Positions 1 through 64,000 of a stretch of 64,000 bases of DNA are shown here, in pieces. The DNA is from Aminivibrio pyruvatiphilus (GTDB taxonomy: Bacteria; Synergistota; Synergistia; Synergistales; Aminobacteriaceae), in contig NZ_SORI01000010.1 of NCBI RefSeq assembly GCF_004366815.1, positions 1-64,000 of the forward strand, in the 5' to 3' direction. Every line of letters starts with the position of its first letter. Positions within the stretch are counted from its first letter, which is position 1. The notes under the pieces were generated by a model that did no database searches, had not been told where the DNA came from, and saw only the letters and a list, made by a program, of their open reading frames with translations. A program made the translations under genes and the position numbers.

Positions 1-178
1 GGGGACCTGTTTTCAAATCTGTCTAAAACAGCTCCGCAAAACCCTGGAAATTCAGGGTGCTATTTCAGATTTCAATTTATTTTGGACAGCAGTGACCTCC
101 TTTGAAAAATTATGGAGCAGTCAGTTTTCCCCAGGATCCGTTGGTTTCTGTACTTCTCTCCCCACCTCCTTCCGGCTC
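1..178. other. Intergenic edge of window, no gene seen
   Basis: No convincing reading frame lies here. A hairpin with arms ACCCTG (41-46) and CAGGGT (53-58) is followed on the minus strand by a short T run, so it may be a weak terminator for the amidohydrolase pair that ends at 179. A ribosome-binding-like AAAGGAGG lies on the minus strand near 92-105, but the frames after it close almost at once. It may be a remnant or chance. Confidence 0.4.
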
Positions 179-1468
179 TCATTTTCGGGCCGCCAGTGAA
201 AAGGCCAGTTCCGCGAAAAGGGCGGGACCGTAGTCCAGCACTTTTTCATCGATGTCAAAATACTCGTTGTGGTGCCCGGCAGCTATGTCGGTGCCGAGGA
301 CGAAATACACCGCCTTTCCGCCCCGTTTCTGGACGGCCCTCATCATCCAGGATACATCCTCGCTGCCGCCGAGGCTGACGGAAGGAGCAATCCTGTCAAT
401 GCCTCCGATGGTCAGGGCCTTTTCCCCGACCATCCCCGCAAGCTCTTGGTCGCTCAGGGCATCCACAGCCTCTCCCATCTTGGCCATGGACATCTCCACA
501 CCATACATGGAGGCGGCTCCGGAAACGATCTCCATCGCCCTGTCGTACACATAGGAGTTCAGATCCATAGTCAGGCCGCGGGTTTCAACTTTCATAACAG
601 CCCTGGAAGGAACGACGTTGCGGCCGCTCCCGGCCTGGAGAACTCCCACATTGATCCTGGTCGCTCCGTCCTTGTGGGGAGGAATCCCCGCCAGGGCAAG
701 GGTTGCGGATGCTGCCGCAAGCAGGGCGTTCCGGCCTTCATTCGGAGCCCCTCCGGCATGGGCGGCCTTGCCCTTGTACGTCAGGTCGAACTTTGTGGTA
801 CAGAGAAAATCGCCGCACGCGGGAGAGACGCTCCCCGTGGGAACCCCCATCCCTACGTGGGCGCCGAGGAAAAAGTCCACATCATCAAGGAAGCCCTTCG
901 CCGCGACGGCCTTTCCTCCCCGGACTCCCTCCTCCGCAGGCTGGAAGATGAGCTTGATCATTCCTGCGAGGGAATCTTTTTTATCCATGAGCAGTTCCGC
1001 AAGAGCAAGACCGATGACGGCATGGGCGTCATGGCCGCAGGAATGCATGGCATTATCGTTCATGGAGGCAAAACCTTCCCGGAAGGGACGGTGCTTTTCG
1101 TCCTGGGCCTCGGCCACATCCACGGCATCGATATCAAAACGGAACGCGAGAACCGGTCCCGGTTTTCCGGTGCGGAGCAAGGCCACCGCTCCAGTATAGC
1201 CGTCCATTTTTTTTATCCACCCGGGGTCAGCGCCCTGGGCAAGGGCCCGCTCAATGAAACCCGAGATCTCCCGGTCAGATGGGCGGCCCATGACGGAGTC
1301 CAGGTCCAGCACATTCCTGCCCACGAGAACCTCGTACCCGAGAGAGTCCAGTATGCCCGCTATTCGTGCCGTGGTCCAGAATTCCGTCCAGCCTGTTTCG
1401 GCGTGGGCATGGAATTCTCTTCTGAGATCAGTGTACTTCTGCAGTTTCTCTTCACCGAGTGCCGTCAT
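179..1468 (-). CDS. abgA: AbgA-like M20 amidohydrolase (aminobenzoyl-glutamate hydrolase family)
   Basis: This 429-residue protein belongs to the M20 metallo-amidohydrolases and, by recall, tracks E. coli p-aminobenzoyl-glutamate hydrolase subunit A closely. Shared stretches are the N-terminal RREFHAHAETGWTEF, the metal-binding MHSCGHDAHAVIG, FQPAEEGVRGG and the C-terminal AAGHHNEYFD. The family removes an acyl or p-aminobenzoyl group from amino acids using two metal ions in the cytosol. I chose the ATG at 1468 because AAAGGTGATC precedes it at good spacing; an in-frame GTG at 1477 overlaps that site. The gene follows a second M20 enzyme by 18 bp, so the two are probably cotranscribed. The true substrate is unknown; in a peptide fermenter a general N-acyl or gamma-glutamyl amide is possible. 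Confidence 0.85.
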   Translation of the reverse strand: MTALGEEKLQKYTDLRREFHAHAETGWTEFWTTARIAGILDSLGYEVLVGRNVLDLDSVMGRPSDREISGFIERALAQGADPGWIKKMDGYTGAVALLRTGKPGPVLAFRFDIDAVDVAEAQDEKHRPFREGFASMNDNAMHSCGHDAHAVIGLALAELLMDKKDSLAGMIKLIFQPAEEGVRGGKAVAAKGFLDDVDFFLGAHVGMGVPTGSVSPACGDFLCTTKFDLTYKGKAAHAGGAPNEGRNALLAAASATLALAGIPPHKDGATRINVGVLQAGSGRNVVPSRAVMKVETRGLTMDLNSYVYDRAMEIVSGAASMYGVEMSMAKMGEAVDALSDQELAGMVGEKALTIGGIDRIAPSVSLGGSEDVSWMMRAVQKRGGKAVYFVLGTDIAAGHHNEYFDIDEKVLDYGPALFAELAFSLAARK

Positions 1469-1486
1469 GGAGATCACCTTTCCTTC

Positions 1487-2683
1487 TCAGTTCGCTGCCA
1501 GATAATCAAGGGCGCAGGCAACCAGAATTTCCACGCCGAGGGGAATGGCTTTCTCGTCGGGAAGGAACCTGTTGTTGTGCAGGGGAGCCATGTCCTCCTT
1601 CGCAACTTCCACGGGCCTGCATCCAAGCCACATGAACTGAGCCGGGATTTTTCGGCTGAAAAAGGAGAAATCCTCTCCGCCGAGAGCGGGCTTCTCAACC
1701 CGCACAATCTTCTCCTCACCGATTATTCCCGAGAGAGTGGACAGGGCTAGCCTCGTCAGGTCCGGATCGTTCATGAGAGGGGGGTATCCCTTCACATACT
1801 CCATTTCACAGTCTCCTCCCATTCCCCGGGCTACTCCGGCCGCGATGGACTCTATACGGGAGGGCATCTTTTCCTGGGTTTCGGGGCTGACCGTCCTGAC
1901 CGTTCCCTCGAGGATGACTTCATCGGCGATGACGTTGTACCTGTTGCCTCCTCTGATGGTCCCGATGGACACCACGGCAGCATCAAGGGGGCTGACGTTT
2001 CTCGAAACAACAGTCTGGAGGGCAGTGATCACATGGGCGGCGATGGCGATGGCGTCCACGCCGTTTTCCGGCTCGGATCCGTGGGAGCCTTTTCCTCTCA
2101 CGGTGAGAAAAAGCCGGTCGGAAGCCCCCATAAGGGGTCCTTCTTTCGTCCCCACCGTACCAGTTTCGAGGGAGGGCCATACATGCATGCCGAAGATCGC
2201 ATCCACAGCCGGGTTTTCCAGAACTCCTCCGGAAATCATGCCGGGAGCGCCTCCCGTGGGGTTTGCTTCCTCCGCCGGCTGGAAGATGAACTTGACGGTC
2301 CCGCGGATACGGTCTTTCAGGTCGGAGAGGACAAGGGCGGCCCCGAGGAGCGCTGCTGTGTGGACATCATGGCCGCAGGCGTGCATTACGCCTTTTATGG
2401 TGGAGGCACAGGGATGACCGGTTTTTTCTTCCATGGGAAGGGCATCCATATCAGCCCTGAGCGCCACGCAGGGGCCATCCTCCGCCCCTCTGAGAATGCC
2501 TGCCACCCCGTTTCCGCCGATACCCTCGATGACTTCCATGCCGGTTTCCCGAAGAACCCCGGCCACGAGAGCGGCTGTTCCGCTTTCCTGGTTGCTGAGC
2601 TCAGGCTCCCGGTGTATCCGGCAGCGAAGATCCGTAATTTTATCCAAATAGCGGGCGATTACAGGTTTCAGTTCCTGATGCAT
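1487..2683 (-). CDS. M20D amidohydrolase (N-acyl-amino-acid/hippurate hydrolase type)
   Basis: This 398-residue M20 peptidase-fold amidohydrolase shows HREPELSNQES near the N terminus, MHACGHDVHTAALLGAA and FQPAEEANPTGGAPGMI with the metal-ligand His, Asp and Glu residues, and the C-terminal lid and metal region GGEDFSFFS. The family hydrolyses N-acetyl, N-benzoyl or similar N-acylated amino acids in the cytosol. The ATG at 2683 has GGAGGAATCATC directly upstream, so I prefer it to the longer open frame. It is the first gene of a two-gene unit with the AbgA-like gene, and two amidohydrolases side by side suggest use of conjugated amino acids. The exact substrate cannot be told from sequence. 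Confidence 0.85.
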   Translation of the reverse strand: MHQELKPVIARYLDKITDLRCRIHREPELSNQESGTAALVAGVLRETGMEVIEGIGGNGVAGILRGAEDGPCVALRADMDALPMEEKTGHPCASTIKGVMHACGHDVHTAALLGAALVLSDLKDRIRGTVKFIFQPAEEANPTGGAPGMISGGVLENPAVDAIFGMHVWPSLETGTVGTKEGPLMGASDRLFLTVRGKGSHGSEPENGVDAIAIAAHVITALQTVVSRNVSPLDAAVVSIGTIRGGNRYNVIADEVILEGTVRTVSPETQEKMPSRIESIAAGVARGMGGDCEMEYVKGYPPLMNDPDLTRLALSTLSGIIGEEKIVRVEKPALGGEDFSFFSRKIPAQFMWLGCRPVEVAKEDMAPLHNNRFLPDEKAIPLGVEILVACALDYLAAN

Positions 2684-2993
2684 GATGATTCCTCCGGAAA
2701 AATGATTTTCTGCTGCAGTCTCCCCCATCAAAAAAGGGAGAAAGAAAAGGGGTGCGGATCAAAGAGAATTGAAAGGCCCGCTCCAGGTACGCCGGGCTGC
2801 GATGGCTGCAGTTTAGGGCGTCGTGTGCTGCCGGTCAGTCGGAATAATACCTGATAAAGTAGCATAAGCACGGAGTATTTTCAACACTGGCACTTTCCCG
2901 CCACTGTCCAACGGGGAAAAAAGACATGTTGCCCTCATTCCGTTGTGCCGGGCAGGGCTCCTGTTTCGGAATGATCCGTTTTCTGTACCCTCT
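2684..2993. other. Upstream region of the amidohydrolase pair, no gene seen
   Basis: About 310 bp separate the amidohydrolase start from the speH terminator. No supported reading frame lies on either strand. A loose promoter on the minus strand (TTGAAA, 17 bp, TACTTT, near 2860-2890) would leave a leader of about 170 nt. I recognise no known riboswitch in that leader. Confidence 0.4.
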
Positions 2994-3039
2994 GAAAAAA
3001 GAAAAAACCCGGTAGAGAACATTTTCTCATCCGGGTTTT
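2994..3039 (-). terminator. Rho-independent terminator of speH
   Basis: Arms at 3004-3012 and 3031-3039 (AAAACCCGG and its complement) form a stem with additional internal pairing GAGAA/TTCTC. On the minus strand it is followed by a run rich in T. It sits directly after the speH stop. Confidence 0.8.
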
Positions 3040-3043
3040 GCTC

Positions 3044-3454
3044 TCAGTTTCCGTTGCGCCTGAGCACTTCCTGCCACGTGACAAAGGAATGGTAATATTC
3101 CATATCCCCGTCGTCAAGGCCTCTCGTAATTTCGGTTATGTGGGTCTGCTTTGCGCCAATCTGTTCCAGAACGTAGTCCACTGCCACCTGGGGTTTGCTT
3201 TCTTCGCCGCACGTGTAAATATCCAGGGCCATATACCCCACTTCGGGCCAGGTATGGATGGAGAGATGGGATTCGCTGATAACCACGACGCCGCTCACGC
3301 CATCGGGAGGGAAACGGTGAAAGGATACCGACCAGACCTGGGTATTTGCCCTTCTCGCCGCTTCCACCAGAATCTCCTGCAGCCTGTCAACCTGCGAAAT
3401 AACAGGTCCGCATCCTGAAGCCTCCACTATGAAATGAAACCCCTTCGGTGACAT
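3044..3454 (-). CDS. speH: S-adenosylmethionine decarboxylase proenzyme
   Basis: This 136-residue protein is a class 1B AdoMet decarboxylase, which supplies aminopropyl groups for spermidine synthesis in the cytosol. The self-cleavage motif ISESHLSIHTWPE places the pyruvoyl-forming serine at residue 62, with His67 and Cys82 (TCGE) as the processing and catalytic partners. These are one position off the Thermotoga maritima enzyme numbering. I chose the ATG at 3454 because GAGGAGGAAAAAG precedes it. It is a single-gene unit with its own terminator. A strong hairpin and T run lie 40-80 bp upstream of the start, which could make expression subject to attenuation. No speE is visible in the window. 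Confidence 0.93.
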   Translation of the reverse strand: MSPKGFHFIVEASGCGPVISQVDRLQEILVEAARRANTQVWSVSFHRFPPDGVSGVVVISESHLSIHTWPEVGYMALDIYTCGEESKPQVAVDYVLEQIGAKQTHITEITRGLDDGDMEYYHSFVTWQEVLRRNGN

Positions 3455-3496
3455 CTTTTTCCTCCTCTTCCAGGCAGAAATTGTTCTCAAGGGAAG

Positions 3497-3531
3497 AAAA
3501 AAGGCCGGCCGATAATCTCACCGGCCGGCCT
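3497..3531 (-). terminator. Leader terminator hairpin upstream of speH (possible attenuator)
   Basis: Ten-base arms at 3502-3511 and 3522-3531 (AGGCCGGCCG and complement) with a 10-nt loop are followed on the minus strand by six T. It lies between a candidate promoter at 3664 and the speH start, so read-through would be needed to express speH. Confidence 0.65.
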
Positions 3532-3772
3532 GATCATCAAAATAATGGCGGCGGCCATGCCACCATTCTGCAGCTTTCCCGTTTCCGCCTGTTTTTCAAA
3601 ATTCCGCAGAGGAGTTAACCTCCGCACTGCCACAATGAACAACCGTAGTCAAATTCCTGAGGAATTATATCATAAATGTACCGGGTTGGATGGTTCTGCT
3701 ATGAACCCTCTTTCCGGTTCCACCCTGGGAAGCGCTGCCCTTCCTTCAGTCGGGGGAGTCCTCTTCTTCCGG
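3532..3772. other. Putative speH leader and spacer, no gene seen
   Basis: On the minus strand this holds a further 7-bp stem (3606-3612 with 3619-3625, one G-U pair) and a GGTGGC/GCCGCC hairpin near 3547-3564, just before the leader terminator. I recognise no known riboswitch. The rest carries no supported gene. Confidence 0.35.
3664..3669 (-). promoter_or_regulatory. Candidate extended -10 element for speH
   Basis: The minus strand reads TGATATAAT, a perfect TATAAT with the TG extension, about 210 bp before the speH start. No good -35 is seen at 16-18 bp, so it would depend on the extended -10. Confidence 0.4.
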
Positions 3773-3821
3773 TTTTGCATTGAAAAAGCCCGGCAATATG
3801 CCGGGCTTTTTCAATGCAAAA
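3773..3821. terminator. Long perfect palindrome, bidirectional terminator
   Basis: A 23-bp perfect stem (3773-3795 with 3799-3821) closes on a 3-nt loop. T runs flank the GC-rich core GCCCGGC on both strands. It lies 29 bp beyond the 3' end of tRNA-Ala and should end that transcript. Confidence 0.8.
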
Positions 3822-3849
3822 CTTTATGGTTTACCTGTTTCTTTGTTCT

Positions 3850-3925
<76 letters not shown>

Positions 3926-3942
3926 TTACGCACAACGGGAGT

Positions 3943-3971
3943 ATTATAAGGAGCCCCGCCGATTCTGTCAA
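3943..3971 (-). promoter_or_regulatory. Consensus sigma-70 promoter of tRNA-Ala
   Basis: The minus strand carries TTGACA (3966-3971), 17 bp, TATAAT (3943-3948), a perfect match to consensus. Transcription would begin near 3936, about 10 nt before the mature tRNA 5' end. Confidence 0.92.
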
Positions 3972-4000
3972 CCCGAGCAGATAAAAAAAGGAGAAAGAAA

Positions 4001-5104
4001 TCAGCCTGACAGTGACTGTCCTTTTTTCTCGATCCCTTCCAGCAGAAGAATATAGGCTTTTTCAAAGGCATCCAGCCCCTCTTTGAGAAGCCTGCCGGTC
4101 ACTTCATCGAGGGATATGCCGAGGGCTTTTAGCTCTCCGAGCCTGTGTTTCAGACCTTCCCTGTCCGACGAGACGGTCATCCCGACTGTGCCCGTGGCAA
4201 GAAAGGCCTCAAGAGTGGCGGGAGGGATTGTGTTGACCGTATGGGGGCCTATGAGGGAATCCACGTACAGGGTCGGCGAATATCCAGGATTCTTTGTGCC
4301 CGTGCTTGCCCAGAGAGGTCGCTGAACCTGGGCTCCCTTTTCTTCAAGAGAGCGCCACCGGAGGCCGGAAAAGAGGGTCTCGAAATCCATGTAGACTGCC
4401 CGTGCATTATCCACGGCAATTTTGCCGGCGAGGGACCCTCCGCAGTTTCCGGAAGCGAGGAGTTTGTCCACTGCCGTATCGACCCTGCTGACGAAAAGAG
4501 AGGCCACCGAGGCAATTCCTGAAACCGGTTTTCCCTCCGCTGACCGGTCTTCAAGGCCTGCTATGAACGCCTCCGCCACTTCCCCGTACTGTTCTCTCGA
4601 AAAAATGAGCGTTGCGTTCACGTTGATGCCCAGAGCGATGCAGCGGCGAATCGCCTTCATGCCCTCCGGAGTTGCCGGAATCTTGATCATGACGTTTTTC
4701 TTTTCCGTTAGCCGGGCGAGGGTCTGTGCTTCCGATACTGTCCCTTCCGCGTCGTGGGCTAGAAGAGGGCTGACTTCAAGGCTCACGAAACCATCCCTGC
4801 CGGCGCTTTCGTTGTAGACCGGGAGGAATCGGTCTGCCGCTTCCCGGACATCAGCCACGGTAAGGGAGGTATAGATTTCCTCCCTGTTCTTTCCCTGCCG
4901 GACCAGGGAAAGAATATCCCCGTCGTAATCGGAGGTCTTCCCGATGGCATTTTCAAATATGGAGGGATTGGTAGTCACTCCCCGAACACCGGCTTCGATC
5001 ATTTCGTCCAGCTTTCCCGAACGAAGAAGCTCCCTGCTGAGGAAGTCGCACCAAATGCTCTGCCCGAGGGCAAGCGCCCCGAAAATCGAATTTTCCCTTG
5101 TCAT
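4001..5104 (-). CDS. tal: Transaldolase
   Basis: This 367-residue protein is a bacterial transaldolase of the longer class, moving a dihydroxyacetone unit between sugar phosphates in the nonoxidative pentose phosphate pathway. VTTNPSIFENAI (about residues 43-54) and the Schiff-base lysine in VMIKIPATPEG (Lys141) are present, followed by NVNATLIFS and the GIASVASLFVSRVDTAVD helix region typical of the family. The ATG at 5104 is preceded by GAGGAGAGGA at about 10 nt. It lies 75 bp after a small membrane-protein gene and may share its transcript with nhaC. In an amino-acid fermenter its likely use is supply of pentose and erythrose phosphates. Confidence 0.93.
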   Translation of the reverse strand: MTRENSIFGALALGQSIWCDFLSRELLRSGKLDEMIEAGVRGVTTNPSIFENAIGKTSDYDGDILSLVRQGKNREEIYTSLTVADVREAADRFLPVYNESAGRDGFVSLEVSPLLAHDAEGTVSEAQTLARLTEKKNVMIKIPATPEGMKAIRRCIALGINVNATLIFSREQYGEVAEAFIAGLEDRSAEGKPVSGIASVASLFVSRVDTAVDKLLASGNCGGSLAGKIAVDNARAVYMDFETLFSGLRWRSLEEKGAQVQRPLWASTGTKNPGYSPTLYVDSLIGPHTVNTIPPATLEAFLATGTVGMTVSSDREGLKHRLGELKALGISLDEVTGRLLKEGLDAFEKAYILLLEGIEKKGQSLSG

Positions 5105-5141
5105 GTTGAAAAAATCCTCTCCTCTTCAGAATTGAGGCTGA

Positions 5142-5158
5142 ACCATCCCTAGGATGGT
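5142..5158. repeat. Small inverted repeat upstream of tal
   Basis: Seven-base arms ACCATCC and GGATGGT flank CTA. It lies between two same-strand genes and lacks a T run, so it is more likely an operator or RNA-stability hairpin than a terminator. Confidence 0.3.
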
Positions 5159-5179
5159 ACCATCTTGCGAATTTGAGAT

Positions 5180-5629
5180 TCAACGGTGCCCGGCACCCGT
5201 AGAAACTGGAAGATCCGGCCTGTATTCCTCAGCCGCCGCACGGAGATCAGCTTCGGTGGCATCCGGGAAGAAGGCCCTCCATCCCCTGTCCTTCATGGGG
5301 AACAGGACCCCGGTGCCTTTCGCTGCCGGCATGAGGATCATTTCTTCCATTTCGTTCCAGGGAAGAATGTCCGTTCTCCCTCTCCCCCAGAAAAGGGTCT
5401 GCCGGACAAATCCCCTGTCCGAAAGGGTGATTTTCTTGTCATATCCCGCCACGTAAACACAGGCGGACCCTACCAGAAGATAAGGCAAAAAGGCCGACAG
5501 GCCGCCGCCCCCTGAAAGGAAGCGGCGAAGCCCGTCGGACAGAAGAAAGAAACCGGTCAGCAGTCCTGCCCCTCTCATCCAGCGGGGAAAAGGAAGGCCG
5601 CTGCCCGAAAAGATCTTCGGATTGCTCAC
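5180..5629 (-). CDS. Small membrane protein with cytoplasmic PH-like tail, function unknown
   Basis: I do not recognise this 149-residue protein. Two hydrophobic segments (about residues 19-36 and 44-62) form a hairpin with little loop. A soluble C-terminal half follows, with pattern KKITLSDRGFVRQTLFWGRG and ILPWNEMEEMIL resembling the beta-rich PH-like domains found in small bacterial membrane proteins. The GTG start at 5629 overlaps the nhaC stop as GTGA, so translation is probably coupled to the antiporter. That makes an accessory role next to NhaC possible but unproven. Confidence 0.65.
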   Translation of the reverse strand: MSNPKIFSGSGLPFPRWMRGAGLLTGFFLLSDGLRRFLSGGGGLSAFLPYLLVGSACVYVAGYDKKITLSDRGFVRQTLFWGRGRTDILPWNEMEEMILMPAAKGTGVLFPMKDRGWRAFFPDATEADLRAAAEEYRPDLPVSTGAGHR

Positions 5630-7182
5630 TCGGCGGCTGCCTCGCCGGAACCTTCCTTGTCAACCCAGGGTACTCCGATGCCAAGCCTGGTCATGAGCAG
5701 CGCCACGAGGGGGTTGAGATAGTTGAGGAAGGCATAGGGAAGATAGGAAAGGGTCGGCACGCCGAGAACGCCGCTGTTGTATGCTCCGCAGGTATTCCAG
5801 GGAACGAGGACCGAGGTGAGGGTTCCTGAATCCTCGAGGGTCCGGGAAAGAAGTTTCGGGTCCAGGCCTTTGCCGTCCTTTCGAAACTCTTCAAACGCAG
5901 GGCGGAACATTCTTCCCGGCATGACCAGGGCAAGGTACTGGTCTCCGAGGAACATGTTGGTGAACACGCAGGAGGAAATAACCGCCCCCACGAGACCGAA
6001 GACGGACTTCACCCTTTCCATGAGCCGCTCAAGGAGCACTTCGAGGAAGCCGCAGGTTTCCATGATACCTCCCAGCACAAGGGCTACCAGGATGAGGGCC
6101 ACCGTCTCGAGCATGCCCGTCAGGCCGCCCCGGGCGAGAAGATCGTTCAGCATGGAGGCTACTTCTTTTACGGTTTCGAAGCTTTCCGGCTGGAAAACGA
6201 CTGCCCCCTTGAGCAGTTCATTCACGGCGCCTATGTCGGCGGATTCAGCCACCTGACCGATAAGGCCCGGAGTATATCCGGAGTGGAGGGCCCCAAGCAC
6301 ATCGCCCAGGCCTACTCCCTGGAAGAGAGACATGCCTGCGGCGAGCAGCATTCCCGCAGTAATGCCCGGCAGGGCGGGAACTTTCAGCGCCGCCAGAACA
6401 AGGACCAGGAGGGGCGGAAGGAACCCGATCTTTGATATGGCGAATTCGGAGGACATCATCTGCTGGATGACGGATATCCTCGAGCTGTCGAGCTCAGCTC
6501 CGGAATAGCTTCCTCCCATATAGGCGGCTATTCCGGCCACGATAAGGAGAGTGGGCCCTGTGGTCCAGAGCATGGCCCGGATGTGGCTGAAAAGATCGCT
6601 TCCGGCCACAGCGGGGGCAAGGTTCGTCGTGTCGGACAGGGGAGACATCTTGTCGCCGAAATAAGCCCCGGAGATGACGAATCCAGCCGTAACCGGAGCA
6701 GGTACGCCAAGGCCGGCGCCTATCCCCATGAGGGCGATACCAACGGTGCCGCTGGTGCTCCAGGAGCTGCCCGTGGAGAGAGACACAATAGAGCAGATGA
6801 GAAGGGACGCAAGGAGGAAATACTGGGGAGACAGGAGGTTCAGTCCATAATAGATGAGGGTGGGAACGACTCCGCTCTGGATCCAGGCTCCGATGAGTCC
6901 ACCGATGGTCATGAGGATCAGGACGGCCTGGAGGGCGACGGTGATGCCGTTGATCATGCCTTCCTCCACGTCCCGCCATTTCCTGCCGATGAAGAACACG
7001 CCCACAAGGGCGGTGAATACCGCGGCAATGAAAAGGGGCACATGGGCCGAGAGAGCCAGTCCGAAGGTGGCGCCTGACTCAAAATGGATGTCCAGGACTC
7101 CGTAGCTGATGATAAGGGCATCGATTACGAGAACAAAGAGGGCTTCGCCGAAGCGGGGTTTTCTTCCCCTTTCAATCTCCAT
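5626..7182 (-). CDS. nhaC: NhaC-family Na+/H+ antiporter
   Basis: This 518-residue polytopic membrane protein resembles the NhaC antiporters, with the conserved stretch LLICSIVSLSTGSSWSTSGTVG and GAYFGDKMSPLSDTTNLAPAV. It would exchange sodium for protons, or a related substrate pair, across the inner membrane. A strong promoter (TGGACA, 17 bp, TATAAT) lies just upstream and an AAGGATGG ribosome site precedes the ATG at 7182. It is the first gene of a unit with a coupled small membrane protein and perhaps tal. NhaC relatives also carry malate/lactate or other organic acids, so the transported pair is not fixed by sequence. Confidence 0.88.
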   Translation of the reverse strand: MEIERGRKPRFGEALFVLVIDALIISYGVLDIHFESGATFGLALSAHVPLFIAAVFTALVGVFFIGRKWRDVEEGMINGITVALQAVLILMTIGGLIGAWIQSGVVPTLIYYGLNLLSPQYFLLASLLICSIVSLSTGSSWSTSGTVGIALMGIGAGLGVPAPVTAGFVISGAYFGDKMSPLSDTTNLAPAVAGSDLFSHIRAMLWTTGPTLLIVAGIAAYMGGSYSGAELDSSRISVIQQMMSSEFAISKIGFLPPLLVLVLAALKVPALPGITAGMLLAAGMSLFQGVGLGDVLGALHSGYTPGLIGQVAESADIGAVNELLKGAVVFQPESFETVKEVASMLNDLLARGGLTGMLETVALILVALVLGGIMETCGFLEVLLERLMERVKSVFGLVGAVISSCVFTNMFLGDQYLALVMPGRMFRPAFEEFRKDGKGLDPKLLSRTLEDSGTLTSVLVPWNTCGAYNSGVLGVPTLSYLPYAFLNYLNPLVALLMTRLGIGVPWVDKEGSGEAAAE

Positions 7183-7241
7183 ACATATCCATCCTTTCCA
7201 TATCCCTGAAATTTCGCCTCTATTCAGCCGGGCGTTTTTTC

Positions 7242-7270
7242 ATTATAGAGAGAGATATTTCATCTGTCCA
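7242..7270 (-). promoter_or_regulatory. Promoter of nhaC
   Basis: The minus strand shows TGGACA (7265-7270), 17 bp, TATAAT (7242-7247), 11 of 12 consensus bases. The leader to the nhaC ATG is about 55 nt. Confidence 0.85.
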
Positions 7271-7294
7271 TTAATTACATTGCCCGGGGGGAAA

Positions 7295-7323
7295 GAAAAA
7301 AGGGTGCAGCAGAAGCTGCACCC
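7295..7323 (-). terminator. Terminator of the ctsR-clpC-protease-ppiC operon
   Basis: Nine-base arms GGGTGCAGC/GCTGCACCC (7302-7310, 7315-7323) with a 4-nt loop are followed on the minus strand by TTTTTTC. It is placed 18 bp after the ppiC stop. Confidence 0.9.
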
Positions 7324-7341
7324 CCTGATAGAGCCCGAAAA

Positions 7342-8196
7342 TTAACGTACCGGAAAACGGCCCAGGATATCCGGGCTTGAGACGACGGGAAACCGTTTGC
7401 CGAGAGAAGAGGCTTCTCCCGCGAGAACGGCCTTCTCAAGATCGGCGGTGATAAGCTTTTTCGCTTCACTGAAGGAAAGTGACCTGCCCTCCTGCCTTTC
7501 CAGAACTTCGAAAATGAAGAATCCGGCTCCTGCTTCCACGGGCCCGACGACAGTATTGAGCGGAGAGGAGAAAACGAGTCTGTCAAGGCTTTCCGCCAGG
7601 GTTCCCTCTTCTGCCCACCCGGCTTCACCTCCCGACACGGATGAGTCGGGATCCTCGCTGAAACGGCCTGCGACGGAAAAGAAATCCTCCCCGGAGAGAA
7701 GGGCAAGAAGGGCCGACCTGCCTTTTTCTCCGGACGTTATGAAAATATGCCTGATTCTGGCGCTGCTTTTACGGACATATTTTTCCCTGTTCTTTTCAAA
7801 ATAGGCTTTCAGTTCTTTTTCCCCGAAGGCAAGGCGGGGCGCGAGAGAGGCGATATAGGCATTTGCCAGCAGGTTGATTTGATTCCACCGTATCTGGGCG
7901 GCAATTTTGGGGTCAAGATGGAGTCCCTTGAGAACAGCTCCCCTTGAAAAGAGAAGGGCCATGGATACCCTGCCGAGAAAACCGGCCCGCTCCTCTTTCG
8001 TCATTTCTTTAGCCGCCAGGGCGGCGAGGGCGTCGCTTCCTCCCAGTTCGAGGCCGAGAAGGTAGAGAATTTCATCGGTAGATACCTTTTCATCTCCGAC
8101 CATGAGGGCGGTCTCTGCTGCCACGGTTGATGGAACTGCTGCCAGCAGAAGGAAAACGAGAATGGTACAGAATGCTTTCCGGATCTGCCGTTTCAT
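7342..8196 (-). CDS. Exported PpiC/parvulin-type peptidyl-prolyl isomerase
   Basis: This 284-residue protein has a Sec-type signal peptide (basic MKRQIRK, hydrophobic core to about residue 26, AxA-like site VAAETA). A SurA/PrsA-like N-terminal helical region follows, then a parvulin domain around residues 145-240, marked by IRHIFIT, DFFSVAGRFSEDPDSSVSGGE and GPVEAGAGFFIFEV. It should help fold exported proteins outside the cytoplasmic membrane. GGAGGTTCGAAA precedes the ATG at 8196. It is the last gene of the ctsR-clpC-SDH protease operon, 15 bp after the protease, which places an extracytoplasmic folding factor under the heat-shock repressor. Confidence 0.87.
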   Translation of the reverse strand: MKRQIRKAFCTILVFLLLAAVPSTVAAETALMVGDEKVSTDEILYLLGLELGGSDALAALAAKEMTKEERAGFLGRVSMALLFSRGAVLKGLHLDPKIAAQIRWNQINLLANAYIASLAPRLAFGEKELKAYFEKNREKYVRKSSARIRHIFITSGEKGRSALLALLSGEDFFSVAGRFSEDPDSSVSGGEAGWAEEGTLAESLDRLVFSSPLNTVVGPVEAGAGFFIFEVLERQEGRSLSFSEAKKLITADLEKAVLAGEASSLGKRFPVVSSPDILGRFPVR

Positions 8197-8211
8197 TTTC
8201 GAACCTCCATG

Positions 8212-9057
8212 TCAGAATGCGTCCTTCCGGGAATGGGCGGAGGGACGGCCCGGATAGGGCACGGGTATGTACTGAACTGAAGGCCGTGCGGAAGCGGACT
8301 GGGGATAAAGGCTCATAAGGTTGCAGAAGGAGTCGTGATCGTTGGGAACCACCGGCAGTCCGAGAGTGGCCGCTTCGTCCACCGTGATCGGATAATCGTG
8401 GGTCCACCGCCCCTCGGTAAGAGTGGTTGCCAGTTCCATCCCCCTCTCCTCTCCAAGTCGGTCGGAAATAAGTTCATACACGAGATCCCGCGTCTGCCGG
8501 AGAGCTTTCCTGCTCACGTCGGCAAGGATGAGGGTTTCGTCGTCCACGTCGTTCACGGCCTTGATTTCCACTGCCTTCAGGATGGAGGCCGCGGGAAACT
8601 TGCCGATCTGGGGATCAACGGGGCCAAGGACTGCGTGCCTGTCCATGAGGATCTCGTCTGCCGCGAGGGCGATGAGGGTTCCTCCGGACATGGCATAATG
8701 CGGGACGACCACCGTCACTTTCGCCGGATGGCGCTTCAGTGCTCTTGCGATCTGTTCAGCGGCCAGGAGGAGTCCCCCGGGAGTATGAATGATGATGTCA
8801 ATGGGCGTATCGTCGGACGTGAGCCGTATTGCCCTCAGTATTTCCTCCGAGTCTTCGATGTTGATGAAGTTCCTGGAAAACATGCCCCAGAAGCCCATGG
8901 TCTCCTGGCGGTGGATCAGGGTAATGATCCTTGTTCCCCGCCTTTTTTCACAGTTCCGGATCGCCGTCACCCTGCGCCACTGGACCAGCTGCTGCTTCAG
9001 CTGGGGAAAGACGATGAAAATGAGAAGAAAGTACAGCCAAAGAGATGATCCGTCCAT
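8212..9057 (-). CDS. SDH-family ClpP-class serine protease, membrane anchored
   Basis: This 281-residue protein matches the serine dehydrogenase proteinase (SDH) branch of the ClpP/crotonase superfamily. An N-terminal membrane anchor (residues 5-17) is followed by the protease fold with IDIIIHTPGGLLLAAEQIA, where the glycine pair forms the oxyanion strand, and the nucleophile in HYAMSGGTLIALAADEI (Ser124). VLGPVDPQIG follows. The family is thought to act at the cytoplasmic face of the membrane, with the second catalytic residue less clear. GGAGGCTCCC precedes the ATG at 9057. It lies between clpC and ppiC in one operon, so a role in membrane protein quality control, possibly with ClpC, is a reasonable inference. 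Confidence 0.85.
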   Translation of the reverse strand: MDGSSLWLYFLLIFIVFPQLKQQLVQWRRVTAIRNCEKRRGTRIITLIHRQETMGFWGMFSRNFINIEDSEEILRAIRLTSDDTPIDIIIHTPGGLLLAAEQIARALKRHPAKVTVVVPHYAMSGGTLIALAADEILMDRHAVLGPVDPQIGKFPAASILKAVEIKAVNDVDDETLILADVSRKALRQTRDLVYELISDRLGEERGMELATTLTEGRWTHDYPITVDEAATLGLPVVPNDHDSFCNLMSLYPQSASARPSVQYIPVPYPGRPSAHSRKDAF

Positions 9058-9096
9058 TGGGAGCCTCCTTCCGCCCGAAGGGGAAAAGTTGAGATT

Positions 9097-11589
9097 CTAC
9101 TTTGATACCGTTTCTGCAAGATCTGGCTTTCTTCCCGCGATGGAGCGGAAATTCACTTCCCCTTCGTCGAGAAATGCCTCGATGCTCTCTCCCTGGGTGC
9201 TTCCCTTTCCGAGCAGGAAGTCGGCCAGCCTGTCCTCAATGAGGGACTGAATGGTCCTCCGGAGAGGACGGGCCCCGTATTTCGGCTGGTATCCCCTGTC
9301 CAGGAGAAAGGACATGACTTCATCGCCAACGGACAGGACTATGCCCCTGGAGGAAAGCCTGGAGACCACTTCATCCACCATGATGGCCACTATGGACATC
9401 ATGCTCTCCCTGTTCAGGGGGCGGAAGACGATCATTTCATCGAGTCGGTTGAGAAACTCCGGTCTGAAGATCCTGTTGACCTCGTCCATGATCGCCGCCT
9501 TGAGCTTGCTCCAGTCGAAGGGGTCCTTCTCGTCCCCCCCGGAAAAGCCGAGGGTGGACCCCCTGGCCGCCTCCCTCGCCCCCACGTTGCTGGTCATGAG
9601 AATCACCGTGTTCCGAAAATCGACCGTTCTGCCCTGACCGTCGGTCAGCCGTCCGTCTTCGAGAATCTGGAGCAGGATGTTGAAAATATCGGGATGGGCC
9701 TTTTCGATCTCGTCGAAGAGCACCACGGAGTAGGGTCTCCTGCGGACCGCTTCGGTGAGCTTGCCCCCCTCTTCGTAACCTACGTACCCGGGAGGGGCGC
9801 CGATAAGCTTGGACACTTCATGTTTTTCCATGAATTCACTCATGTCAAGACGGATCATGGTATCTTCAGCGCCGAAAAGAAACTCGGCAAGGCGCCTGGC
9901 GAGTTCCGTTTTTCCCACTCCGGTAGGGCCCAGCAGAAGGAAGCTGCCGATGGGCCTCCTGGGATCCTTCAGACCGCTCCTGGCGCGACGGATGGCCCTG
10001 GAGACGGAAACCACCGCTTCACTCTGGCCGATGAGCCGTTTTTCAATCTCCTCTTCCATGCGGAGAAGCCGTTCCGATTCCTCTCCGGTGAGCTGGAACA
10101 CGGGAATCCCGGTCCACTCGGCCACCACGTCGGCGATGTCCTCGCCCGTTACCACAGGCTGGTAGGAGTTTCTGCGCGAGCGCCACTTCCTTCGTTCTTC
10201 CTCGAGATCCTCCGAAAGCTTCCGCTCATCGTCCCGAAGACGGGCAGCTTTTTCAAACTCCTGGGAATCCACTGCGGCTTCCTTTTCCCTCCTGATTTCC
10301 TCCAGCTTCTTCTCCATCTCCTTCAGGGAGTCAGGGGTCTCCATGGCGTTAATCCTCGCCCTGGCAGCCGCCTCGTCAATGAGGTCGATCCCCTTGTCCG
10401 GGAGATGGCGGTCAGTGATATAACGGGCTGAAAGCCGTGCCGCGGCCTCAAGGGCATCATCCTGGATCTTCGCCCTGTGGTGGGATTCGTACCGGTCGCG
10501 AAGTCCTTCCAGGATAAGAATTGAGTCGTCCACGCTCGGTTCATGGACATGAACCGGCTGAAACCGCCTCTCCAGGGCGGCGTCCTTTTCTATGTGTTTT
10601 CTGTATTCGTCCAGGGTGGTGGCACCGATGACCTGGAACTCCCCCCTGGAAAGACTGGGTTTGAGGATGTTTGCGGCATCCACGGCACCTTCCGCCCCGC
10701 CCGCGCCGACGATGGTGTGGATTTCATCTATGAAGAGAATGACATCCCTGGCGTCGGAAAGCTCCTTCACCAGTTTTCTCATTCGCTCCTCAAATTCCCC
10801 GCGGTATTTGGTTCCTGCGACGAGGTTTCCCATGTTGAGCTGCATGACCTTTTTGTCCCTGAGAATTTCCGGAATGTCCCCGTCGGCAATTTTCTGGGCA
10901 AGGCCTTCCACTATGGCCGTCTTGCCGACGCCCGGGTCTCCGATGAGAACGGGGTTGTTTTTCGTCCTCCTCGAGAGGATCTGGATTATTCTCCTGATCT
11001 CCTTGGTTCTCCCGATAACGGGATCGAGCTCGCCGTTCCTGCTTTTCTCGCTCAGGTCGAGGGCAAGCTGGTCGAGAGTGGGCGTCTTGGTCCGGCCCTT
11101 TTTCCGGCCCGTCTCGGCCGGCGGCTCCGCTCCCCGGTCTCCGTCACTGTCCGCTCCCCCGAGGAACCGCTGAACTTCCCTGACCAGCTGGGCGTGATCA
11201 ACACCGATGGACTGGAGCATCTGCGCGGCCATTCCCTCGCCTTCGGCGAGGATACCAAGAAGAATGTGCTCCGTTCCGACATAATTGACGCCCATGTTCC
11301 GCGCTTCCCGTATAGAAAGGTCCAGCACCCTCTTTGCTCTCGGGCTGAGGGGCAGATCCACCGGCTTGAGGATGGGATGGGATTTGCCGACCGACTCCTC
11401 TATCCGGCGTTTCATCTCGTGAAGGTTGATCCCGAGAGATTCCAGGGCCTGCACAGCCACCCCTTCCCCTTCAGCAAGGATGCCGAGAAGGATATGCTCC
11501 GTGCCGATAACGTCATGCCCGAGGCGAAGAGCCTCCCTGTGGGCGAGCTGGACTACCTTCTTGCCTCTCTCAGTAAAAAACTGCCACAT
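9097..11589 (-). CDS. clpC: ATP-dependent Clp protease ATPase subunit ClpC
   Basis: This 830-residue Hsp100 unfoldase has two Clp N repeats (residues 1-145) and a first AAA module with Walker A GDPGVGKT (217-224) and Walker B ILFIDEIH (about 284-291). A UVR-type coiled segment lies around 430-465, followed by a second AAA module with GPTGVGKT (554-561) and VVLFDEIEKAHPD, and a D2 small domain. It unfolds substrates for ClpP or acts as a chaperone in the cytosol. It is the second gene of the ctsR operon, 47 bp after ctsR. The adaptor-kinase genes mcsA and mcsB, which often lie between ctsR and clpC in Firmicutes, are absent here, and no clpP lies in the operon. Confidence 0.96.
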   Translation of the reverse strand: MWQFFTERGKKVVQLAHREALRLGHDVIGTEHILLGILAEGEGVAVQALESLGINLHEMKRRIEESVGKSHPILKPVDLPLSPRAKRVLDLSIREARNMGVNYVGTEHILLGILAEGEGMAAQMLQSIGVDHAQLVREVQRFLGGADSDGDRGAEPPAETGRKKGRTKTPTLDQLALDLSEKSRNGELDPVIGRTKEIRRIIQILSRRTKNNPVLIGDPGVGKTAIVEGLAQKIADGDIPEILRDKKVMQLNMGNLVAGTKYRGEFEERMRKLVKELSDARDVILFIDEIHTIVGAGGAEGAVDAANILKPSLSRGEFQVIGATTLDEYRKHIEKDAALERRFQPVHVHEPSVDDSILILEGLRDRYESHHRAKIQDDALEAAARLSARYITDRHLPDKGIDLIDEAAARARINAMETPDSLKEMEKKLEEIRREKEAAVDSQEFEKAARLRDDERKLSEDLEEERRKWRSRRNSYQPVVTGEDIADVVAEWTGIPVFQLTGEESERLLRMEEEIEKRLIGQSEAVVSVSRAIRRARSGLKDPRRPIGSFLLLGPTGVGKTELARRLAEFLFGAEDTMIRLDMSEFMEKHEVSKLIGAPPGYVGYEEGGKLTEAVRRRPYSVVLFDEIEKAHPDIFNILLQILEDGRLTDGQGRTVDFRNTVILMTSNVGAREAARGSTLGFSGGDEKDPFDWSKLKAAIMDEVNRIFRPEFLNRLDEMIVFRPLNRESMMSIVAIMVDEVVSRLSSRGIVLSVGDEVMSFLLDRGYQPKYGARPLRRTIQSLIEDRLADFLLGKGSTQGESIEAFLDEGEVNFRSIAGRKPDLAETVSK

Positions 11590-11636
11590 GATTCATCATC
11601 CTTTTTCTCTCCCGGTCAGGGAGTCTCTCCTTCGGC

Positions 11637-12116
11637 TCATGCCAGAGCCAGGCTCCGGAGCATTCTCTTCAGAAGCTCCGCCTGTATGGCGTTCCGTTTG
11701 TAGGGGGACACGTCGAATTCCGTGCTGCCGAGCTCGTCAGCGTGACGGAGGGCCACCTCGATCAGGATACGCTCCCGGGAATCGATCATTCCCCGCTCCT
11801 GGAGCGACGTGAGAAGCCGTTTCGCTTCCTGGTCGGTAATGGCATCCCCGACGATTTCTTCGATGTGGTTGATTTTTTCCTCCGGGATATCATAGCAGAG
11901 GCGGAAGATGCGAATGTAGCCGTGGCCCCCTCTCTGACTTTCCACGATATATCCCCGCTCAGGGGTGAAGCGGCTTCTGAGGACGTAATTGATCTGGCTG
12001 GGCACGCATCCGAAAATTTCCGCCAGCTCTTTTCTCCGGAGCGACACGGCCTGTTCGTCCATTTCGGCAAAAAGGTTGTTGATATAATTTTCGATGACTC
12101 TCGTCAGACTCGCCAT
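11637..12116 (-). CDS. ctsR: Transcriptional repressor CtsR
   Basis: This 159-residue protein carries the CtsR winged helix with the DNA-contacting glycine-rich stretch YIVESQRGGHGYIRIFR and the N-terminal LTRVIENYINNLF. The C-terminal dimerisation domain contains ITDQEAKRLLTSLQERGMI. CtsR represses class III heat-shock genes by binding tandem RGTCAAA-type heptads. GGAGGGAAGTGCC precedes the ATG at 12116. A CtsR-like direct repeat overlaps its own promoter, so it should autoregulate the four-gene operon it leads. Confidence 0.95.
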   Translation of the reverse strand: MASLTRVIENYINNLFAEMDEQAVSLRRKELAEIFGCVPSQINYVLRSRFTPERGYIVESQRGGHGYIRIFRLCYDIPEEKINHIEEIVGDAITDQEAKRLLTSLQERGMIDSRERILIEVALRHADELGSTEFDVSPYKRNAIQAELLKRMLRSLALA

Positions 12117-12152
12117 GGCACTTCCCTCCAGACGTATTATTTCCCGATGATT

Positions 12153-12181
12153 ATTCTACGCCATTGGTCAGCATTAGTCAA
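12153..12181 (-). promoter_or_regulatory. Promoter of the ctsR operon
   Basis: The minus strand shows TTGACT (12176-12181), 17 bp, TAGAAT (12153-12158), 10 of 12 consensus bases. It lies 37 bp upstream of the ctsR start. Confidence 0.85.
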
Positions 12182-12182
12182 C
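12166..12182 (+). promoter_or_regulatory. CtsR-like operator overlapping the ctsR -35
   Basis: On the plus strand GGTCA (12166-12170) and AGTCA (12176-12180) repeat with exactly 10-bp spacing. This is the core pattern of the CtsR box (RGTCAAANANRGTCAAA), although the following A-runs are imperfect. The second half-site coincides with the -35 hexamer, so bound repressor should block polymerase. Confidence 0.7.
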
Positions 12183-12221
12183 TTAATGGACTTCTGCCAT
12201 GGCCTGCCCGAAACGGCACTC

Positions 12222-12821
12222 TTATTTTTTGAAGCTGCTTTCCTTTCCTTCAAAAAGACGGAGGATGTTCTCCCGGTGCCTGACGGTGGAAAGGACCGCC
12301 AGGGACGTGAGCAGAAGGAGGAAGGGCAGAGGGAACGAAAGAAGGGCTGCGATGACGGGAAGGCACCAGAGAGAAATGAGGGACGCAAGAGAAACATATC
12401 CCTTCAGTTTCAGCAGGGCGAACCAGATGATTCCTCCTGCAGGGGCCAGGAAAAAGGAGATGGGCGGATGGAGAAAAAACACGACGCCGTAGGTGGAAGC
12501 GACGCCCTTCCCGCCCCGGAAACCGAGCCACAGGGGGAAATTGTGACCGCAGACTCCTGAGAACCCGGTGAAGGCTATGGTCCAGGAATCATCCACGCCG
12601 GCGGCGCGGGCACACAGAATACCGACGGAGGCCTTGATCATATCTGCAAGGGTCACCGCCACCGCCCATTTTTTCCCCATGAGTCGTCCCACGTTGGTGG
12701 CACCCACGTTTCCTGAGCCGAAAGTCCGTATGTCCACTCCCTTGACCGCCCGGGCCGCAAGATAGCCGGTGGGGAAGGAGCCAGCGAGATACCCGAATAT
12801 TATCCAGAACAGGGAGTTCAT
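12222..12821 (-). CDS. plsY: Acyl-phosphate:glycerol-3-phosphate acyltransferase PlsY
   Basis: This 199-residue polytopic membrane protein has the three PlsY motifs: SFPTGYLAARAVKGVDIR with GSGNVGATNV, the GHNFPLWLGFRGGKGVA region, and the C-terminal STVRHRENILRLFEGKE. It transfers an acyl group from acyl phosphate to sn-glycerol 3-phosphate, the first step of phospholipid synthesis in bacteria that use PlsX/PlsY. The ATG at 12821 is preceded by AAGGAAGG and overlaps the stop of the upstream acyl-CoA-ligase-like gene as ATGA, implying coupled translation with that unusual partner. Confidence 0.93.
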   Translation of the reverse strand: MNSLFWIIFGYLAGSFPTGYLAARAVKGVDIRTFGSGNVGATNVGRLMGKKWAVAVTLADMIKASVGILCARAAGVDDSWTIAFTGFSGVCGHNFPLWLGFRGGKGVASTYGVVFFLHPPISFFLAPAGGIIWFALLKLKGYVSLASLISLWCLPVIAALLSFPLPFLLLLTSLAVLSTVRHRENILRLFEGKESSFKK

Positions 12822-14590
12822 CTTTTCCTTCCTTTCTTTTCTATGAAGGCATCCACCACGAGGACGCCCTTTCTGTTGACAAACAGAGGGTTGACGTCGA
12901 GTCTCGCCACTTCCCTCTCGCAGAACGCCAGTCTCGAAAAGGCGGAGAGAGCCGAGGCAAAGGCTTCGATATCGAGACGTTCCCTTCTCCATCCTTCGAG
13001 CAGCAGGGGGTAGCCCCTTGATTCTCGGATCATTTTCAGGGCCTCTTCCCCGTCGAAAGGAGCCACCCGGATAACACCGTCAGGAAGAATTTCTGTATAT
13101 ACGCCGCTGATTCCCGTTTCCACCACGGGGCCGAAACGGGGATCCCGCCTGAATTCCATCCTCCATTCGGTTCCTCCCCTGATCATTTCCTGGACCAGCA
13201 CTCCCCGGATTCTCGCCCGGGGATCGGCAACCCTCGCTTTTTCGAGGGTTCTGCCATAGGCGTTCCTCAGCTCTTCCCGGTCCTGCAGATTGAGGGCAAC
13301 AACCCGCGCCTCAGTCTTATGAAGAATATTCGGCGACATGACCTTGAGGGCCACGGGGTAGCCGATTGCCTCGGCCGCTTCCGCGGCTTCCCTGAAGGAA
13401 CGGCAGAGCCGCTCCCGGGCCACGGGTATTCCGAAGGCGCCAAGAAGGACTTTCGCATCATATTCCGTGGGACGGGGATGAATGGGGCATCTGGGCGGAG
13501 CCGACTTCTCCGCCTGGACGGGAAGTCGTGCTCCTCCGGCTGAGAAAGTACAGGCCAGAGCATCCAGGCATCTCCCTATACCCGGAATAAACGGGATTCC
13601 AGCTTTTGCCGCACCGCTCAGGAACTCTGCGCCTGGAAAGGAGAGAGCGGACGTCAGGAGGCAGGGGCGGCTGCCTTCCTGTACTGCTTCCCCAAAAGCC
13701 CGGATCGGGGGGAAAAGTTCGCCGTTCCTGACCACTTTCAGCACGGGAGCGGCACCGTCGTCCTCGTTGAAAAGCGGTATATTCCTCCTGGCGGCTTCAT
13801 TTCGGACAAGCCGTGCCGTTTCTCCCTGGCCTGCTTCGAGAAAAATTCCCCGGTAAACATCATCACCTGCCGTCATGAAGGCGGCTGCTCCGTCCGCGAT
13901 CCGGGAGGGTTCGTGAAGGGAAACAACGCCGAACTGGCGGAGTGCGGCTTTTTCCACCCGGTCCTCACCAGGTACGGGGTCAACTTCAAGCAGTCCCACG
14001 CATTTTCCCTGCCTGGCGGCGCCGGCGGCAAACTCGAGAAGTTCCCGGCCCCTGCGGAGCCTTTCAAGGATAAAGGCGAAAAAAAGGACCTTCGGATCGA
14101 GATCAAGAATGGCCCAGGCAGCATCCACGGGAGAGAGATCGCTCCTCTCCCCGAAGGAGAAGGCGTAGCGAAGGGGAATCGATCTCCCGTCCGATTCACG
14201 CACCGTTCTCTGGAAAAGATCCCTTCCCTCGGCGAGGAGAGCGGCCTTACCCCTGTCGTTTCCAGAAAGAAAAGGAGTGATCAGCCCTCCGCTCCCGGGG
14301 CCGATGATCTTTGAACCGGCCTTTTTTGCGAGATTCCGCATGGAAGCGGGAACATCCCTGGCCCATCCCCTCCCCAGCACAATAAAGGGTATTTTTCCCG
14401 CAATGCATTCCCCGAGGATTTCCCTGCCCCGGGGTCCGTCTTTTTCCCCGATAAGCACTGTCTGGGGAGAATCTTCGTTGTTCATGGAGGGAACCGGTTC
14501 GACACCGGGAAGAGCCAAAGAAAAGATCTCCCTGCCCTCCCCGGCCAGGAACGTCCTTCCCATTCCGGGCAGCCTGCCATTTCTCCGCAA
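12818..14590 (-). CDS. Diverged NDP-forming acyl-CoA ligase-like protein
   Basis: This protein of up to 590 residues resembles ADP-forming acetyl/acyl-CoA synthetases. The best-preserved part is a C-terminal ATP-grasp domain (about residues 380-590) with AAEAIGYPVALKVMSPNILHKTEA, GVLVQEMIRGGTEWRMEFRRDP and ARLDVNPLFVNRKG. The first two thirds look like the CoA-binding and ligase domains (SKIIGPGSGGLITP; FSFGERSDLSPVDAAW; DLDPKVLFFAFILE) but are worn down. I do not see the usual SHTG-type segment that supplies the phosphohistidine loop. The start is unsure: TTG 14590, ATG 14563 and ATG 14485 are all in frame and none has an ideal ribosome site. It is translationally coupled to plsY. It may make an acyl-CoA, or have lost catalysis. 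Confidence 0.65.
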   Translation of the reverse strand: MRRNGRLPGMGRTFLAGEGREIFSLALPGVEPVPSMNNEDSPQTVLIGEKDGPRGREILGECIAGKIPFIVLGRGWARDVPASMRNLAKKAGSKIIGPGSGGLITPFLSGNDRGKAALLAEGRDLFQRTVRESDGRSIPLRYAFSFGERSDLSPVDAAWAILDLDPKVLFFAFILERLRRGRELLEFAAGAARQGKCVGLLEVDPVPGEDRVEKAALRQFGVVSLHEPSRIADGAAAFMTAGDDVYRGIFLEAGQGETARLVRNEAARRNIPLFNEDDGAAPVLKVVRNGELFPPIRAFGEAVQEGSRPCLLTSALSFPGAEFLSGAAKAGIPFIPGIGRCLDALACTFSAGGARLPVQAEKSAPPRCPIHPRPTEYDAKVLLGAFGIPVARERLCRSFREAAEAAEAIGYPVALKVMSPNILHKTEARVVALNLQDREELRNAYGRTLEKARVADPRARIRGVLVQEMIRGGTEWRMEFRRDPRFGPVVETGISGVYTEILPDGVIRVAPFDGEEALKMIRESRGYPLLLEGWRRERLDIEAFASALSAFSRLAFCEREVARLDVNPLFVNRKGVLVVDAFIEKKGRKR

Positions 14591-14622
14591 CCTCCACTCC
14601 CCCTTTTTCTCCGCAGGATATC

Positions 14623-14653
14623 AAAAAAGGGGAGAGCATGTTCGGCCCTCCCC
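14623..14653 (-). terminator. Terminator after the RelA/SpoT-like gene
   Basis: Nine-base arms (14629-14637, 14645-14653; one G-U pair) with a 7-nt loop are followed on the minus strand by TTTTTT. It leaves only a short gap before the next gene, which would then need a promoter very close to its start or partial read-through. Confidence 0.75.
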
Positions 14654-14684
14654 CGGGAACGCAGACGCCGCTGATCGAGGAAAA

Positions 14685-15725
14685 TCAGGATACTCCCTTG
14701 ATCCTGTCGGAACCCTTCTTTATATTCAGCTCCACAAGGTCCTTCTGCTGCAGAATTTCCCATTTCAGGTTCAGAACGAGAAGGAAAAGAGCGGAATACC
14801 CGTCCACTTTCCAGGCGGACGCCTCTTTTTCAAAGGCCTTGAAAATAGTGGAAATCTGTTCTTCCCCACGGCCCTCCTCTTCCAGGGACCGGAGGAATTC
14901 GTCAAGGTCTTCCATGCTGTCCATTTCTGCAGCTCTCAGAATGTCCCAGAGGTAGGAAAGACTTGTCTCCAGGTACTCCTGGGAAGGAACAAAGGGTGGG
15001 AAGCCGGTTTCCACCGCCGCATCGGACCATCTTCGCAGCACATCGCCCCGTTCATCGAAGTACTGCTTCAGGGCAGCCCTGTCGAAAACCTTCCGCCGGA
15101 AGGGAGCCGGCTCGGGGGAAGACGGAACAGTAACAGGCATGGCCGATTCTCTGGCCGCTTCCAGGAGAGAGAGGAACCCTTCATCGGCTTCTTCGAGCAG
15201 AGCGCTGAGCCGAAGCAGTTTCCTCTGCATCTTTTTCTTCGTGGCCATATCGGTGGGCAGAGATACTTTCGGGGCATTCGCAGCCCAGGCTTCCTGGAGG
15301 ACGGTGCGTATTTCGAGGGTGAACGGCAGATCCCTGTATTTCGCCCATTCTCTCAAAGCTGCCCGCTCCCTGTTCAGGGAGAGGACATAAGAGACGGCGG
15401 GATAGCCGTATCGTTCAGGTGAATCCAGGGTCGCAAGAGGAATCGAACGGGACATGTCCGCCAGGAATTCTTTCTGGACAATATCCTCCACTTTCGCCAC
15501 ATCATCGGGAAAACTGACGAGAATTTTCACCGTGCACAAGTCGGCGATGCCGGCCAGAACCGACTGCTCGCCCGTCGGGGGCGTCCCGGCGGTCCTGAGA
15601 AACTCCTCTGGGGTCTTCGCCCTTCCGAAGACGCTGTACACTTCGATGTTCTCTCCCTCGACGAGGTTCTGCAGAAGGTTGCTGATCCTCCCCGCGAACT
15701 CTTCATAGAGAGAGTACTTTTCCAT
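14685..15725 (-). CDS. RelA/SpoT-domain protein, diverged (p)ppGpp synthetase-like
   Basis: This 346-residue protein starts with a fold resembling the alarmone synthetase domain (residues 5-150). GRAKTPEEF (34-42) corresponds to the G.K(S) motif, DLCTVKI (62-68) to the usual DIAGIRI, GYPAVSYVL (107-115) to GYRSLHLV, and LEIRTVLQEAWA (137-148) to the EIQIRT...AWA motif. The D..G.R motif has lost Gly and has Lys for Arg, so normal pyrophosphate transfer is uncertain. No HD hydrolase, TGS or ACT domain is present; the C-terminal 190 residues are helical and unassigned. I chose ATG 15725 (GGAAGGAAG upstream); ATG 15764 with GGTGAT is an alternative. It forms its own unit with a terminator. Confidence 0.65.
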   Translation of the reverse strand: MEKYSLYEEFAGRISNLLQNLVEGENIEVYSVFGRAKTPEEFLRTAGTPPTGEQSVLAGIADLCTVKILVSFPDDVAKVEDIVQKEFLADMSRSIPLATLDSPERYGYPAVSYVLSLNRERAALREWAKYRDLPFTLEIRTVLQEAWAANAPKVSLPTDMATKKKMQRKLLRLSALLEEADEGFLSLLEAARESAMPVTVPSSPEPAPFRRKVFDRAALKQYFDERGDVLRRWSDAAVETGFPPFVPSQEYLETSLSYLWDILRAAEMDSMEDLDEFLRSLEEEGRGEEQISTIFKAFEKEASAWKVDGYSALFLLVLNLKWEILQQKDLVELNIKKGSDRIKGVS

Positions 15726-15783
15726 GTACTTCCTTCCCCATTCGTCAGTTCTCGATCCGTTCATCGCTTCATCACCGCCCATA

Positions 15784-15812
15784 ATTATAAAGTGCTGCGA
15801 GCCCACAAAAAA
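15784..15812 (-). promoter_or_regulatory. Candidate promoter of the RelA/SpoT-like gene
   Basis: A perfect TATAAT (minus strand, 15784-15789) has only a T-rich -35 (TTTTTT, 15807-15812) at 17 bp, which is shared with the T run of the preceding terminator. Confidence 0.4.
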
Positions 15813-15829
15813 ACCGGGGGTCAGCCGGT
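15806..15829 (-). terminator. Terminator downstream of the TPR protein gene
   Basis: Five GC-rich pairs (ACCGG/CCGGT; 15813-15817 and 15825-15829) with a 7-nt loop are followed on the minus strand by seven T. A 124-bp untranslated stretch (15830-15953) with no visible gene separates it from the stop codon. Confidence 0.6.
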
Positions 15830-15953
15830 AAAAGCCCCAAGAAAGAACGAAAGGCTACCTGTGGGCCATTTCCCTGAATACATAATCCATCGGCAAGTAT
15901 ATAGTAAGACAACTCCATTGAAAAGCCCTCTTGGGAAATGGAGCCTCTCAATG

Positions 15954-18236
15954 TCAGGTTCCCTTCTTTTCTTTTCCGAGGAAAAAACGTTCCAGCAAAA
16001 GTACGTGGGAAAGGAGCTCCCCCCTCGCCCGCCTCTTCGCGGCACTCAGAAAAAGGGCCGCATTCGCTCTCTCCCCATTGCGGAGCCAGGCATGGGCGAG
16101 AAGAGAAAAGTAAACGGCCTGCTCTTGTTCGTCCCGGTCCCCGAAAACAACCGTCCGCCCTTCCTCGTTTCTTCCGAGGATGTAGCTCATGGCAAGGTTC
16201 ATGTAGACGGCACCCTCGTTCGGGTTGAGGGCTACGGCCTCTATGAGGGGAGCCTTGGCTGCAGCCCACCCGGGCACTGTTTCTCTCCCGCCGGGAAGAG
16301 GGACGGAGAGGGGGATATGCCCCTCCAGGGGGCCCTCTTTTACCGGTGTAATGTCCCTCCAGCGGCGTTCACTGAACGGCACGCCGCCGAAAACCCGGTT
16401 ACTCTCCGCGGAAGCTCCGGAAACCGGCGAGGGCGGAAGGAGCATTCTCTTCCAGAAAAAGGAGAAAGCGGTTGAATAATTGCCCCGCCCGAGCTGTTCA
16501 ATTCCCTTCCCCGAAAGAGCTTCGGGGGATTCTTCAGCTGAGGGACCCACCACCCCCGCCGCCCTGCGTCCCTTCTCCCTGCCGGGAGAAGCTTTATCCG
16601 CCCTGGGGGGCTTTGCGGGAGACGATGTCACGGAAGGCTCTCCGTACGCGGAAAGGGAACCCTGTACCGCCGGCCTGGTCTGACCTGCCTGGGGCTGTCC
16701 CTTCTGTCGGGGGCGCACTGCTGGAGCAGGCTTTTTTTTCGGAGTCGGGGACGAGGGAGGAGTCTTGAGTGTTTTCATCCCGTCCTTTGGTGTATTTTTT
16801 TCCTCCTTCGGTGCTTTCTTCTCGTCAGGGACCTTTTTTTCTGCGGTGGGTGGCACAGGGGCATTGTTTCCGGTTTCCGGAACCCTTTCTTTTTCCTTCC
16901 CTTCAGTCGGCTTCGCTTCGGGTGAAAGGGCGGAAAGAGCCTTTTCAGCTTCCGCCAGTGCTGACGCGGCCAGAGAGGAACCGGGATGAAACTCCAGAAC
17001 CGCCCTGTAAAAACCCGCGGCTCCTTCCATGTCGCCGGAGGCTTTCTTCACATCACCTAGTCCCATCAGGGCATCATGGTCGTCGGGCATCAGGTCAAGG
17101 GCCTGAAGAAACCTGTTCCAGCTCTCCTCGAGATCACCGAGACCAAGGGCGGCCCGTCCGAGAAGGACTTTTTCCTTGGAGAGGATATCCCTTTCCAGTC
17201 TTTCTGTTTCTTCGTTCTGAGCTGAAAGCTCTTTCTCCGCCCGTTCAAGATCGGTACGGTATTCTTCTGAAGAGGGCTGCAGGTCCAAAGCCTTTTTGAA
17301 GGCGGAAACGGCCTGGACAAAATCGGACTTCGCCTCGTAGGCCCTGCCCATGCCCGCAAACACAGCGGCATCGGAAGGGTCGAAGTTCACGCTTTCCTGG
17401 AAGGAACGGATGGCATTGTCATAGGAGGACATGGAGAAAAACAAAAAACCGAGTTTTGCATGCACCCGGGGGTCTCCCGGCGCGACCTGAAGACATCGGT
17501 AGTAGGCATCGACCGCCTCTCCCTTCCGTTCAAGCCGTTCGAGAGCTTCCGCTATGCCGAGGAGCGCGTCGAACTCCAGGGGGTTCTTTTCCGCCGCCCG
17601 GTTGTAGTAAACGAGAGCCTGGGCGTAGTCTCCGCCCCTGGAATGTTCCCGGCCTTTCAGGACCAGTTCCCCGGTACTCTCCCTGCCGAAAAGGAAATAG
17701 GCTCCCACCGCCACTGCCGCAGCAGCCATACCGGCGGCGGCCATTCTTTTTCCCCTGCCCGTTTTTCCCGAAGACTCCCTTTCAACGGGTGAAACAAGGG
17801 GGGCAGGATACTCATCCTGCTCGGACAGCAGCAAATCTTCTTCCCCGGGAAGCACAGATTCATCCTGCAGGAACTGCAGATCATCCCCGGAGTTCTGCCG
17901 TATATCCTGACGGCTTTCTTCGTAAGGTGCTTCGGTCCTTTCGGCTTCATCCGGCCCGGAGGAATAAATCCGATTTTCTCTTTCTCCTTCACCGGAAGGA
18001 AGAATTTCATCCCCTTCCGGTGAAGGAGCCGGCGGCTCTGTTTCGGAATACGGCCTTTCGGCCGCTGGCTCTTCAGCGGAAGAACCGTCCTTTACCGAGC
18101 GTCCGCCCCTGTATACGGCAACGGGAAGCCCCAGAAGGGCCGCCACGTCGTCCTGCATTTTCTGTGAAGATTCTTTTCCAGCTTCTTCCGGCTGAATAGG
18201 TTTCTCCCTCAGCCAGTTTTCCAGGTTCCTGTCCAT
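15954..18236 (-). CDS. Large TPR-containing single-pass membrane protein
   Basis: This 760-residue protein has an acidic, disordered N-terminal 160 residues and one transmembrane helix (about 165-183, preceded by KTGRGKR). At least five tetratricopeptide repeats follow (about 190-440; for example DYAQALVYYNRAAEKNPLEF, AVFAGMGRAYEAKSDFVQAV). Then come a long Pro/Lys/Glu-rich linker (about 450-590) and a C-terminal TPR-like helical domain with GAVYMNLAMSYILG. Basic residues before the helix suggest the acidic tail is cytoplasmic and the TPRs lie outside, as in FimV or Tol-Pal-associated scaffolds. I do not recognise a specific family. It forms its own transcription unit between two terminators. 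Confidence 0.75.
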   Translation of the reverse strand: MDRNLENWLREKPIQPEEAGKESSQKMQDDVAALLGLPVAVYRGGRSVKDGSSAEEPAAERPYSETEPPAPSPEGDEILPSGEGERENRIYSSGPDEAERTEAPYEESRQDIRQNSGDDLQFLQDESVLPGEEDLLLSEQDEYPAPLVSPVERESSGKTGRGKRMAAAGMAAAAVAVGAYFLFGRESTGELVLKGREHSRGGDYAQALVYYNRAAEKNPLEFDALLGIAEALERLERKGEAVDAYYRCLQVAPGDPRVHAKLGFLFFSMSSYDNAIRSFQESVNFDPSDAAVFAGMGRAYEAKSDFVQAVSAFKKALDLQPSSEEYRTDLERAEKELSAQNEETERLERDILSKEKVLLGRAALGLGDLEESWNRFLQALDLMPDDHDALMGLGDVKKASGDMEGAAGFYRAVLEFHPGSSLAASALAEAEKALSALSPEAKPTEGKEKERVPETGNNAPVPPTAEKKVPDEKKAPKEEKNTPKDGMKTLKTPPSSPTPKKKPAPAVRPRQKGQPQAGQTRPAVQGSLSAYGEPSVTSSPAKPPRADKASPGREKGRRAAGVVGPSAEESPEALSGKGIEQLGRGNYSTAFSFFWKRMLLPPSPVSGASAESNRVFGGVPFSERRWRDITPVKEGPLEGHIPLSVPLPGGRETVPGWAAAKAPLIEAVALNPNEGAVYMNLAMSYILGRNEEGRTVVFGDRDEQEQAVYFSLLAHAWLRNGERANAALFLSAAKRRARGELLSHVLLLERFFLGKEKKGT

Positions 18237-18331
18237 TGCCCCACCCCTTGGTGAACCGGAATCCTTTCAAGTGTACTAAAAAAACGATTTCCGGGCCAGT
18301 CCCGAAAAAACGGCATTGAAATGAAGGGCAC

Positions 18332-18363
18332 AAAAAAAGCCTTTCTCTTTCGGAGAAAGGCTT
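18332..18363 (-). terminator. Terminator of tRNA-Leu
   Basis: Eleven-base arms AAGCCTTTCTC/GAGAAAGGCTT (18337-18347, 18353-18363) with a 5-nt loop are followed by a T run on the minus strand, 12 bp beyond the tRNA CCA. Confidence 0.9.
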
Positions 18364-18374
18364 CTTTTCTGCAA

Positions 18375-18461
18375 TGGTGCGGAGGGGGAGACTCGAACTC
18401 CCACAGCCCTGCGGCCACAAGGTCCTTAGCCTTGCGCGTCTACCTGTTCCGCCACCCCCGC
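18375..18461 (-). tRNA. tRNA-Leu (AAG)
   Basis: This 87-nt class II tRNA has acceptor GCGGGGG/CCTCCGC, the D arm TGGCGGAACAGGTAGACGC typical of leucine, and anticodon stem CAAGG/CCTTG around loop CTAAGGA (anticodon AAG). It also has a long variable arm, T arm GGGAGTTCGAGTCTCCC and encoded CCA. An A at position 34 is uncommon in bacteria outside tRNA-Arg(ACG). It would have to be edited to inosine by TadA to read CUU, CUC and CUA. Confidence 0.95.
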
Positions 18462-18473
18462 GCAACGACGGAT

Positions 18474-18502
18474 ATTATAATCGCCCTTTTCAAGAGAGTC
18501 AA
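18474..18502 (-). promoter_or_regulatory. Promoter of tRNA-Leu
   Basis: The minus strand shows TTGACT (18497-18502), 17 bp, TATAAT (18474-18479), 11 of 12 consensus bases. It lies in the short gap after rplS. Confidence 0.9.
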
Positions 18503-18521
18503 GAGACCGGGGAGAAGAAAA

Positions 18522-18869
18522 CTAAAATTCTCTTCTCTCCTTGATCCTGGCGGATTTCCCGCTCCTCTTCCTGAGATAGTAAAGTTTTGCCCTGCGGACT
18601 TTGCCCAGCCTCTTCACTTCAATCTGGCTGATAGAGGGGCAATGCAGGGGGAAAACCCTCTCCACGCCCACGCCGCTGGACACTTTTCTCACGGTGAAGG
18701 TCTCGCTGAGCCCCCCGTGCTTCCTGGCGATGACAACGCCTTCGAACACCTGGATACGTTCCCTCGTACCTTCCTTAACCTTCACGTGCACCCGAACGGT
18801 GTCTCCCGAGCGGAAATCGGGGACGTCGCTCTTCAGATACTTCTTTTCCACAAGACTGATTACGTCCAT
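18522..18869 (-). CDS. rplS: 50S ribosomal protein L19
   Basis: This 115-residue protein matches L19 throughout, with [26 protein letters not shown] and [32 protein letters not shown]. It sits at the 30S-50S interface of the ribosome. AAGGAGGGCATATACA precedes the ATG at 18869. It closes the ylxM-ffh-rpsP-khpA-rimM-trmD-rplS operon, a gene order common to many bacteria. The tRNA-Leu promoter follows, with no obvious separate terminator. Confidence 0.97.
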
Positions 18870-18919
18870 TGTATATGCCCTCCTTGCGTCCATTTCTCTC
18901 TTCATTTTTTCAACATTTT

Positions 18920-20179
18920 TCAACGCCATCCGAAAAAACGGTCCAGCACTACGCCCACGGCTGTCCTGACCGAAAGATGGTTGTAATCGCCGAATCCTCC
19001 CGAAAGAGGCTGCAGCACTATGTGGCACCGGCCGAGCACCTCTTCGTGGAGTCCCGACCCTGTTCCGAAGACAAAAAGCACCGGCTTTTTCTCCCGAAGA
19101 ATTCTTCTTTTGGCTTCGAGCCAGTGAAAACCGCCTTCCCTCCGGCGGGCGGTGGTCCCAATGATCAGGGGAGGTTCTTTTTCCCTCCTGGTCACCCATT
19201 CCGTCGCCCTGTCGAGAGAAGGGAAAATCTTGATTGTGCCGAAGGCCTCTTTTCTGTCGGGATTGACATCTCCTCCGGTACCGCCGGTCCAGTGGGCAGC
19301 CATGGTCTTGACAAGATCCCTCTGGCTTGCCAGCGGTGTTGTCACAAGAAACCTGTCAAGGCCGTAGGTCCTGCATGAACGGCCAATGTCTGAAAGATCC
19401 AGTCCCGTGACCGCCGCCGTCGTTTTTTCGCCTTTTCTGTCAAGTACCGGCGAATGCACCAGGGCGGCGTAAACACCTTTCGGCAGATACTGCCGGATAT
19501 TGGCCTTACTGATCAGTTCAGGCCTCCTGGCAAGGGTTCTGGCGGCCGCTTCGCTCCTGCGCCAGTTCTCAATCTCCGCGGCATGTCCCGAGAGAAGCAC
19601 ATCCGGAGCAGGCACCCCATCCCATTCGGAAGGGCGGGTGTAGTGGGGATGATCGAGCATCCCCCGGAAAAAGGAGTCCTCCACCACCGCCGACTCTTTC
19701 CCGATAACCCCGGGAACAAGCCTGGCCATGGCATCGATGACGGCCATGGCGGGAATTTCACCGCCGGTGAGGACAAAGTCCCCCATGGAAATTTCCCGGT
19801 CCACCCGTTTTTCGATAAAACGTTCATCGAGCCCCTCGTAATGACCGCAGATGATCACCACGTGATCTCTTGCGGCGAGAGTCTCGACGATTTCCTGTGA
19901 CAGGAGGTCTCCCTGGGGAGACGGGCAGACTACATACGCAGGCCCTTTCCCGGCCTCAACCGTATCGAGGGCTTTTTCGAGGACATCCGGCAGAAGAACC
20001 ATTCCTCCGCCGCCTCCGAAGGCATAATCGTCCACCTGCCTGTAATTCCCGGTGCCGAAATCCCTCAGGTCCACCACGTCAACGCGGATAAAGCCGTTCC
20101 GGATCGCCCTCCCGATCATGCTTTCGGAAAGAAAATCCCGGAAAAAACCGGGAAAGGCGGTGACGATCGTTACGTTCAC
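18920..20179 (-). CDS. trmD: tRNA (guanine-37-N1) methyltransferase TrmD fused to a second SPOUT domain
   Basis: Residues 1 to about 230 are TrmD, which methylates N1 of G37 in tRNAs to prevent frameshifting. They include FGGGGGMVL, the knot segment [10 protein letters not shown] (111-120), [10 protein letters not shown] (132-141) and LDHPHYTRP (175-183). Residues about 230-419 form an added domain like the small SPOUT RNA methyltransferase found next to trmD in Thermotoga and other bacteria (PF09936/COG4752 type), with [29 protein letters not shown] and the knot-end [20 protein letters not shown]. The GTG start at 20179 overlaps the rimM stop (GTGA). The second domain's target RNA is unknown to me. 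Confidence 0.9.
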
Positions 20180-20718
20180 GATTCCCAGAGCCCCTCGATG
20201 AGGGAAATCCTCATTTCTCTTCTGTCAAGGTCCACTCCCGCGATAAACTCCCTTACCGCAGGTATGAAATGATCGGTTCCCGCTTCGTCGCGCACGACGT
20301 AGAGGTCGTTCTCTCCCGCCGGAAACACCTCGGATACCGTTCCCAGCACATCGCCGGTTGAATGATCCACCACCGTCATCCCTATAAGGTCGTCAACCCA
20401 GAAAGCTCCTTCCTCGAGAGGATACCTCTCCTCGGGGAAGATTTCCACGGTCGCCCCCACAAGGGCCTCAGCTCCGTTCCTGTCCGTCACTTCCTTTGTC
20501 CCGGCCACCACGATTCCCTTGCTGTCAAGAAACCGGACCGAAAGAAGAGTCAGTTCCGCCCGGAGCGTTCCGTCGCTCCCGTACAGCCTGAGCGTGTCCA
20601 TATCGGCAAACCGTGCGGGATTGTCGGTCTGCGCGTGGATTTTGAGCTCTCCACGCAAACCCTGCGCCCCCACGACACGTCCGATCAGAACCCTATTCGT
20701 CCTCAACGATGTCCACAT
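20176..20718 (-). CDS. rimM: 16S rRNA processing/ribosome maturation factor RimM
   Basis: This 180-residue protein has the RimM N-terminal barrel (VLIGRVVGAQGLRGELKIH) and the PRC-like C-terminal barrel (FWVDDLIGMTVVDH; DLYVVRD; IPAVREFIAGVDLDRREM). It binds S19 and helps mature the 30S head. The ATG at 20718 overlaps the khpA end by 26 bp; a TTG at 20706 is an alternative start. The stop overlaps the trmD start. Confidence 0.92.
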   Translation of the reverse strand: MWTSLRTNRVLIGRVVGAQGLRGELKIHAQTDNPARFADMDTLRLYGSDGTLRAELTLLSVRFLDSKGIVVAGTKEVTDRNGAEALVGATVEIFPEERYPLEEGAFWVDDLIGMTVVDHSTGDVLGTVSEVFPAGENDLYVVRDEAGTDHFIPAVREFIAGVDLDRREMRISLIEGLWES

Positions 20719-20941
20719 CCACCCGGTCGTTGACCTTCACCGCAGCCGCCTTCGCAAGAAGACGGACGGCGTTGATCGTCGCACCGCGTTTTCCGATCAC
20801 ACGGCCCACGTCATCGGGGGCGACGTGAATCGTAACGGCCGTCACGCCCCGGTCGTCAGTCTCGGCTTCGACCCTGACACTGTCCGGATCTGTTACGAGG
20901 CGCCTGACGATGAATTCGACGAGCTCCCTGTAGTCGGGCAT
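20693..20941 (-). CDS. khpA: KH-domain RNA-binding protein KhpA (YlqC family)
   Basis: This 82-residue protein has a single KH domain with VGRVIGKRGATINAVRLL, where GKRG is the GxxG RNA-binding loop. The family is a small global RNA chaperone that often pairs with KhpB/Jag. It sits 2 bp after rpsP in the ffh-trmD operon, its usual location. Confidence 0.93.
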   Translation of the reverse strand: MPDYRELVEFIVRRLVTDPDSVRVEAETDDRGVTAVTIHVAPDDVGRVIGKRGATINAVRLLAKAAAVKVNDRVDVDIVEDE

Positions 20942-20943
20942 GA

Positions 20944-21219
20944 CTATTCGGCCTGCTTCTTGCCCGCCTCGAATTTCTCCCAGACGCCCGACTTCTTCAG
21001 CAGTCCCCTGGCCGTATCGGAAGCTGTCGCTCCGACAGTCAGCCAATAAACGGCCCTTTCTTCATTGACGGTGATTTTCGCGGGTTCCGTCATGGGGTCA
21101 TACGTCCCGAGAAGCTCAATGAACCTTCCATCCCTGGGAGAGCGGGAATCCGCAACAACCAAACGGTAAAACGGGGCCTTCTTCCGTCCATGACGGGCAA
21201 GGCGAATACGTACTGCCAT
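20944..21219 (-). CDS. rpsP: 30S ribosomal protein S16
   Basis: This 91-residue protein begins [26 protein letters not shown]-like and continues through GTYDPM, the S16 signature. It is a 30S assembly protein. It lies between ffh (81 bp upstream) and khpA (2 bp downstream). Confidence 0.97.
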
Positions 21220-21300
21220 ATACCATACACCTCCTAAAAGAATACCGGATCACACCTGGGAATTGCTTCTTTCTCCCGGCGGTCCGTGACCGGACACTGC

Positions 21301-22656
21301 CTACTTGAACCGGAAGCCTCCGCCTCCGAAGAGACCCTTCGGGAGACGAAATCCTTTGTCTCCCTGCTTCCCGAACTGCTTCCATAGTTTCCGCATCTGC
21401 TCGTACTGAGCAAGAAGCTGGTTCACCATCTGCACCGATGTACCGGACCCCTGGGCTATCCGCCGCCGCCTGCTTCCCTTTATTACGGCGGGGTTTCGCC
21501 GCTCCTCCCGTGTCATGGACTGGATGACGGCCTTCGACTGCTTCATCCGCTTCGGGTCGAGGTCATCGCTTCCCATTCCCTTCATCCTGCTGAAGCCGGG
21601 AATCATCTCCATAACCTTGTCCAGGGGGCCCATCTTTTCTATCTGCTCGAACTGAAGGAGGAGATCCTCCAGGGTGAACTTCTTTTGCTTAAGGCTTTCA
21701 GCGATCTTTTCCGCGCCGCCGGAGTCCGCCATTTCCCTGATCTTCTCGGCGAGCCCCATCACGTCGCCCATGCCCATGATCCTCTGAGCCATGCGCCTGG
21801 AATCGAACACTTCCAGGGCGTCTGTTCCCTCCCCGACACCGGCGAGTTTGACAGGGACTCCTGTGACCTGCCGGATGGCAAGGGCTGCGCCTCCGCGGGC
21901 ATCACCGTCAAGCTTCGAAAGGACCACTCCGGTGAGGCTGAGTTTTTCATGGAACGCCGAAGCAACCTTCACCGCTTCCTGGCCCGTCATGGCATCCACC
22001 ACGAGAAGAACTTCCGTAGGCGGCAGCTGCCGTTTCATCGCCGCAAGCTCTTCCATGAGCTCTTCATCGGCGTGAAGCCTTCCGGCCGTGTCAAGAAGGA
22101 TAACGTCATGCAGCCTTTCCGAGGCGAACCTGACCGCTCCCCGGACGACGGAAAGAACGTCCGACTCCCCCGCCGCAGGACCGAAAAAGCCTATCTTCGA
22201 CTGCTCGGCAAGAATCCTGAGCTGCTCCACGGCGGCCGGCCTTCTGAGGTCGCAGGCCACCACGAGGGGTTTATGTCCGCTGGAAAGTTTTTTTGCAATT
22301 TTCACCGTGGTGGTGGTTTTTCCGCCGCCCTGGAGTCCGACCATGAGGTAAACCGACGGGGGCCTGGGCGAAATGACCAGTGGGGCGGGTTCGGTACCCA
22401 TGAGCTCCGAAAGCTCCTCGTAGACAATGGCCGTAACCTGCTGGCCGGGAGTAATGGATTCGAGGACATCCTTGCCGACCGCCCTGGTTTTGATGGCTTC
22501 GACGAGGGTTTTCACAACCTTGTAATCCACGTCGGCTTCAAGGAGCCCCCTCCGGACCTCCCTGAGGGCACTGTCAACATCGGATTCGGAAAGCTTGCCC
22601 CGGCTCTTCAGTTTGGCGAAAACGCCTTCCAGGCGTTCACGAAGTGCGTCGAACAT
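21301..22656 (-). CDS. ffh: Signal recognition particle protein Ffh
   Basis: This 451-residue SRP54 GTPase has an N-domain helical bundle and a G domain with GLQGGGKTTTTVKIA (P loop), DLRRPAAVEQL, DTAGRLH and TKLD-equivalent SKLDGDARGG. The methionine-rich M domain ends in MGSDDLDPKRMKQSKAVIQSM and RRRRIAQGSGTSVQMVN. It targets nascent membrane proteins to FtsY. GGAGGAAGACCACG precedes the ATG at 22656, which overlaps the end of ylxM by 20 bp. Confidence 0.97.
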   Translation of the reverse strand: MFDALRERLEGVFAKLKSRGKLSESDVDSALREVRRGLLEADVDYKVVKTLVEAIKTRAVGKDVLESITPGQQVTAIVYEELSELMGTEPAPLVISPRPPSVYLMVGLQGGGKTTTTVKIAKKLSSGHKPLVVACDLRRPAAVEQLRILAEQSKIGFFGPAAGESDVLSVVRGAVRFASERLHDVILLDTAGRLHADEELMEELAAMKRQLPPTEVLLVVDAMTGQEAVKVASAFHEKLSLTGVVLSKLDGDARGGAALAIRQVTGVPVKLAGVGEGTDALEVFDSRRMAQRIMGMGDVMGLAEKIREMADSGGAEKIAESLKQKKFTLEDLLLQFEQIEKMGPLDKVMEMIPGFSRMKGMGSDDLDPKRMKQSKAVIQSMTREERRNPAVIKGSRRRRIAQGSGTSVQMVNQLLAQYEQMRKLWKQFGKQGDKGFRLPKGLFGGGGFRFK

Positions 22657-22993
22657 CGTGGTCTTCCTCCGGTCGTGGATTCGTTCCGGTGCTTCCCGGT
22701 TTTTCTTCGAGGGCCCTGCGGAGCGTGCGGATTTCTTCCTCGAGCCCCTCTTCCCTGCGATGAAAACCGAGGAGCGCTTCAAGTTCTTCCAGTTTTTCCC
22801 GGCTCCTTGAAATGAGGTCGTGCACGGCCTGCCTGCTTGCCCCAAGTTTTTCAGCCGTTTCGGAAAGGGAAAGATCGGAGAACTCGTGAAGCTCCCAGGC
22901 TTCTCTCTGCTTTTCCGTCAGCAGCGGGCAATAAAGATCGTACAGCTGGTTGACGAAAAGCCTTCTCGACAGAATCAGTTCTTCCTTTTCCAA
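22637..22993 (-). CDS. ylxM: YlxM-type SRP-associated helix-turn-helix protein
   Basis: This 118-residue protein of the YlxM/UPF0122 family has a sigma-factor-like helix-turn-helix (LSLSETAEKLGASRQAVHDLISRSREKLEEL). The family is encoded just before ffh and can stimulate Ffh activity. I chose a TTG start at 22993 because GGGGAGGTG lies 5-7 nt upstream. It leads the operon behind a perfect consensus promoter. Confidence 0.85.
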   Translation of the reverse strand: MEKEELILSRRLFVNQLYDLYCPLLTEKQREAWELHEFSDLSLSETAEKLGASRQAVHDLISRSREKLEELEALLGFHRREEGLEEEIRTLRRALEEKPGSTGTNPRPEEDHDVRRTS

Positions 22994-23018
22994 TACAGCA
23001 CCTCCCCGAAACAGAGGA

Positions 23019-23047
23019 ATTATAGACGGCCCTCCTTCACCTGTCAA
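23019..23047 (-). promoter_or_regulatory. Consensus sigma-70 promoter of the ylxM-ffh-rplS operon
   Basis: The minus strand shows TTGACA (23042-23047), 17 bp, TATAAT (23019-23024), a perfect consensus. It lies about 25 bp upstream of the ylxM start, so the leader is short. Confidence 0.93.
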
Positions 23048-23154
23048 GAAATACTTCTTTACACCCCCTTCAGAAAACCGGGGGATGGACAAAGGGAATG
23101 TTTCTTGGCATCATAAGCGGAATACGATAAACGGTACCTGAAGGAGGAAGAGCC

Positions 23155-23811
23155 ATGAACGGAAGTCCTTTTGACGCGGCCCGGAAAAAGCACTGGAGAA
23201 CCCTCGGTCCTACTGTAGCCGCGAATCTTGCGGCAAAAGGGTTTGAAGCTGTCTATGCGGATTCCAGGGAAGAAGCCCTGGCCGAAGTGCTGAAGCTGAT
23301 CCCTGCAGGTGCCTCCGTCGGAGTCCCGGGAAGCGTTACCATCAGGGAAATAGGTGCCATGGACGCCCTGTCCGAAAGGGGATGCTCCGTCATACATCAC
23401 TGGGATCCTTCCCTTTCCCCGGAAGAAAGGCTCCAGAAACTCCAGGACGAACTTCTCGCTGATTTTTTCCTGACAAGCTCCAACGCGGTTACAAAAGACG
23501 GCATGCTCGTAAACATCGACGGGAACGGCAACAGGGTCAGCGGCATGGCGTGGGGGAAAAATACCCTTGTCTTCGTCATAGGGATGAACAAGATAACCGC
23601 TGACCTGGATGAGGCCATCTCCCGGACCAGAAACACCGCGACTCCTCCCAACGCGCTCAGGCTCGGGCTGGAAACCCCCTGTACGAAAACGGGCCACTGC
23701 GTGAACTGTTCTTCCGAGGAAAGGGTATGCAAGGCGCTTCTTATTCTTGAACGGGCCACGGGCGGCAGGAAAACTCACGTCATCCTCGTTGGGGAAGATC
23801 TCGGCTTCTAG
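23155..23811 (+). CDS. LUD-domain protein (LutC/DUF162 family)
   Basis: This 218-residue protein carries the LUD fold seen in LutC and related lactate-utilisation proteins: FEAVYADSREEALAEVLKLIPAGASVGVPGSVTIREIG, DFFLTSSNAVTKDG and NIDGNGNRVSGMAWG. A cysteine cluster near the C terminus (CTKTGHCVNC and a following ERVC) could hold metal or a redox site, as in stand-alone LUD proteins of anaerobes. No lutA/lutB partners are nearby. AAGGAGGAAGAGCC precedes the ATG. The next gene is an asparaginase-like protein in the same direction, 93 bp on. Confidence 0.8.
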   Translation: MNGSPFDAARKKHWRTLGPTVAANLAAKGFEAVYADSREEALAEVLKLIPAGASVGVPGSVTIREIGAMDALSERGCSVIHHWDPSLSPEERLQKLQDELLADFFLTSSNAVTKDGMLVNIDGNGNRVSGMAWGKNTLVFVIGMNKITADLDEAISRTRNTATPPNALRLGLETPCTKTGHCVNCSSEERVCKALLILERATGGRKTHVILVGEDLGF

Positions 23812-23904
23812 GGGACCTGAAGCCCCCCCCCGCTGCATGTGCTTTTTACAGCCGTTTAGTGTAAACTTGCCCCGAAACTGAAGTGCGGGGAGGAGGAAAT
23901 AAAC

Positions 23905-24900
23905 ATGTCCAATCGGGGAAAAGTAGCGCTCGTTCTCGCCGGCGGGCAGATCGGGATGAAATATAACCCCCAGACTAACTCGTGCCAGCCGACGGTCACC
24001 GCGGAGGAAATGCTCTCCTGGCTCCCTCAGGAGCTTGCCGGCAAAATTTTCGTGGTTGACTGGAGCCGTCAGCCGAGCAGCCATTACACGATCCGCATGA
24101 CGTCGGACCTGGTCCAGATTCTGTCGAAAACAGTCGTGGATGGTGCCGACGGAATCGTGGTCGCCTGCGGCAGCGACACCCTGGAGGAAATGGCCTACCT
24201 GACTGACCTCTACTGGGCCTACCCCCAGCCGGTCATCTTCACCGCCGCGACCCTTCCCTCCGACAGCAGGGGATCCGATGCCTCCATCAACCTGTATCAG
24301 TCCGTCCTCGCGTCCTTTTCCAGGGAATGCTGGGGTATGGGAGTCCTTGCCTGTCTCCAGGACCAGCTTTTCGCCGCATCGGAAATGACGGAGACCGCCA
24401 GTCAGCGGAGAAATTCCTTTTCCGCTCCCGACAGAGGCCCCGTAGCCCAGTTTATCGGCGACAGGGTGGACATCCTGAGACAGAAGCGACGCGCCCAGGT
24501 CCTGGAAGAAAAAGGAAGCCCGGCACGGGACGTGGAGCTGCTTTTCGCTTCCCTCGGCTCAAATGACAAAATGGTGGAATTTCTCGCCTCCGACGAGAAA
24601 AGAGAGCTCGATGGACTGGTCATCGCCGGGTTCGGAAGCGGAAATGTCCCCCCTTCATGGATCCCCCATATCAAGAAGCTCGTGAAAGACGACATCCCGG
24701 TGGTGATAACATCCCGGTGCCCCCAGGGGCATACCAGGGGAATGCCCTATACCTTCGAGGGAAATATGGCCCGGCTCCTTGAGATCGGAGTGTTCGACGG
24801 AGGGGGCCTGAGGCCCCTGCAGGCTCGGCTGAGACTCGCCGTTGCCCTTGGTGCCGGTCTTTCGCGGCAGGAACTCCAGGCCTATCTCCTGGAAGAATAA
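23905..24900 (+). CDS. Asparaginase-fold protein with altered catalytic residues
   Basis: The 331-residue protein keeps the type I/II asparaginase layout: VALVLAGGQIG at the start, VVACGSDTLEEMAYL (84-98), PVIFTAATLPSDSRGSDASINLYQSV and SAPDRGPVAQFIGD. Canonical enzymes have GGT at the first motif and HGTDT at the second. Here the nucleophile position is Gln15 and the second Thr is Ser90; the usual Lys after the middle motif also appears replaced. Ordinary hydrolysis by the Thr nucleophile is therefore doubtful. GGGAGGAGGAAATAAAC precedes the ATG. It may be a related amidohydrolase, racemase or binding protein. A long hairpin follows the stop. Confidence 0.75.
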   Translation: MSNRGKVALVLAGGQIGMKYNPQTNSCQPTVTAEEMLSWLPQELAGKIFVVDWSRQPSSHYTIRMTSDLVQILSKTVVDGADGIVVACGSDTLEEMAYLTDLYWAYPQPVIFTAATLPSDSRGSDASINLYQSVLASFSRECWGMGVLACLQDQLFAASEMTETASQRRNSFSAPDRGPVAQFIGDRVDILRQKRRAQVLEEKGSPARDVELLFASLGSNDKMVEFLASDEKRELDGLVIAGFGSGNVPPSWIPHIKKLVKDDIPVVITSRCPQGHTRGMPYTFEGNMARLLEIGVFDGGGLRPLQARLRLAVALGAGLSRQELQAYLLEE

Positions 24901-24930
24901 ACCGTATTGTTTTTTTCCGTAAGCCCGGCT

Positions 24931-24970
24931 GAGGGGTAGTTTTCCGGAGTGCGCGGGAAAACTACCCCTC
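24931..24970 (+). terminator. Hairpin terminator after the asparaginase-like gene
   Basis: Fifteen perfect pairs (24931-24945 with 24956-24970) enclose a 10-nt loop. The following sequence is T-rich but interrupted, so termination may be partial. Confidence 0.65.
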
Positions 24971-25005
24971 GGCGTATTCTCATCTTATTTTCTTTTCGAA
25001 ACCAG

Positions 25006-25034
25006 TTGGAACTGAGCCATTAAGGTGGTAGAAT
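25006..25034 (+). promoter_or_regulatory. Promoter of the PPC-domain gene
   Basis: TTGGAA (25006-25011), 17 bp, TAGAAT (25029-25034) lies about 75 bp upstream of the GTG start. Confidence 0.65.
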
Positions 25035-25109
25035 ATTTTTGCAATATTCCGTGTTTCATGGGTGCGAAGCAGCTTGTCGCCGGCAAAGAACCGAAAGGGG
25101 GAATAGGCT

Positions 25110-25535
25110 GTGAAATATGCCGCCACTGACGAAATGATTGCGCTGCGCCTTTCTGAAGGGGACGATCTCGGAGACTCCATCGCCCACGTGTGCAGAACCT
25201 GCGATGTGGATTCCGCCGTTATCGTCAGCGCCGCCGGGATGGTTTCCTCCGTTACCTTCGGATGGTACAACGGGAGGGACTACAATACGGAGACCGTGAA
25301 GGACATCATGGAACTGGCTGTCCTCAGCGGAAACGTAAGCTACCGGGGAGGAGCCCTCTACCCTCATCTCCACGGAGTCTTCAACAAACCCGACCACGGG
25401 GCGATTTCAGGGCATATCCTTCAGGCCATCGTCTTCAACAACGCGGAGGTCTTTCTCAAACCCCTCTCCACGGTAATGCTCGGAAGGGCCTTTGACGGAG
25501 CCTTCGAAGCACTGGCCCCTGAAAAGCGGCTGTAG
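25110..25535 (+). CDS. PPC-domain (DUF296) protein
   Basis: This 141-residue protein has the plant-and-prokaryote-conserved (PCC/PPC) fold: MIALRLSEGDDLGDSIAHVCRTCDV, SAAGMVSSVTFGWY and the metal-ligand histidines in GALYPHLHGVFNKPDHG. Bacterial members are homotrimers with a Zn-like site and unclear roles; the plant versions bind DNA through a separate AT-hook that is absent here. The GTG start at 25110 has AAAGGGGG upstream. It is monocistronic, with its own promoter and terminator. Confidence 0.8.
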   Translation: MKYAATDEMIALRLSEGDDLGDSIAHVCRTCDVDSAVIVSAAGMVSSVTFGWYNGRDYNTETVKDIMELAVLSGNVSYRGGALYPHLHGVFNKPDHGAISGHILQAIVFNNAEVFLKPLSTVMLGRAFDGAFEALAPEKRL

Positions 25536-25538
25536 AGA

Positions 25539-25568
25539 GGAAGGCCCGTTCCCGGGCCTTCCTTTTTT
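25539..25568 (+). terminator. Terminator of the PPC-domain gene
   Basis: Ten-base arms GGAAGGCCCG/CGGGCCTTCC (25539-25548, 25553-25562) with a 4-nt loop are followed by TTTTTT. It also separates this gene from the convergent ybaK-like gene. Confidence 0.92.
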
Positions 25569-26079
25569 ATTTCCGGATGGGGCATTTCCTGCCCCCTGTC
25601 ATCTTCTGAAGATCCCCTGGAGAAACGGGGAAGAAGGCGTGGTCGCTTCCTGCGGCGGCCCAAACCACCGGGTAGAGAAAAAGATCCTCGTCCAGGAGGG
25701 CTGGTATGGCCTCCGGGTAACCCACCGGCGGCACGCCGCCCACCTGGAATCCGGACCAGCGGTAGACGTATTCAGGATCGGCCATCCGGACTTTTTTCGC
25801 GCTGCAGGCGGAACGGACTTTCCTGGCATCGACTCGGTTGATTCCCGACATGAGGGCAAGAAGAGGCGTTTCGTCCACGAGAAGAACAAGACTTTTCAGA
25901 ATATGGGCGGGCGGAGCGCCGACTGCCCGTGAGGCGTCGTCGACGGTGAAAATCGTTTCTTCCGAAAAAGTGATGGTATCAGGATATCCCCTTTCCCGAA
26001 GAAAAGCCCGCACTTTTTCAACGGGATCCCCGGAAAGTTGCCATCCTTCCGGGGATCCCGCCTGAGCGTTATTCGTCAT
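25567..26079 (-). CDS. YbaK/ProX-type aminoacyl-tRNA deacylase
   Basis: This 170-residue protein belongs to the YbaK/EbsC editing family, which hydrolyses mischarged aminoacyl-tRNAs such as Cys-, Ala- or other-tRNA-Pro. The core motifs are AHILKSLVLLVDETPLLALMSGINRVDARKV (with the conserved catalytic Lys region), FQVGGVPPVGYPEAIPALLDEDL and VWAAAGSDHAFFPVSPGDL. Its start at 26079 overlaps the LysR gene end by 11 bp, so the two are cotranscribed. The amino acid edited is not clear. Confidence 0.88.
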   Translation of the reverse strand: MTNNAQAGSPEGWQLSGDPVEKVRAFLRERGYPDTITFSEETIFTVDDASRAVGAPPAHILKSLVLLVDETPLLALMSGINRVDARKVRSACSAKKVRMADPEYVYRWSGFQVGGVPPVGYPEAIPALLDEDLFLYPVVWAAAGSDHAFFPVSPGDLQKMTGGRKCPIRK

Positions 26080-26956
26080 CCCCGATCATTTTCCTTTGCA
26101 GGAGAAAGTCGAGAAGCATTTCCATGGCCTTGGTGGTCATGGTTCCGTAGGTGATGGAGAAGGTCCTCATGAGGGAGGGTCTGAAGGGAATCATCACAAG
26201 GTCCTGCGTCTCCCCGGCTCCTGCGAGGCGGGAGATGACCGCCCCCTCGGCACCTTTCTTCACTGCCTCGACCACGGCGCTCACATGCCCGAACTTGAGA
26301 TACACGTGCTTTCCCTTTCCTGTATGAGCTTTGAAGGCATCCTCCCATATACGGGACGTGGAGGATCCGGTCACCCTCCCCACGAGATCCATGTTTTCGA
26401 GATCTCTCAGGGTTACGCTCTCCCTTTCCGCAAAGGGGTGATCATCTTTGACCAGGAGAACCAGCTCGTCTCTGGCGAAGGGAACGGTGTTGAAGCCGGA
26501 GGCATGGCGTCCGTGGCCGGTAACGGAAATATCGGATTCCCTCGTCACCATTTTTTCGATGGCTTCCCTCGAATCGGATATGCGCACTTCCACCTCTATA
26601 TTCGGATAGAGTTTCCGGAATTCCACGAGAAGGCCGGGGAGGATGAAATCGCCCGGAATGGAGCTTGCGCTGATCCTCACGATGCCGGAAACGTCATCGG
26701 CAATATCGGAGAAATCTCTTTTTATGTCCGCAAGCTGAGAAATAGTCTTCCGGGCAAATTTGTAGAGCACCTCGCCCTCCACGGTGAGATTGGAACATTT
26801 CTGCCCCCGGGCGAAAATTTTGACTCCCATTTCCCGCTCGAGCTTTGCGATATGCTTGCTCACGGCAGGCTGGGAAATTCCGAGAGAAGCCGCGGCAGCA
26901 GAGATGCTCCCCTTCTCCATTACTTCCACGAGACTCTGAAGTTCACGAAAATCCAA
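26069..26956 (-). CDS. LysR-family transcriptional regulator
   Basis: The 295-residue protein has an N-terminal winged helix-turn-helix (SISAAAASLGISQPAVSKHIAKLEREMGVKIFAR) and a periplasmic-binding-fold effector domain (VRISASSIPGDFILPGLLVEFRKLYPNIEVEV). The last residues overlap the YbaK-like gene. I take a TTG start at 26956 because GGGGAGGAATCAGCG precedes it, and a good promoter lies 57 bp upstream. The divergently oriented XRE gene shares the upstream region, so LysR could act on both. Confidence 0.9.
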   Translation of the reverse strand: MDFRELQSLVEVMEKGSISAAAASLGISQPAVSKHIAKLEREMGVKIFARGQKCSNLTVEGEVLYKFARKTISQLADIKRDFSDIADDVSGIVRISASSIPGDFILPGLLVEFRKLYPNIEVEVRISDSREAIEKMVTRESDISVTGHGRHASGFNTVPFARDELVLLVKDDHPFAERESVTLRDLENMDLVGRVTGSSTSRIWEDAFKAHTGKGKHVYLKFGHVSAVVEAVKKGAEGAVISRLAGAGETQDLVMIPFRPSLMRTFSITYGTMTTKAMEMLLDFLLQRKMIGDDE

Positions 26957-27012
26957 CGCTGATTCCTCCCCACAAAATATGTTCGTTTTCCCTTTGTTTC
27001 TTCCCCACCCTA

Positions 27013-27041
27013 AATATATTCTGAACGGGAAAGGAGTTCAA
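27013..27041 (-). promoter_or_regulatory. Promoter of the LysR gene
   Basis: The minus strand shows TTGAAC (27036-27041), 17 bp, TATATT (27013-27018). It is back to back with the XRE promoter, 33 bp away. Confidence 0.65.
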
Positions 27042-27073
27042 GGGGGTATGTGATTTTTTACGGAATGTTTTTC

Positions 27074-27101
27074 TTGAGCAAATTGTAATCATTGGTATAA
27101 T
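27074..27101 (+). promoter_or_regulatory. Promoter of the XRE-ImmA-radical SAM cluster
   Basis: TTGAGC (27074-27079), 16 bp, TATAAT (27096-27101) lies about 44 bp upstream of the XRE start. The surrounding sequence is unusually AT-rich for this window. Confidence 0.75.
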
Positions 27102-27144
27102 AATATATATCCTGAGAAAACACTCCATCGGAGGTGGAATCACC

Positions 27145-27516
27145 ATGAGCCTCGGAATGAGGATCAGAACGCTGCGCAAGGCCCTTGGCCTCACACAGCA
27201 GGCCCTTGCGGACAGAACGGAAGTCAGCAGAATATACATCCAGGCCCTCGAAAGCAACAGGAGAATGCCCTCCATGAAGCTTCTGACCCGCCTGGCGGAA
27301 GCCCTCAGCGTCGAGGTCCAGGACCTGGTGAAAACCGTGTCATCTGCTCCGTCGGGGCGGCTCCAGCTTGAAGAAGTGCTCCAGGTGAGCCCTGAAGTAG
27401 AAGTCTGGTACCGGAGCAAAAAACTCAAGCCCAGAGAGCTCAAGTTCGTCCAAAGCCTCATTGACGCAGCGATTTCCCGCTGGGAAGAAGAGGACAGGAC
27501 GGACGGCGGCGTCTGA
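27145..27516 (+). CDS. XRE-family helix-turn-helix regulator
   Basis: This 123-residue protein has a Cro/C1-type helix-turn-helix at residues 5-62 (IRTLRKALGLTQQALADRTEVSRIYIQALES and a LAEALSVEVQDLV dimer helix). A short tail rich in charged residues follows. GGAGGTGGAATCACC precedes the ATG. It is followed 7 bp later by an ImmA/IrrE-type metallopeptidase gene, the standard pairing in which the peptidase cleaves or modulates the repressor. Unlike phage versions it sits among housekeeping genes. Confidence 0.9.
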   Translation: MSLGMRIRTLRKALGLTQQALADRTEVSRIYIQALESNRRMPSMKLLTRLAEALSVEVQDLVKTVSSAPSGRLQLEEVLQVSPEVEVWYRSKKLKPRELKFVQSLIDAAISRWEEEDRTDGGV

Positions 27517-27523
27517 TCCTTTC

Positions 27524-27940
27524 ATGAATACAAATTCTGCTTTCCTTTTTCCCGAACCTCCGGAACATATTCCGGAGTGGGCCTCAAAGGCCGCCGCTGA
27601 ATGGACGGGCCTCGACGAGTTCTCCCTTCTCGTCATGGCCGAGGAGCGTACGGGGAAGCAAATCGATCTGGAATATCCTCTTCTTCCCGGAGAGACATGG
27701 GGTTTCCACATAGTGAAGGGACGAAGGGCAGGAATTTTCATCAACCGGAAACTGCCGGAACGATGGAAGAGATTCGCCCTTTTCCACGAACTGTTCCACC
27801 TTCTTGAACACAGGAAGGGAGAGGCCTTCTGGGAAAGAACGGCGACTCCCCTGTCGAGCTTCGAACGGCAGGCCGATCTTTTCGCATGGGCGGCGACGCT
27901 GAAGGAATGGGAAACATGCTGGAATGAATCCACAGTCTAG
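27524..27940 (+). CDS. ImmA/IrrE-family metallo-endopeptidase
   Basis: This 138-residue protein has the zinc-binding FALFHELFHLLEH (HExxH at residues 88-92) and a downstream FERQADLFAWAATL, the typical third-ligand helix (E..A..FA). The family cleaves or inactivates a cognate XRE repressor in response to stress, as ImmA does for ImmR. Start ATG 27524 lacks a strong ribosome site of its own and follows the XRE stop by 7 bp, so translation is probably coupled. Its end overlaps the start of the radical SAM gene by 17 bp. Confidence 0.85.
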   Translation: MNTNSAFLFPEPPEHIPEWASKAAAEWTGLDEFSLLVMAEERTGKQIDLEYPLLPGETWGFHIVKGRRAGIFINRKLPERWKRFALFHELFHLLEHRKGEAFWERTATPLSSFERQADLFAWAATLKEWETCWNESTV

Positions 27941-28952
27941 GCCGATGACGATGAAGCGCCTCCCCTTTTTCCTTTCCATGCAGAGCTGCCCCCGGCGGTG
28001 CATCTACTGTCACCAGGGAGAGATTACAGGGACCTTCCGCATACCTTCACCCGATGACGTGGAAGCGGCAGCGGCAGCCGCAGACTGTCCCACGGAAATC
28101 TGCTTCTTCGGCGGCAGCTTCACCTGTCTTCCTCCCGACCGTCAGAAGGCATACCTCAATGGGGTTCTGAAGGCTCCCGGGGGAAGCACAGTCCGGCTTT
28201 CCACCCATCCTGAATGCGTTTCACCCGCAATTCTCCGGTTGCTGGGCTCATACCCCGTCTCCATGATCGAACTGGGGATTTCTTCCCTGGACGATCATGT
28301 TCTTTCGCTGTGCAACCGGGGGTACTCAGGAACGGAAGCCCTGTCCGCGGTGGAGCGTGTACTGGACGCGGGGTTTCACGGGGGAGCCCAGATGATGATC
28401 GGCCTTCCGGGCCAGTCGGAACAGAGCTCCTTCGAAGACCTCCGCAGGCTCGCCGCAGCCGCGAAGGGAAGACCTCTGACTCTCCGCATCTACCCGTGCC
28501 TCGTTCTCCGGGGCACCCCCCTGGAAGAACTGTACCGGAAAGGAGATTTTGTCCCCCCGGACGTTGATGCCGCCGCCCTCTGGTCCGGCCGGCTACTGGT
28601 TCTTGCCCGGGAACTGGGAATTCCGGTCCAGCGCGTGGGCCTCCAGGAATCGGAAACCCTCGGCCGGTCCGTTGTGGCTGGCCCCCACCACCCGGCCTTC
28701 GGAGAACTTGCCCGGGCCGCCGAACTGGCACTGACCCTTGCCGTCCGGTCTTCCCTGGGGCCGTGGCAGGTTCCCGGAAGGTCCAGATCGCTCCTGACAG
28801 GGCACCGGCAGTATGGACTGCGCCTTCTCGCCGGCATGACGGGCCTTTCACCGGAAGAAACGGGGCGCAGAATCGACTTCGCCGGGGACATCGGGGTCTA
28901 CGGGAATACACCGAATGAAAGAGGAATTGACGGAACCCTTTCTTGGGAATAA
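27924..28952 (+). CDS. Elp3-like radical SAM protein without acetyltransferase domain
   Basis: The 342-residue protein has the radical SAM cluster motif CPRRCIYC (Cys22, Cys26, Cys29), then ICFFGGSFTCLP, VRLSTHPECVS, MIELGISSLDD, GAQMMIGLPGQSEQ and LRIYPCLVLRGTPLEELY. These match the radical SAM half of the Elp3/COG1243 family found as short proteins in anaerobes. The C-terminal acetyltransferase of true Elp3 is missing. It probably modifies tRNA or another macromolecule, but its substrate is unknown. Its start lies within the ImmA-like gene, making a tightly coupled three-gene unit. ATG 27945 or 27951 are alternative starts. Confidence 0.8.
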   Translation: MNPQSRPMTMKRLPFFLSMQSCPRRCIYCHQGEITGTFRIPSPDDVEAAAAAADCPTEICFFGGSFTCLPPDRQKAYLNGVLKAPGGSTVRLSTHPECVSPAILRLLGSYPVSMIELGISSLDDHVLSLCNRGYSGTEALSAVERVLDAGFHGGAQMMIGLPGQSEQSSFEDLRRLAAAAKGRPLTLRIYPCLVLRGTPLEELYRKGDFVPPDVDAAALWSGRLLVLARELGIPVQRVGLQESETLGRSVVAGPHHPAFGELARAAELALTLAVRSSLGPWQVPGRSRSLLTGHRQYGLRLLAGMTGLSPEETGRRIDFAGDIGVYGNTPNERGIDGTLSWE

Positions 28953-28971
28953 ACTTAAATCTCCATATATT
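28943..28971 (+). promoter_or_regulatory. Promoter of the RpiR-type regulator
   Basis: TTGGGA (28943-28948), 17 bp, TATATT (28966-28971) begins inside the end of the radical SAM gene. It leaves a leader of about 30 nt before the RpiR ATG. Confidence 0.6.
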
Positions 28972-29006
28972 TCCTGAACTATTATCCGGTTTCGGAGGTG
29001 TCTTTC

Positions 29007-29873
29007 ATGGACAGTGCACAGCTTCAGGCCATGCTGCGGGAAAAAATGGAGCAAATGCCGAACAAGGCCCGGCGCGTAGTGGAATATCTTCTATCCAACA
29101 CCAGGGAGGCGGCATTTCTTTCCATAGGCGAAGTGGCCGAAAAGCTGGACGTTTCCAAGGCCCAGCTCGTTCGCGTCTCCAGGATGGTCGGTTTCGACGG
29201 GTACGCCGATTTGAAGGACGCCCTCCAGAATTCGGTCCTTGAACACGTCAACCCCACCGCTCTTCTGAGCAAGATCATGAAAAACCGCCAGGATCTCCCC
29301 GAGGAAATCCTTCGCATGGAACACGCGAACCTTGACGACACCTGGAACCAGCTCAAGCCCCAAAACATAGTGAAGTTCTGTGAAATGGTCCGCCAGGCGA
29401 ACATGGTCTACTGCATGGGCTGGGGCATTTCCTCCCTGGTTGCCGAAGCCCTGTATACCCGCCTCATGGAAATGGGTATCCGGAGTTCGCTGATGAAAAG
29501 GGGGTCAGTGGCCCTGATCGAGCAGGCGAGGACGGTGACGAAGGGTGATATCGTGGTGGTGTGCGAGCTGCCGAGCTATGTCATCGAGGTGACTGAATCC
29601 ATAGAAAGGATCTCCGCCAACGGCGCGACGGTCATTACCATCACTGACAGCCCCGCCGCTCCGGTCTGTCAGCTCTCCGACCTTTCTTTTTTCGTCAGCG
29701 ACACAAGCCCCACCTTCGGCAGCACCATCGTGGGCCCCGTTTTCCTCATCCACATTCTCACGTCGGTCCTCTGCGTGAACCTCGGCGAGAAGGTGCGCGC
29801 CGCCCTGCAGGACCAGGAGATGGGGCTTCACGACGAAAGGATCTACTATCCTGCATACGGTCTGAGGTACTGA
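29007..29873 (+). CDS. RpiR-family regulator with SIS domain
   Basis: This 288-residue protein has an N-terminal RpiR helix-turn-helix (AAFLSIGEVAEKLDVSKAQLVRVSRMVGFDGYADLK) and a SIS sugar-isomerase-fold domain (about 115-260) with VYCMGWGISSLVAEAL, KGDIVVVCELPSYVIEV and VITITDSPAAP. Most RpiR proteins sense a phosphosugar or sialic-acid-type ligand. The ATG at 29007 is preceded by GGAGGTG at 6 nt; a GTG at 28998 lies within that ribosome site and is unlikely. No obvious sugar catabolic operon adjoins, so its target is unknown. Confidence 0.9.
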   Translation: MDSAQLQAMLREKMEQMPNKARRVVEYLLSNTREAAFLSIGEVAEKLDVSKAQLVRVSRMVGFDGYADLKDALQNSVLEHVNPTALLSKIMKNRQDLPEEILRMEHANLDDTWNQLKPQNIVKFCEMVRQANMVYCMGWGISSLVAEALYTRLMEMGIRSSLMKRGSVALIEQARTVTKGDIVVVCELPSYVIEVTESIERISANGATVITITDSPAAPVCQLSDLSFFVSDTSPTFGSTIVGPVFLIHILTSVLCVNLGEKVRAALQDQEMGLHDERIYYPAYGLRY

Positions 29874-29927
29874 GGGTACAACGGAGAGAGACCAACTTCA
29901 TCCCTCCCCGCTGTTGTCGGGTTTGCC

Positions 29928-30614
29928 TCAGGCCAGTTCCAGCCACTCTCCGGCTCTCATGACGACCACCTTTGCAAGGCTCCCCACCAGGCGGGCAAAT
30001 TCTCCGGGATCGGCCTGTATCACAGGGAATGTGTCGTAGTGAATTGGCACGGCTATTTCAGGATGGATGAATCCGACGGCCCGGACTGCATCCTTCACGT
30101 CCATGACAAAGTTTCCCCCTATGGGCAGCAGGGCCGCCTTCACCCCCTCCAGGGCGAGAAGCTGCATGTCCATGGTCAGCCCCGTGTCCCCGGCGTGGTA
30201 GATCTTCACTCCCCCAAGGTCAAAAAGAAACCCGCACGGACTGCCTCCCGGAATGAGGTGATCCCCTTCCGTTATATCCGAGCCGTGAAGGGCGGGCGTC
30301 ATCTTCACCCTGCCGAAGGGAAAGTTGAACGCTCCTCCGATGTGCATGGGGTGGCATTTCAGTCCCTTTCCGCCCAGGTAGTGGCAGAGCTCGAAGTTGG
30401 CCGCAACGGTGGCTCCCGTCCTTGACGCTATCTCGACGGTATCGCCCAGATGGTCGCCGTGGCCGTGGGTGACGAAAATAAAATCCACCGATTCGTAATC
30501 TCCGGGGGCCGCCGCTGCAGACGGGTTCCCGGTCAGGAAGGGATCCACCAGTATGGTCGTGTCCTCTCCCTTCAGTTCGAATGCCGCGTGCCCAAGGTAA
30601 CGAAGCCGGACCAT
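29928..30614 (-). CDS. UPF0173-type metal-dependent hydrolase (metallo-beta-lactamase fold)
   Basis: This 228-residue protein begins VRLRYLGHAAFELKG and carries the metal site THGHGDHLGD, then HYLGGKG, IYHAGDTGLTMDM and a late HYDTFP. This is the UlaG-like/UPF0173 pattern of single-domain metallo-beta-lactamase hydrolases. Its natural substrate is unknown. AAAGGAGGAGATGACGA precedes the ATG. It lies 64 bp after aspS with a strong hairpin between them. Confidence 0.87.
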   Translation of the reverse strand: MVRLRYLGHAAFELKGEDTTILVDPFLTGNPSAAAAPGDYESVDFIFVTHGHGDHLGDTVEIASRTGATVAANFELCHYLGGKGLKCHPMHIGGAFNFPFGRVKMTPALHGSDITEGDHLIPGGSPCGFLFDLGGVKIYHAGDTGLTMDMQLLALEGVKAALLPIGGNFVMDVKDAVRAVGFIHPEIAVPIHYDTFPVIQADPGEFARLVGSLAKVVVMRAGEWLELA

Positions 30615-30639
30615 TCGTCATCTCCTCCTTTGTATGCTC

Positions 30640-30668
30640 GCGGGCTCCCCCGGTACGGGAGAGCCCGC
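30640..30668. terminator. Strong hairpin between aspS and the UPF0173 gene
   Basis: Thirteen pairs (30640-30652 with 30656-30668, one G-U) enclose a 3-nt loop. No T run follows on the minus strand, so it may stabilise or process the transcript rather than end it. Confidence 0.4.
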
Positions 30669-30678
30669 GGATGTCTTC

Positions 30679-32490
30679 TTATTTTTTCTCTTCTGCAACA
30701 GAGCAGATCCGGAGTTCATCAAGCTGTTCCGGCGAGACCGGAGAAGGGGCCCCCGACATGAGGCACTGGGCTTTCTGGGTCTTCGGGAAGGCCATGACAT
30801 CCCGTATGGAGGATGCTCCGCAGAGAAGCATGGTCAGCCTGTCCAGGCCGAGGGCTATGCCTCCGTGGGGCGGCGTGCCGGAAGCGAGAGCGTCAAGAAG
30901 GAAGCCGAACCGGGCCCGGGCATCCTCCCTGGTAAAGGAGAGACAGGAAAAGACCTTTTCCTGGACCGCCGGGTCGTGGATCCTTATGGACCCACCGCCG
31001 ACTTCGTTTCCGTTCAGCACGCAGTCGTAAGCACGGGACCTGACCGTGCCTGGGTCCGTATCCATGAGGGCGATATCCTCCGGCACTGGTGAGGTGAAGG
31101 GGTGGTGCACCGCCGCCCAGCGGCCGGCCTCTTCATCCTTTTCGAAGAGGGGGAATTCAACGACCCAGAGAAACTCCCACCTGTCACAGGCGACATGTCC
31201 GTGTTCCCTGGCGAGATCAAGGCGAAGGGAACCGAGGATCTCCGACACTTCCCTCCGGTCGCCGCCGGCAAGGACAAAGAGAGCGCCGCCCTCCTGAAGT
31301 CCGGATATTTTTACCAGGTGCTTCTGCTGCCCTTCGTCAAGGAACTTTACGAGGGGTCCCTTGAGAGCCCCGTCTTTCAGCTGGAAAGCCGCAAGTCCCC
31401 TGGCACCGAGTTTTTTCGCCTTTTCCTCCACGTCGGAAAGATTCTTTCTCGATAAAGAAGCGCCGCCGGGAAGAGGAAGCCCCCTGACGTACCCCCCCGC
31501 CGCAAGGGTGTCCCGGAAGGGCTCGAATCCCGCCCCGGAAAATACGGGAGAGAGGTCGGCAATTTCAAAGGGAATCCTAAGGTCGGGCTTGTCGCTTCCG
31601 AAGCGGTCCATGGCCTCCCAGTAGGGCATTCTGCGGAAGGGGACGGGAATATCCACGCCCAGAATTTCCTTGAAGAGCCCCTTCATGTAGCCTTCCATAA
31701 GGGAATAGATGTTTTCCTCAGTGAGGTAGCTCATCTCGATGTCCACCTGGGTGAACTCGGGCTGGCGGTCGGCGCGCAGGTCTTCGTCCCGGAAGCATTT
31801 CACTATCTGGAAGTAGCGGTCGAATCCGCTGATCATAAGGATCTGCTTGAATATCTGGGGCGATTGGGGAAGCGCATAGAAAGTGCCCGGATTCACCCGG
31901 CTCGGGACAAGGTAGTCCCTGGCACCCTCAGGGGTGGAAAGAGTCAGCATGGGAGTCTCAATTTCGAGGAATCCCTCTCCCGAAAGAAAGTTTCTCGTAT
32001 ACATGGATATCCTGTGCCGGATTCTGAGGTTGCGCTGCATCCTCTCCCTGCGGAGATCAAGATACCTGTGGCGCAGCCTGAGGTTCTCGTCAACCCGGTC
32101 AGTGGCCTCGGAAATTTCAAAGGGAAGGGGGGCGGCGGGCGACAGAAGAAGGAAGTCCTCCGCCACGATCTCCCAGTCCCCCGTCTTCATGGAGGGGTTG
32201 GCCGTTCCTTCCGGCCGCGGGCGGATTTTTCCCCGGACGGCAAGAACAAATTCGCTGCGGAGGTCTCCAGCCCGTTCGTGAACTTCCGGAGTCAGCTCGG
32301 GATTGAAGACTACCTGGACCACCCCGGTGTGGTCCCATAACTCGATGAATATAAGGCCTCCGAGATCCCGCCTTCTGCGGACCCATCCGTTCACTGCCGC
32401 CGGAATCTCTTCTCCCGCCCTGCCGGAGACCATGCCGCAATAAGTGGTTCGCTGCCAGTTGCCGTCAAAATGACGATATGTTCCTTCCAT
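30679..32490 (-). CDS. aspS: Aspartyl-tRNA synthetase
   Basis: This 603-residue class II synthetase has the N-terminal OB-fold anticodon domain (VNGWVRRRRDLGGLIFIELWDHTG). Motif 2 reads RYFQIVKCFRDEDLRADRQPEFTQ-like, a bacterial GAD insertion domain lies around 290-420, and motif 3 reads GGIALGLDRLTMLL. It charges tRNA-Asp. It is the second gene of a hisS-aspS unit, 32 bp after hisS, an order seen in many bacteria. Whether it also charges tRNA-Asn was not judged. Confidence 0.96.
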   Translation of the reverse strand: MEGTYRHFDGNWQRTTYCGMVSGRAGEEIPAAVNGWVRRRRDLGGLIFIELWDHTGVVQVVFNPELTPEVHERAGDLRSEFVLAVRGKIRPRPEGTANPSMKTGDWEIVAEDFLLLSPAAPLPFEISEATDRVDENLRLRHRYLDLRRERMQRNLRIRHRISMYTRNFLSGEGFLEIETPMLTLSTPEGARDYLVPSRVNPGTFYALPQSPQIFKQILMISGFDRYFQIVKCFRDEDLRADRQPEFTQVDIEMSYLTEENIYSLMEGYMKGLFKEILGVDIPVPFRRMPYWEAMDRFGSDKPDLRIPFEIADLSPVFSGAGFEPFRDTLAAGGYVRGLPLPGGASLSRKNLSDVEEKAKKLGARGLAAFQLKDGALKGPLVKFLDEGQQKHLVKISGLQEGGALFVLAGGDRREVSEILGSLRLDLAREHGHVACDRWEFLWVVEFPLFEKDEEAGRWAAVHHPFTSPVPEDIALMDTDPGTVRSRAYDCVLNGNEVGGGSIRIHDPAVQEKVFSCLSFTREDARARFGFLLDALASGTPPHGGIALGLDRLTMLLCGASSIRDVMAFPKTQKAQCLMSGAPSPVSPEQLDELRICSVAEEKK

Positions 32491-32522
32491 GGGACCCTTC
32501 CTCTCACAACAACCCGGGTTCT

Positions 32523-33800
32523 TTACCCTTTCAGGGTAGAGAGCATTTCCTTTACCGCTTCCGCCAGACCTTCTCCGGGGATTTCCTGCTGTTCTCCCGT
32601 GGTGAGGTTCTTCACCGCCACCGTCCCCCGGGCGAGTTCATCCTCGCCGATGATGCAGACCAGCCGCGCGTTTCTGGCCGAAGCCGCTTTCATCTGGGCT
32701 TTCATGCTCCGATCGTTGAAATCCATGTCCGCCGAAATGCCGTTTTTTCTCAGATGATCCACCACGGAAAGAATGCCGGCTCTCGAGCGGGAATCCAGAG
32801 CGACGCCGAACACGTCAAGCAGGGGCTCTTCTCCGAAAGAACACCCTTCCTGCTCCATGACCATGAGAATACGGTCCACTCCGGCGGCAAAACCCACGCC
32901 GGGGACATGGGGACCCCCGATGGCTTCGGCGAGATTGTCATACCGGCCTCCTCCGCACACGGCGTTCTGGGACCCCAAGGCTCCGGAGAGTACTTCATAG
33001 GCGGTTTTCGTGTAATAGTCAAGTCCCCTGACAAGGCGTTTGTCCATACGGTAAACCGCCCCCAGCCCGTCGAGAGATGACCTGACGGCGTCGAAATGCT
33101 CCCTGCATTCGGAACATAGACTTTCGTATACGGAAGGAGCGTCCTCCGTGACTTCCCGGCAGGACTCCTTCTTACAGTCAAGAATCCTCAGGGGATTCCT
33201 GTCCATCCTGTCCCGGCAGGTTTCGCAAAGGTCTCCTTCCCTGGAGGAGAAATACCCTTTCAGTCGCTGCCTGTAATCAGGACGGCATGCAGGACATCCA
33301 ACGGAATTGATGACCACTTCGAGCCGGGACAGGCCCAGCCGTCTGAAAACCTCCAGGGACAGGGCGATGATCTCCGCATCGGCATAGGGGGAGGCGGAGC
33401 CGAGGCTTTCAAAATCGACCTGCCAGAACTGCCTGTAGCGGCCTTTCTGGGGGCGTTCATATCTGAACATGGGGCCTGCGCACCACATTTTGACCGGCTG
33501 GGGAAGGGTTCCCATCCTGTGTTCAAGATAGGAGCGGACCATGGAGGCCGTAGCCTCCGGACGAAGGGTGATGCTCCGTCCCCCCTTGTCGGTGAAGGTG
33601 TACATCTCTTTTTCCACCACGTCAGTCGTGTCGCCTATGCCCCTTGAAAAAAGCTCGGTGTGTTCGAAAATGGGCAGGTGAACCTCGGAAAAGCCGAAAT
33701 CCACCGCAGTCTTCCGGAGAACACCGAAGACGTAGTCCCATTTCCACGATTCAAAGGGAAGTATATCCCGAACCCCCTTGGGGGCACTGATTTCCGACAT
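32523..33800 (-). CDS. hisS: Histidyl-tRNA synthetase
   Basis: This 425-residue class II synthetase begins SAPKGVRDILP and has motif 1 and 2 regions (TLRPEATASMVRSYLEH; PMFRYERPQKGRYRQFWQVDFE). It carries the HisRS-specific LVRGLDYYTKTAYE and GGGRYDNL, motif 3 GVGFAAGVDRILM, and the C-terminal anticodon domain. A zinc-like insertion with two CxxC pairs (CETC, CSEC) and further cysteines lies around 190-240. AGGAGGAGATAAC precedes the ATG at 33800. It leads the hisS-aspS unit. Confidence 0.96.
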   Translation of the reverse strand: MSEISAPKGVRDILPFESWKWDYVFGVLRKTAVDFGFSEVHLPIFEHTELFSRGIGDTTDVVEKEMYTFTDKGGRSITLRPEATASMVRSYLEHRMGTLPQPVKMWCAGPMFRYERPQKGRYRQFWQVDFESLGSASPYADAEIIALSLEVFRRLGLSRLEVVINSVGCPACRPDYRQRLKGYFSSREGDLCETCRDRMDRNPLRILDCKKESCREVTEDAPSVYESLCSECREHFDAVRSSLDGLGAVYRMDKRLVRGLDYYTKTAYEVLSGALGSQNAVCGGGRYDNLAEAIGGPHVPGVGFAAGVDRILMVMEQEGCSFGEEPLLDVFGVALDSRSRAGILSVVDHLRKNGISADMDFNDRSMKAQMKAASARNARLVCIIGEDELARGTVAVKNLTTGEQQEIPGEGLAEAVKEMLSTLKG

Positions 33801-33945
33801 GTTATCTCCTCCTGCCGGCAGGACCTTCTCCTCTTTTCTGATAAAGAGGGAAAGCGCCGGATATACATTATGCAGGATAGTATACCTCAACGTAGGGTTC
33901 ATTTTCCACACCGGATCTGTATTTTTCCCGGGAAGCCGCAGGGAA

Positions 33946-33982
33946 AAGGAAAGCCCCGGCTCCTGCGGCCGGGGCTTTCCTT
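33946..33982 (-). terminator. Terminator of spoVS
   Basis: Fifteen perfect pairs (33946-33960 with 33968-33982; core GCCCCGGC) and a 7-nt loop lie 12 bp after the spoVS stop. A short T-rich run follows on the minus strand. Confidence 0.85.
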
Positions 33983-33994
33983 GCTTCTGCGGTT

Positions 33995-34255
33995 CTACCG
34001 CGATTCGAGCTGGAACTTGATGGCCGTCCTCTCTTCATCGTCAATGGATATCTTGGAAAAGGCAGGGATGCATACGAGATCGATGCCGTTCGGCGCCACA
34101 TATCCCCGGGCTATGGCAATAGACTTCACCGACTGGTTGACCGCCCCTGCGCCTACTGCCTGTACCTCCACAGCCCCCTTTTCCCGCAGCACCGCAGCAA
34201 TGGCTCCTGCAACGGATTTGGGCTGTGACTTGGCAGAGACCTTGAGAACTTCCAT
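33995..34255 (-). CDS. spoVS: Stage V sporulation protein S (SpoVS)
   Basis: This 86-residue protein is SpoVS from end to end: MEVLKVSAKSQPKSVAGAIA, VQAVGAGAVNQSVKSIAIARGYVAPNGIDLVCIPAF. It has an Alba-like fold and is found in many non-sporulating groups as well as Bacillus and Thermus; the molecular role is not settled, though RNA or DNA binding is suspected. GAAGGAGGTCTTTTCT precedes the ATG. It is a single-gene unit with its own promoter about 105 bp upstream and terminator. No other sporulation gene is in the window. Confidence 0.95.
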   Translation of the reverse strand: MEVLKVSAKSQPKSVAGAIAAVLREKGAVEVQAVGAGAVNQSVKSIAIARGYVAPNGIDLVCIPAFSKISIDDEERTAIKFQLESR

Positions 34256-34361
34256 AGAAAAGACCTCCTTCATTGGTTGACGACCCGAATTGTGATCAGA
34301 TGCAATCATAAAACCATGAAGCCTGAAGGCCCGCAAAAAACCAACGCAAAGTTTTCAAATA

Positions 34362-34391
34362 AGTATAATCGCAGAGTTAAGTTCTTTGCAA
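34362..34391 (-). promoter_or_regulatory. Promoter of spoVS
   Basis: The minus strand shows TTGCAA (34386-34391), 18 bp, TATACT (34362-34367), leaving a leader of about 100 nt before spoVS. Confidence 0.55.
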
Positions 34392-34404
34392 GAAGAAAAT
34401 ACAA

Positions 34405-35433
34405 TTACTTCCTTTCTGATGGATCAGTTCTCCCTTCTCCCGTCCGCCGCCGGAGTATCCGGCGCTCCCACTCTTCGAGGTGTTTTCTGTCCTCCGGAAA
34501 TAGCTGGGAAAAAAGCTGCGCTCTGAGGTCCGTTCCAATGGAACCCCTGTCACCCCGTGTCTTCGATTTTCCGCCGATCCCGCCCCAGGAGATCTTTTCT
34601 TTTCCGCTGAACAGGTCGAAGTCGACCAGGCGGGAGCCGTCCGCCCCGTATTCAAGCCCCATAAGGATCTCCTTTATCGTCTGTGCCGGGAGAAAGGTAA
34701 AGAGCCTCAGACGGTATATTTTCACCGCCATGAGGATGTGGGCGTAATCCTTTCCCCACCCCTCCCCGAGGATCATGCCGGCTTCGAGACTTTCAAGAAC
34801 GGCGCGGAGCCGTTCGTAATGGTCGAGATAGCGGCCCCAGGAATCATAGATCCGTATCTCAAGCTCGTTCCACTGACGGTTCTCCAGCCCTTCGCTGAAA
34901 TACCACAGTGCCCTGCTGCGGAGGGAGTTGAGCAGTTTTTCGAAGGAGACTCCCTCCACGTGGAGCACTTCGTCCATCATGTCGGCAATTGAGAGGGATC
35001 TGTTCAGCGGCTTCGCCGTAAAACAGACCGCGATGCTCCCCTTCCTGGCAACACGAAGGACAGACCGGAGTCTTCCCCGTTCCGCCGAGTAGTCGCGGGC
35101 TATCTGGCCGATAACCCGTTCCTTTTCCCCGAAGACCCGGAAAAAAAGAAGACGGGGCATGATTCTCACCGACAACGGCCAGGCTTCATACCCGCTGTTC
35201 AGGAAAAGGGCAAGAATCTCATCGGCGGCGGCGGCGGCCATGAGGAACCGGCGGTCGTCTCCCCGGGGGCCTCCCCGGAAGAGAATCACGGACTGCCCTT
35301 CTCCCGCGCTGTCAAAAGCGCCTTCAAGAGTGTGCTCCGTGCACCGGAATTTCGAAGAAACCAGGGATTTCATTGCGGCTTCGTTCCCTTTCAGCAGCAG
35401 GATGCGCGGTCCTCCTCGGACGATGGAAAGCAC
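34405..35433 (-). CDS. Protein of unknown function
   Basis: I do not recognise this 342-residue protein. It is soluble, charged and mixed alpha/beta, with VLSIVRGGPRILLLKGNEAA at the N terminus, a VILFRGGPRGDDRRFLMAAAAADEIL segment, a mostly helical middle and a basic C-terminal tail (RRILRRRTGEGR). It has no membrane segment and no cysteine motif. I chose a GTG start at 35433 because GGGGGGAG lies 5 nt upstream; an upstream ATG would overlap the preceding gene by 44 bp. It follows a metallophosphoesterase gene by 19 bp and is probably cotranscribed with it. Confidence 0.7.
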   Translation of the reverse strand: MLSIVRGGPRILLLKGNEAAMKSLVSSKFRCTEHTLEGAFDSAGEGQSVILFRGGPRGDDRRFLMAAAAADEILALFLNSGYEAWPLSVRIMPRLLFFRVFGEKERVIGQIARDYSAERGRLRSVLRVARKGSIAVCFTAKPLNRSLSIADMMDEVLHVEGVSFEKLLNSLRSRALWYFSEGLENRQWNELEIRIYDSWGRYLDHYERLRAVLESLEAGMILGEGWGKDYAHILMAVKIYRLRLFTFLPAQTIKEILMGLEYGADGSRLVDFDLFSGKEKISWGGIGGKSKTRGDRGSIGTDLRAQLFSQLFPEDRKHLEEWERRILRRRTGEGRTDPSERK

Positions 35434-35452
35434 GCCACTCCCCCCTTTTTGG

Positions 35453-36073
35453 TCACAATCCCCTTTTTCTCCGTCCCAGCCGTCCGTCATCCACATATCC
35501 GGGATAGGGCAGACAGTACACCTTTCCCAGGGAAAGAGAAATGATATGTACGCCCAGAAGCCCGTTTAAGAAAAAGCGCCCCTGTTCGGAACAGTCCGCC
35601 TGCGACGGCTCATGGCCGAAAAGATTGTATCTGAGCGGGGGCTCCTCAAGACCGGACATGTCATGGCTGAGGTTGAAACCCTCTCCGCAGAGTTCGATCC
35701 GTCCCCGGTCCCTGAAGACCAGGCTTTCCGGAAAAAATTCTCTGACCGTGGCCTCGTTGTCGTGATTTCCGGTGACAAAGACCAGGCCAGGGGAATCATC
35801 TCCTTCCAGAGCCCGCCTGAGATGCTCCAGCTTGGCCCTGTATCTCGGCAGTTCCCCCGGGGAGAGTTCAAGCTTCACGTCATCGGCCAGGTCGCCCGTA
35901 TGCACTATCCACCGGGGAGAAAGTACCTTCACAAGCCTGCGAACCGCCCCGTAGACGGTCGATGGTGTATCGGCGAGGTGCATGACCAGATCGCCCTTCA
36001 GCTCCCTGACCTCTGGCGGAACATATATTCCCAAAAAGACGCCGTACAGCGGCATCCACCAGTTTTTATCCAT
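35453..36073 (-). CDS. Metallophosphoesterase (calcineurin-like)
   Basis: This 206-residue protein shows the calcineurin-like metal-site motifs in order: MHLADTPS near residue 32 in place of the usual DxH, VHTGDLAD (GD motif), VTGNHDN (GNHD) and NLFGHEPS (GHE). It could hydrolyse a phosphoester such as a nucleotide or phospholipid head group; the first motif is unusual, lacking the standard DLH. Cotranscription with the unknown protein downstream is likely. Tex lies divergently upstream. Confidence 0.8.
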   Translation of the reverse strand: MDKNWWMPLYGVFLGIYVPPEVRELKGDLVMHLADTPSTVYGAVRRLVKVLSPRWIVHTGDLADDVKLELSPGELPRYRAKLEHLRRALEGDDSPGLVFVTGNHDNEATVREFFPESLVFRDRGRIELCGEGFNLSHDMSGLEEPPLRYNLFGHEPSQADCSEQGRFFLNGLLGVHIISLSLGKVYCLPYPGYVDDGRLGRRKRGL

Positions 36074-36166
36074 GAGCGGCCCCTCTCTTCCAGGCAGATT
36101 CTACCATGATATAGCCCCCCTTTTCCTGCCGTGCTAGAATGAGAAAAAAAGAACCGGAGGCTTTGA

Positions 36167-38305
36167 ATGAACGCCCACATCGCCCAGCGCGTTTCCCAGG
36201 AGCTGAAAATTGCCCCTTCGTCCGTGGAAGCGGTTCTGTCCCTTCTCGAGCAGGACGCCACCGTTCCCTTTATCGCACGGTACCGGAAGGAAGCCACGGG
36301 CTCCCTCGATGAAGAGGCCATTTTTGCCATAAAGGAGCGCTATGCCAGGCTCGAAGAACTTGAAGCGAGAAAAAAAGCGGTGCTCTCCTCTCTTGAGGAA
36401 CGGAGCCTTCTTTCATCCGTTCTCGAAGAACAGATCAGGAACGCCCCTTCCCTGACCATCCTCGAAGACATATACCTTCCCTTCCGTCCCAAGCGAAGAA
36501 CGCGGGCATCCATGGCCGAGGAAAAGGGACTGGCACCCCTCGCAGAACGTCTGCTGCTCCAGAAGGGTGACGACCCGGCCGCTCTCGCCCTCTCTTTTGT
36601 TTCCGAAGAAAGAGGAGTGGCTTCGGAAGAGGAGGCCCTTCAGGGAGCGCTCGACATCATCGCCGAGCGGATAAGCGAACACGGCGAGGCGCGGAGGAAG
36701 ATGCGGCTTCTTTTCGGAAGGCGGGGGAAAATACGGAGTTCCGTCGCTAAAGGAAAGGAAGAGGAAGGGGCCAAGTTCAGAGATTACTTCTCCTGGGAGG
36801 AACCGGCCGCCCCGGCTCCGTCCCACAGGATCCTGGCCATGTTCCGGGGAGAAAAGGAAAAATTCCTCAGCCTCTCCGTCCTTCCTCCCGAGGACGAGGC
36901 GCTGAGGATACTCAGGGAAATATTTCTTCTCGGCAGCGGCCCCGACTCCGTCCTTGTGGACCGGGGAATCGTCGACGGCTACCGCCGTCTTCTCGCTCCG
37001 TCCATGGAAACGGAACTGAGGAACGCCTTGAAGAAAAAGGCCGACCGGGAGGCCATCTCCGTTTTTGCGGGCAACGTGAAGGAAGTGCTCCTCGCCCCCC
37101 CCCTCGGCCCGAAAAACATTCTTGCCGTAGACCCCGGATTCAGGACCGGGTGCAAGTTTGTCTGCCTGAACAGGCAGGGTGACCTTCTCCATCACGGGGT
37201 GATCTATCCCCATCCCCCCCGTGGAGACGAAAAGGGAAGCGCCGACACCATCCTCCGTGCTGCGGAAAAATACGAAATTGAAGCCATAGCCGTGGGCAAC
37301 GGCACCGCGGGAAGAGAGACGGAGCGGTTCCTCCGCGGGCTCGGCCTGCCTTCATCCATCATCATAACCATGGTGAACGAAAGCGGGGCTTCCGTATACT
37401 CCGCTTCCGAAACTGCAAGAAGAGAGTTTCCCGAGTACGATCTTACCGTCCGCGGAGCCGTTTCCATCGGGCGGAGACTTCTCGATCCCCTGGCAGAACT
37501 GGTGAAGATCGATCCCAAGTCCATCGGCGTGGGACAGTACCAGCATGACGTGGACCAGAAGGAGCTGAAGAAGTCTCTCGATACGGTGGTGGAGTTCTGC
37601 GTTCATGCCGTGGGCGTGGACCTGAATACTGCAAGCCTGGAGCTTCTCTCCTCCGTTTCGGGTCTCGGGCAGTCCACGGCCGGTCAGATAATGAAGTACA
37701 GGGAGGCCAACGGTCCCTTCTCAACCCGGAAGGAGCTGCTGAACGTCCCCCGCCTCGGGCCGAAGACCTTCGAGCAGGCAGCCGGGTTCCTCCGGGTTTC
37801 CGGGGGCCCTGACCCTCTTGACCGCAGTGCCGTCCACCCCGAACGGTACCCCATCGTGGAACGGATGGCGGCCGATCTCGGCTGCTCCGTTTCGGAACTG
37901 ATGAAGGATCCCGGGAAGAGGAGCCTCATCGACCCGGAACGATATATTTCAGGCGACGCGGGTCTCCCGACCCTCACGGATATCCTTGCGGAGCTTGAAC
38001 GTCCTGGACGGGATCCCCGGCAGACCTTCGAGATCTATTCCTTCACCGAGGGAATCGAAAAAATCGACGATCTCGCCCCGGGCATGACGCTCCCCGGAGT
38101 GGTGACGAACATCACCTCCTTCGGCGCCTTTGTCGACATCGGCGTCCACCAGGACGGGCTGGTGCACAGGAAGCACCTGCCCGGAGGAACGGAATCGGGA
38201 CTCCGGCCCGGACAAAGGGTGGAGGTCTCGGTCCTTGACGTGGACCGCGCCAGGAACCGCATTGCCCTGTCCATGAAAGGACATGGGGGGAGGAAGAAAA
38301 AATGA
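36167..38305 (+). CDS. tex: Tex-family transcription accessory RNA-binding protein
   Basis: The 712-residue protein has the Tex layout: N-terminal helical domain (VPFIARYRKEATGSLDEEAI), a YqgF-like nuclease-fold domain with ILAVDPGFRTGCK, and helix-hairpin-helix segments (LLSSVSGLGQSTAGQIMKYR; LLNVPRLGPKTFEQAAGFLR). A C-terminal S1 domain contains GVVTNITSFGAFVDIGVHQDGLVHRKHL. It binds nucleic acids and ribosomes and influences transcription and stress tolerance. GGAGGCTTTGA precedes the ATG. Its stop overlaps the start of the flavoprotein gene (ATGA). Confidence 0.95.
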   Translation: MNAHIAQRVSQELKIAPSSVEAVLSLLEQDATVPFIARYRKEATGSLDEEAIFAIKERYARLEELEARKKAVLSSLEERSLLSSVLEEQIRNAPSLTILEDIYLPFRPKRRTRASMAEEKGLAPLAERLLLQKGDDPAALALSFVSEERGVASEEEALQGALDIIAERISEHGEARRKMRLLFGRRGKIRSSVAKGKEEEGAKFRDYFSWEEPAAPAPSHRILAMFRGEKEKFLSLSVLPPEDEALRILREIFLLGSGPDSVLVDRGIVDGYRRLLAPSMETELRNALKKKADREAISVFAGNVKEVLLAPPLGPKNILAVDPGFRTGCKFVCLNRQGDLLHHGVIYPHPPRGDEKGSADTILRAAEKYEIEAIAVGNGTAGRETERFLRGLGLPSSIIITMVNESGASVYSASETARREFPEYDLTVRGAVSIGRRLLDPLAELVKIDPKSIGVGQYQHDVDQKELKKSLDTVVEFCVHAVGVDLNTASLELLSSVSGLGQSTAGQIMKYREANGPFSTRKELLNVPRLGPKTFEQAAGFLRVSGGPDPLDRSAVHPERYPIVERMAADLGCSVSELMKDPGKRSLIDPERYISGDAGLPTLTDILAELERPGRDPRQTFEIYSFTEGIEKIDDLAPGMTLPGVVTNITSFGAFVDIGVHQDGLVHRKHLPGGTESGLRPGQRVEVSVLDVDRARNRIALSMKGHGGRKKK

Positions 38306-39558
38306 GCGGACCGAGAGTCGTAGTCATCGGGGGCGGAGCCGCAGGCCTCATGGCGGCCGGGCGGGCCGCGGAAAAAGGAGCCCGGGTCATCCTGGTGGAG
38401 AAAAACCAGACCCTCGGCGCGAAACTCCTGCTCAGCGGCAAGGGCAGGTGCAACCTTACAAGTGCCGAAGAGGACATGGAAACCTTTCTCTCGGCCTTCG
38501 GACCGAAGGGGAAATTTCTTTACTCGGCCTTTTCCCGTTTCGGTCCCGCGGAAACCCTGGATTTTTTTTCCTCCCGGGGACTCAAAACGAAGGTGGAACG
38601 GGGAAAACGTGTTTTTCCCGAAAAGGGAGGTTCCGAAAAAGTAATCAACTGCCTCATCGACTACATCCGCCAGGGAGGGGTCACCGTATACCGGAACAGG
38701 GAAGCCCTCAACCTGGAAATCAGAGACGGAAGGGCCCTCCGGTTCATCCTGCGGGGACAGGAAGTCGAGGGGGATGCCTTCGTAATCTGCACGGGGGGAA
38801 GATCCTTTCCCAAAACGGGGTCGACAGGGGACGGATACAGGTTTGCCAAAAGAGCCGGCCACGAGGTCGTCCAGCCGGTGCCTGCCCTCTGTCCCGTCCG
38901 GCTGAAGGAAAAGTGGCCTCTTTCAGCCCGGGGACTGAACCTGAAAAACGTTTCCCTTACCCTCCTGAAGGACGGAACAGTAATATCCAGGCGCTTCGGG
39001 GAACTGCTTCTGACTCATTTCGGCATCAGCGGACCCATTGCCATGGACATGAGCAGAGAAATAGGTGACGCCTGCGCCGCAGGAAACGCGGCTCTCTTCC
39101 TTGACCTGAAGCCTGCCCTGACCATGGATGTGCTCACGGCACGCATCGGGAGGGACCTGGAAAAATACGCGGGAAAAATGTTCCAGGACTGCCTGAAGGA
39201 CCTGCTTCCAGGGGGACTGATTCCTGCGGTGGTGCAAAAGGCACCCATTCCCCCCGATAAAAGGGCGGAATACATTTCCGCAGAGGAAAAAAAGAATCTG
39301 GCCCATCTTCTCAAGGAGTACCCCCTGACTCCCGACGGACTGCTCGGCTTTGACTGGTCCATCGTTACCAGCGGAGGCGTGGACCTCAGGGAAATCGATC
39401 CGAAGACCATGGGCTCCAGGATCGTGGAAAACCTCTTCTTTGCAGGAGAAATTCTTGACCTTGACGGCCCCACGGGCGGGTTCAACCTCCAGATGTGCTG
39501 GAGCACGGGCTACGTCGCCGGCGAAAGCGCGGCATCGGCCGCATGCCGGGAGAACTGA
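38302..39558 (+). CDS. HI0933/BaiN-type flavoprotein oxidoreductase
   Basis: This 418-residue protein has an N-terminal FAD-binding Rossmann motif VVVIGGGAAGLMAAGRAAEKGARVILVEKN and LLSGKGRCNLT. The family signatures TGGRSFPKTGSTGDGY and the C-terminal TSGGVDLREIDPKTMGSRIVENLFFAGEILDLDGPTGGFNLQ are present. It belongs to the HI0933 family, whose members include BaiN, linked to bile-acid reduction, but the reaction of most members is unknown. Translation is coupled to tex by ATGA overlap. It is followed 12 bp later by the HD-GYP gene. Confidence 0.88.
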   Translation: MSGPRVVVIGGGAAGLMAAGRAAEKGARVILVEKNQTLGAKLLLSGKGRCNLTSAEEDMETFLSAFGPKGKFLYSAFSRFGPAETLDFFSSRGLKTKVERGKRVFPEKGGSEKVINCLIDYIRQGGVTVYRNREALNLEIRDGRALRFILRGQEVEGDAFVICTGGRSFPKTGSTGDGYRFAKRAGHEVVQPVPALCPVRLKEKWPLSARGLNLKNVSLTLLKDGTVISRRFGELLLTHFGISGPIAMDMSREIGDACAAGNAALFLDLKPALTMDVLTARIGRDLEKYAGKMFQDCLKDLLPGGLIPAVVQKAPIPPDKRAEYISAEEKKNLAHLLKEYPLTPDGLLGFDWSIVTSGGVDLREIDPKTMGSRIVENLFFAGEILDLDGPTGGFNLQMCWSTGYVAGESAASAACREN

Positions 39559-39570
39559 AGGTTCCGCGGC

Positions 39571-42195
39571 ATGGCAGCCCCATCCCGGCAGGGAAAAAAA
39601 CTTCTCTCCGTCCTCGTTCTCCTTCTGCCGGCACTTCTTTTTCCGGTGTGGCGCGAACCGGCGGCTGCATCGGAAAACAGGAAAGTGGTCCTGCTCCATA
39701 CCCTTTCTCCTGACGACGAATGGACCCGCCGGGCAACGGACGGAATATTGTCCGTTTTTTCGGATTCGCCAGTCAAAGCCGAGTTCTTCATAGAATACAT
39801 GGACATTACGAGTACCTTCTGGTCGACCCACGTGGACCGTCTGAAGGACCTCCTGGAGGCAAAATACTCGTCCTCCCCTCCCGCCGTGGTGATCGCGACA
39901 GGGAACGAGGCCGTCTCATTCGCCCTTGTAAACACGACGGCGCTTTTCGGGGGAGCTCCTATTGTGTACTGCGGCCTGTCCAACGAATATCTCTTTTCCG
40001 TGTTCCCGGACAGCAGGGGAACGGGAGTCCGTTCGGCCCCCGCCCATGCTCTTCTCATCTCCGAAATTGCGAGGCTCCACCCCGGCGCTTCCGTCGCCTT
40101 TGTGTCTGATCTTACGCCGGCGGGGCTCAGGGACCTTTCACGGCTCAACTCAAGCCTGGTGAATTCGGGGGTCCGCCCCCGCCTGATCCCCCTCTCCGGC
40201 TTTTCGGCCGGGCGGCTTGCGGATTCGCTCCGGGAACTGCCGGCAAATACGATCATCATGCTGGGAACCCATACCACCCTGCCTGACGGAAACCCCATGA
40301 CCATGCTGGATACCCTCGCCCTCATACTGCGGAACACATCACTGCCCGTATATACCCTGAGTGAGGAGGGCGTTCGCCTCGGCGCCCTGGCCAGCGTGGC
40401 CGGGAAGGGGTACGAAAAGGGAAGAAAAGCTGGGGAGATGGCGGTGAGGATCCTTTCTGGAGAAGAAGTGGAAACCATACCGCCCGAAAAATCCACGGCA
40501 GACCACCTGATTTTCGACTACCGGAAGATGCGGCTTCATTCAATCCCGAGAAGCGCCCTTTCAGAGAAAAGCGTCATTCTGAACGATCCCGCCGAGATGG
40601 CAGCCAGATATTTTCCCCTCACGATCCTCTACCTGGGACTGTTTGCCCTTCTGGGCGGCCTGGCCTTTTTTTTGAAGCGAAAGATCGCTAAAAGGAAAAG
40701 CACCGAGAAAAATCTTAGGGACAGGACGGAATACTGGGAACAACTCTTCCAGAGATCTCCCGAGGGTGTTGTTGTGTACAATGAAGCAGGAGATGTGCTG
40801 GAAACGAACCCCGTATTTCGCTCCACCTTCGCCCTTTCTGAAGAGGACCTCGAAGGCGCGAGCATAACCGACCTTCTTCCCTGGGAAAAAGGAACCCTCC
40901 GTCCCGAAGACTTCTTCAGGGATGACAGGGGAGAAAGCAGGGAAGTGAAAATCCCTGACAGGGACGGCATCCCCATTCCTGCGACCCACCTCTCCTTTCC
41001 CCTTGTTTCCGGCTCGGAGAAGATTTTCTGCTCCCTCGTCCAGGACATCAGCAAACGAAAGGAAATGGAAAAGCGGCTTGAAGAGAGGGGGCTGTTCCAG
41101 GAAACCCTTTCCGCCATATCCTCCCGTTTTATACTCTCACCGAGCTATCACGACGCCATGCGGGCTTCCCTTGAAGACATCCTCATCCTCTCGAAGGCAA
41201 AAACGGCGGCCCTGTACAGGCTCACTGGAAGAAAGGGCATACTGGCCCGAGAGACGGAAGTACGGTCTTCAGCGGAGAGTCCATCCATGGCAGGTCTGTT
41301 TCCGTCGGAGCAGGAGGAGGACTTCCTCTGGAAATCGCTTCTCTTTCGTGAAGAATCCGTCAGGCCGGCCACCCTCTGCCTGACGGACCTCCCCCAGAAC
41401 GAGAGAAAAGAATGGTTCCCCATCGCTGAAAAGGGGATATCATCTGTATCCGTACTCCCTCTGTTTCTCCGGGACTCCTTCCAGGGGTTCCTGGCCCTCG
41501 CCGATCCCTCCCCGGACTGGAGGGAGAATATGGCCGAGCCCGTTTTTGATATTCTTCGAAACGCTCTTGCCGCTGCCATGGAGCGTTACCAGGACGAAGC
41601 CTCCCTGGAAAGGAACCACAGGGTAATCAACGAACGTTTCACCGGCGTCATTCTCGCCCTCTGTCAGGTCAGCGAACTTCGGGACGTGTCCACGTCGGGA
41701 CACCAGAGAAACGTCTCGGCCCTTGCGGAAGGGCTTGCCCGAAGGCTCGGGCTTCCCTCAGAGACAGTCCTCGGCGTCAGGTACGCCGGACTTGTGCACG
41801 ATATAGGCAAGCTTTATATTCCGGCGGAGATACTGTCCAAGCCCTCAAAGCTTACTGCGGCAGAATACGAGCTCGTCAAAAAACATCCTGAATTCGGGAA
41901 AGACATTCTCTCTCCCCTGGATTTCCCGTGGCCGCTAACAGAAATCATTCTCCAGCACCATGAACGGTTCGATGGTACGGGGTATCCCCTTGGAGTAAAA
42001 AAAGACGGGATCTGCATCGAAGCCAGAATACTTGCCGTGGCGGACGCCTTCGATGCCATGACCTCCGAGCGGCCCTACAGGAAGAAGCATTCACCCGCCC
42101 AGGCCATGGAAGAAATCAGGGGCCTGTCGGGAAAAGCCTATGACCCGGAGATTGTGGAAGCTCTGGAAGCCTTCTGCAAAGAAAACCCTTCGTGA
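39571..42195 (+). CDS. Membrane HD-GYP phosphodiesterase with periplasmic ABC-type sensor, PAS and GAF domains
   Basis: This 874-residue protein has a signal/anchor helix (10-30) and an outward sensor (35-345) like the ABC-substrate-binding (PF04392-type) domains of sensor proteins (FFIEYMDITS; VIATGNEAVSF; APIVYCGLSN). A second membrane helix (348-368), a PAS domain (about 385-500), a GAF-like domain (about 520-680) and HD-GYP (about 695-870) follow. HD-GYP residues are intact: GLVHDIGK (HD at 743-744) and HHERFDGTGYPLG (796-808). It should hydrolyse cyclic di-GMP to GMP in response to an external ligand. No GGDEF gene is nearby. Confidence 0.88.
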   Translation: MAAPSRQGKKLLSVLVLLLPALLFPVWREPAAASENRKVVLLHTLSPDDEWTRRATDGILSVFSDSPVKAEFFIEYMDITSTFWSTHVDRLKDLLEAKYSSSPPAVVIATGNEAVSFALVNTTALFGGAPIVYCGLSNEYLFSVFPDSRGTGVRSAPAHALLISEIARLHPGASVAFVSDLTPAGLRDLSRLNSSLVNSGVRPRLIPLSGFSAGRLADSLRELPANTIIMLGTHTTLPDGNPMTMLDTLALILRNTSLPVYTLSEEGVRLGALASVAGKGYEKGRKAGEMAVRILSGEEVETIPPEKSTADHLIFDYRKMRLHSIPRSALSEKSVILNDPAEMAARYFPLTILYLGLFALLGGLAFFLKRKIAKRKSTEKNLRDRTEYWEQLFQRSPEGVVVYNEAGDVLETNPVFRSTFALSEEDLEGASITDLLPWEKGTLRPEDFFRDDRGESREVKIPDRDGIPIPATHLSFPLVSGSEKIFCSLVQDISKRKEMEKRLEERGLFQETLSAISSRFILSPSYHDAMRASLEDILILSKAKTAALYRLTGRKGILARETEVRSSAESPSMAGLFPSEQEEDFLWKSLLFREESVRPATLCLTDLPQNERKEWFPIAEKGISSVSVLPLFLRDSFQGFLALADPSPDWRENMAEPVFDILRNALAAAMERYQDEASLERNHRVINERFTGVILALCQVSELRDVSTSGHQRNVSALAEGLARRLGLPSETVLGVRYAGLVHDIGKLYIPAEILSKPSKLTAAEYELVKKHPEFGKDILSPLDFPWPLTEIILQHHERFDGTGYPLGVKKDGICIEARILAVADAFDAMTSERPYRKKHSPAQAMEEIRGLSGKAYDPEIVEALEAFCKENPS

Positions 42196-42197
42196 CC

Positions 42198-42212
42198 CCT
42201 CTAAATGAGAGG
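42198..42212 (+). terminator. Weak hairpin after the HD-GYP gene
   Basis: A five-base stem (CCTCT/AGAGG) with a 5-nt loop lies just after the stop, with no T run. It sits between convergent genes and is only a possible end of transcript. Confidence 0.25.
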
Positions 42213-42229
42213 ACGTGCAATCACCTCTG

Positions 42230-43264
42230 TCAATAGGCGCTGACACCGCAGACCGAGGACTCTTTCGCCCCGATAAACTGCGCAAGCTCAAGCAGACGGC
42301 TTGCATATCCATATTCGTTGTCATACCAGATCATCACCTTTGCCACCCTTCCCATCAGCATTTTCGTCGAAAGAGAGTCCACGATGCCTGAATGGGTATT
42401 CCCTACGATATCCACAGATACAAGCTCTTCCCTGCTGTACTCGAGAATTCCTTTCAGCTCTCCTTTGGAGGCGCTTTCCAGGGCCTCGTTGACCTCTCCT
42501 TCGTCAGCATCCCTTTGAAGATGAACGACCAGGTCGGAAAGAGACCCGTCAGCTACGGGAACCCGAACTGCGGACATTCCCATTTTTCCCTTCAGTTCCG
42601 GAAAGAGAGGGACAAGGGCCTTCGCGGCGCCTGTAGACGCCGGGATCATGGAAAGGGCTGCAGCCCTGTTTTTCCTGCATCCGCCTTTCGGGATATCCAA
42701 CAGTTTCTGGGTTGCCGTATAGGCGTGGATGGTCGTTCCCATGAGAAAATCGATGCCGAAGGTGTCGTTCAGCACCTTTATGGCCGGGGCAATAGAGTTG
42801 GTGGTACAGGAAGCATTGGACACCACCCGGTGCTTCTCCGGCTCATATTGGTCTTCATTGACGCCGAGGACCACGCAAAGGTCGGCGTTTTCTGACGGAG
42901 CACTGATTATGACCCGTTCCGCCCCAGCGTCTATATGGGCAAGGGCTTTTTCTTTGCGGGTAAAATGTCCTGTGCATTCGAGGACAATATCGACTTCCAG
43001 TTCTTTCCAGGGGAGTTTGGAGGGATCCCGTTCGCTGAAGAGGGGAATTTCATTTCCTTCAAGTACCAGGGAGTTTTCACCAGGTTCTACTGAAAAATCA
43101 GCTTTTCCGTGGACTGAATCGTACTTGATGAAGTATGCCATTTCCTGGGGAGACGATGGTTTGTTAAGGGCTACTATCTCAACATCTTCCGGTCTGACCT
43201 CCATGTAGCGGCGAAGAACCAGCCGGCCAACCCTGCCAAGTCCATTGATGGCCACCCTTGTCAT
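42230..43264 (-). CDS. gap: Glyceraldehyde-3-phosphate dehydrogenase, paralogue with Lys at the cofactor-deciding position
   Basis: This 344-residue enzyme has the GAPDH Rossmann motif AINGLGRVGR, catalytic SNASCTTNS, HAYTATQ, and the C-terminal WYDNEYGYASRLLEL. The acidic residue that normally binds the NAD ribose (NDL) is replaced by lysine (LNKPSSP, Lys35). That points to NADP(H) use and possibly a gluconeogenic direction, as in GapB-type enzymes. Its paralogue lies 292 bp upstream on the same strand with the standard NDL. A candidate promoter sits between the two, so each can be expressed separately. The last residues ESSVCGVSAY extend beyond the usual end. Confidence 0.92.
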   Translation of the reverse strand: MTRVAINGLGRVGRLVLRRYMEVRPEDVEIVALNKPSSPQEMAYFIKYDSVHGKADFSVEPGENSLVLEGNEIPLFSERDPSKLPWKELEVDIVLECTGHFTRKEKALAHIDAGAERVIISAPSENADLCVVLGVNEDQYEPEKHRVVSNASCTTNSIAPAIKVLNDTFGIDFLMGTTIHAYTATQKLLDIPKGGCRKNRAAALSMIPASTGAAKALVPLFPELKGKMGMSAVRVPVADGSLSDLVVHLQRDADEGEVNEALESASKGELKGILEYSREELVSVDIVGNTHSGIVDSLSTKMLMGRVAKVMIWYDNEYGYASRLLELAQFIGAKESSVCGVSAY

Positions 43265-43481
43265 TCATTTCACCTCCATAAAGGTTAATGATGCGGGCTT
43301 ATCTTAGCACAGAAAAGCATTATTTATATATTATTTATGCTATTTTTTGTCATGTAATAATCTTTACAATAAAAAAACTAGCAAATTAGCGCAATAGGGC
43401 GCATCAGCCCGAAATTTACCTAAAATTGCTGTCTATTCTTCCGCAAACAGGATTTTTTCCGGGTTCGCGAACATTTTCGCT
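43265..43481. other. AT-rich upstream region of the second GAPDH gene
   Basis: The stretch holds the gap promoter, an AT-rich tract around 43320-43380 and no reading frame. A GGAGGTGAAATGA ribosome site precedes the ATG at 43264. Confidence 0.5.
43325..43353 (-). promoter_or_regulatory. Candidate promoter of the 42230-43264 GAPDH gene
   Basis: The minus strand shows ATGACA (43348-43353), 17 bp, TATATA (43325-43330), with a leader of about 55 nt. Confidence 0.5.
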
Positions 43482-43516
43482 AAAAAACCGGTGTTCCCCG
43501 TCCGGGAAACACCGGT
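43482..43516 (-). terminator. Terminator of the first GAPDH gene
   Basis: Arms ACCGGTGTT and complement (from 43487, to 43516, one internal mismatch then further pairs) are followed on the minus strand by TTTTT. It lies about 40 bp past the stop. Confidence 0.85.
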
Positions 43517-43556
43517 CCACGCTTTTCATTAATGTTACCAGGAAGCTTTTGAATAG

Positions 43557-44564
43557 TTACTCCCGGCTTGCCATGTACATGGCGAGTTCAAGCATCCTGT
43601 TCGAGTAGCCGTATTCATTGTCGTACCAGATCATCACCTTCGCGATATGTCCCATGATGACCTTCGTGGAAGGGGCATCGACGATTCCCGAGTGGGTGTT
43701 GCCGATGATGTCGGCGGAGACGATTTCTTCGTCGCAGAATTCCACGATTCCCTTCAGGCTGCCCTCGGCCGCCTCTTTCAGCGCCGAGTTGACGGATTCG
43801 ACGGTGACCTCCTTCTTCAGGTGGACCACGATGTCGGTAAGGGAACCATCAGCCACGGGGACACGGACAGAAATCATGTCCATCCTGCCCTTCAGTTCCG
43901 GGAACAGGGGAACCATGGCCTTGGCTGCCCCGGTGGTGGCCGGAACGAGAGAAACGGCAGCCGCGCGGCCTTTCCGTCCGCCTCCCCTGGGAACGTCAAC
44001 GAGAACCTGGGTTGACGTGTAGGCGTGAATGGTGGTTCCCATGAGAGATTCGATGCCGAAGGCCTCATGAAGCACTTTCGTCACCGGCGCCAGGGAATTC
44101 GTTGTGCATGAGGCGTTCGAAACCACCGCATGCTTCGAGGGATCATAGAGTTTTTCGTTGACGCCGAGAACGACGGTCAGATCCGCATCGTCCGCCGGAG
44201 CGCTTATGATGACCCGCTTCGCCCCTGCTGCGAGATGGGCAGCGGCCTTTTCCCGTTTTGTAAAGAAGCCGGTACATTCAAGGACTATATCCACGCCCAG
44301 TTCTTTCCAGGGAAGTTTTGAGGGGTCCTTTTCGCTGAAAAGGGGAACGGACTTTCCGTCCAGGACGAGAGCTCCCTCGGCAGCTTCCACGGAAAAACCG
44401 GCCTTGCGGTGGATGGAATCATACTTGATGAGATAGGCCATCTCCGAAGGGGGGGTGAGATCGTTCAGCGCGACAATTTCGAAATCCTCGGGTTTCGCAT
44501 CCATATAGCAGCGAAGGACGAGACGCCCTATTCTACCCAGTCCGTTTATTGCTATTCTTTTCAT
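43557..44564 (-). CDS. gap: Glyceraldehyde-3-phosphate dehydrogenase (NAD type)
   Basis: This 335-residue enzyme has AINGLGRIGR, the NAD-specificity segment ALNDLTPP (Asp35), catalytic SNASCTTNS, HAYTSTQ and WYDNEYGYSNRMLEL. It oxidises glyceraldehyde 3-phosphate to 1,3-bisphosphoglycerate in glycolysis. GGAGGTGCTGCA precedes the ATG at 44564. The paralogue downstream shares most of the sequence but not the cofactor motif, so a duplication with change of coenzyme is likely. It has its own terminator. Confidence 0.95.
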   Translation of the reverse strand: MKRIAINGLGRIGRLVLRCYMDAKPEDFEIVALNDLTPPSEMAYLIKYDSIHRKAGFSVEAAEGALVLDGKSVPLFSEKDPSKLPWKELGVDIVLECTGFFTKREKAAAHLAAGAKRVIISAPADDADLTVVLGVNEKLYDPSKHAVVSNASCTTNSLAPVTKVLHEAFGIESLMGTTIHAYTSTQVLVDVPRGGGRKGRAAAVSLVPATTGAAKAMVPLFPELKGRMDMISVRVPVADGSLTDIVVHLKKEVTVESVNSALKEAAEGSLKGIVEFCDEEIVSADIIGNTHSGIVDAPSTKVIMGHIAKVMIWYDNEYGYSNRMLELAMYMASRE

Positions 44565-44781
44565 TGCAGCACCTCCATGATGAAATATACTGTTCCAGGC
44601 ACACCCGCAAGCAAAAGATTCCGTATAGCCGCCGGGCCGAAGAAAATACGACATCCTGTGTCCGGCATTCTCTCATGGGACATATTTCCCCACACCCGCC
44701 CTTAAGGAATGACAGTACGGCACCTTTTGTTTCATCAGGGTGTTCTGAGCTTAGAGAAGGATTTTATCACAAAGAGAAAAT

Positions 44782-45939
44782 TCAGTCAGCAAGTCCGTCA
44801 CCGGGAACCGGCGGTTCTTTCCGGCGGCTGGAAATCCACCATACTCCGGCCGCTGCGGTAACCGGTATGGTCAGAAGCAGCCCCACCGTCCCCGCAACAC
44901 TCCTCAGTATTTCCTGGGAGATGTGCGGGTCGTTGAGGAGCCCTATGAAATCGGCCCCCTCGGTGGCGATGAGCACCACAAACGGCAGAGAGCTTCCAAG
45001 GTAGGCGAGGATGAGAGTGTTGATCATGCTTCCCAGCACATCACTTCCTACGCTGAGTCCCGCCTTCCAGAGCCTTTTCCGGGGAATGGAGGGGTCGTAC
45101 TCGTACAGTTCTCCCATGGAGGAGGTCACGGAAACCGCCACATCGAGTACCGCGCCTATGGATCCCACCATGACTGCGGCAAGGAGCAGTCCTCTGAGGG
45201 AAAGACCAGGAGACGTGGACGCGAGGAGGGCAGCGCTGTCGCTTTCCAACCCCGTAAGCTGCCACAGGGACACCATTATCCATCCTGTGATCGAGGCTCC
45301 GGCAGCTCCGCCCACGGCGCCGAAAACCGGAATGGGGCGCAGCTCTCTTTTCCTGACGACGAAAAAGCAGGTCGCCACTGAAACGGCGGCCACAGAGAGA
45401 ACGGCGAAGGGAACGGGCGGGTATCCCGAAGCTAACCGGGGAACGAACCACCCGATGAGGAACAGGAGCGACAGGAAAAGCCCCGCGAGAGCCTTGAAGC
45501 CCGACCGCCCCGCGACGATGACGAGGATGCCGCAGGCGAAGGTTATGAATCCTACCACGGCAGGAACCCTGTACCGGTCGCTTATGGAATACTGGACTGT
45601 TCCGTCGTCGAAGGCATCAGCAAGGAGGAGATATTCTTTTCCGGGCAGGAGGGAGAGCCTGCTGTCGGCAAGCTGCATTATTTCCACCTCTTCCCGTGAT
45701 CCGGCCCTCGGGCCGCTCCTGTACAGGATGAGAAGCTTCACAAACTCGCTTTCCCACTCGCCGCCTTCCCCTGATTCGGGATCGATTCTTCTTCCGAGCA
45801 GGTTTTCAATGACCACCACCGAGGAATCTTTTGCGTTCCATCGCGAGATGACAAACCAATCCGTTCCGGCAGCAACTCCCCAGACGAGAAGGAAGAGAAA
45901 AAGCGCCGAAGCGGCAAGGTACAAACCGATTCTTTTCAT
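44782..45939 (-). CDS. YibE/F-family membrane protein
   Basis: This 385-residue protein has an N-terminal membrane helix, an extracytoplasmic domain of about 100 residues (around 30-125) and then seven or eight hydrophobic helices. The YibE/F signatures include SITGWIMVSLWQLTGLESDSAALL, MVGSIGAVLDVAVSVTSSMGEL and LGSMINTLILAYLGSSLPFVVL. The function of the family is unknown; it is widespread in Firmicutes and related groups. I chose ATG 45939 because AAAGGAGAGAAAGA precedes it. Confidence 0.87.
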   Translation of the reverse strand: MKRIGLYLAASALFLFLLVWGVAAGTDWFVISRWNAKDSSVVVIENLLGRRIDPESGEGGEWESEFVKLLILYRSGPRAGSREEVEIMQLADSRLSLLPGKEYLLLADAFDDGTVQYSISDRYRVPAVVGFITFACGILVIVAGRSGFKALAGLFLSLLFLIGWFVPRLASGYPPVPFAVLSVAAVSVATCFFVVRKRELRPIPVFGAVGGAAGASITGWIMVSLWQLTGLESDSAALLASTSPGLSLRGLLLAAVMVGSIGAVLDVAVSVTSSMGELYEYDPSIPRKRLWKAGLSVGSDVLGSMINTLILAYLGSSLPFVVLIATEGADFIGLLNDPHISQEILRSVAGTVGLLLTIPVTAAAGVWWISSRRKEPPVPGDGLAD

Positions 45940-45995
45940 TCTTTCTCTCCTTTCTTCAGGCATTATTCCGGTTGAAACAGGAAACCGCAGTCCTC

Positions 45996-46001
45996 ATTAT
46001 A
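45996..46001 (-). promoter_or_regulatory. Candidate -10 element of the yibE/F gene
   Basis: A perfect TATAAT on the minus strand lies 57 bp before the start codon. No convincing -35 is visible. Confidence 0.35.
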
Positions 46002-46063
46002 CTCCCTGAGAACAAGGACAGCCCAGTGCGCGCGGCTTTCGACAGAGACACCGTTCCCGGAAA

Positions 46064-46099
46064 GGCGGGCGGAAAACCTACCCGGTCCTCCTGCCCGCC
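46064..46099 (-). terminator. Possible terminator after the AOR gene
   Basis: Seven-base arms GGCGGGC/GCCCGCC (46064-46070, 46093-46099) enclose a 22-nt loop and are followed by only three T on the minus strand. Confidence 0.4.
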
Positions 46100-46129
46100 T
46101 GCCTGTTTTGGGAAAAACGGCCCCGGTTC

Positions 46130-47956
46130 CTAGCTCATTTGGGAAAGAAATTCCTCCAGGCCGAGGGAGGCGATTTTGCCGGGCAGGGGAATTCCCTCCT
46201 CAGTCCACCCCCGTTCCGAATAATACTCCCGGAGCTGTGCTTCAAGGTCGGGAAGGGTATCCGCCGAACCTCCCGAGCCCCTGGTCTCCCGGAGAATTCT
46301 TTCGGGGAGAGAGTCATCCTTGGCAGAAAGACCGCAGCCCATGTTGTACAGCTTCTTGAGGTTGAATATCCTCTCACCTGCCGTCATAAGCTCCCTGTAG
46401 TCCATGTCCCAGCCGGTAACTCCGGCGATCCAGACGAGGAGGTCATCGATTCTCGTGGCCGCGAAGGGGAACTTGCACATCTTCAGCGAATCCACTACCC
46501 CCATGAGGTTCTGGAACCCCACGTTGATCTTGCCCTTCCCCTCGTCCAACGTCCGGTCAAGAACGGTATCCACTCCCAGTTCGGGGTACGTCATGCTCCT
46601 CTCGAAGGAATAGGAAAAGCCCGAGAGATGGCACGCTCCCCTGTTCGATGTCGCGTAGCCCGCCGCAAGGCTCTTGTAGCACCTTGGATCGTGGGCCGGG
46701 AAATCCATGCCCTTGGAGTGGATGGCATACTTTTCCGCCCCCTTGCCGATCTTTTCCGCAGCCTTTCGGGTACCTTCAGCAAGAACTGCACCGAATCCCC
46801 TTTTCTCAGAGATGTCGGTGAGGAACCTCACCATGGCTTCTCCGTCGCCCCACTTCAGCGGATATCCGACCGTCTTTTCGTCGATGATCCCCCGTTCGAA
46901 GAGCTCCATGGAAAAGGCTACCGCAGAACCTCCCGAAATAGTGTCGATTCCCATGCGGTTGCAGAGGTCGTTTCCCCTCCCGATGGCCTTCAGATCACTG
47001 ATGAGGCAGTTGCTTCCGAGCATCCCTATGGTCTCATACTCGGGACCTGCTCCTGATATGCCGTCAAAGGCCACTTCCCTTCCGCACCGGATGGGACAGG
47101 CCACGCATCCCCAGTTTCCCGTAAGGATGGTTTCGGCCATGGCCTCTCCGGTTATGCTCTTCACTTCTTCGGGCCAGCTTCCCATGCTCCAGTTCTTCAG
47201 GGGGAGATCGCCGTTCTGCTCAGCCAGGGCAACCCCTCCGGCCGTTCCGAAACGGGTCATGGCTGGCAGTTTTTCCATATAGAACTTCGCTTTCTCCGCT
47301 GATTTTCCCCGGACCCTTTTCTCGTCAGCCATGACTGTCCTGCCGTTCCCTCTGGCCACGACCGCCTTGAGGTTTTTGGACCCCATGACTGCCCCCATCC
47401 CGCCCCTGCCGGCAGCCCGGGCGTTCCGCCCGTCGTGCATAATATTCGCCAGGAGCACCATCCGCTCTCCCGCCGGACCGATGCAGGCCACGCCTGCGGG
47501 TTTTCCCACAGCGGCAAAGAGAGCCTCCTCCGTCTCGAAGGTGTCCTTCCCCCAGAGGGACGTCCCGTCCCTTATCTCCACCCTGCCGTCGAGAACAGCC
47601 ACGTATACGGGGGAGGAAGCCTTTCCGAGAAAAACAAGACCGTCATATCCGGCCCTTTTCAGATGGAATCCGAAGGCTCCTCCGCAGTCGGACTCTCCGA
47701 AGGCATCCGTCAGGGGTGACTTGCTTATTACCTGGTGACGCCCGGAGGTGGGAATTCCCGTTCCCTGGAAGGGGCCGTTCATGAAAATAAGGGGATTGTC
47801 GGGCGAGAGAGGGTTCCCCGCCGGAGATCCGTACCTGAAAAGAAGGTATGTCCCGAGGCCTGAACCTCCGATGAATTTCCGGACCACCGATTCCGGAACG
47901 GTAAGGTCTTCCGCTGTCCTGGACGTCAGGTGCACAAGAGCCACTTTCATTTCCAT
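46130..47956 (-). CDS. aor: Aldehyde:ferredoxin oxidoreductase
   Basis: This 608-residue protein is an AOR-family tungstoenzyme. It has the N-terminal pterin-binding domain (RKFIGGSGLGTYLLF; SGRHQVISKSPLTDAFGESDCGGAFG; RAAGRGGMGAVMGSKNLKA), the iron-sulfur cysteines in WGCVACPIRCG, and a later conserved DSLKMCKF cysteine. Such enzymes oxidise aldehydes to acids with reduction of ferredoxin; in amino-acid fermenters they clear aldehydes from 2-oxoacid decarboxylation. It lies 37 bp after a pair of half-size chromate-transporter genes and is probably cotranscribed with them. Confidence 0.93.
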   Translation of the reverse strand: MEMKVALVHLTSRTAEDLTVPESVVRKFIGGSGLGTYLLFRYGSPAGNPLSPDNPLIFMNGPFQGTGIPTSGRHQVISKSPLTDAFGESDCGGAFGFHLKRAGYDGLVFLGKASSPVYVAVLDGRVEIRDGTSLWGKDTFETEEALFAAVGKPAGVACIGPAGERMVLLANIMHDGRNARAAGRGGMGAVMGSKNLKAVVARGNGRTVMADEKRVRGKSAEKAKFYMEKLPAMTRFGTAGGVALAEQNGDLPLKNWSMGSWPEEVKSITGEAMAETILTGNWGCVACPIRCGREVAFDGISGAGPEYETIGMLGSNCLISDLKAIGRGNDLCNRMGIDTISGGSAVAFSMELFERGIIDEKTVGYPLKWGDGEAMVRFLTDISEKRGFGAVLAEGTRKAAEKIGKGAEKYAIHSKGMDFPAHDPRCYKSLAAGYATSNRGACHLSGFSYSFERSMTYPELGVDTVLDRTLDEGKGKINVGFQNLMGVVDSLKMCKFPFAATRIDDLLVWIAGVTGWDMDYRELMTAGERIFNLKKLYNMGCGLSAKDDSLPERILRETRGSGGSADTLPDLEAQLREYYSERGWTEEGIPLPGKIASLGLEEFLSQMS

Positions 47957-47993
47957 TAGCGAATCATCCTTTCAGGAGCTGAAGATTCATTTT

Positions 47994-48527
47994 CTAAAGA
48001 AGAACCATGCCCGCCGCCCCAGCGGCAAGAAGAAGAAGCTGGGGGTATTTTCTGAAGGGGAAAAACCTGGACATCCCGAAAAGAACGAGGGTGAAAGGCC
48101 AGAGTCTCCAGTCACCCGCCAGGGGACGGACCACCATCCAGAACGCGCCGAACAGCATGGCGGCCACAACCGGGCGAAGAGCTTTCTGCACCCGCTCCGC
48201 CCCTGCTTTCATCCGTCCGGACGCCCTGGAAAGGAGCCACGCGGCAACGGCGACGAGGGCAAGGGGCGCGGCCACCACGGCAAGCGTCGCCACCAGGGAA
48301 CCGGCAAAGCCTGCAAGCCGATAGCCTACGTACGTTGCCGCATTGACCGCCACAGGCCCCGGAGTCATCTGGGCCAGGGAGACCACCTCGGCAAACTCCC
48401 TCTCACTAAGCCACGCATGGGAGGCGACGAGTTCATGGTGGATGAAGGGGATTGTCGCCAGCCCTCCGCCGAAGGCGCCGAGACCGATGCGGATGAAGGT
48501 AAAAAAGAGAACGGAAAGAACGCTCAT
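47994..48527 (-). CDS. Chromate-transporter-like half protein (second of pair)
   Basis: The 177-residue membrane protein is a single ChrA domain: IGLGAFGGGLATIPFIHHELV, SLAQMTPGPVAVNAATYVG and four to six hydrophobic helices. Short ChrA proteins are encoded as tandem pairs that together equal one full transporter. The ATG at 48527 overlaps the stop of its partner as ATGA, so the two are made in step. Transport of chromate or another oxyanion is the family role; in this setting the natural substrate is unknown. Confidence 0.88.
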   Translation of the reverse strand: MSVLSVLFFTFIRIGLGAFGGGLATIPFIHHELVASHAWLSEREFAEVVSLAQMTPGPVAVNAATYVGYRLAGFAGSLVATLAVVAAPLALVAVAAWLLSRASGRMKAGAERVQKALRPVVAAMLFGAFWMVVRPLAGDWRLWPFTLVLFGMSRFFPFRKYPQLLLLAAGAAGMVLL

Positions 48528-49057
48528 TCCGGCTTCCCGTCCCCGAGGGCGAGGCGGAGCGCCGCTCCCGCACCGAGGGCTATGAACGGATGGAGCCCAA
48601 AACCGAGGAGAACGGCCGATACAAGGGCGAAGACAACCATATCCTTCCATCCTCCGGAAAAGGAAATCCGGGTCATATCGTAGACTACTCCCCCGATGAT
48701 CACCGCCACCGCACAGGCCGCTCCGAGAAAGAACGCCCGGACGGAAGGCGTGTTCAGAAAAAGAAGAAGGACCTTCGCCAGGAAGAGAATGGTGAGGAAG
48801 GGCGGAAGGACCGTGCCGGCAACAGCAACGATCGCACCTGCCTTTCCGGCCAGTTTCCGGCCCGCCAGGAGAGCGAGGTTGACAGCGATGGGACCGGGAA
48901 AAGCGGTGGCGAAAATCATCATGTCCATGATCTCGCCCGGGGCAAAACGGTCCGTCTCCCGGAGCTCCCTTTCGAGGAGGCCCATCATCACGATTCCTCC
49001 GCCGAAAGTAAAGGCTCCCAGGCGGAGGAAGAGCAGAAAAACTCTTGCGAGAGACAT
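48524..49057 (-). CDS. Chromate-transporter-like half protein (first of pair)
   Basis: This 177-residue membrane protein has LRLGAFTFGGGIVMMGLLEREL and ATAFPGPIAVNLALLAGRKLAG, the ChrA half-domain pattern, with about five hydrophobic helices. It is the upstream member of an antiparallel pair. I chose ATG 49057 (MSLARVFL) because the longer frame begins with a non-membrane, arginine-rich stretch. It follows a thioredoxin-like gene by 64 bp. Confidence 0.86.
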   Translation of the reverse strand: MSLARVFLLFLRLGAFTFGGGIVMMGLLERELRETDRFAPGEIMDMMIFATAFPGPIAVNLALLAGRKLAGKAGAIVAVAGTVLPPFLTILFLAKVLLLFLNTPSVRAFFLGAACAVAVIIGGVVYDMTRISFSGGWKDMVVFALVSAVLLGFGLHPFIALGAGAALRLALGDGKPE

Positions 49058-49121
49058 CAGCCCATCCCGGTCTCCCCGGGGAAATTCCGCGGAATTGCCA
49101 TGCCCCGGCCAGCTCCCGGCG

Positions 49122-49622
49122 TCATGAAGAAAACGCGGCAAGGATGGCGATGAACTGTTCCTGGATCAGTCCGTTGAATTTTCCCCTGCGGTATTCCAGA
49201 GTCATGGCGCTTCTTTCTCCCGGGTCGGCATCCCGCATCTCCTCTTTCAGGCCGTCAGGAAGCTCCACGTATTTCCCCCGGAGGTTCATGTCCCCGTCGA
49301 AGAAGAGCAGCGTAGGTATCCTGGCGGCTCCAGTGAAAGCCTCAAGATCCTTCGCCCAGGGCTCCCGCTCGAACACCGCCAGGCGGATGAGCGGGTTGAG
49401 GTCCGCAGCCCTTTTCACAAAGGGCATGGTCACTACCGTGTCCGGGCAGTAGATTTCGGCGAAGGCAGCAAGGTTGACGGGCTGCTTCACGCCCTTCACG
49501 GCCTCTTCGAACTCCGGGGTGAAGACGGTTCGTTCGCAGGCTCTTTTCTGCCGGTCCCGCTCTTCCTCGTACCCCTTCCGGAAGTACTCCTCCAGAGAAT
49601 ATCCTTTTGAAAAGTCGATCAT
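49122..49622 (-). CDS. Thioredoxin-family protein without CxxC
   Basis: This 166-residue protein resembles the Thioredoxin_9 group of small thioredoxin-fold proteins: FAEIYCPDTVVTMPFVKRAADLNPLIRLAVFE and IPTLLFFDGDMNLRGKYVELP. At the active site it has a lone cysteine followed by PDT instead of CxxC, so classical disulfide exchange is unlikely. A charged N-terminal helix precedes the fold. It lies upstream of the chromate-transporter and AOR genes in the same direction. Confidence 0.75.
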   Translation of the reverse strand: MIDFSKGYSLEEYFRKGYEEERDRQKRACERTVFTPEFEEAVKGVKQPVNLAAFAEIYCPDTVVTMPFVKRAADLNPLIRLAVFEREPWAKDLEAFTGAARIPTLLFFDGDMNLRGKYVELPDGLKEEMRDADPGERSAMTLEYRRGKFNGLIQEQFIAILAAFSS

Positions 49623-49702
49623 AGTGATTTTCACCCCCGAATACTGGCTGAACGTTTTATTTATTATCTCACAGATCAGAAACTCCCTGCCGTGCTTTCT
49701 GC

Positions 49703-49708
49703 TACAAT
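49703..49708 (+). promoter_or_regulatory. Candidate extended -10 for the CxxC protein gene
   Basis: TGCTACAAT is an extended -10 with five of six -10 bases, about 25 bp before the ATG at 49733. The -35 is weak. Confidence 0.4.
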
Positions 49709-49732
49709 GGAAAAAAACGGAGGTGGAAGCCC

Positions 49733-50257
49733 ATGGCCCTCTGCAGGAAGTGCGGCGCTGACGGTCCTTTTCTTTCCCTTTCCACATGGAGCCTGTGCCC
49801 GTTGTGCAGGGAAGAGGCCCTTTCGGACATACTGGCGGCCATCCGGACCGTGGACGGCAGGTTTGCCGCACTGAAATCCCCTCCAGACGGAAAATCCTGG
49901 GCAACTCTGACGGGAAGCATTATCGGCCTTCTTGACCGGCTCGCCGCCATCCTCCCTGAAAACCTGGTTCCGGAAAGCGAGCAGGCTGACGATCCAGGAC
50001 CCTTTGCCCTGGAGGAAATCCGGATCCTACTCGGCTCAAGTGACCTTGACGAACCCCGTCTCCGTTCCGCCGCATCAATGCTCGACAGACTTCTCCCCTT
50101 CGTGGAGAACCGCAGCCCCGAAAACTTCGCTGCATTTCTCAGGCTCCGTTCAAAAGTCTTTTCCGCCCTGGCAAAAACCGACCGGGACAGGGCGATGTCC
50201 CTTCTTGAGAAAAAGCACACCCCTCCTGGTGATCAGTCCCAGCTGACCCTCATCTGA
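49733..50257 (+). CDS. Small protein with paired CxxC motif, function unknown
   Basis: I do not recognise this 174-residue protein. The N terminus holds a compact zinc-ribbon-like pair (CRKCGADGP... and CPLCREEA at residues 4-25). A helical remainder without further cysteines follows, with LLDRLAAILPENLVPESEQ and ALEEIRILLGSSDLDEPRLRSAA. It is probably a cytosolic zinc-binding protein. GGAGGTGGAAGCCC precedes the ATG. It is divergent from the thioredoxin-like gene and convergent with the MFS gene. Confidence 0.7.
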   Translation: MALCRKCGADGPFLSLSTWSLCPLCREEALSDILAAIRTVDGRFAALKSPPDGKSWATLTGSIIGLLDRLAAILPENLVPESEQADDPGPFALEEIRILLGSSDLDEPRLRSAASMLDRLLPFVENRSPENFAAFLRLRSKVFSALAKTDRDRAMSLLEKKHTPPGDQSQLTLI

Positions 50258-50279
50258 CGCCGCGGGACTTCGGCCGGGG

Positions 50280-51707
50280 TCATTGCCCTTCTTCACGCTC
50301 CGCCTTGCCCGCATGCCCTCCGTGAAGGTTACCCCGGAACCATGAGAAGAAGACCCCCAGAAAACACAACAGGGAGGAAATGGAAAAACTGATCTTCACC
50401 ACGACGAGAAAGGTGCCGTACCGTTCGGGAGTGATCTGCTCGCTCCCGAGCAGTGCGGCGAAGACCACGGTGATAACCGCCATGCTGGTCATCTGTCCCA
50501 GCACCCGCATGGTGCCCACAGAGCCTGAGGCCGCACCGTAAAACCTCGACGGAACGGAACCCATTATGGCGTTCGTGTTCGGCGAGGAAAAAAAGGCAAA
50601 ACCGAGGCCGAGCAGAATAAGAGCCGTAAAAATGAAGGCCATGGGCGTTTCCCTGCCGAGAAAGGCAAAAATGGTAAGTCCGAGGGCGGTGGACAGCATG
50701 CCCCCCGATGCGAGCAGTCCCGGCTCAATCCTGTCCGAAAGTTTTCCGGTATAGGGAGAGAGAAAAGCCTGCAGAAGAGGCTGGGTTACCATGACCACCC
50801 CCGCCTCCGACGGGGACATGCCCTTGATGTACTGAAGGTACAGGCTGAGAAGAAAGGCCACGGAGTAGGTGGCGGCATAGTTGATCAGCGCTGCCGCGTT
50901 GGAAAAGGCAAAAACCCGGTTTCCGGAAAAAAGACGGATCTCGAACAGCGGGTCTTCAGACCGAAGCATCCTCCGGATAAAGACCGCAAAAAGAACGCCT
51001 CCCGCAGCCATGAGAGATATTCCCCAGACGGACGGAAGAATGGAAGCTCCGTACATGACGGCGACGAGAGAGGCCCCGTAGATGAAACAGCCGGGAAGAT
51101 CGAGCCGTTTGCTGCTCCCCTCCCGCCATTCAAAGGGAACCCGTGTTTTCAGCAGGAAAATTGAGACTGCCCCGAGAAGGGCGTTCACGTAAAAGACCGA
51201 GGCCCATCCGAAGGCCGCGATGAGAAGGCCGCCGAAAAAAGGCCCCGCGGAAGACCCAAGGTAGATGGACGCCACGTTGACACCGAGGGCTTTCCCCCGC
51301 TCCGCCGACGGGAAAACGGAGGTCAGAATGGCCATGCCCATGGTCAGCATCAGGGAACCTCCCGCTCCCTGCACCGCCCTGAGAAAGATGAAGAAAGGCA
51401 TGGTGGGCGCCAGGGGACAGAGAATCGTTGAAACGATGAATATCCATGTTCCGAGAACAAGGATGCGCTTTCGTCCCCAGATATCCCCCATTTTTCCCGC
51501 CGGGATCAGGAAGACCGCCGAAGAAAGCAGGTATGAGGTGGCCACCCAGCTCAGCCACACGGCGCTCGCACTGTACGCCTGCTGAATGGAGGGCAGGGCG
51601 ATGTTCACCGAAGAGAGCATGAAGGGCGGCAGAAAGGCGGTCAGCGCCGCAACCGCGAGGACGGCGTTCTTCGAAATGTCGGGGGACTGGTTTCCTGTAC
51701 GGACCAT
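50280..51707 (-). CDS. MFS drug:H+ antiporter (DHA2 type) exporter
   Basis: This 475-residue protein has about 14 hydrophobic helices and the MFS signatures: motif D1-like MLSSVNIALPSIQQAYSASAVWLSWVATSYLL, motif A GKMGDIWGRKRILVLG, and motif C-like GSSAGPFFGGLLI. This is the DHA2 (QacA/EmrB) pattern of drug efflux pumps. The chosen ATG at 51707 has only a weak ribosome site. The upstream promoter (TTGGCA, 16 bp, TATTCT) is bordered by an 11-bp inverted repeat that could be a regulator site. No local TetR or MarR gene is present. Confidence 0.85.
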   Translation of the reverse strand: MVRTGNQSPDISKNAVLAVAALTAFLPPFMLSSVNIALPSIQQAYSASAVWLSWVATSYLLSSAVFLIPAGKMGDIWGRKRILVLGTWIFIVSTILCPLAPTMPFFIFLRAVQGAGGSLMLTMGMAILTSVFPSAERGKALGVNVASIYLGSSAGPFFGGLLIAAFGWASVFYVNALLGAVSIFLLKTRVPFEWREGSSKRLDLPGCFIYGASLVAVMYGASILPSVWGISLMAAGGVLFAVFIRRMLRSEDPLFEIRLFSGNRVFAFSNAAALINYAATYSVAFLLSLYLQYIKGMSPSEAGVVMVTQPLLQAFLSPYTGKLSDRIEPGLLASGGMLSTALGLTIFAFLGRETPMAFIFTALILLGLGFAFFSSPNTNAIMGSVPSRFYGAASGSVGTMRVLGQMTSMAVITVVFAALLGSEQITPERYGTFLVVVKISFSISSLLCFLGVFFSWFRGNLHGGHAGKAEREEGQ

Positions 51708-51744
51708 GGGGCACCACTCGCTTTTTCCTGAACTTGAGAGTAAT

Positions 51745-51772
51745 AGAATACCATATAGAATGCATTTGCCAA
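51745..51772 (-). promoter_or_regulatory. Promoter of the MFS gene
   Basis: The minus strand shows TTGGCA (51767-51772), 16 bp, TATTCT (51745-51750), giving a leader of about 27 nt. Confidence 0.5.
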
Positions 51773-51773
51773 G

Positions 51774-51804
51774 ACGGTTCCGCCGTGCCAATGGGCGGAA
51801 CCGT
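51774..51804. repeat. Eleven-base inverted repeat next to the MFS promoter
   Basis: Arms at 51774-51784 and 51794-51804 (ACGGTTCCGCC and complement) are perfect, with a 9-nt centre. They abut the -35 of the MFS gene and lack a T run, so an operator or a secondary terminator of iorB is possible. Confidence 0.45.
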
Positions 51805-51831
51805 GGTCTTCGCCGGTAATCCCGAAAAGGA

Positions 51832-51866
51832 ACCGGAGGGAGCGGCTTCCGGCCGCCGCCTCCGGT
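51832..51866 (-). terminator. Terminator of iorAB
   Basis: Outer arms ACCGGAGG/CCTCCGGT (51832-51839, 51859-51866) with inner GCGGC/GCCGC pairing are followed on the minus strand by TTCCTTTTC. It lies about 30 bp past the iorB stop. Confidence 0.7.
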
Positions 51867-51897
51867 TTCCGGTGTTCACCCGTCGTACAGGATATTT

Positions 51898-52485
51898 TTA
51901 CTGCCCGAAAAGCTTCATTCCCGCGGCGAAGGCCCTTTCATTGACCTCCACGGCACGGGGAGGAACACAGGCCCGGAGCGTCCTGCCCCAGTCCATGCCG
52001 TCCAGCCCCAGGGTCTTCACAACCGTACCGAGAAGGACCATGTTCATCACTTTCGGGTTTCCGAGTTCCTCCGCCGTTTTTGCCGCTTCCACCAGAAGGG
52101 TCCCGGGAGCGGCGGCTGAAAGGGTTTTTTCGATCTCCCGGGGATATTCCGCCTGGCCAAGGATCACCGGCATGGGAAAGATTTCATGGTTGTTCACAAT
52201 CAGCCTGCCGCCGGAAGAAAGGTACGGAAGCCAGCGGAGAGCCTCCATTTTCTCAAAGGCCACCACCACGTCGGCCTCCCCCCTGCAGATGACCGGGGAA
52301 TACACTTTTTCCCCGTACCTCACGTGGGTCGACACGCTGCCGCCCCTCTGGGCCATGCCGTGAATCTCCGACATCTTGACGTCATAGCCGAAGGAAAGAA
52401 GGCCCTCCGTCAGCACCTTGCTCGCGAGGATGGTCCCCTGACCGCCGACACCCACGAGCAGAACATTCCTGGTCTTTGCGTTCAT
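51898..52485 (-). CDS. iorB: Indolepyruvate:ferredoxin oxidoreductase beta subunit
   Basis: This 195-residue protein is the gamma/beta-type pyruvate-ferredoxin-oxidoreductase domain: VLLVGVGGQGTILASKVL, MSEIHGMAQRGGSVSTHVRYG and VNNHEIFP. With IorA it oxidatively decarboxylates aryl pyruvates from Phe, Tyr and Trp to aryl-acetyl-CoA with reduction of ferredoxin. The start overlaps the iorA stop as ATGA. Confidence 0.95.
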   Translation of the reverse strand: MNAKTRNVLLVGVGGQGTILASKVLTEGLLSFGYDVKMSEIHGMAQRGGSVSTHVRYGEKVYSPVICRGEADVVVAFEKMEALRWLPYLSSGGRLIVNNHEIFPMPVILGQAEYPREIEKTLSAAAPGTLLVEAAKTAEELGNPKVMNMVLLGTVVKTLGLDGMDWGRTLRACVPPRAVEVNERAFAAGMKLFGQ

Positions 52486-54251
52486 CGGGCGTCTCCTTCC
52501 CTTCCAATGGCGTTCTTCGGGCAGACCTGGACGCACAGGCCGCATCCGTTGCAGGCCGCCCGGTCGATGACGACACGGCCGTCCCGTTTCGTGATGGCGG
52601 GGCAGCCGAGTTTCAGACACGCACCGCAGAGAACGCATCGTTCTTCGTCGACGGAACACTTCAGTCCTGCCCGCTCCTTCTGCACATCCTTCAGCAGCGC
52701 ACAGGGACGGGTGGTCACGATGACAGACGTCTCTTCCGCCGCCCAGGCCCTGTCCACAGCTTCGGCGGATGCCTTCAGGTCGTAGGGGTCAACCACGTGG
52801 ATATTCTCCCCTTTCACTCCGCAGGCTTCGCAGATCTTCGGAATGTCCAGCGCAACGGTCTCCTCTCCTGAAAGAGTTCTGCCCGATCCTGGATTTTCCT
52901 GCTGGCCCGTCATGGCGGTGATCCTGTTGTCCATTATGACGAACACTCCCCGGGACTTGTTCACCACCGCGTCGATGAGGCCGGTGATACCGGAGTGGAA
53001 GAACGTGGAATCTCCCAGGATTCCGAAAACCTTCTCATTCCTGCCCGCCTTCTCGCCGGCTTTCTGGAAGCCGATGGCTGCGGAAAAGCCCGCGCCCATG
53101 CAGATGGTGGTCTCTCCCACGTTGAGAGGAGGCATGGAGCCGAGGCCGTAGCAGCCTATATCCCCCGTGACGATCACATCTTTTTTTTTGCTCAGGGGAA
53201 AGAACAACCCCCTGTGGGGGCACCCCGGGCAAAGGAGGGGCGGCCTGTTCGGCGGCGGAACCTCCCCTTCCCGTCCCGGGGCGGGTTCTTTCCCCAGGAC
53301 CGCGCGGGCGACGATCGCCGGGGTGAGTTCATCCACCACGGGCAGGACGTCCTTCCCGAAGCAGGGAATTCCCATGGCCCGAATTTCCGTTTCGAGAAAG
53401 GGGTCGTTCTCCTCAACCACCCAGAGGGTCTTCACTTTCGAGGCAAACTCCCGGATGAGCCTTCGCGGAAGCGGCCATGAAAAGCCTATCTTCAGAAAAC
53501 TCGCCCCGTCCCCCAGGGCTTCCCTGGCATACTGATACCCGACACCCGAGGCGATTACCCCGATCTCGGATCCTTCGGCCATTGTCACGGAATTGAAGGG
53601 GGATGATTCCCCGAATTCTCTCAATTCCTCAAGCCGCTTTTCAACCATATGGTGCTTCTGCCTCGCGAAGGCGGGCAGCATGGCGTTTTTCGCCGGGTTT
53701 CTTTCGTACTCCCTGACGGGAAGTTCGATCCGCTCACCTGTCTCAACCACGCTCTTGCTGTGGCATATCCTGGTGGTGAGCCTCAGGAGGACGGGCGTAT
53801 CGAACCCTTCGGAAATCTCGAAGGCAGCCCTGGTGAAATCGAGGCATTCCTGGCTGTCGGAGGGCTCGAGCATGGGCACCTTCGCGTGAAGGGCGTACCA
53901 ACGGTTGTCCTGTTCGTTCTGGGAACTCGAGAGCCCCGGGTCGTCCGCGGAGACGATGACCAGTCCCCCGTTCACTCCGATGTAGGACATGGTGAAAAAC
54001 GGATCCGCCGCTACGTTCAGCCCCACATGCTTCATGGCGCACAGCGCCCGGGCGCCCGCTATGGAGGCTCCTGATGCCACTTCAAGGGCAACCTTCTCAT
54101 TGGGGGACCACTCGGAATACACTTCGGGAAATCGTGCGATGTTCTCGAGTATCTCCGTGCTGGGCGTTCCGGGATAGGCGGCGGCCACATGGCCCCCTGC
54201 CTCCCAGGCTCCCCTGGCTACGGCTTCGTTGCCGGTCAGTATCACTTTCAT
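52482..54251 (-). CDS. iorA: Indolepyruvate:ferredoxin oxidoreductase alpha subunit
   Basis: This 589-residue protein has the pyrimidine-binding half (GNEAVARGAWEAGGHVAAAYPGTPSTEILENIA) and the TPP-binding half (CPGCPHRGLFF; VTGDIGCYGLGSMPPLN; GILGDSTFFHSGITGL). A C-terminal two-cluster ferredoxin domain holds CVLCGACLKLGC and CNGCGLCVQVC. It forms the complex with IorB for oxidation of aromatic 2-oxoacids. AAAAGGAGCGACC precedes the ATG. A dyad overlapping its inferred -10 is shared with the neighbouring regulator gene. Confidence 0.96.
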   Translation of the reverse strand: MKVILTGNEAVARGAWEAGGHVAAAYPGTPSTEILENIARFPEVYSEWSPNEKVALEVASGASIAGARALCAMKHVGLNVAADPFFTMSYIGVNGGLVIVSADDPGLSSSQNEQDNRWYALHAKVPMLEPSDSQECLDFTRAAFEISEGFDTPVLLRLTTRICHSKSVVETGERIELPVREYERNPAKNAMLPAFARQKHHMVEKRLEELREFGESSPFNSVTMAEGSEIGVIASGVGYQYAREALGDGASFLKIGFSWPLPRRLIREFASKVKTLWVVEENDPFLETEIRAMGIPCFGKDVLPVVDELTPAIVARAVLGKEPAPGREGEVPPPNRPPLLCPGCPHRGLFFPLSKKKDVIVTGDIGCYGLGSMPPLNVGETTICMGAGFSAAIGFQKAGEKAGRNEKVFGILGDSTFFHSGITGLIDAVVNKSRGVFVIMDNRITAMTGQQENPGSGRTLSGEETVALDIPKICEACGVKGENIHVVDPYDLKASAEAVDRAWAAEETSVIVTTRPCALLKDVQKERAGLKCSVDEERCVLCGACLKLGCPAITKRDGRVVIDRAACNGCGLCVQVCPKNAIGREGDAR

Positions 54252-54293
54252 GGACGGGTCGCTCCTTTTTTATATTCTCTTCGCCGGGGCAAA

Positions 54294-54314
54294 GTGATAA
54301 TAATTTTTTATCAC
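54294..54314. promoter_or_regulatory. Operator-like dyad upstream of iorA
   Basis: Perfect seven-base arms GTGATAA (54294-54300) and TTATCAC (54308-54314) flank a 7-bp AT-rich centre. A near copy lies upstream of the adjacent PAS/HTH regulator gene; 17 of 21 positions match and the core AATTTTTTATCA is identical. It overlaps the inferred iorA -10. Confidence 0.7.
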
Positions 54315-54333
54315 ACAGAGGCCTTTTCCGCAA
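54305..54333 (-). promoter_or_regulatory. Candidate promoter of iorAB
   Basis: The minus strand shows TTGCGG (54328-54333), 17 bp, TAAAAA (54305-54310). The hexamers are weak, but the spacing matches the register of the regulator's own promoter relative to its dyad. Confidence 0.5.
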
Positions 54334-54334
54334 C

Positions 54335-54365
54335 AAAAAAAGAGATTCTCTGCGGAATCTCTTTT
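54335..54365 (-). terminator. Terminator of the PAS/HTH regulator gene
   Basis: Eleven-base arms (54338-54348 with 54355-54365) and a 6-nt loop are flanked by A and T runs, so it should work in the minus direction and perhaps both. It lies 34 bp past the regulator's stop. Confidence 0.85.
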
Positions 54366-54398
54366 CGCCTTCCGGAAAGAAACCGGGTGCCGGGAAGA

Positions 54399-55106
54399 TC
54401 ATCCCTTCTTCAGGTACCTGTACACGGTCGCCTCCGAGACTCCCAGGCGCCGGGCGACTTTCTGCACCGCCCCCTTCATGGAAAAGAGATGCCTTCCTTT
54501 CAGAACGCCCACAAACCTGGTCCTCTCTTCCGGGGTCATCACCCCGGGGGGTGCTGAAAATTCCGAGGCTGCCTTCTCTATCAGCACATCCATGAGGCCG
54601 TCAAGGTTCGATTCCTTCTCCGCAGGGAAAAATTCTTCCAGCGGCGCGGGTTCTTCTTCCTTTCCCGGAAGCGGCGATCTGCCCGAAAGGCCGTTCAGCA
54701 TGCGAATTTTCTCATGGAGGGTATCATGAAGGCGAATAAGGTCCGTGACGTCGTGATTCGCGCATATCATGCCCCGGAGTTCCCCCTGCTCATCCTTGAT
54801 GAAAAAGGTGTGCGATTCCAGGATCCGGTTGTCCCTGGTCCTGTCCATGTGGGCGACCATGTCCTCGCTGCAGCCGCCGCTCTGGATCAGCTTGACGAAG
54901 GTCGGGGCATAGTCGGACATGGTGCTTCCGACGGAACGGCCGCTGATCTGCCCGTTCCGTATGGCGATGATGGAAGCTTCCGGCCTGGACACGTCATGGA
55001 GCACCAGTTCGTATTCGGGGCCGCAGACCTCGGCGAAAAAATCGAGAAGCGGAATGTATTTTTCCAGAAACTCCCGGTTTCCGGATGTCTGGCCTTCAGT
55101 TTTCAT
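54399..55106 (-). CDS. YheO/DauR-type PAS and helix-turn-helix regulator, probable regulator of iorAB
   Basis: This 235-residue protein has the YheO-like PAS domain (residues 10-125: CGPEYELVLHDVSRPEASIIAIRNGQISGRSVGS; SHTFFIKDEQGELRGMICANHDVT). A C-terminal helix-turn-helix of the HTH_22 class follows (VQKVARRLGVSEATVYRYLKK). Relatives such as DauR control amino-acid catabolic operons. GGAAGGGATGGCG precedes the ATG. Its promoter carries a dyad nearly identical to the one at iorA, at the same distance from the inferred -10, so it probably regulates itself and iorAB. The ligand could be an aromatic amino or oxo acid. Confidence 0.85.
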   Translation of the reverse strand: MKTEGQTSGNREFLEKYIPLLDFFAEVCGPEYELVLHDVSRPEASIIAIRNGQISGRSVGSTMSDYAPTFVKLIQSGGCSEDMVAHMDRTRDNRILESHTFFIKDEQGELRGMICANHDVTDLIRLHDTLHEKIRMLNGLSGRSPLPGKEEEPAPLEEFFPAEKESNLDGLMDVLIEKAASEFSAPPGVMTPEERTRFVGVLKGRHLFSMKGAVQKVARRLGVSEATVYRYLKKG

Positions 55107-55142
55107 GCTGCGCCATCCCTTCCGTGCAAAATCTTTTGTTGA

Positions 55143-55163
55143 CTGATAAAAAATTCATATCAT
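55143..55163. promoter_or_regulatory. Operator-like dyad upstream of the PAS/HTH regulator gene
   Basis: On the minus strand TGATA and TATCA halves flank GAATTTTT-like sequence. It matches 17 of 21 bases of the plus strand of the iorA site and overlaps the regulator's inferred -10. Confidence 0.65.
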
Positions 55164-55182
55164 TTTTCCGCTCTGCTGTAAA
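55154..55182 (-). promoter_or_regulatory. Promoter of the PAS/HTH regulator gene
   Basis: The minus strand shows TTTACA (55177-55182), 17 bp, TATGAA (55154-55159), about 48 bp before the start codon. The dyad overlaps the -10. Confidence 0.6.
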
Positions 55183-55230
55183 GGCAAAGAAACTCCGGGA
55201 GGACTTCCCTTCATCAGAACGGAACCGGAA

Positions 55231-55265
55231 AAGAAAAACGGCGGTCCCTCATGGAATCCGCCGTC
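55231..55265 (-). terminator. Terminator of the secreted coiled-coil protein gene
   Basis: Seven-base arms ACGGCGG/CCGCCGT (55239-55245, 55259-55265), with some further pairing inside, are followed on the minus strand by TTTTTCTTTT. Confidence 0.8.
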
Positions 55266-55312
55266 ATTGTTCTTTTTCTGCCCTTTTCAGGGTGGGAACA
55301 GCTCCTCCTTTT

Positions 55313-56455
55313 TCAGTTGCCAGTCCGGATCCGCTCCGTTATCCTCTCGAATTCCTTCATGAGTTCCTGGTCGTACACGAGGGCAAGGTCGGGTACCGCA
55401 AAACCGAAGACTCCCTCCAGGGTGCTCATGGAGACCTGGATAAGGGAGATGAGGTCACTTCCTGTTTTTACTGTGTCGTAGGTGTTCCGGGCAACGAAAT
55501 AATCTCTCTTCAGTTTTTCCGAGGCTCCCCTGAGGGCGTTTTCCTGCCCCCTCAGGTACTGCCGGTAGAGCTCCGCTGTCCGGACGGTGCGGTCGTTTGC
55601 CTTTACGTTGGCCTCCAGAACCTGCCTGTTTTTTTCGTCCCGTCCCGCCTTCGCCAGCATCTGGCGGGCCTCGTCGCCCAGACGCCGGGCGGTTTTCATG
55701 ACCTCTTCAAGGCGTGGAATGTACTCACTGCCGATTTTTCCCAGGACGTTGAGGTTTGCCTGAAGGTAGAGATCTACCAGCACCATGTGGACCCCCGTGT
55801 ACTTCCTGGCCGACTGGACGCTGCCCTGCCCTCCCTGGAGAAGGCTCAAAATCTGCTGGTTGATTTTTCTGATACTGTCGGCTGCCAGCAGGAGGTGCAG
55901 CACGTCGTCGCCGCTGACGCTGGAAAGGAGCACGTCGAGCTGCTGCTCCTCCACGCTGACTCCCATTTTCGCCAGGGCTTCCCGCATGGCTCTTTTGAGC
56001 TCCGTTTTTCTCGCAGTCAGTCCTTCAATGTCTTCCCTGAGGTCAGCTATTTTTTCATCGATTTTCGTCCGGGTTTTCTTCAGGGGATTCCAGGTTTTTT
56101 CAGGCGCCCCTATCCTCTCCTTCAGAAGCACCGTGATCTCGTCCCCCGCCTGTTCGATCTTCATCTCGAGAAAGTTGTATTCCTGGCGGGCGTTCTGAAG
56201 CTCCGAGCCGATAAGGACGGCAAAGACCTCGTCGAGAAGGGCTTCGTACTTTTTGGTGTTCGACTTTTTATCCTCTCCGAAAAAACTCGATTCGGGAAGA
56301 TCTTTCTGGCGGTCAAACACCTCCAGCGACTTTTCCAGCTTGGGAAGAGCCTTTTCCCAGATTTTCGCAAAGAACGGATCGCTGTCCCCGGCGGCGGGAA
56401 GGGCCGGAGAAAACAAAAAGCAGAGCAGAAGAATCACGGGAACCATCGGTTTCAT
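55313..56455 (-). CDS. Exported helical coiled-coil protein, function unknown
   Basis: I do not recognise this 380-residue protein. A Sec signal peptide (MKPMVPVILLLCFLFSPALPAAG) is followed by a long, nearly all-helical, charged region with coiled-coil character (about 75-160, KKTRTKIDEKIADLREDIEGLTARKTELK). A helical remainder follows, with LIQVSMSTLEGVFGFAVPDL near the end. No cysteine lies outside the signal. It should lie outside the cytoplasmic membrane. I chose ATG 56455 because GAGGTGATGGAA precedes it. It is a single-gene unit with its own terminator, divergent from the serine dehydratase. Confidence 0.72.
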   Translation of the reverse strand: MKPMVPVILLLCFLFSPALPAAGDSDPFFAKIWEKALPKLEKSLEVFDRQKDLPESSFFGEDKKSNTKKYEALLDEVFAVLIGSELQNARQEYNFLEMKIEQAGDEITVLLKERIGAPEKTWNPLKKTRTKIDEKIADLREDIEGLTARKTELKRAMREALAKMGVSVEEQQLDVLLSSVSGDDVLHLLLAADSIRKINQQILSLLQGGQGSVQSARKYTGVHMVLVDLYLQANLNVLGKIGSEYIPRLEEVMKTARRLGDEARQMLAKAGRDEKNRQVLEANVKANDRTVRTAELYRQYLRGQENALRGASEKLKRDYFVARNTYDTVKTGSDLISLIQVSMSTLEGVFGFAVPDLALVYDQELMKEFERITERIRTGN

Positions 56456-56531
56456 TTCCATCACCTCATGACAGTAATCTATCACAAATGCCTTCCAAAA
56501 GGAAAAAGAAAATTACTGATACCGGGCCTTT

Positions 56532-56550
56532 CCGGCGAAGAAAACGCCGG
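56532..56550. repeat. Inverted repeat upstream of the serine dehydratase -10
   Basis: Six-base arms CCGGCG/CGCCGG (56532-56537, 56545-56550) flank AAGAAAA and end three bases before the -10. An operator is possible. Confidence 0.4.
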
Positions 56551-56553
56551 TGG

Positions 56554-56559
56554 TATACT
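56554..56559 (+). promoter_or_regulatory. Extended -10 of the serine dehydratase gene
   Basis: TGGTATACT gives a TG-extended -10 (TATACT), about 42 bp before the ATG at 56601. No good -35 is seen. Confidence 0.45.
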
Positions 56560-56600
56560 TTTGGAGGACCACATTCTCCTTCCCGGAGGTGACGGCGGCA

Positions 56601-58148
56601 ATGAAAAAGGTAAGCATACTGAATCATGTAATAGGGCCTGTGATGAGAGGCCCCTCGAGCTCCCACACCGCAGGCCCGTGGCGAATCGGCCGCATGGCGG
56701 CAAACCTCCTCGGCGCACCCCCGGAACGGGCCCTTTTCACCTTCCATCCTTCCAGCTCCCTGGCGGTCTGTTTCCATGAGCAGGGCAGCGACCTTGCCTT
56801 TGCGGCAGGGCTCCTCGGCCGTCCGCTCACGGATCCCGATTTTTCCCGGACCCTCTTCCGGGCACCGGATCTCGGACTTGACGTCCGCTTCGAGAAGTTC
56901 CCTTTTCCAGAAGCCGACCATCCGAACAGCTCCCTGCTCCGCCTCTCCGGAGGAGGAAAGGAACTGGTCATACACAGCAGATCCACCGGAGGCGGCTCTT
57001 TTGAAATCGCTTCCGTCAACGGCTGTCCTGCGGACATCACGGGAGAATCCTTCGTCTTTCTCCTTGAAGGGCAGCGGGAGGAAGATCTGAAGCATGCCTC
57101 CGTTATCGCTGAAGAATGCGGATGGGAAACCTCCGTTCGCCGGGGTTCCGGGGGACCGGTGCTCTTCGGCAAATCCTCCGCTCCCCTTCCCGAAACCGCC
57201 AGGGAAACCCTTGCCCGGAACGGGACCCGGTTCTTCAACGCCGATCCTGTCATGCTGCCCATGCCAGGAGAACCTCTTTTTTCCTGTGTTTCAGGGCTGC
57301 TCTCCCTTGCGGCGGAAAAAGGATGGTCTCTCGGCCGCGCTGCCCTTGCGTCGGAGGCCTCTCTCCTGGGTGTGCCGGAAAAGGATCTTATGGATGAGAT
57401 GGAACGCCGCCTCGACATCATGCTCACAGCGGTAAGAAAGGGACTGGCAGGGGATTTTTCCTCCATGAAGCTGCTCACCCCCATGGCGCAAAGGCTCTGG
57501 AATTCGGAAAAGAAGGGCGCTCTTTTCACCGGAGGGCCTCACGCCAGGGCCGCCATACGGTCCCTGGCGGCCCTCCACGTCTGCTCTTCCGGCGGCGTGG
57601 TATGTGCGGCCCCAACCGGCGGTGCTGCCGGTGTTCTCCCCGGAGTGGCGGCCACCCTGGCGGAGGATTTCGGCATCACAGGGGAGAGGCTCCTGCTGTC
57701 CCTCTGGGCCGCCGGAGCCGTGGGGTACCTCCACGACCTCAGAAGCACCTTCGCGGCGGAGGTGGCGGGATGCCAGGTGGAGATCGGGGCGGCGGGAGCC
57801 ATGGCCGCAGCGGCTGCGGCTGAGGCTGCGGGAGGAACGGCACGGCAGGGGTGCGACGCGGCGGCCACAGTGTTCCAGAATGTCATGGGGTCGGTGTGCG
57901 ACCTCGTCCAGGGAGTGGTGGAAATACCCTGCCACAGCCGAAACGCCTCCCTCGCCTCCCAGGCGTTTCTCTGCGCCGACCTGGTCCTCGGCGGATATGA
58001 AAACCCGGTTCCCCTGGATGAAACCATCGACGCGGTGGACAGGGCAGGACGGATGCTTCCGGAGGAACTGCGATGCACATCCCGGGGAGGCCTCGCACTC
58101 TGCCCTTCGGCCCTTGCACTTCCCCGGCTCGATACGGGGACACACTAA
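56601..58148 (+). CDS. sdaA: L-serine dehydratase, iron-sulfur dependent, single chain
   Basis: This 515-residue protein joins the beta-domain (GPVMRGPSSSHTAGPWRIGRMA) and alpha-domain of iron-sulfur serine dehydratases. The cluster cysteines appear in ALHVCSSGGVVCAAPTGGAAG, AEVAGCQVEIGAAGAMAAAAA and VCDLVQGVVEIPCHSRNA. It converts L-serine to pyruvate and ammonia in the cytosol. The ATG at 56601 has GGAGGTGACGGCGGCA upstream. Compared with typical SdaA the alpha domain lacks some conserved residues before the first cluster cysteine. It is followed 21 bp later by a crotonase-fold gene. Confidence 0.9.
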   Translation: MKKVSILNHVIGPVMRGPSSSHTAGPWRIGRMAANLLGAPPERALFTFHPSSSLAVCFHEQGSDLAFAAGLLGRPLTDPDFSRTLFRAPDLGLDVRFEKFPFPEADHPNSSLLRLSGGGKELVIHSRSTGGGSFEIASVNGCPADITGESFVFLLEGQREEDLKHASVIAEECGWETSVRRGSGGPVLFGKSSAPLPETARETLARNGTRFFNADPVMLPMPGEPLFSCVSGLLSLAAEKGWSLGRAALASEASLLGVPEKDLMDEMERRLDIMLTAVRKGLAGDFSSMKLLTPMAQRLWNSEKKGALFTGGPHARAAIRSLAALHVCSSGGVVCAAPTGGAAGVLPGVAATLAEDFGITGERLLLSLWAAGAVGYLHDLRSTFAAEVAGCQVEIGAAGAMAAAAAAEAAGGTARQGCDAAATVFQNVMGSVCDLVQGVVEIPCHSRNASLASQAFLCADLVLGGYENPVPLDETIDAVDRAGRMLPEELRCTSRGGLALCPSALALPRLDTGTH

Positions 58149-58169
58149 ATTCACAAGGAGGAACACAAC

Positions 58170-58940
58170 ATGCCGGCAGTTTTATGGGAAAGAAGCGATG
58201 GCGTAGGCTCCATCACCCTCAACCGCCCCGAGGCCATGAACACCTTCAATACGGAACTCGCAGCCGAACTGAACGATGCGCTCCGCACCATGGAATCCGA
58301 CGACGCCGTGCGGGCCGTCGTTCTCTCCGGTGCGGGAAAACATTTCTCCACGGGAATCGACCTCAGGGAGTATCTGACAAAGGAACGGCATGAGATCAGG
58401 GGTTTTCTCTCGCTCATGAACATCCACAACCACACCCTTGCGGCCATGACGAAACCCGTCATCGCCTCGGTGCAGGGATACGCCCTGGCCAACGGGACTG
58501 GGCTTGCCCTCGCCTGCGACTTTGTCGTGGCGTCGGAAGACGCCGTCTTCGGCACCACCGCGGTGAACGTGGGCCTCATCTGCCTGGAACCGGGACACCA
58601 GCTCGCGCGGTGGATCGGTGAAAAAAGGGCCCTTCAGTATGTTCTCACCGGGGACCTCATACCGGCTTCCAAAGGAAAGGAACTTGGTTTTGTTTATGCC
58701 GTGACGGAAAAAGAAAAACTCGAAGAAAACTCCCTGGCCCTGGCGGCACGGCTGGCCTCGAAGAGCAGGCTCTCGGTCCGCACAGGGAAAAGGGGCTTCG
58801 CCGCCATGTCCGGTCTCCCCGTTGAGCGGGCTGTGGAGGCCGGCGGCGAGCTGTTCGCCGCCCTGGCGTCCTCCGAGGACGGAAGGGAAGGCGTGGAAGC
58901 CTTCCTCGCCAAGCGCCCCGCGGCATTCAGGGGAAGGTAG
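58170..58940 (+). CDS. Crotonase-fold protein lacking both hydratase glutamates
   Basis: This 256-residue protein has the enoyl-CoA hydratase/isomerase fold: [40 protein letters not shown] and [23 protein letters not shown]. In true hydratases two glutamates sit in GGGCELA and PEI; here they are Gly111 and Ala131 (FGTTAVNVG), so hydration of enoyl-CoA is unlikely. Isomerase, decarboxylase or hydrolase activity on an acyl-CoA is possible. CACAAGGAGGAACACAAC precedes the ATG. It lies between sdaA and a ybjQ-like gene, all in the same direction. Confidence 0.82.
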
Positions 58941-58960
58941 CAGAAAGGGGATTCCAGCAG

Positions 58961-59284
58961 ATGATCATTACCACGACGCACACCATTGAAGGCAAGAGTA
59001 TCACATCATACAGGGGGATCGTCTTCGGTGAAGTCATCGCCGGGGCGAACTTCATGAAGGACTTTAAGGCAAGCCTCACGAATTTTTTCGGCGGCCGGTC
59101 CGGGGCCTATGAAAAAGAGCTCACCGAGGCCAGGGAAGCCGCCCTGAAGGAAATGGAACAGCGGGCTGCCGGGCTGGGAGCCAACGCCATCGTGGGCATG
59201 CTGGTCCACTACGAAGTGCTCGGCAGCAACGGAAGCAACATGCTCATGGTCTCCACCTGCGGTACGGCGGTGCGGACGGACTGA
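58961..59284 (+). CDS. YbjQ/UPF0145-family protein
   Basis: This 107-residue protein matches the UPF0145 family throughout: [73 protein letters not shown] and STCGTAV. The family forms pentameric beta barrels of unknown function. It follows the crotonase-fold gene by 20 bp. Confidence 0.9.
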
Positions 59285-59319
59285 CCGGGAGCGGAGCGGG
59301 CGCCGCGAACGGTTACCTC

Positions 59320-60582
59320 CTAGAGGTCGTCCCTCCACAGCGGCATGGTGGAACACCGGGGACCTCCCCCGCCCTTCACCAGCTCGTCCGCTTCCACGGG
59401 GACCACGTTGATGCCGGCCTTTTCCAGGGCCCGGATGGTTCCCGTATTCCTGTCCCAGATGCACACCTTGCCGGGCTCCAGCGTGAAGGTATTTCCGCCG
59501 GAGCCCGCTCTCTGTTCGGCGAAGGCCACCGCTTCGCTCTCGCTGCCCCCCACTTTGACGATCCGGAGGGACGACAGCTTCAGCACTTTCCGGATGGCCC
59601 CGAAAAGAGAGTTTTCCCTGGTGATCCTGAGCCGGTCACCCCGTCCCCGGGTAATGTGAAGCACCGTGATTTTCTTTTCAATATAGGGGAAAAAGAGAAA
59701 GGCATCGTGGTCGATCATGTTCAGGAACATGTCAACGTGGACTGTGAGCCCGATGGAATCCTGGGGACCGAGCCTGGGATTTTCGAAAAGGAGGGCGAGC
59801 ACGTCGGTAATGTGCCCCGATTCCATGGTCCGTCGTGCGATTCGCTCGATGGATTCGGGGTGAGTCCTTTCGTTCACCCCGACAACAAATACGTTCGGGC
59901 TGTAGCAGTGGATGTTGCCTCCTTCGACAGGCCTGTCGTCACCTTCGGCGGAGCCGTACCATGTTTTGAACCCCGTGTCCTTCAACAGGGGGTGATGTTT
60001 GAAAAGAGCCTTCACGCAGGCAGGCTCCTTCATCCTGTCTCTGTTCAGCATCCTGCCGAAAACCACCCCTTCCCCGAGAACGGCTGCGGAATCCCGGGAA
60101 TAGAGCACGTTCGTCATGGGGAAAAGGCACCATTCGTCCCGCCTGTCGGCCAGGTCATGCAGGGAGACCTCCCCGGTCTCCCTGTTGAGTTCATCCTTCG
60201 TCATGCCGAAAAAAAGCCGGTCCACCATGTCCCGGGGGGACATCCCCAGAAGGTATTCCCGGAGCACTTCCAGTGTCTGGGCCGTCACACAGGGCCGTTC
60301 AGTCTCCAGTATGGAAGGCAGGACATCTTCCCTCACCCCCGGAAGGGCGAAAATTTCCCGGAGCAGATCCTCGAAAACCAGGACCCCGGCACCGAAGGAG
60401 CGAACCGTCTCCACCCACTTTCGGTGCTCTTCCGCCGCCTTTCCGGGGCTGGGCACCGCATCCCAGGCGAAGGAACCGATATTGAGGGGGGTACACCGCT
60501 CGATGCCCTTTCCGGGAGGCTGCATTATCACCGCCCGGAGCTTTCCGATTTCCGAATTCACCCTGATCTTCAGCCCCGACAC
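59320..60582 (-). CDS. arcA: Arginine deiminase
   Basis: The 420-residue protein is an arginine deiminase, hydrolysing L-arginine to L-citrulline and ammonia. Landmarks are the N-terminal SEIGKLRAVIMQPPGKGIER, TNVLYSRDSAA (substrate Asp), VEGGNIHCY, the His-Asp element LTVHVDMFLNMIDHD, and the catalytic cysteine in GGGGPRCSTMPL. The last motif has Arg where many homologues have His. It lies 28 bp after a cysteine-synthase-like gene and is probably cotranscribed with it. arcB and arcC are not in the window. Divergent from it lies a 2,4-diaminopentanoate dehydrogenase-like gene, consistent with use of the arginine-ornithine route. Confidence 0.93.
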   Translation of the reverse strand: MSGLKIRVNSEIGKLRAVIMQPPGKGIERCTPLNIGSFAWDAVPSPGKAAEEHRKWVETVRSFGAGVLVFEDLLREIFALPGVREDVLPSILETERPCVTAQTLEVLREYLLGMSPRDMVDRLFFGMTKDELNRETGEVSLHDLADRRDEWCLFPMTNVLYSRDSAAVLGEGVVFGRMLNRDRMKEPACVKALFKHHPLLKDTGFKTWYGSAEGDDRPVEGGNIHCYSPNVFVVGVNERTHPESIERIARRTMESGHITDVLALLFENPRLGPQDSIGLTVHVDMFLNMIDHDAFLFFPYIEKKITVLHITRGRGDRLRITRENSLFGAIRKVLKLSSLRIVKVGGSESEAVAFAEQRAGSGGNTFTLEPGKVCIWDRNTGTIRALEKAGINVVPVEADELVKGGGGPRCSTMPLWRDDL

Positions 60583-60610
60583 AGGCGTTCCTCCTTTTTC
60601 TTGAACCGCT

Positions 60611-61570
60611 TCAGCGGTAGAGGTCCGTACTCAGGTACTTCAGCCCTGAATCGCACACGAGAAAAACGACGTTCTTTCCATATTCCTTTCCCCTGAGCAG
60701 TCCGGCCGCCGCCTGCAGGTTCGCCCCGGAAGAGAAGCCGGCGAAAATACCCTCCAGGCGGGCAAGGGCTCTCGCTCCTTCCGCGGCTTCCTCGCTGCTT
60801 ACAGTCAGGTAGCCGTCCACAAGGGCAGGGTCAATGAAGGGAAGGTCCCTGCTGTACCCCCCGCCCTGAATCTTGTGATTCGCGTTTGTCACTTTCCTGC
60901 CCGCAAGAAAGGCGGCGGTGTCAGGCTCCACCACATAGCACCGTATGGACGGTTTGAGTTTCTTCAGGGCTCGGGAGCAGCCGGCAAATGAACCTCCGGT
61001 TCCGGCGAAATCCGCGAAGGCGTCGATCCTGCCCTCCGTCTGTTCCCATATTTCTCTCCCCGTCCCGAACTCGTGGGCCCTGACATTGCTTTCCAGGGCA
61101 AACTGGTCCGCCCGGAAGGCATTCCTTTCGCGGACGATCCGCTGCGCTTCCTCCTCCACCAGGGCCAGGTCGATGCCCGAAACCTGCCCCGGCTGCGATC
61201 CCGGCGCCTGTTCCACCAGGACGACTTCAGCCCCGAGGGCAGACATCATCCTGGCCCGCTCCATGGAATTCCCCCTGGACATGACAGCGGTGAAGGGATA
61301 GCCTTTGACTGCACAGACAATGGCAAGCCCGGTTCCCGTATTTCCGCTTGTCAGCTCCACGACGTTCTGCCCCGGAGAAAGTTCTCCCGACGCCTCGGCC
61401 TCTTCAATCATTCTGAGGGCTATCCGGTCTTTTTTGCTGAATCCGGGGTTCAGATATTCGAGCTTGCCGTACAGCCCGCCGCTCAGTCCCCATTCTGAGG
61501 CCAGCCGGTCAAGCCGCACCAGGTGCGTGCTGCCTATGGCCTGAAGTACGCTGTCCAAAACCCTATTCAT
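60611..61570 (-). CDS. Cysteine-synthase-family PLP enzyme
   Basis: This 319-residue protein has the CysK fold: the PLP lysine in NPGFSKKDRIA, VVELTSGNTGTGLAI (phosphate cup), FADFAGTGGSFAGCSRAL and NANHKIQGGGYSRDLPF. The last motif departs from the usual HKIQGIGAGF. It could make cysteine from O-acetylserine, but the changed loop and its place before arcA leave room for another beta-replacement substrate. The ATG at 61570 is preceded by GAGGAGTGGGGGATTG; a TTG just before it is less likely. Confidence 0.83.
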   Translation of the reverse strand: MNRVLDSVLQAIGSTHLVRLDRLASEWGLSGGLYGKLEYLNPGFSKKDRIALRMIEEAEASGELSPGQNVVELTSGNTGTGLAIVCAVKGYPFTAVMSRGNSMERARMMSALGAEVVLVEQAPGSQPGQVSGIDLALVEEEAQRIVRERNAFRADQFALESNVRAHEFGTGREIWEQTEGRIDAFADFAGTGGSFAGCSRALKKLKPSIRCYVVEPDTAAFLAGRKVTNANHKIQGGGYSRDLPFIDPALVDGYLTVSSEEAAEGARALARLEGIFAGFSSGANLQAAAGLLRGKEYGKNVVFLVCDSGLKYLSTDLYR

Positions 61571-61633
61571 CAATCCCCCACTCCTCTCCGCCCCTGCATG
61601 TCGAGGTCAGTTCCCGCAGGCCGGCTGAATTTT

Positions 61634-61685
61634 GACACTACTATCATATCGCATTCTCGCATTGACACGGTGTCCTGGAGACACC
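61634..61685 (+). promoter_or_regulatory. GACAC half-site cluster and dyad in the ord promoter
   Basis: GACAC occurs at 61634-61638, 61664-61668 and 61680-61684, and GTGTC at 61670-61674. The last two form the perfect dyad GGTGTC-CTGGA-GACACC (61669-61685), which lies between the -35 and -10. The layout suits repressor control of this divergent region. Confidence 0.5.
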
Positions 61686-61690
61686 ATACT
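61662..61690 (+). promoter_or_regulatory. Promoter of the diaminopentanoate dehydrogenase gene
   Basis: TTGACA (61662-61667), 17 bp, CATACT (61685-61690). The spacer holds the GACAC dyad. The leader to the ATG at 61728 is about 30 nt. Confidence 0.7.
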
Positions 61691-61727
61691 TTTCGTGCAT
61701 CATAAACCCGGGCGGAGGTGGCGTGCA

Positions 61728-62762
61728 ATGGAACCGATAAGAGCTGTCATATGGGGACTCGGAACGATGGGCTCGCTCATGGCGAAAATACTCTCTGAAA
61801 AGGAAGGAATCGAAATAACCGGTGCCGTGGATCTGAACCCGAACAAAACAGGAAAATCTCTGGGAGCAATAACAGGCTCCTCCCGCCACGGCGAAATTAC
61901 GGTGACAGCGGATGCCGGGGAGGCGCTGGCACAGGAAGCGGACCTCGTCCTCCTGGCCACATCCTCGTTTATCAGTGAAACCGCGGAACCTGTCAGGCAG
62001 ATAGTGAAAAGCGGCAAAAACGTGATCACCATTGCCGAAGAATGGGCCTTTCCCCGCCGGACAGCCCCGAAAGTGGCAGAGGAAATCGACCGGCTCGCGA
62101 AAACTTTCGGCGTCACCGTCCTGGGAACGGGCGTGAATCCGGGATTCGTGCTCGATACGCTGATAATATCCCTTTCCGGAACCTGTGCGGGGGTAAGCAA
62201 AATAACCGCCAGGCGGGTGAACGACCTTTCACCCTTCGGCCCGACAGTAATGGCAAGCCAGGGAATCGGCCTCTCGCCAGAAGAATTCGGGAAAGGACTC
62301 GAAAACGGCGCCATCTCAGGCCACATCGGCTTCGAACAATCAATACACATGATCGCCTCTTCCCTGGGGATCAGGCTGGAAAGAATCACCCAGTCCCTTG
62401 AACCCATCATATCCCGTACTTCACGAAAGACCCCCTGCGTGAGCATCTCCCCCGGGCAGGTCGCTGGCTGCAATCACCGGGCAGAGGGATGGTCGGACGG
62501 CAGGCCCGTCATCATTCTCGAACATCCCCAGCAGGTTCACCCGGAAACCGAAAACGTCGAGACCGGAGATTTCATCCACATTGAAGGCAGACCGGACATC
62601 CGGCTCGCAATCCAGCCCGAGATACCTGGGGGAACAGCCACGGCAGCCCTTGCCGTCAACATGATCCCTCATGTTCTGAATGCCCCGGCGGGTCTTGCCT
62701 GCATGGCCGACCTTCCGGTTCCCTCAGCGAGGCTTGCTGATTTCCGGCAGTTTCTGAAATAA
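61728..62762 (+). CDS. ord: 2,4-diaminopentanoate dehydrogenase-like protein (ornithine fermentation)
   Basis: This 344-residue protein is a dihydrodipicolinate-reductase-like NAD(P)-dependent amine dehydrogenase. It has an N-terminal Rossmann motif WGLGTMGSLMAKIL (GxGxxG at 10-15), DLNPNKTGKSLG after it, and NVITIAEEWAFP, LGTGVNPGFVLD and the C-terminal GGTATAALAVNMIPHVLNAPAGL. These resemble Ord, which oxidatively deaminates 2,4-diaminopentanoate in the oxidative branch of ornithine fermentation. GGCGGAGGTGGCGTGCA precedes the ATG. The partner genes ortAB and oraSE are not in the window, so the assignment rests on sequence pattern alone. Divergence from arcA supports an arginine/ornithine role. 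Confidence 0.75.
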   Translation: MEPIRAVIWGLGTMGSLMAKILSEKEGIEITGAVDLNPNKTGKSLGAITGSSRHGEITVTADAGEALAQEADLVLLATSSFISETAEPVRQIVKSGKNVITIAEEWAFPRRTAPKVAEEIDRLAKTFGVTVLGTGVNPGFVLDTLIISLSGTCAGVSKITARRVNDLSPFGPTVMASQGIGLSPEEFGKGLENGAISGHIGFEQSIHMIASSLGIRLERITQSLEPIISRTSRKTPCVSISPGQVAGCNHRAEGWSDGRPVIILEHPQQVHPETENVETGDFIHIEGRPDIRLAIQPEIPGGTATAALAVNMIPHVLNAPAGLACMADLPVPSARLADFRQFLK

Positions 62763-62786
62763 GGCGGGAGGGAATACCCCCGCCCT
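62763..62786. terminator. Hairpin between convergent genes
   Basis: A GC-rich stem (GGCGGG...CCCGCC with one bulge) lies directly after the ord stop. The T run is short, so termination strength is uncertain. Confidence 0.5.
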
Positions 62787-62794
62787 ATTTGCAC

Positions 62795-64000
62795 TCAGAA
62801 CCCGAGTACTCTCAGAACCACGCCAAGAAGAACTTCAACCCCTGCCGCCAGATCCTCCCCGGAAGTGTGCTCCTCCGGACTGTGGCTGATGCCCCCGGCG
62901 CTGGGTACAAAAATCATGGCCGTTCTGCAGACCCTGGCCATCATCTGGGCATCGTGGCCGGCTCCCGAGACCAGCCGCATGGAGGAAAGGCCTTTCGAAG
63001 CAGCTGTCTCTTCGACGGCCTGGACAAGTTCCCTGTCGAAAACCACGGGTTCGAAGCGGACAAGGTGCTCCGACGAAATCCCGACACCTTCTTCGAAGGC
63101 GGTTTTTTCCAGGAAGGCCGCGAGCCGCTTCTCCGCCTCTGTCAGCTTCTCACCGTCCGGATCCCGCAGGTCCACCGTGAAAACGGCCTTCGAGGGGATG
63201 ACGTTCACCGCTCCGGGTTCGAAGTCGATGGTTCCGACGGTGGCAAGGGTGGTCCCCGCAGAGAGGGAAAGGCCCCTCAGGAACACCGACACCAGGGCGG
63301 CGGCATAGCCTGCGTCATGGCGCAGCTTTGTCGGGGTCGTCCCGGCGTGATTCGCCTTGCCTTCAATGGTGATCCGCCACCAGGAAATTCCCTGCACTCC
63401 CTCCACCACACCGATCCGTTTCTTTTCGGCGTCAAGCCTCGGCCCCTGCTCCACGTGAAGCTCGAGATACCCGGAGGGAAGCAGGAAACCCGGTTCTTCC
63501 CCGCCGGAACACCCTATGGCGGCAAGTGCTTCGCCCACGGTGCAACCCTTTCCGTCGGTGATGTCCAGCGCCTCTCCGAGGGGCATGCCCCCCACGGCCA
63601 CAAGAGACCCCAGCATATCGGGCTGAAATCTCACGCCCTCTTCATTCGTGAACGCCGCCACCACAAGCGGCCGGGGCGGAACCACGCCGGCCTCCCGGAA
63701 GGCCCTGAGCACCGCCAGGCCGGACAGGACGCCGTAACAGCCGTCATAGGGCCCCGCATGGATCACCGTGTCAATGTGGGAACCGATCATCAAGGCATTC
63801 CCAAGGCCGCCGTCCGCCCCCCGGAGAATGCCGAAAAGATTGCCGATCCTGTCCATCCGGACCTCGAGGCCGGCTTCTTCCATCCATCGAACCACCATAT
63901 CCCTGCCCGCTTTATCACTTTCCGAAAGGGCGAGCCGCGTCCTCCCGCCGCTCGAATCCAGTCCCACTGACGCCAGGCTGTCTATCTGCCCGAGAAGCAC
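62795..64000 (-). CDS. M20 family N-carbamoyl-amino-acid/allantoate-type amidohydrolase, 5' end outside window
   Basis: At least 401 residues of a Zn-dependent hydantoinase/carbamoylase-family enzyme are present. Metal ligands appear in MIGSHIDTVIHAGPYDG, TNEEGVRF, LELHVEQG and GAGHDAQMMAR. The lid has NHAGTTPTKLRHDAGYAAALV. It would hydrolyse N-carbamoyl-L-amino acids, allantoate or N-formyl compounds. The window ends inside the gene; the visible GTG at 64000 is probably not the true start because homologues begin a little earlier. Confidence 0.87.
   Translation of the reverse strand: MLLGQIDSLASVGLDSSGGRTRLALSESDKAGRDMVVRWMEEAGLEVRMDRIGNLFGILRGADGGLGNALMIGSHIDTVIHAGPYDGCYGVLSGLAVLRAFREAGVVPPRPLVVAAFTNEEGVRFQPDMLGSLVAVGGMPLGEALDITDGKGCTVGEALAAIGCSGGEEPGFLLPSGYLELHVEQGPRLDAEKKRIGVVEGVQGISWWRITIEGKANHAGTTPTKLRHDAGYAAALVSVFLRGLSLSAGTTLATVGTIDFEPGAVNVIPSKAVFTVDLRDPDGEKLTEAEKRLAAFLEKTAFEEGVGISSEHLVRFEPVVFDRELVQAVEETAASKGLSSMRLVSGAGHDAQMMARVCRTAMIFVPSAGGISHSPEEHTSGEDLAAGVEVLLGVVLRVLGF

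Follow-up and report, generated by a model that had tools for sequence, protein, structure and literature searches.

A conserved dyad at two promoters predicts local control of iorAB and of its own gene by a YheO-type PAS/HTH regulator in Synergistaceae

YheO-type PAS/HTH regulators are widespread yet almost uncharacterised. CfiR (Cj1387c) of Campylobacter jejuni, a PAS6-HTH protein of the YheO-like kind, represses the L-PSP gene next to it, and deletion of cfiR raises the level of that gene's product, as seen by proteomics (PMC4519771). A term search of the same paper (PMC4519771) found no inverted repeat and no autoregulation. CfiR and the regulator described here are alike in domain architecture and, as we predict, in local control of a neighbouring gene, but differ in what is controlled: for CfiR a RidA/L-PSP protein that takes part in flagellar interactions, and in the present case, by prediction, iorAB. 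The neighbours of our regulator are iorA and a gene for a 390-residue protein without Pfam match; unlike CfiR-CfiP, there is no L-PSP/RidA gene. DauR of Pseudomonas aeruginosa belongs to dauBAR, which serves D-arginine catabolism. Both proteins are YheO-type regulators linked to metabolic genes, DauR to an amino-acid catabolic operon and ours to iorAB; their catabolic targets differ, and no dauBA-like genes were found among the neighbours examined at our locus. Escherichia coli YheO is of the same domain family (of 14 control genomes, E. coli alone had a PF08348 match), and to our knowledge its function and targets have not been established. In design, the locus resembles classical local autoregulated repressors, with operators at the regulator's own gene and at a neighbouring operon in the same -10 register, but differs from them in protein family (PAS_6-HTH_22) and in the enzyme controlled. 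Literature searches gave neither a YheO-family operator nor a link between YheO and ior genes, in line with the original prediction, which knew of no described regulator with such a site for iorAB. The regulon is a well-supported prediction, new but built on a familiar plan; for this regulator family little is known of operators or ligands.

The locus lies in a 64,000-nucleotide stretch of DNA (the window; contig C10 of the genome we label G000) from a 3.35-Mb genome of the family Synergistaceae, whose nearest named relatives are the uncultured isolates LM3-B4.3, LM3-B13.2, Syner_01 and UR.bin68. On the minus strand the gene order is regulator, iorA, iorB, MFS transporter, thioredoxin-like gene, two chromate-transporter half genes and aldehyde ferredoxin oxidoreductase, with the regulator and iorA in tandem. 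The regulator gene (54399..55106, minus strand) encodes 235 residues. Its N-terminal part matches PF08348 (PAS_6, YheO-like) at 107 bits against a cut-off of 27, and its C-terminal part PF13309 (HTH_22) at 66.2 bits against 29.6, which bears out the earlier description of a YheO/DauR-type regulator adjoining iorA. An AlphaFold2 model joins a PAS fold to a helical C-terminal domain, with pLDDT of about 77-94 across the PAS part and a whole-model pTM of 0.55. The top structural matches of the model in the PDB are PAS/LOV domains; a sequence search of the PDB with the regulator found no relative.

The genes iorA (52482..54251, minus strand; TIGR03336, 713.7 bits, cut-off 650.9) and iorB (51898..52485, minus strand; NF005325, 272.1 bits, cut-off 230) encode the alpha and beta subunits of indolepyruvate ferredoxin oxidoreductase and overlap by four bases. 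Both exceed their family-model cut-offs, making this a bona fide iorA by model; aromatic 2-oxoacid oxidation is, as read from family assignment alone, the predicted target function. The genome holds two further iorA genes, at C1:208009-209841 and C2:175295-177106, the three being 38-41% identical. TIGR03336 scores for the three paralogues are 714, 661 and 562 (cut-off 651), so that one of the two copies outside the window passes and one misses. The paralogues probably differ in substrate, and the operator pattern described below was not found at the two other copies. The MFS transporter gene 3' of iorB (50280..51713, minus strand; PF07690 and synteny) possibly shares the iorB transcript. The Thioredoxin_9, chromate-transporter and aldehyde ferredoxin oxidoreductase genes (46130..49628, minus strand) are downstream neighbours kept by synteny in relatives, and the whole-genome pattern search found no operator copy in this block. 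Next door, at 56550-62762 of the window, amino-acid fermentation genes are clustered: a single-chain serine dehydratase (beta+alpha), enoyl-CoA hydratase, an arginine deiminase-like and a cysteine-synthase-like gene, and 2,4-diaminopentanoate dehydrogenase.

Between the regulator and iorA is a putative intrinsic terminator (54335..54366, minus strand), a 12-bp hairpin followed by a run of seven T (-13.5 kcal/mol, z -2.35) directly 5' of the iorA -35 element. It is discernible in same-genus genomes only, and a strict promoter/terminator scan made no call for it. To judge by the hairpin and T run, regulator and iorA are probably transcribed separately, each from a promoter of its own.

Two putative operators lie at these promoters, both identified as such by conservation. 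Operator 1, at the iorA promoter (54294..54314, minus strand), is a 21-bp dyad reading GTGATAAAAAATTATTATCAC on the coding strand and GTGATAATAATTTTTTATCAC on the forward strand; its GTGATAA/TTATCAC arms are perfect, as originally described. Operator 2 (55143..55163, minus strand), at the regulator's own promoter, reads ATGATATGAATTTTTTATCAG as the reverse complement of the forward strand. The reported match of the two dyads at 17 of 21 bases, with an identical 12-base core AATTTTTTATCA, proved exact on re-reading. Since regulator and iorA are transcribed in the same direction, this core has opposite orientations at the two promoters relative to transcription, and the match of coding strand with coding strand is 15/21. 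For a site that is a dyad, this matters little. The inferred iorA promoter has a -35 TTGCGG (54328..54333, minus strand) and, within operator 1, a -10 TAAAAA (54305..54310, minus strand) that is weak by consensus; that of the regulator has a -35 TTTACA (55177..55182, minus strand) and, within operator 2, a -10 TATGAA (55154..55159, minus strand). Both spacers are 17 bp. With dyad centres at 54304 and 55153, both -10 elements occupy positions 1-6 upstream of the centre, and the identical register claimed for them is thus upheld by the coordinates. Both -10 elements are weak, as the last T is missing, and neither promoter was called in a strict sigma-70 scan.

With up to three mismatches allowed, the pattern TGATANNAATTTTTTATCA should occur by chance 0.03 times in a window; four strand-matches were observed, all at the two dyads. 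Across the whole 3.35-Mb genome the same search returned the two dyads and one weak match at the three-mismatch limit, and no scatter of sites over the genome. Composition nevertheless gives some ground for caution. In 2000 dinucleotide shuffles of the two AT-rich intergenic stretches, a pair matching at 17/21 or better arose 44 times and an iorA dyad of equal quality 23 times, so the support from a single genome is modest. We take cross-genome conservation, not composition, to be decisive for the reality of the pair. A third genome site (C1:78401-78419, near a radical-SAM gene) was set aside, as its core differs. The palindrome TGATAACAAAATGTTATCA stands at G002:C58:21583-21601 and, with one mismatch, at this C1 position, in each case beside a radical-SAM gene; conserved in two same-genus genomes, it is probably another regulator's site. 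Lone pattern matches in G036 and, within an ORF, in G012 appear coincidental.

We searched 83 family genomes for the pattern and compared the loci around the matches. Six genomes, from two genera of Synergistaceae, have the regulator beside a window-type iorA (G000, G001, G002, G003, G061 and G062). The iorA site is kept in all six and the regulator site in five (G000, G001, G002, G061 and G062). Taking flanks as 45 bp on each side, 16 of 19 core columns of the iorA site are invariant over six genomes, against 11 of 90 in the flanks; for the regulator site the figures over five genomes are 19/19 and 14/90, and many of the invariant flank columns are -35 elements. The iorA promoter retains GTTGC in six genomes and the regulator promoter CTTTACA in five, with the 17-bp spacing unchanged in all site-bearing genomes. 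In G061 and G062, which are of the other genus and whose regulator and iorA are about 77-79% identical to those of the window, both 19-bp cores are identical to the window's at 19/19 positions while the flanks match at 24-32 of 90, near random. The pattern therefore recurs, strongly constrained, upstream of orthologous iorA and regulator genes.

The site pair was not found in G028 and G012, which have the regulator without adjacent iorA, in G021, which has an iorA 75% identical without adjacent regulator, or in G004, which has neither orthologue. The two sites thus exist, are constrained, are confined to the locus and are present only where regulator and iorA adjoin; the regulon appears from these comparisons to be just two promoters, the regulator's and that of iorA. 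At the G028 locus (L101, 12229-15389) the regulator directly abuts the thioredoxin/chromate/AOR genes and iorAB with the MFS gene is missing, which amounts to a natural deletion of the presumed target. G003 keeps the iorA site, but its regulator-promoter site is eroded. G003 and G028 retain the regulator promoter, but the operator half beyond the -10 is eroded there, the left half (with the -10) keeping 7-8 of 10 positions and the right half 4 of 11. This suggests that autoregulation has been lost in G003 and G028; as G003 has kept the iorA site without the other, autoregulation would not be universal.

We propose, with a probability of roughly 0.75, that a local YheO-type repressor acts over both -10 elements, shutting off itself and iorAB until released by a pathway metabolite. 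A dimer of the regulator would bind the palindrome TGATAWRAAWTTWTTATCA, which at each promoter spans the -10 together with the start region. Bound at its own gene it would block RNA polymerase and give negative autoregulation; bound at the separately transcribed iorAB unit it would give local repression. The PAS_6 domain would sense a ligand, on which the repressor would be released. That the YheO-type regulator itself binds both dyads is, on the genomic evidence, very likely. That it represses is probable, because the sites overlap the -10 and the relative CfiR acts as a repressor. The ligand would most plausibly be a metabolite linked to the 2-oxoacids oxidised by IorAB, or to their amino-acid precursors, given the IorAB function assigned by family models; an aromatic 2-oxoacid or amino acid as inducer is a tentative suggestion. 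Of the autoregulated repressor originally predicted, the sites at both promoters stand, conserved with the gene pair; the own-promoter site is lost in G003, and binding and sign are predictions from sequence.

An unlinked regulator controlling both promoters, such as a CRP/FNR-, Fur- or ArgR-like protein, could in principle use the same sites. With their AT-rich TGATAA/TTATCA arms, the sites bear a superficial likeness to several global operators, and the YheO-type protein is the binder that we infer. A global regulator would, however, have many sites, while the genome has only these two, which vanish when the local gene pair is lost. The arms TGATA/TATCA are moreover separated by nine bases, a gap with which TGTGA-N6-TCACA and the 7-1-7 Fur box are incompatible. 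We consider an unlinked regulator unlikely. Scarcely more probable is that the YheO-type regulator activates from these sites or is a dual regulator switched by its ligand. The sign of control is unreadable from sequence and both promoters have weak -10 elements; but the sites lie over the -10 and start point and not upstream of the -35, which is the geometry of a repressor, and CfiR is a repressor (PMC4519771).

It could also be argued that no protein operator is present, and that an AT-rich core promoter with its initial transcribed sequence, or a 5'-leader RNA hairpin, has been conserved, since the -10 elements lie inside the sites and the iorA dyad as RNA folds into a 7-bp stem. The right arm, however, extends past the -10, symmetric with the left, and in G003 and G028 it is the half bearing the -10 that has outlasted the other. 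The leader fold is no better than in shuffles (z -1.13) and, since the dyad encloses the -10, its left arm would fall outside the transcript. This explanation is very improbable.

The pairing of this regulator family with ior genes extends beyond this branch. A neighbourhood search of 61 relatives brought the genomes with a YheO-iorA neighbourhood to 13 in all, the others (G010, G017, G020, G043, G047, G055 and G059) having regulators 26-38% identical to the window's. Mapped onto the regulator tree, adjacency to iorA requires four changes, of which well-supported branches force three. This implies that, within the order, YheO regulators came to adjoin iorA no fewer than three times and that the pairing arose more than once. 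The window-type dyad was not found upstream of the pairs in those seven genomes, which is what the differing recognition helices of their regulators would lead one to expect. The G028 and G012 regulators have an almost unchanged recognition helix (SEATVYRYLKR) without an adjacent copy of the site, and would therefore have other or weaker targets. More speculatively, the YheO-type PAS_6 proteins of Synergistota may be dedicated ior sensors, repeatedly paired with iorAB, with TGATAWRAAWTTWTTATCA as the first operator of one branch and an amino-acid-derived 2-oxoacid as ligand. The operator pair, its target and the recurrent link to iorAB offer a direct route to the ligand of the PAS domain, and the locus a route to how amino-acid-fermenting Synergistaceae control 2-oxoacid oxidation. 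Near the start of a distant YheO regulator (G031, L012), just past a TTGACA-type promoter, stands a shorter dyad, TGATAAAAACTTATCA, which is possibly the operator of that regulator's branch.
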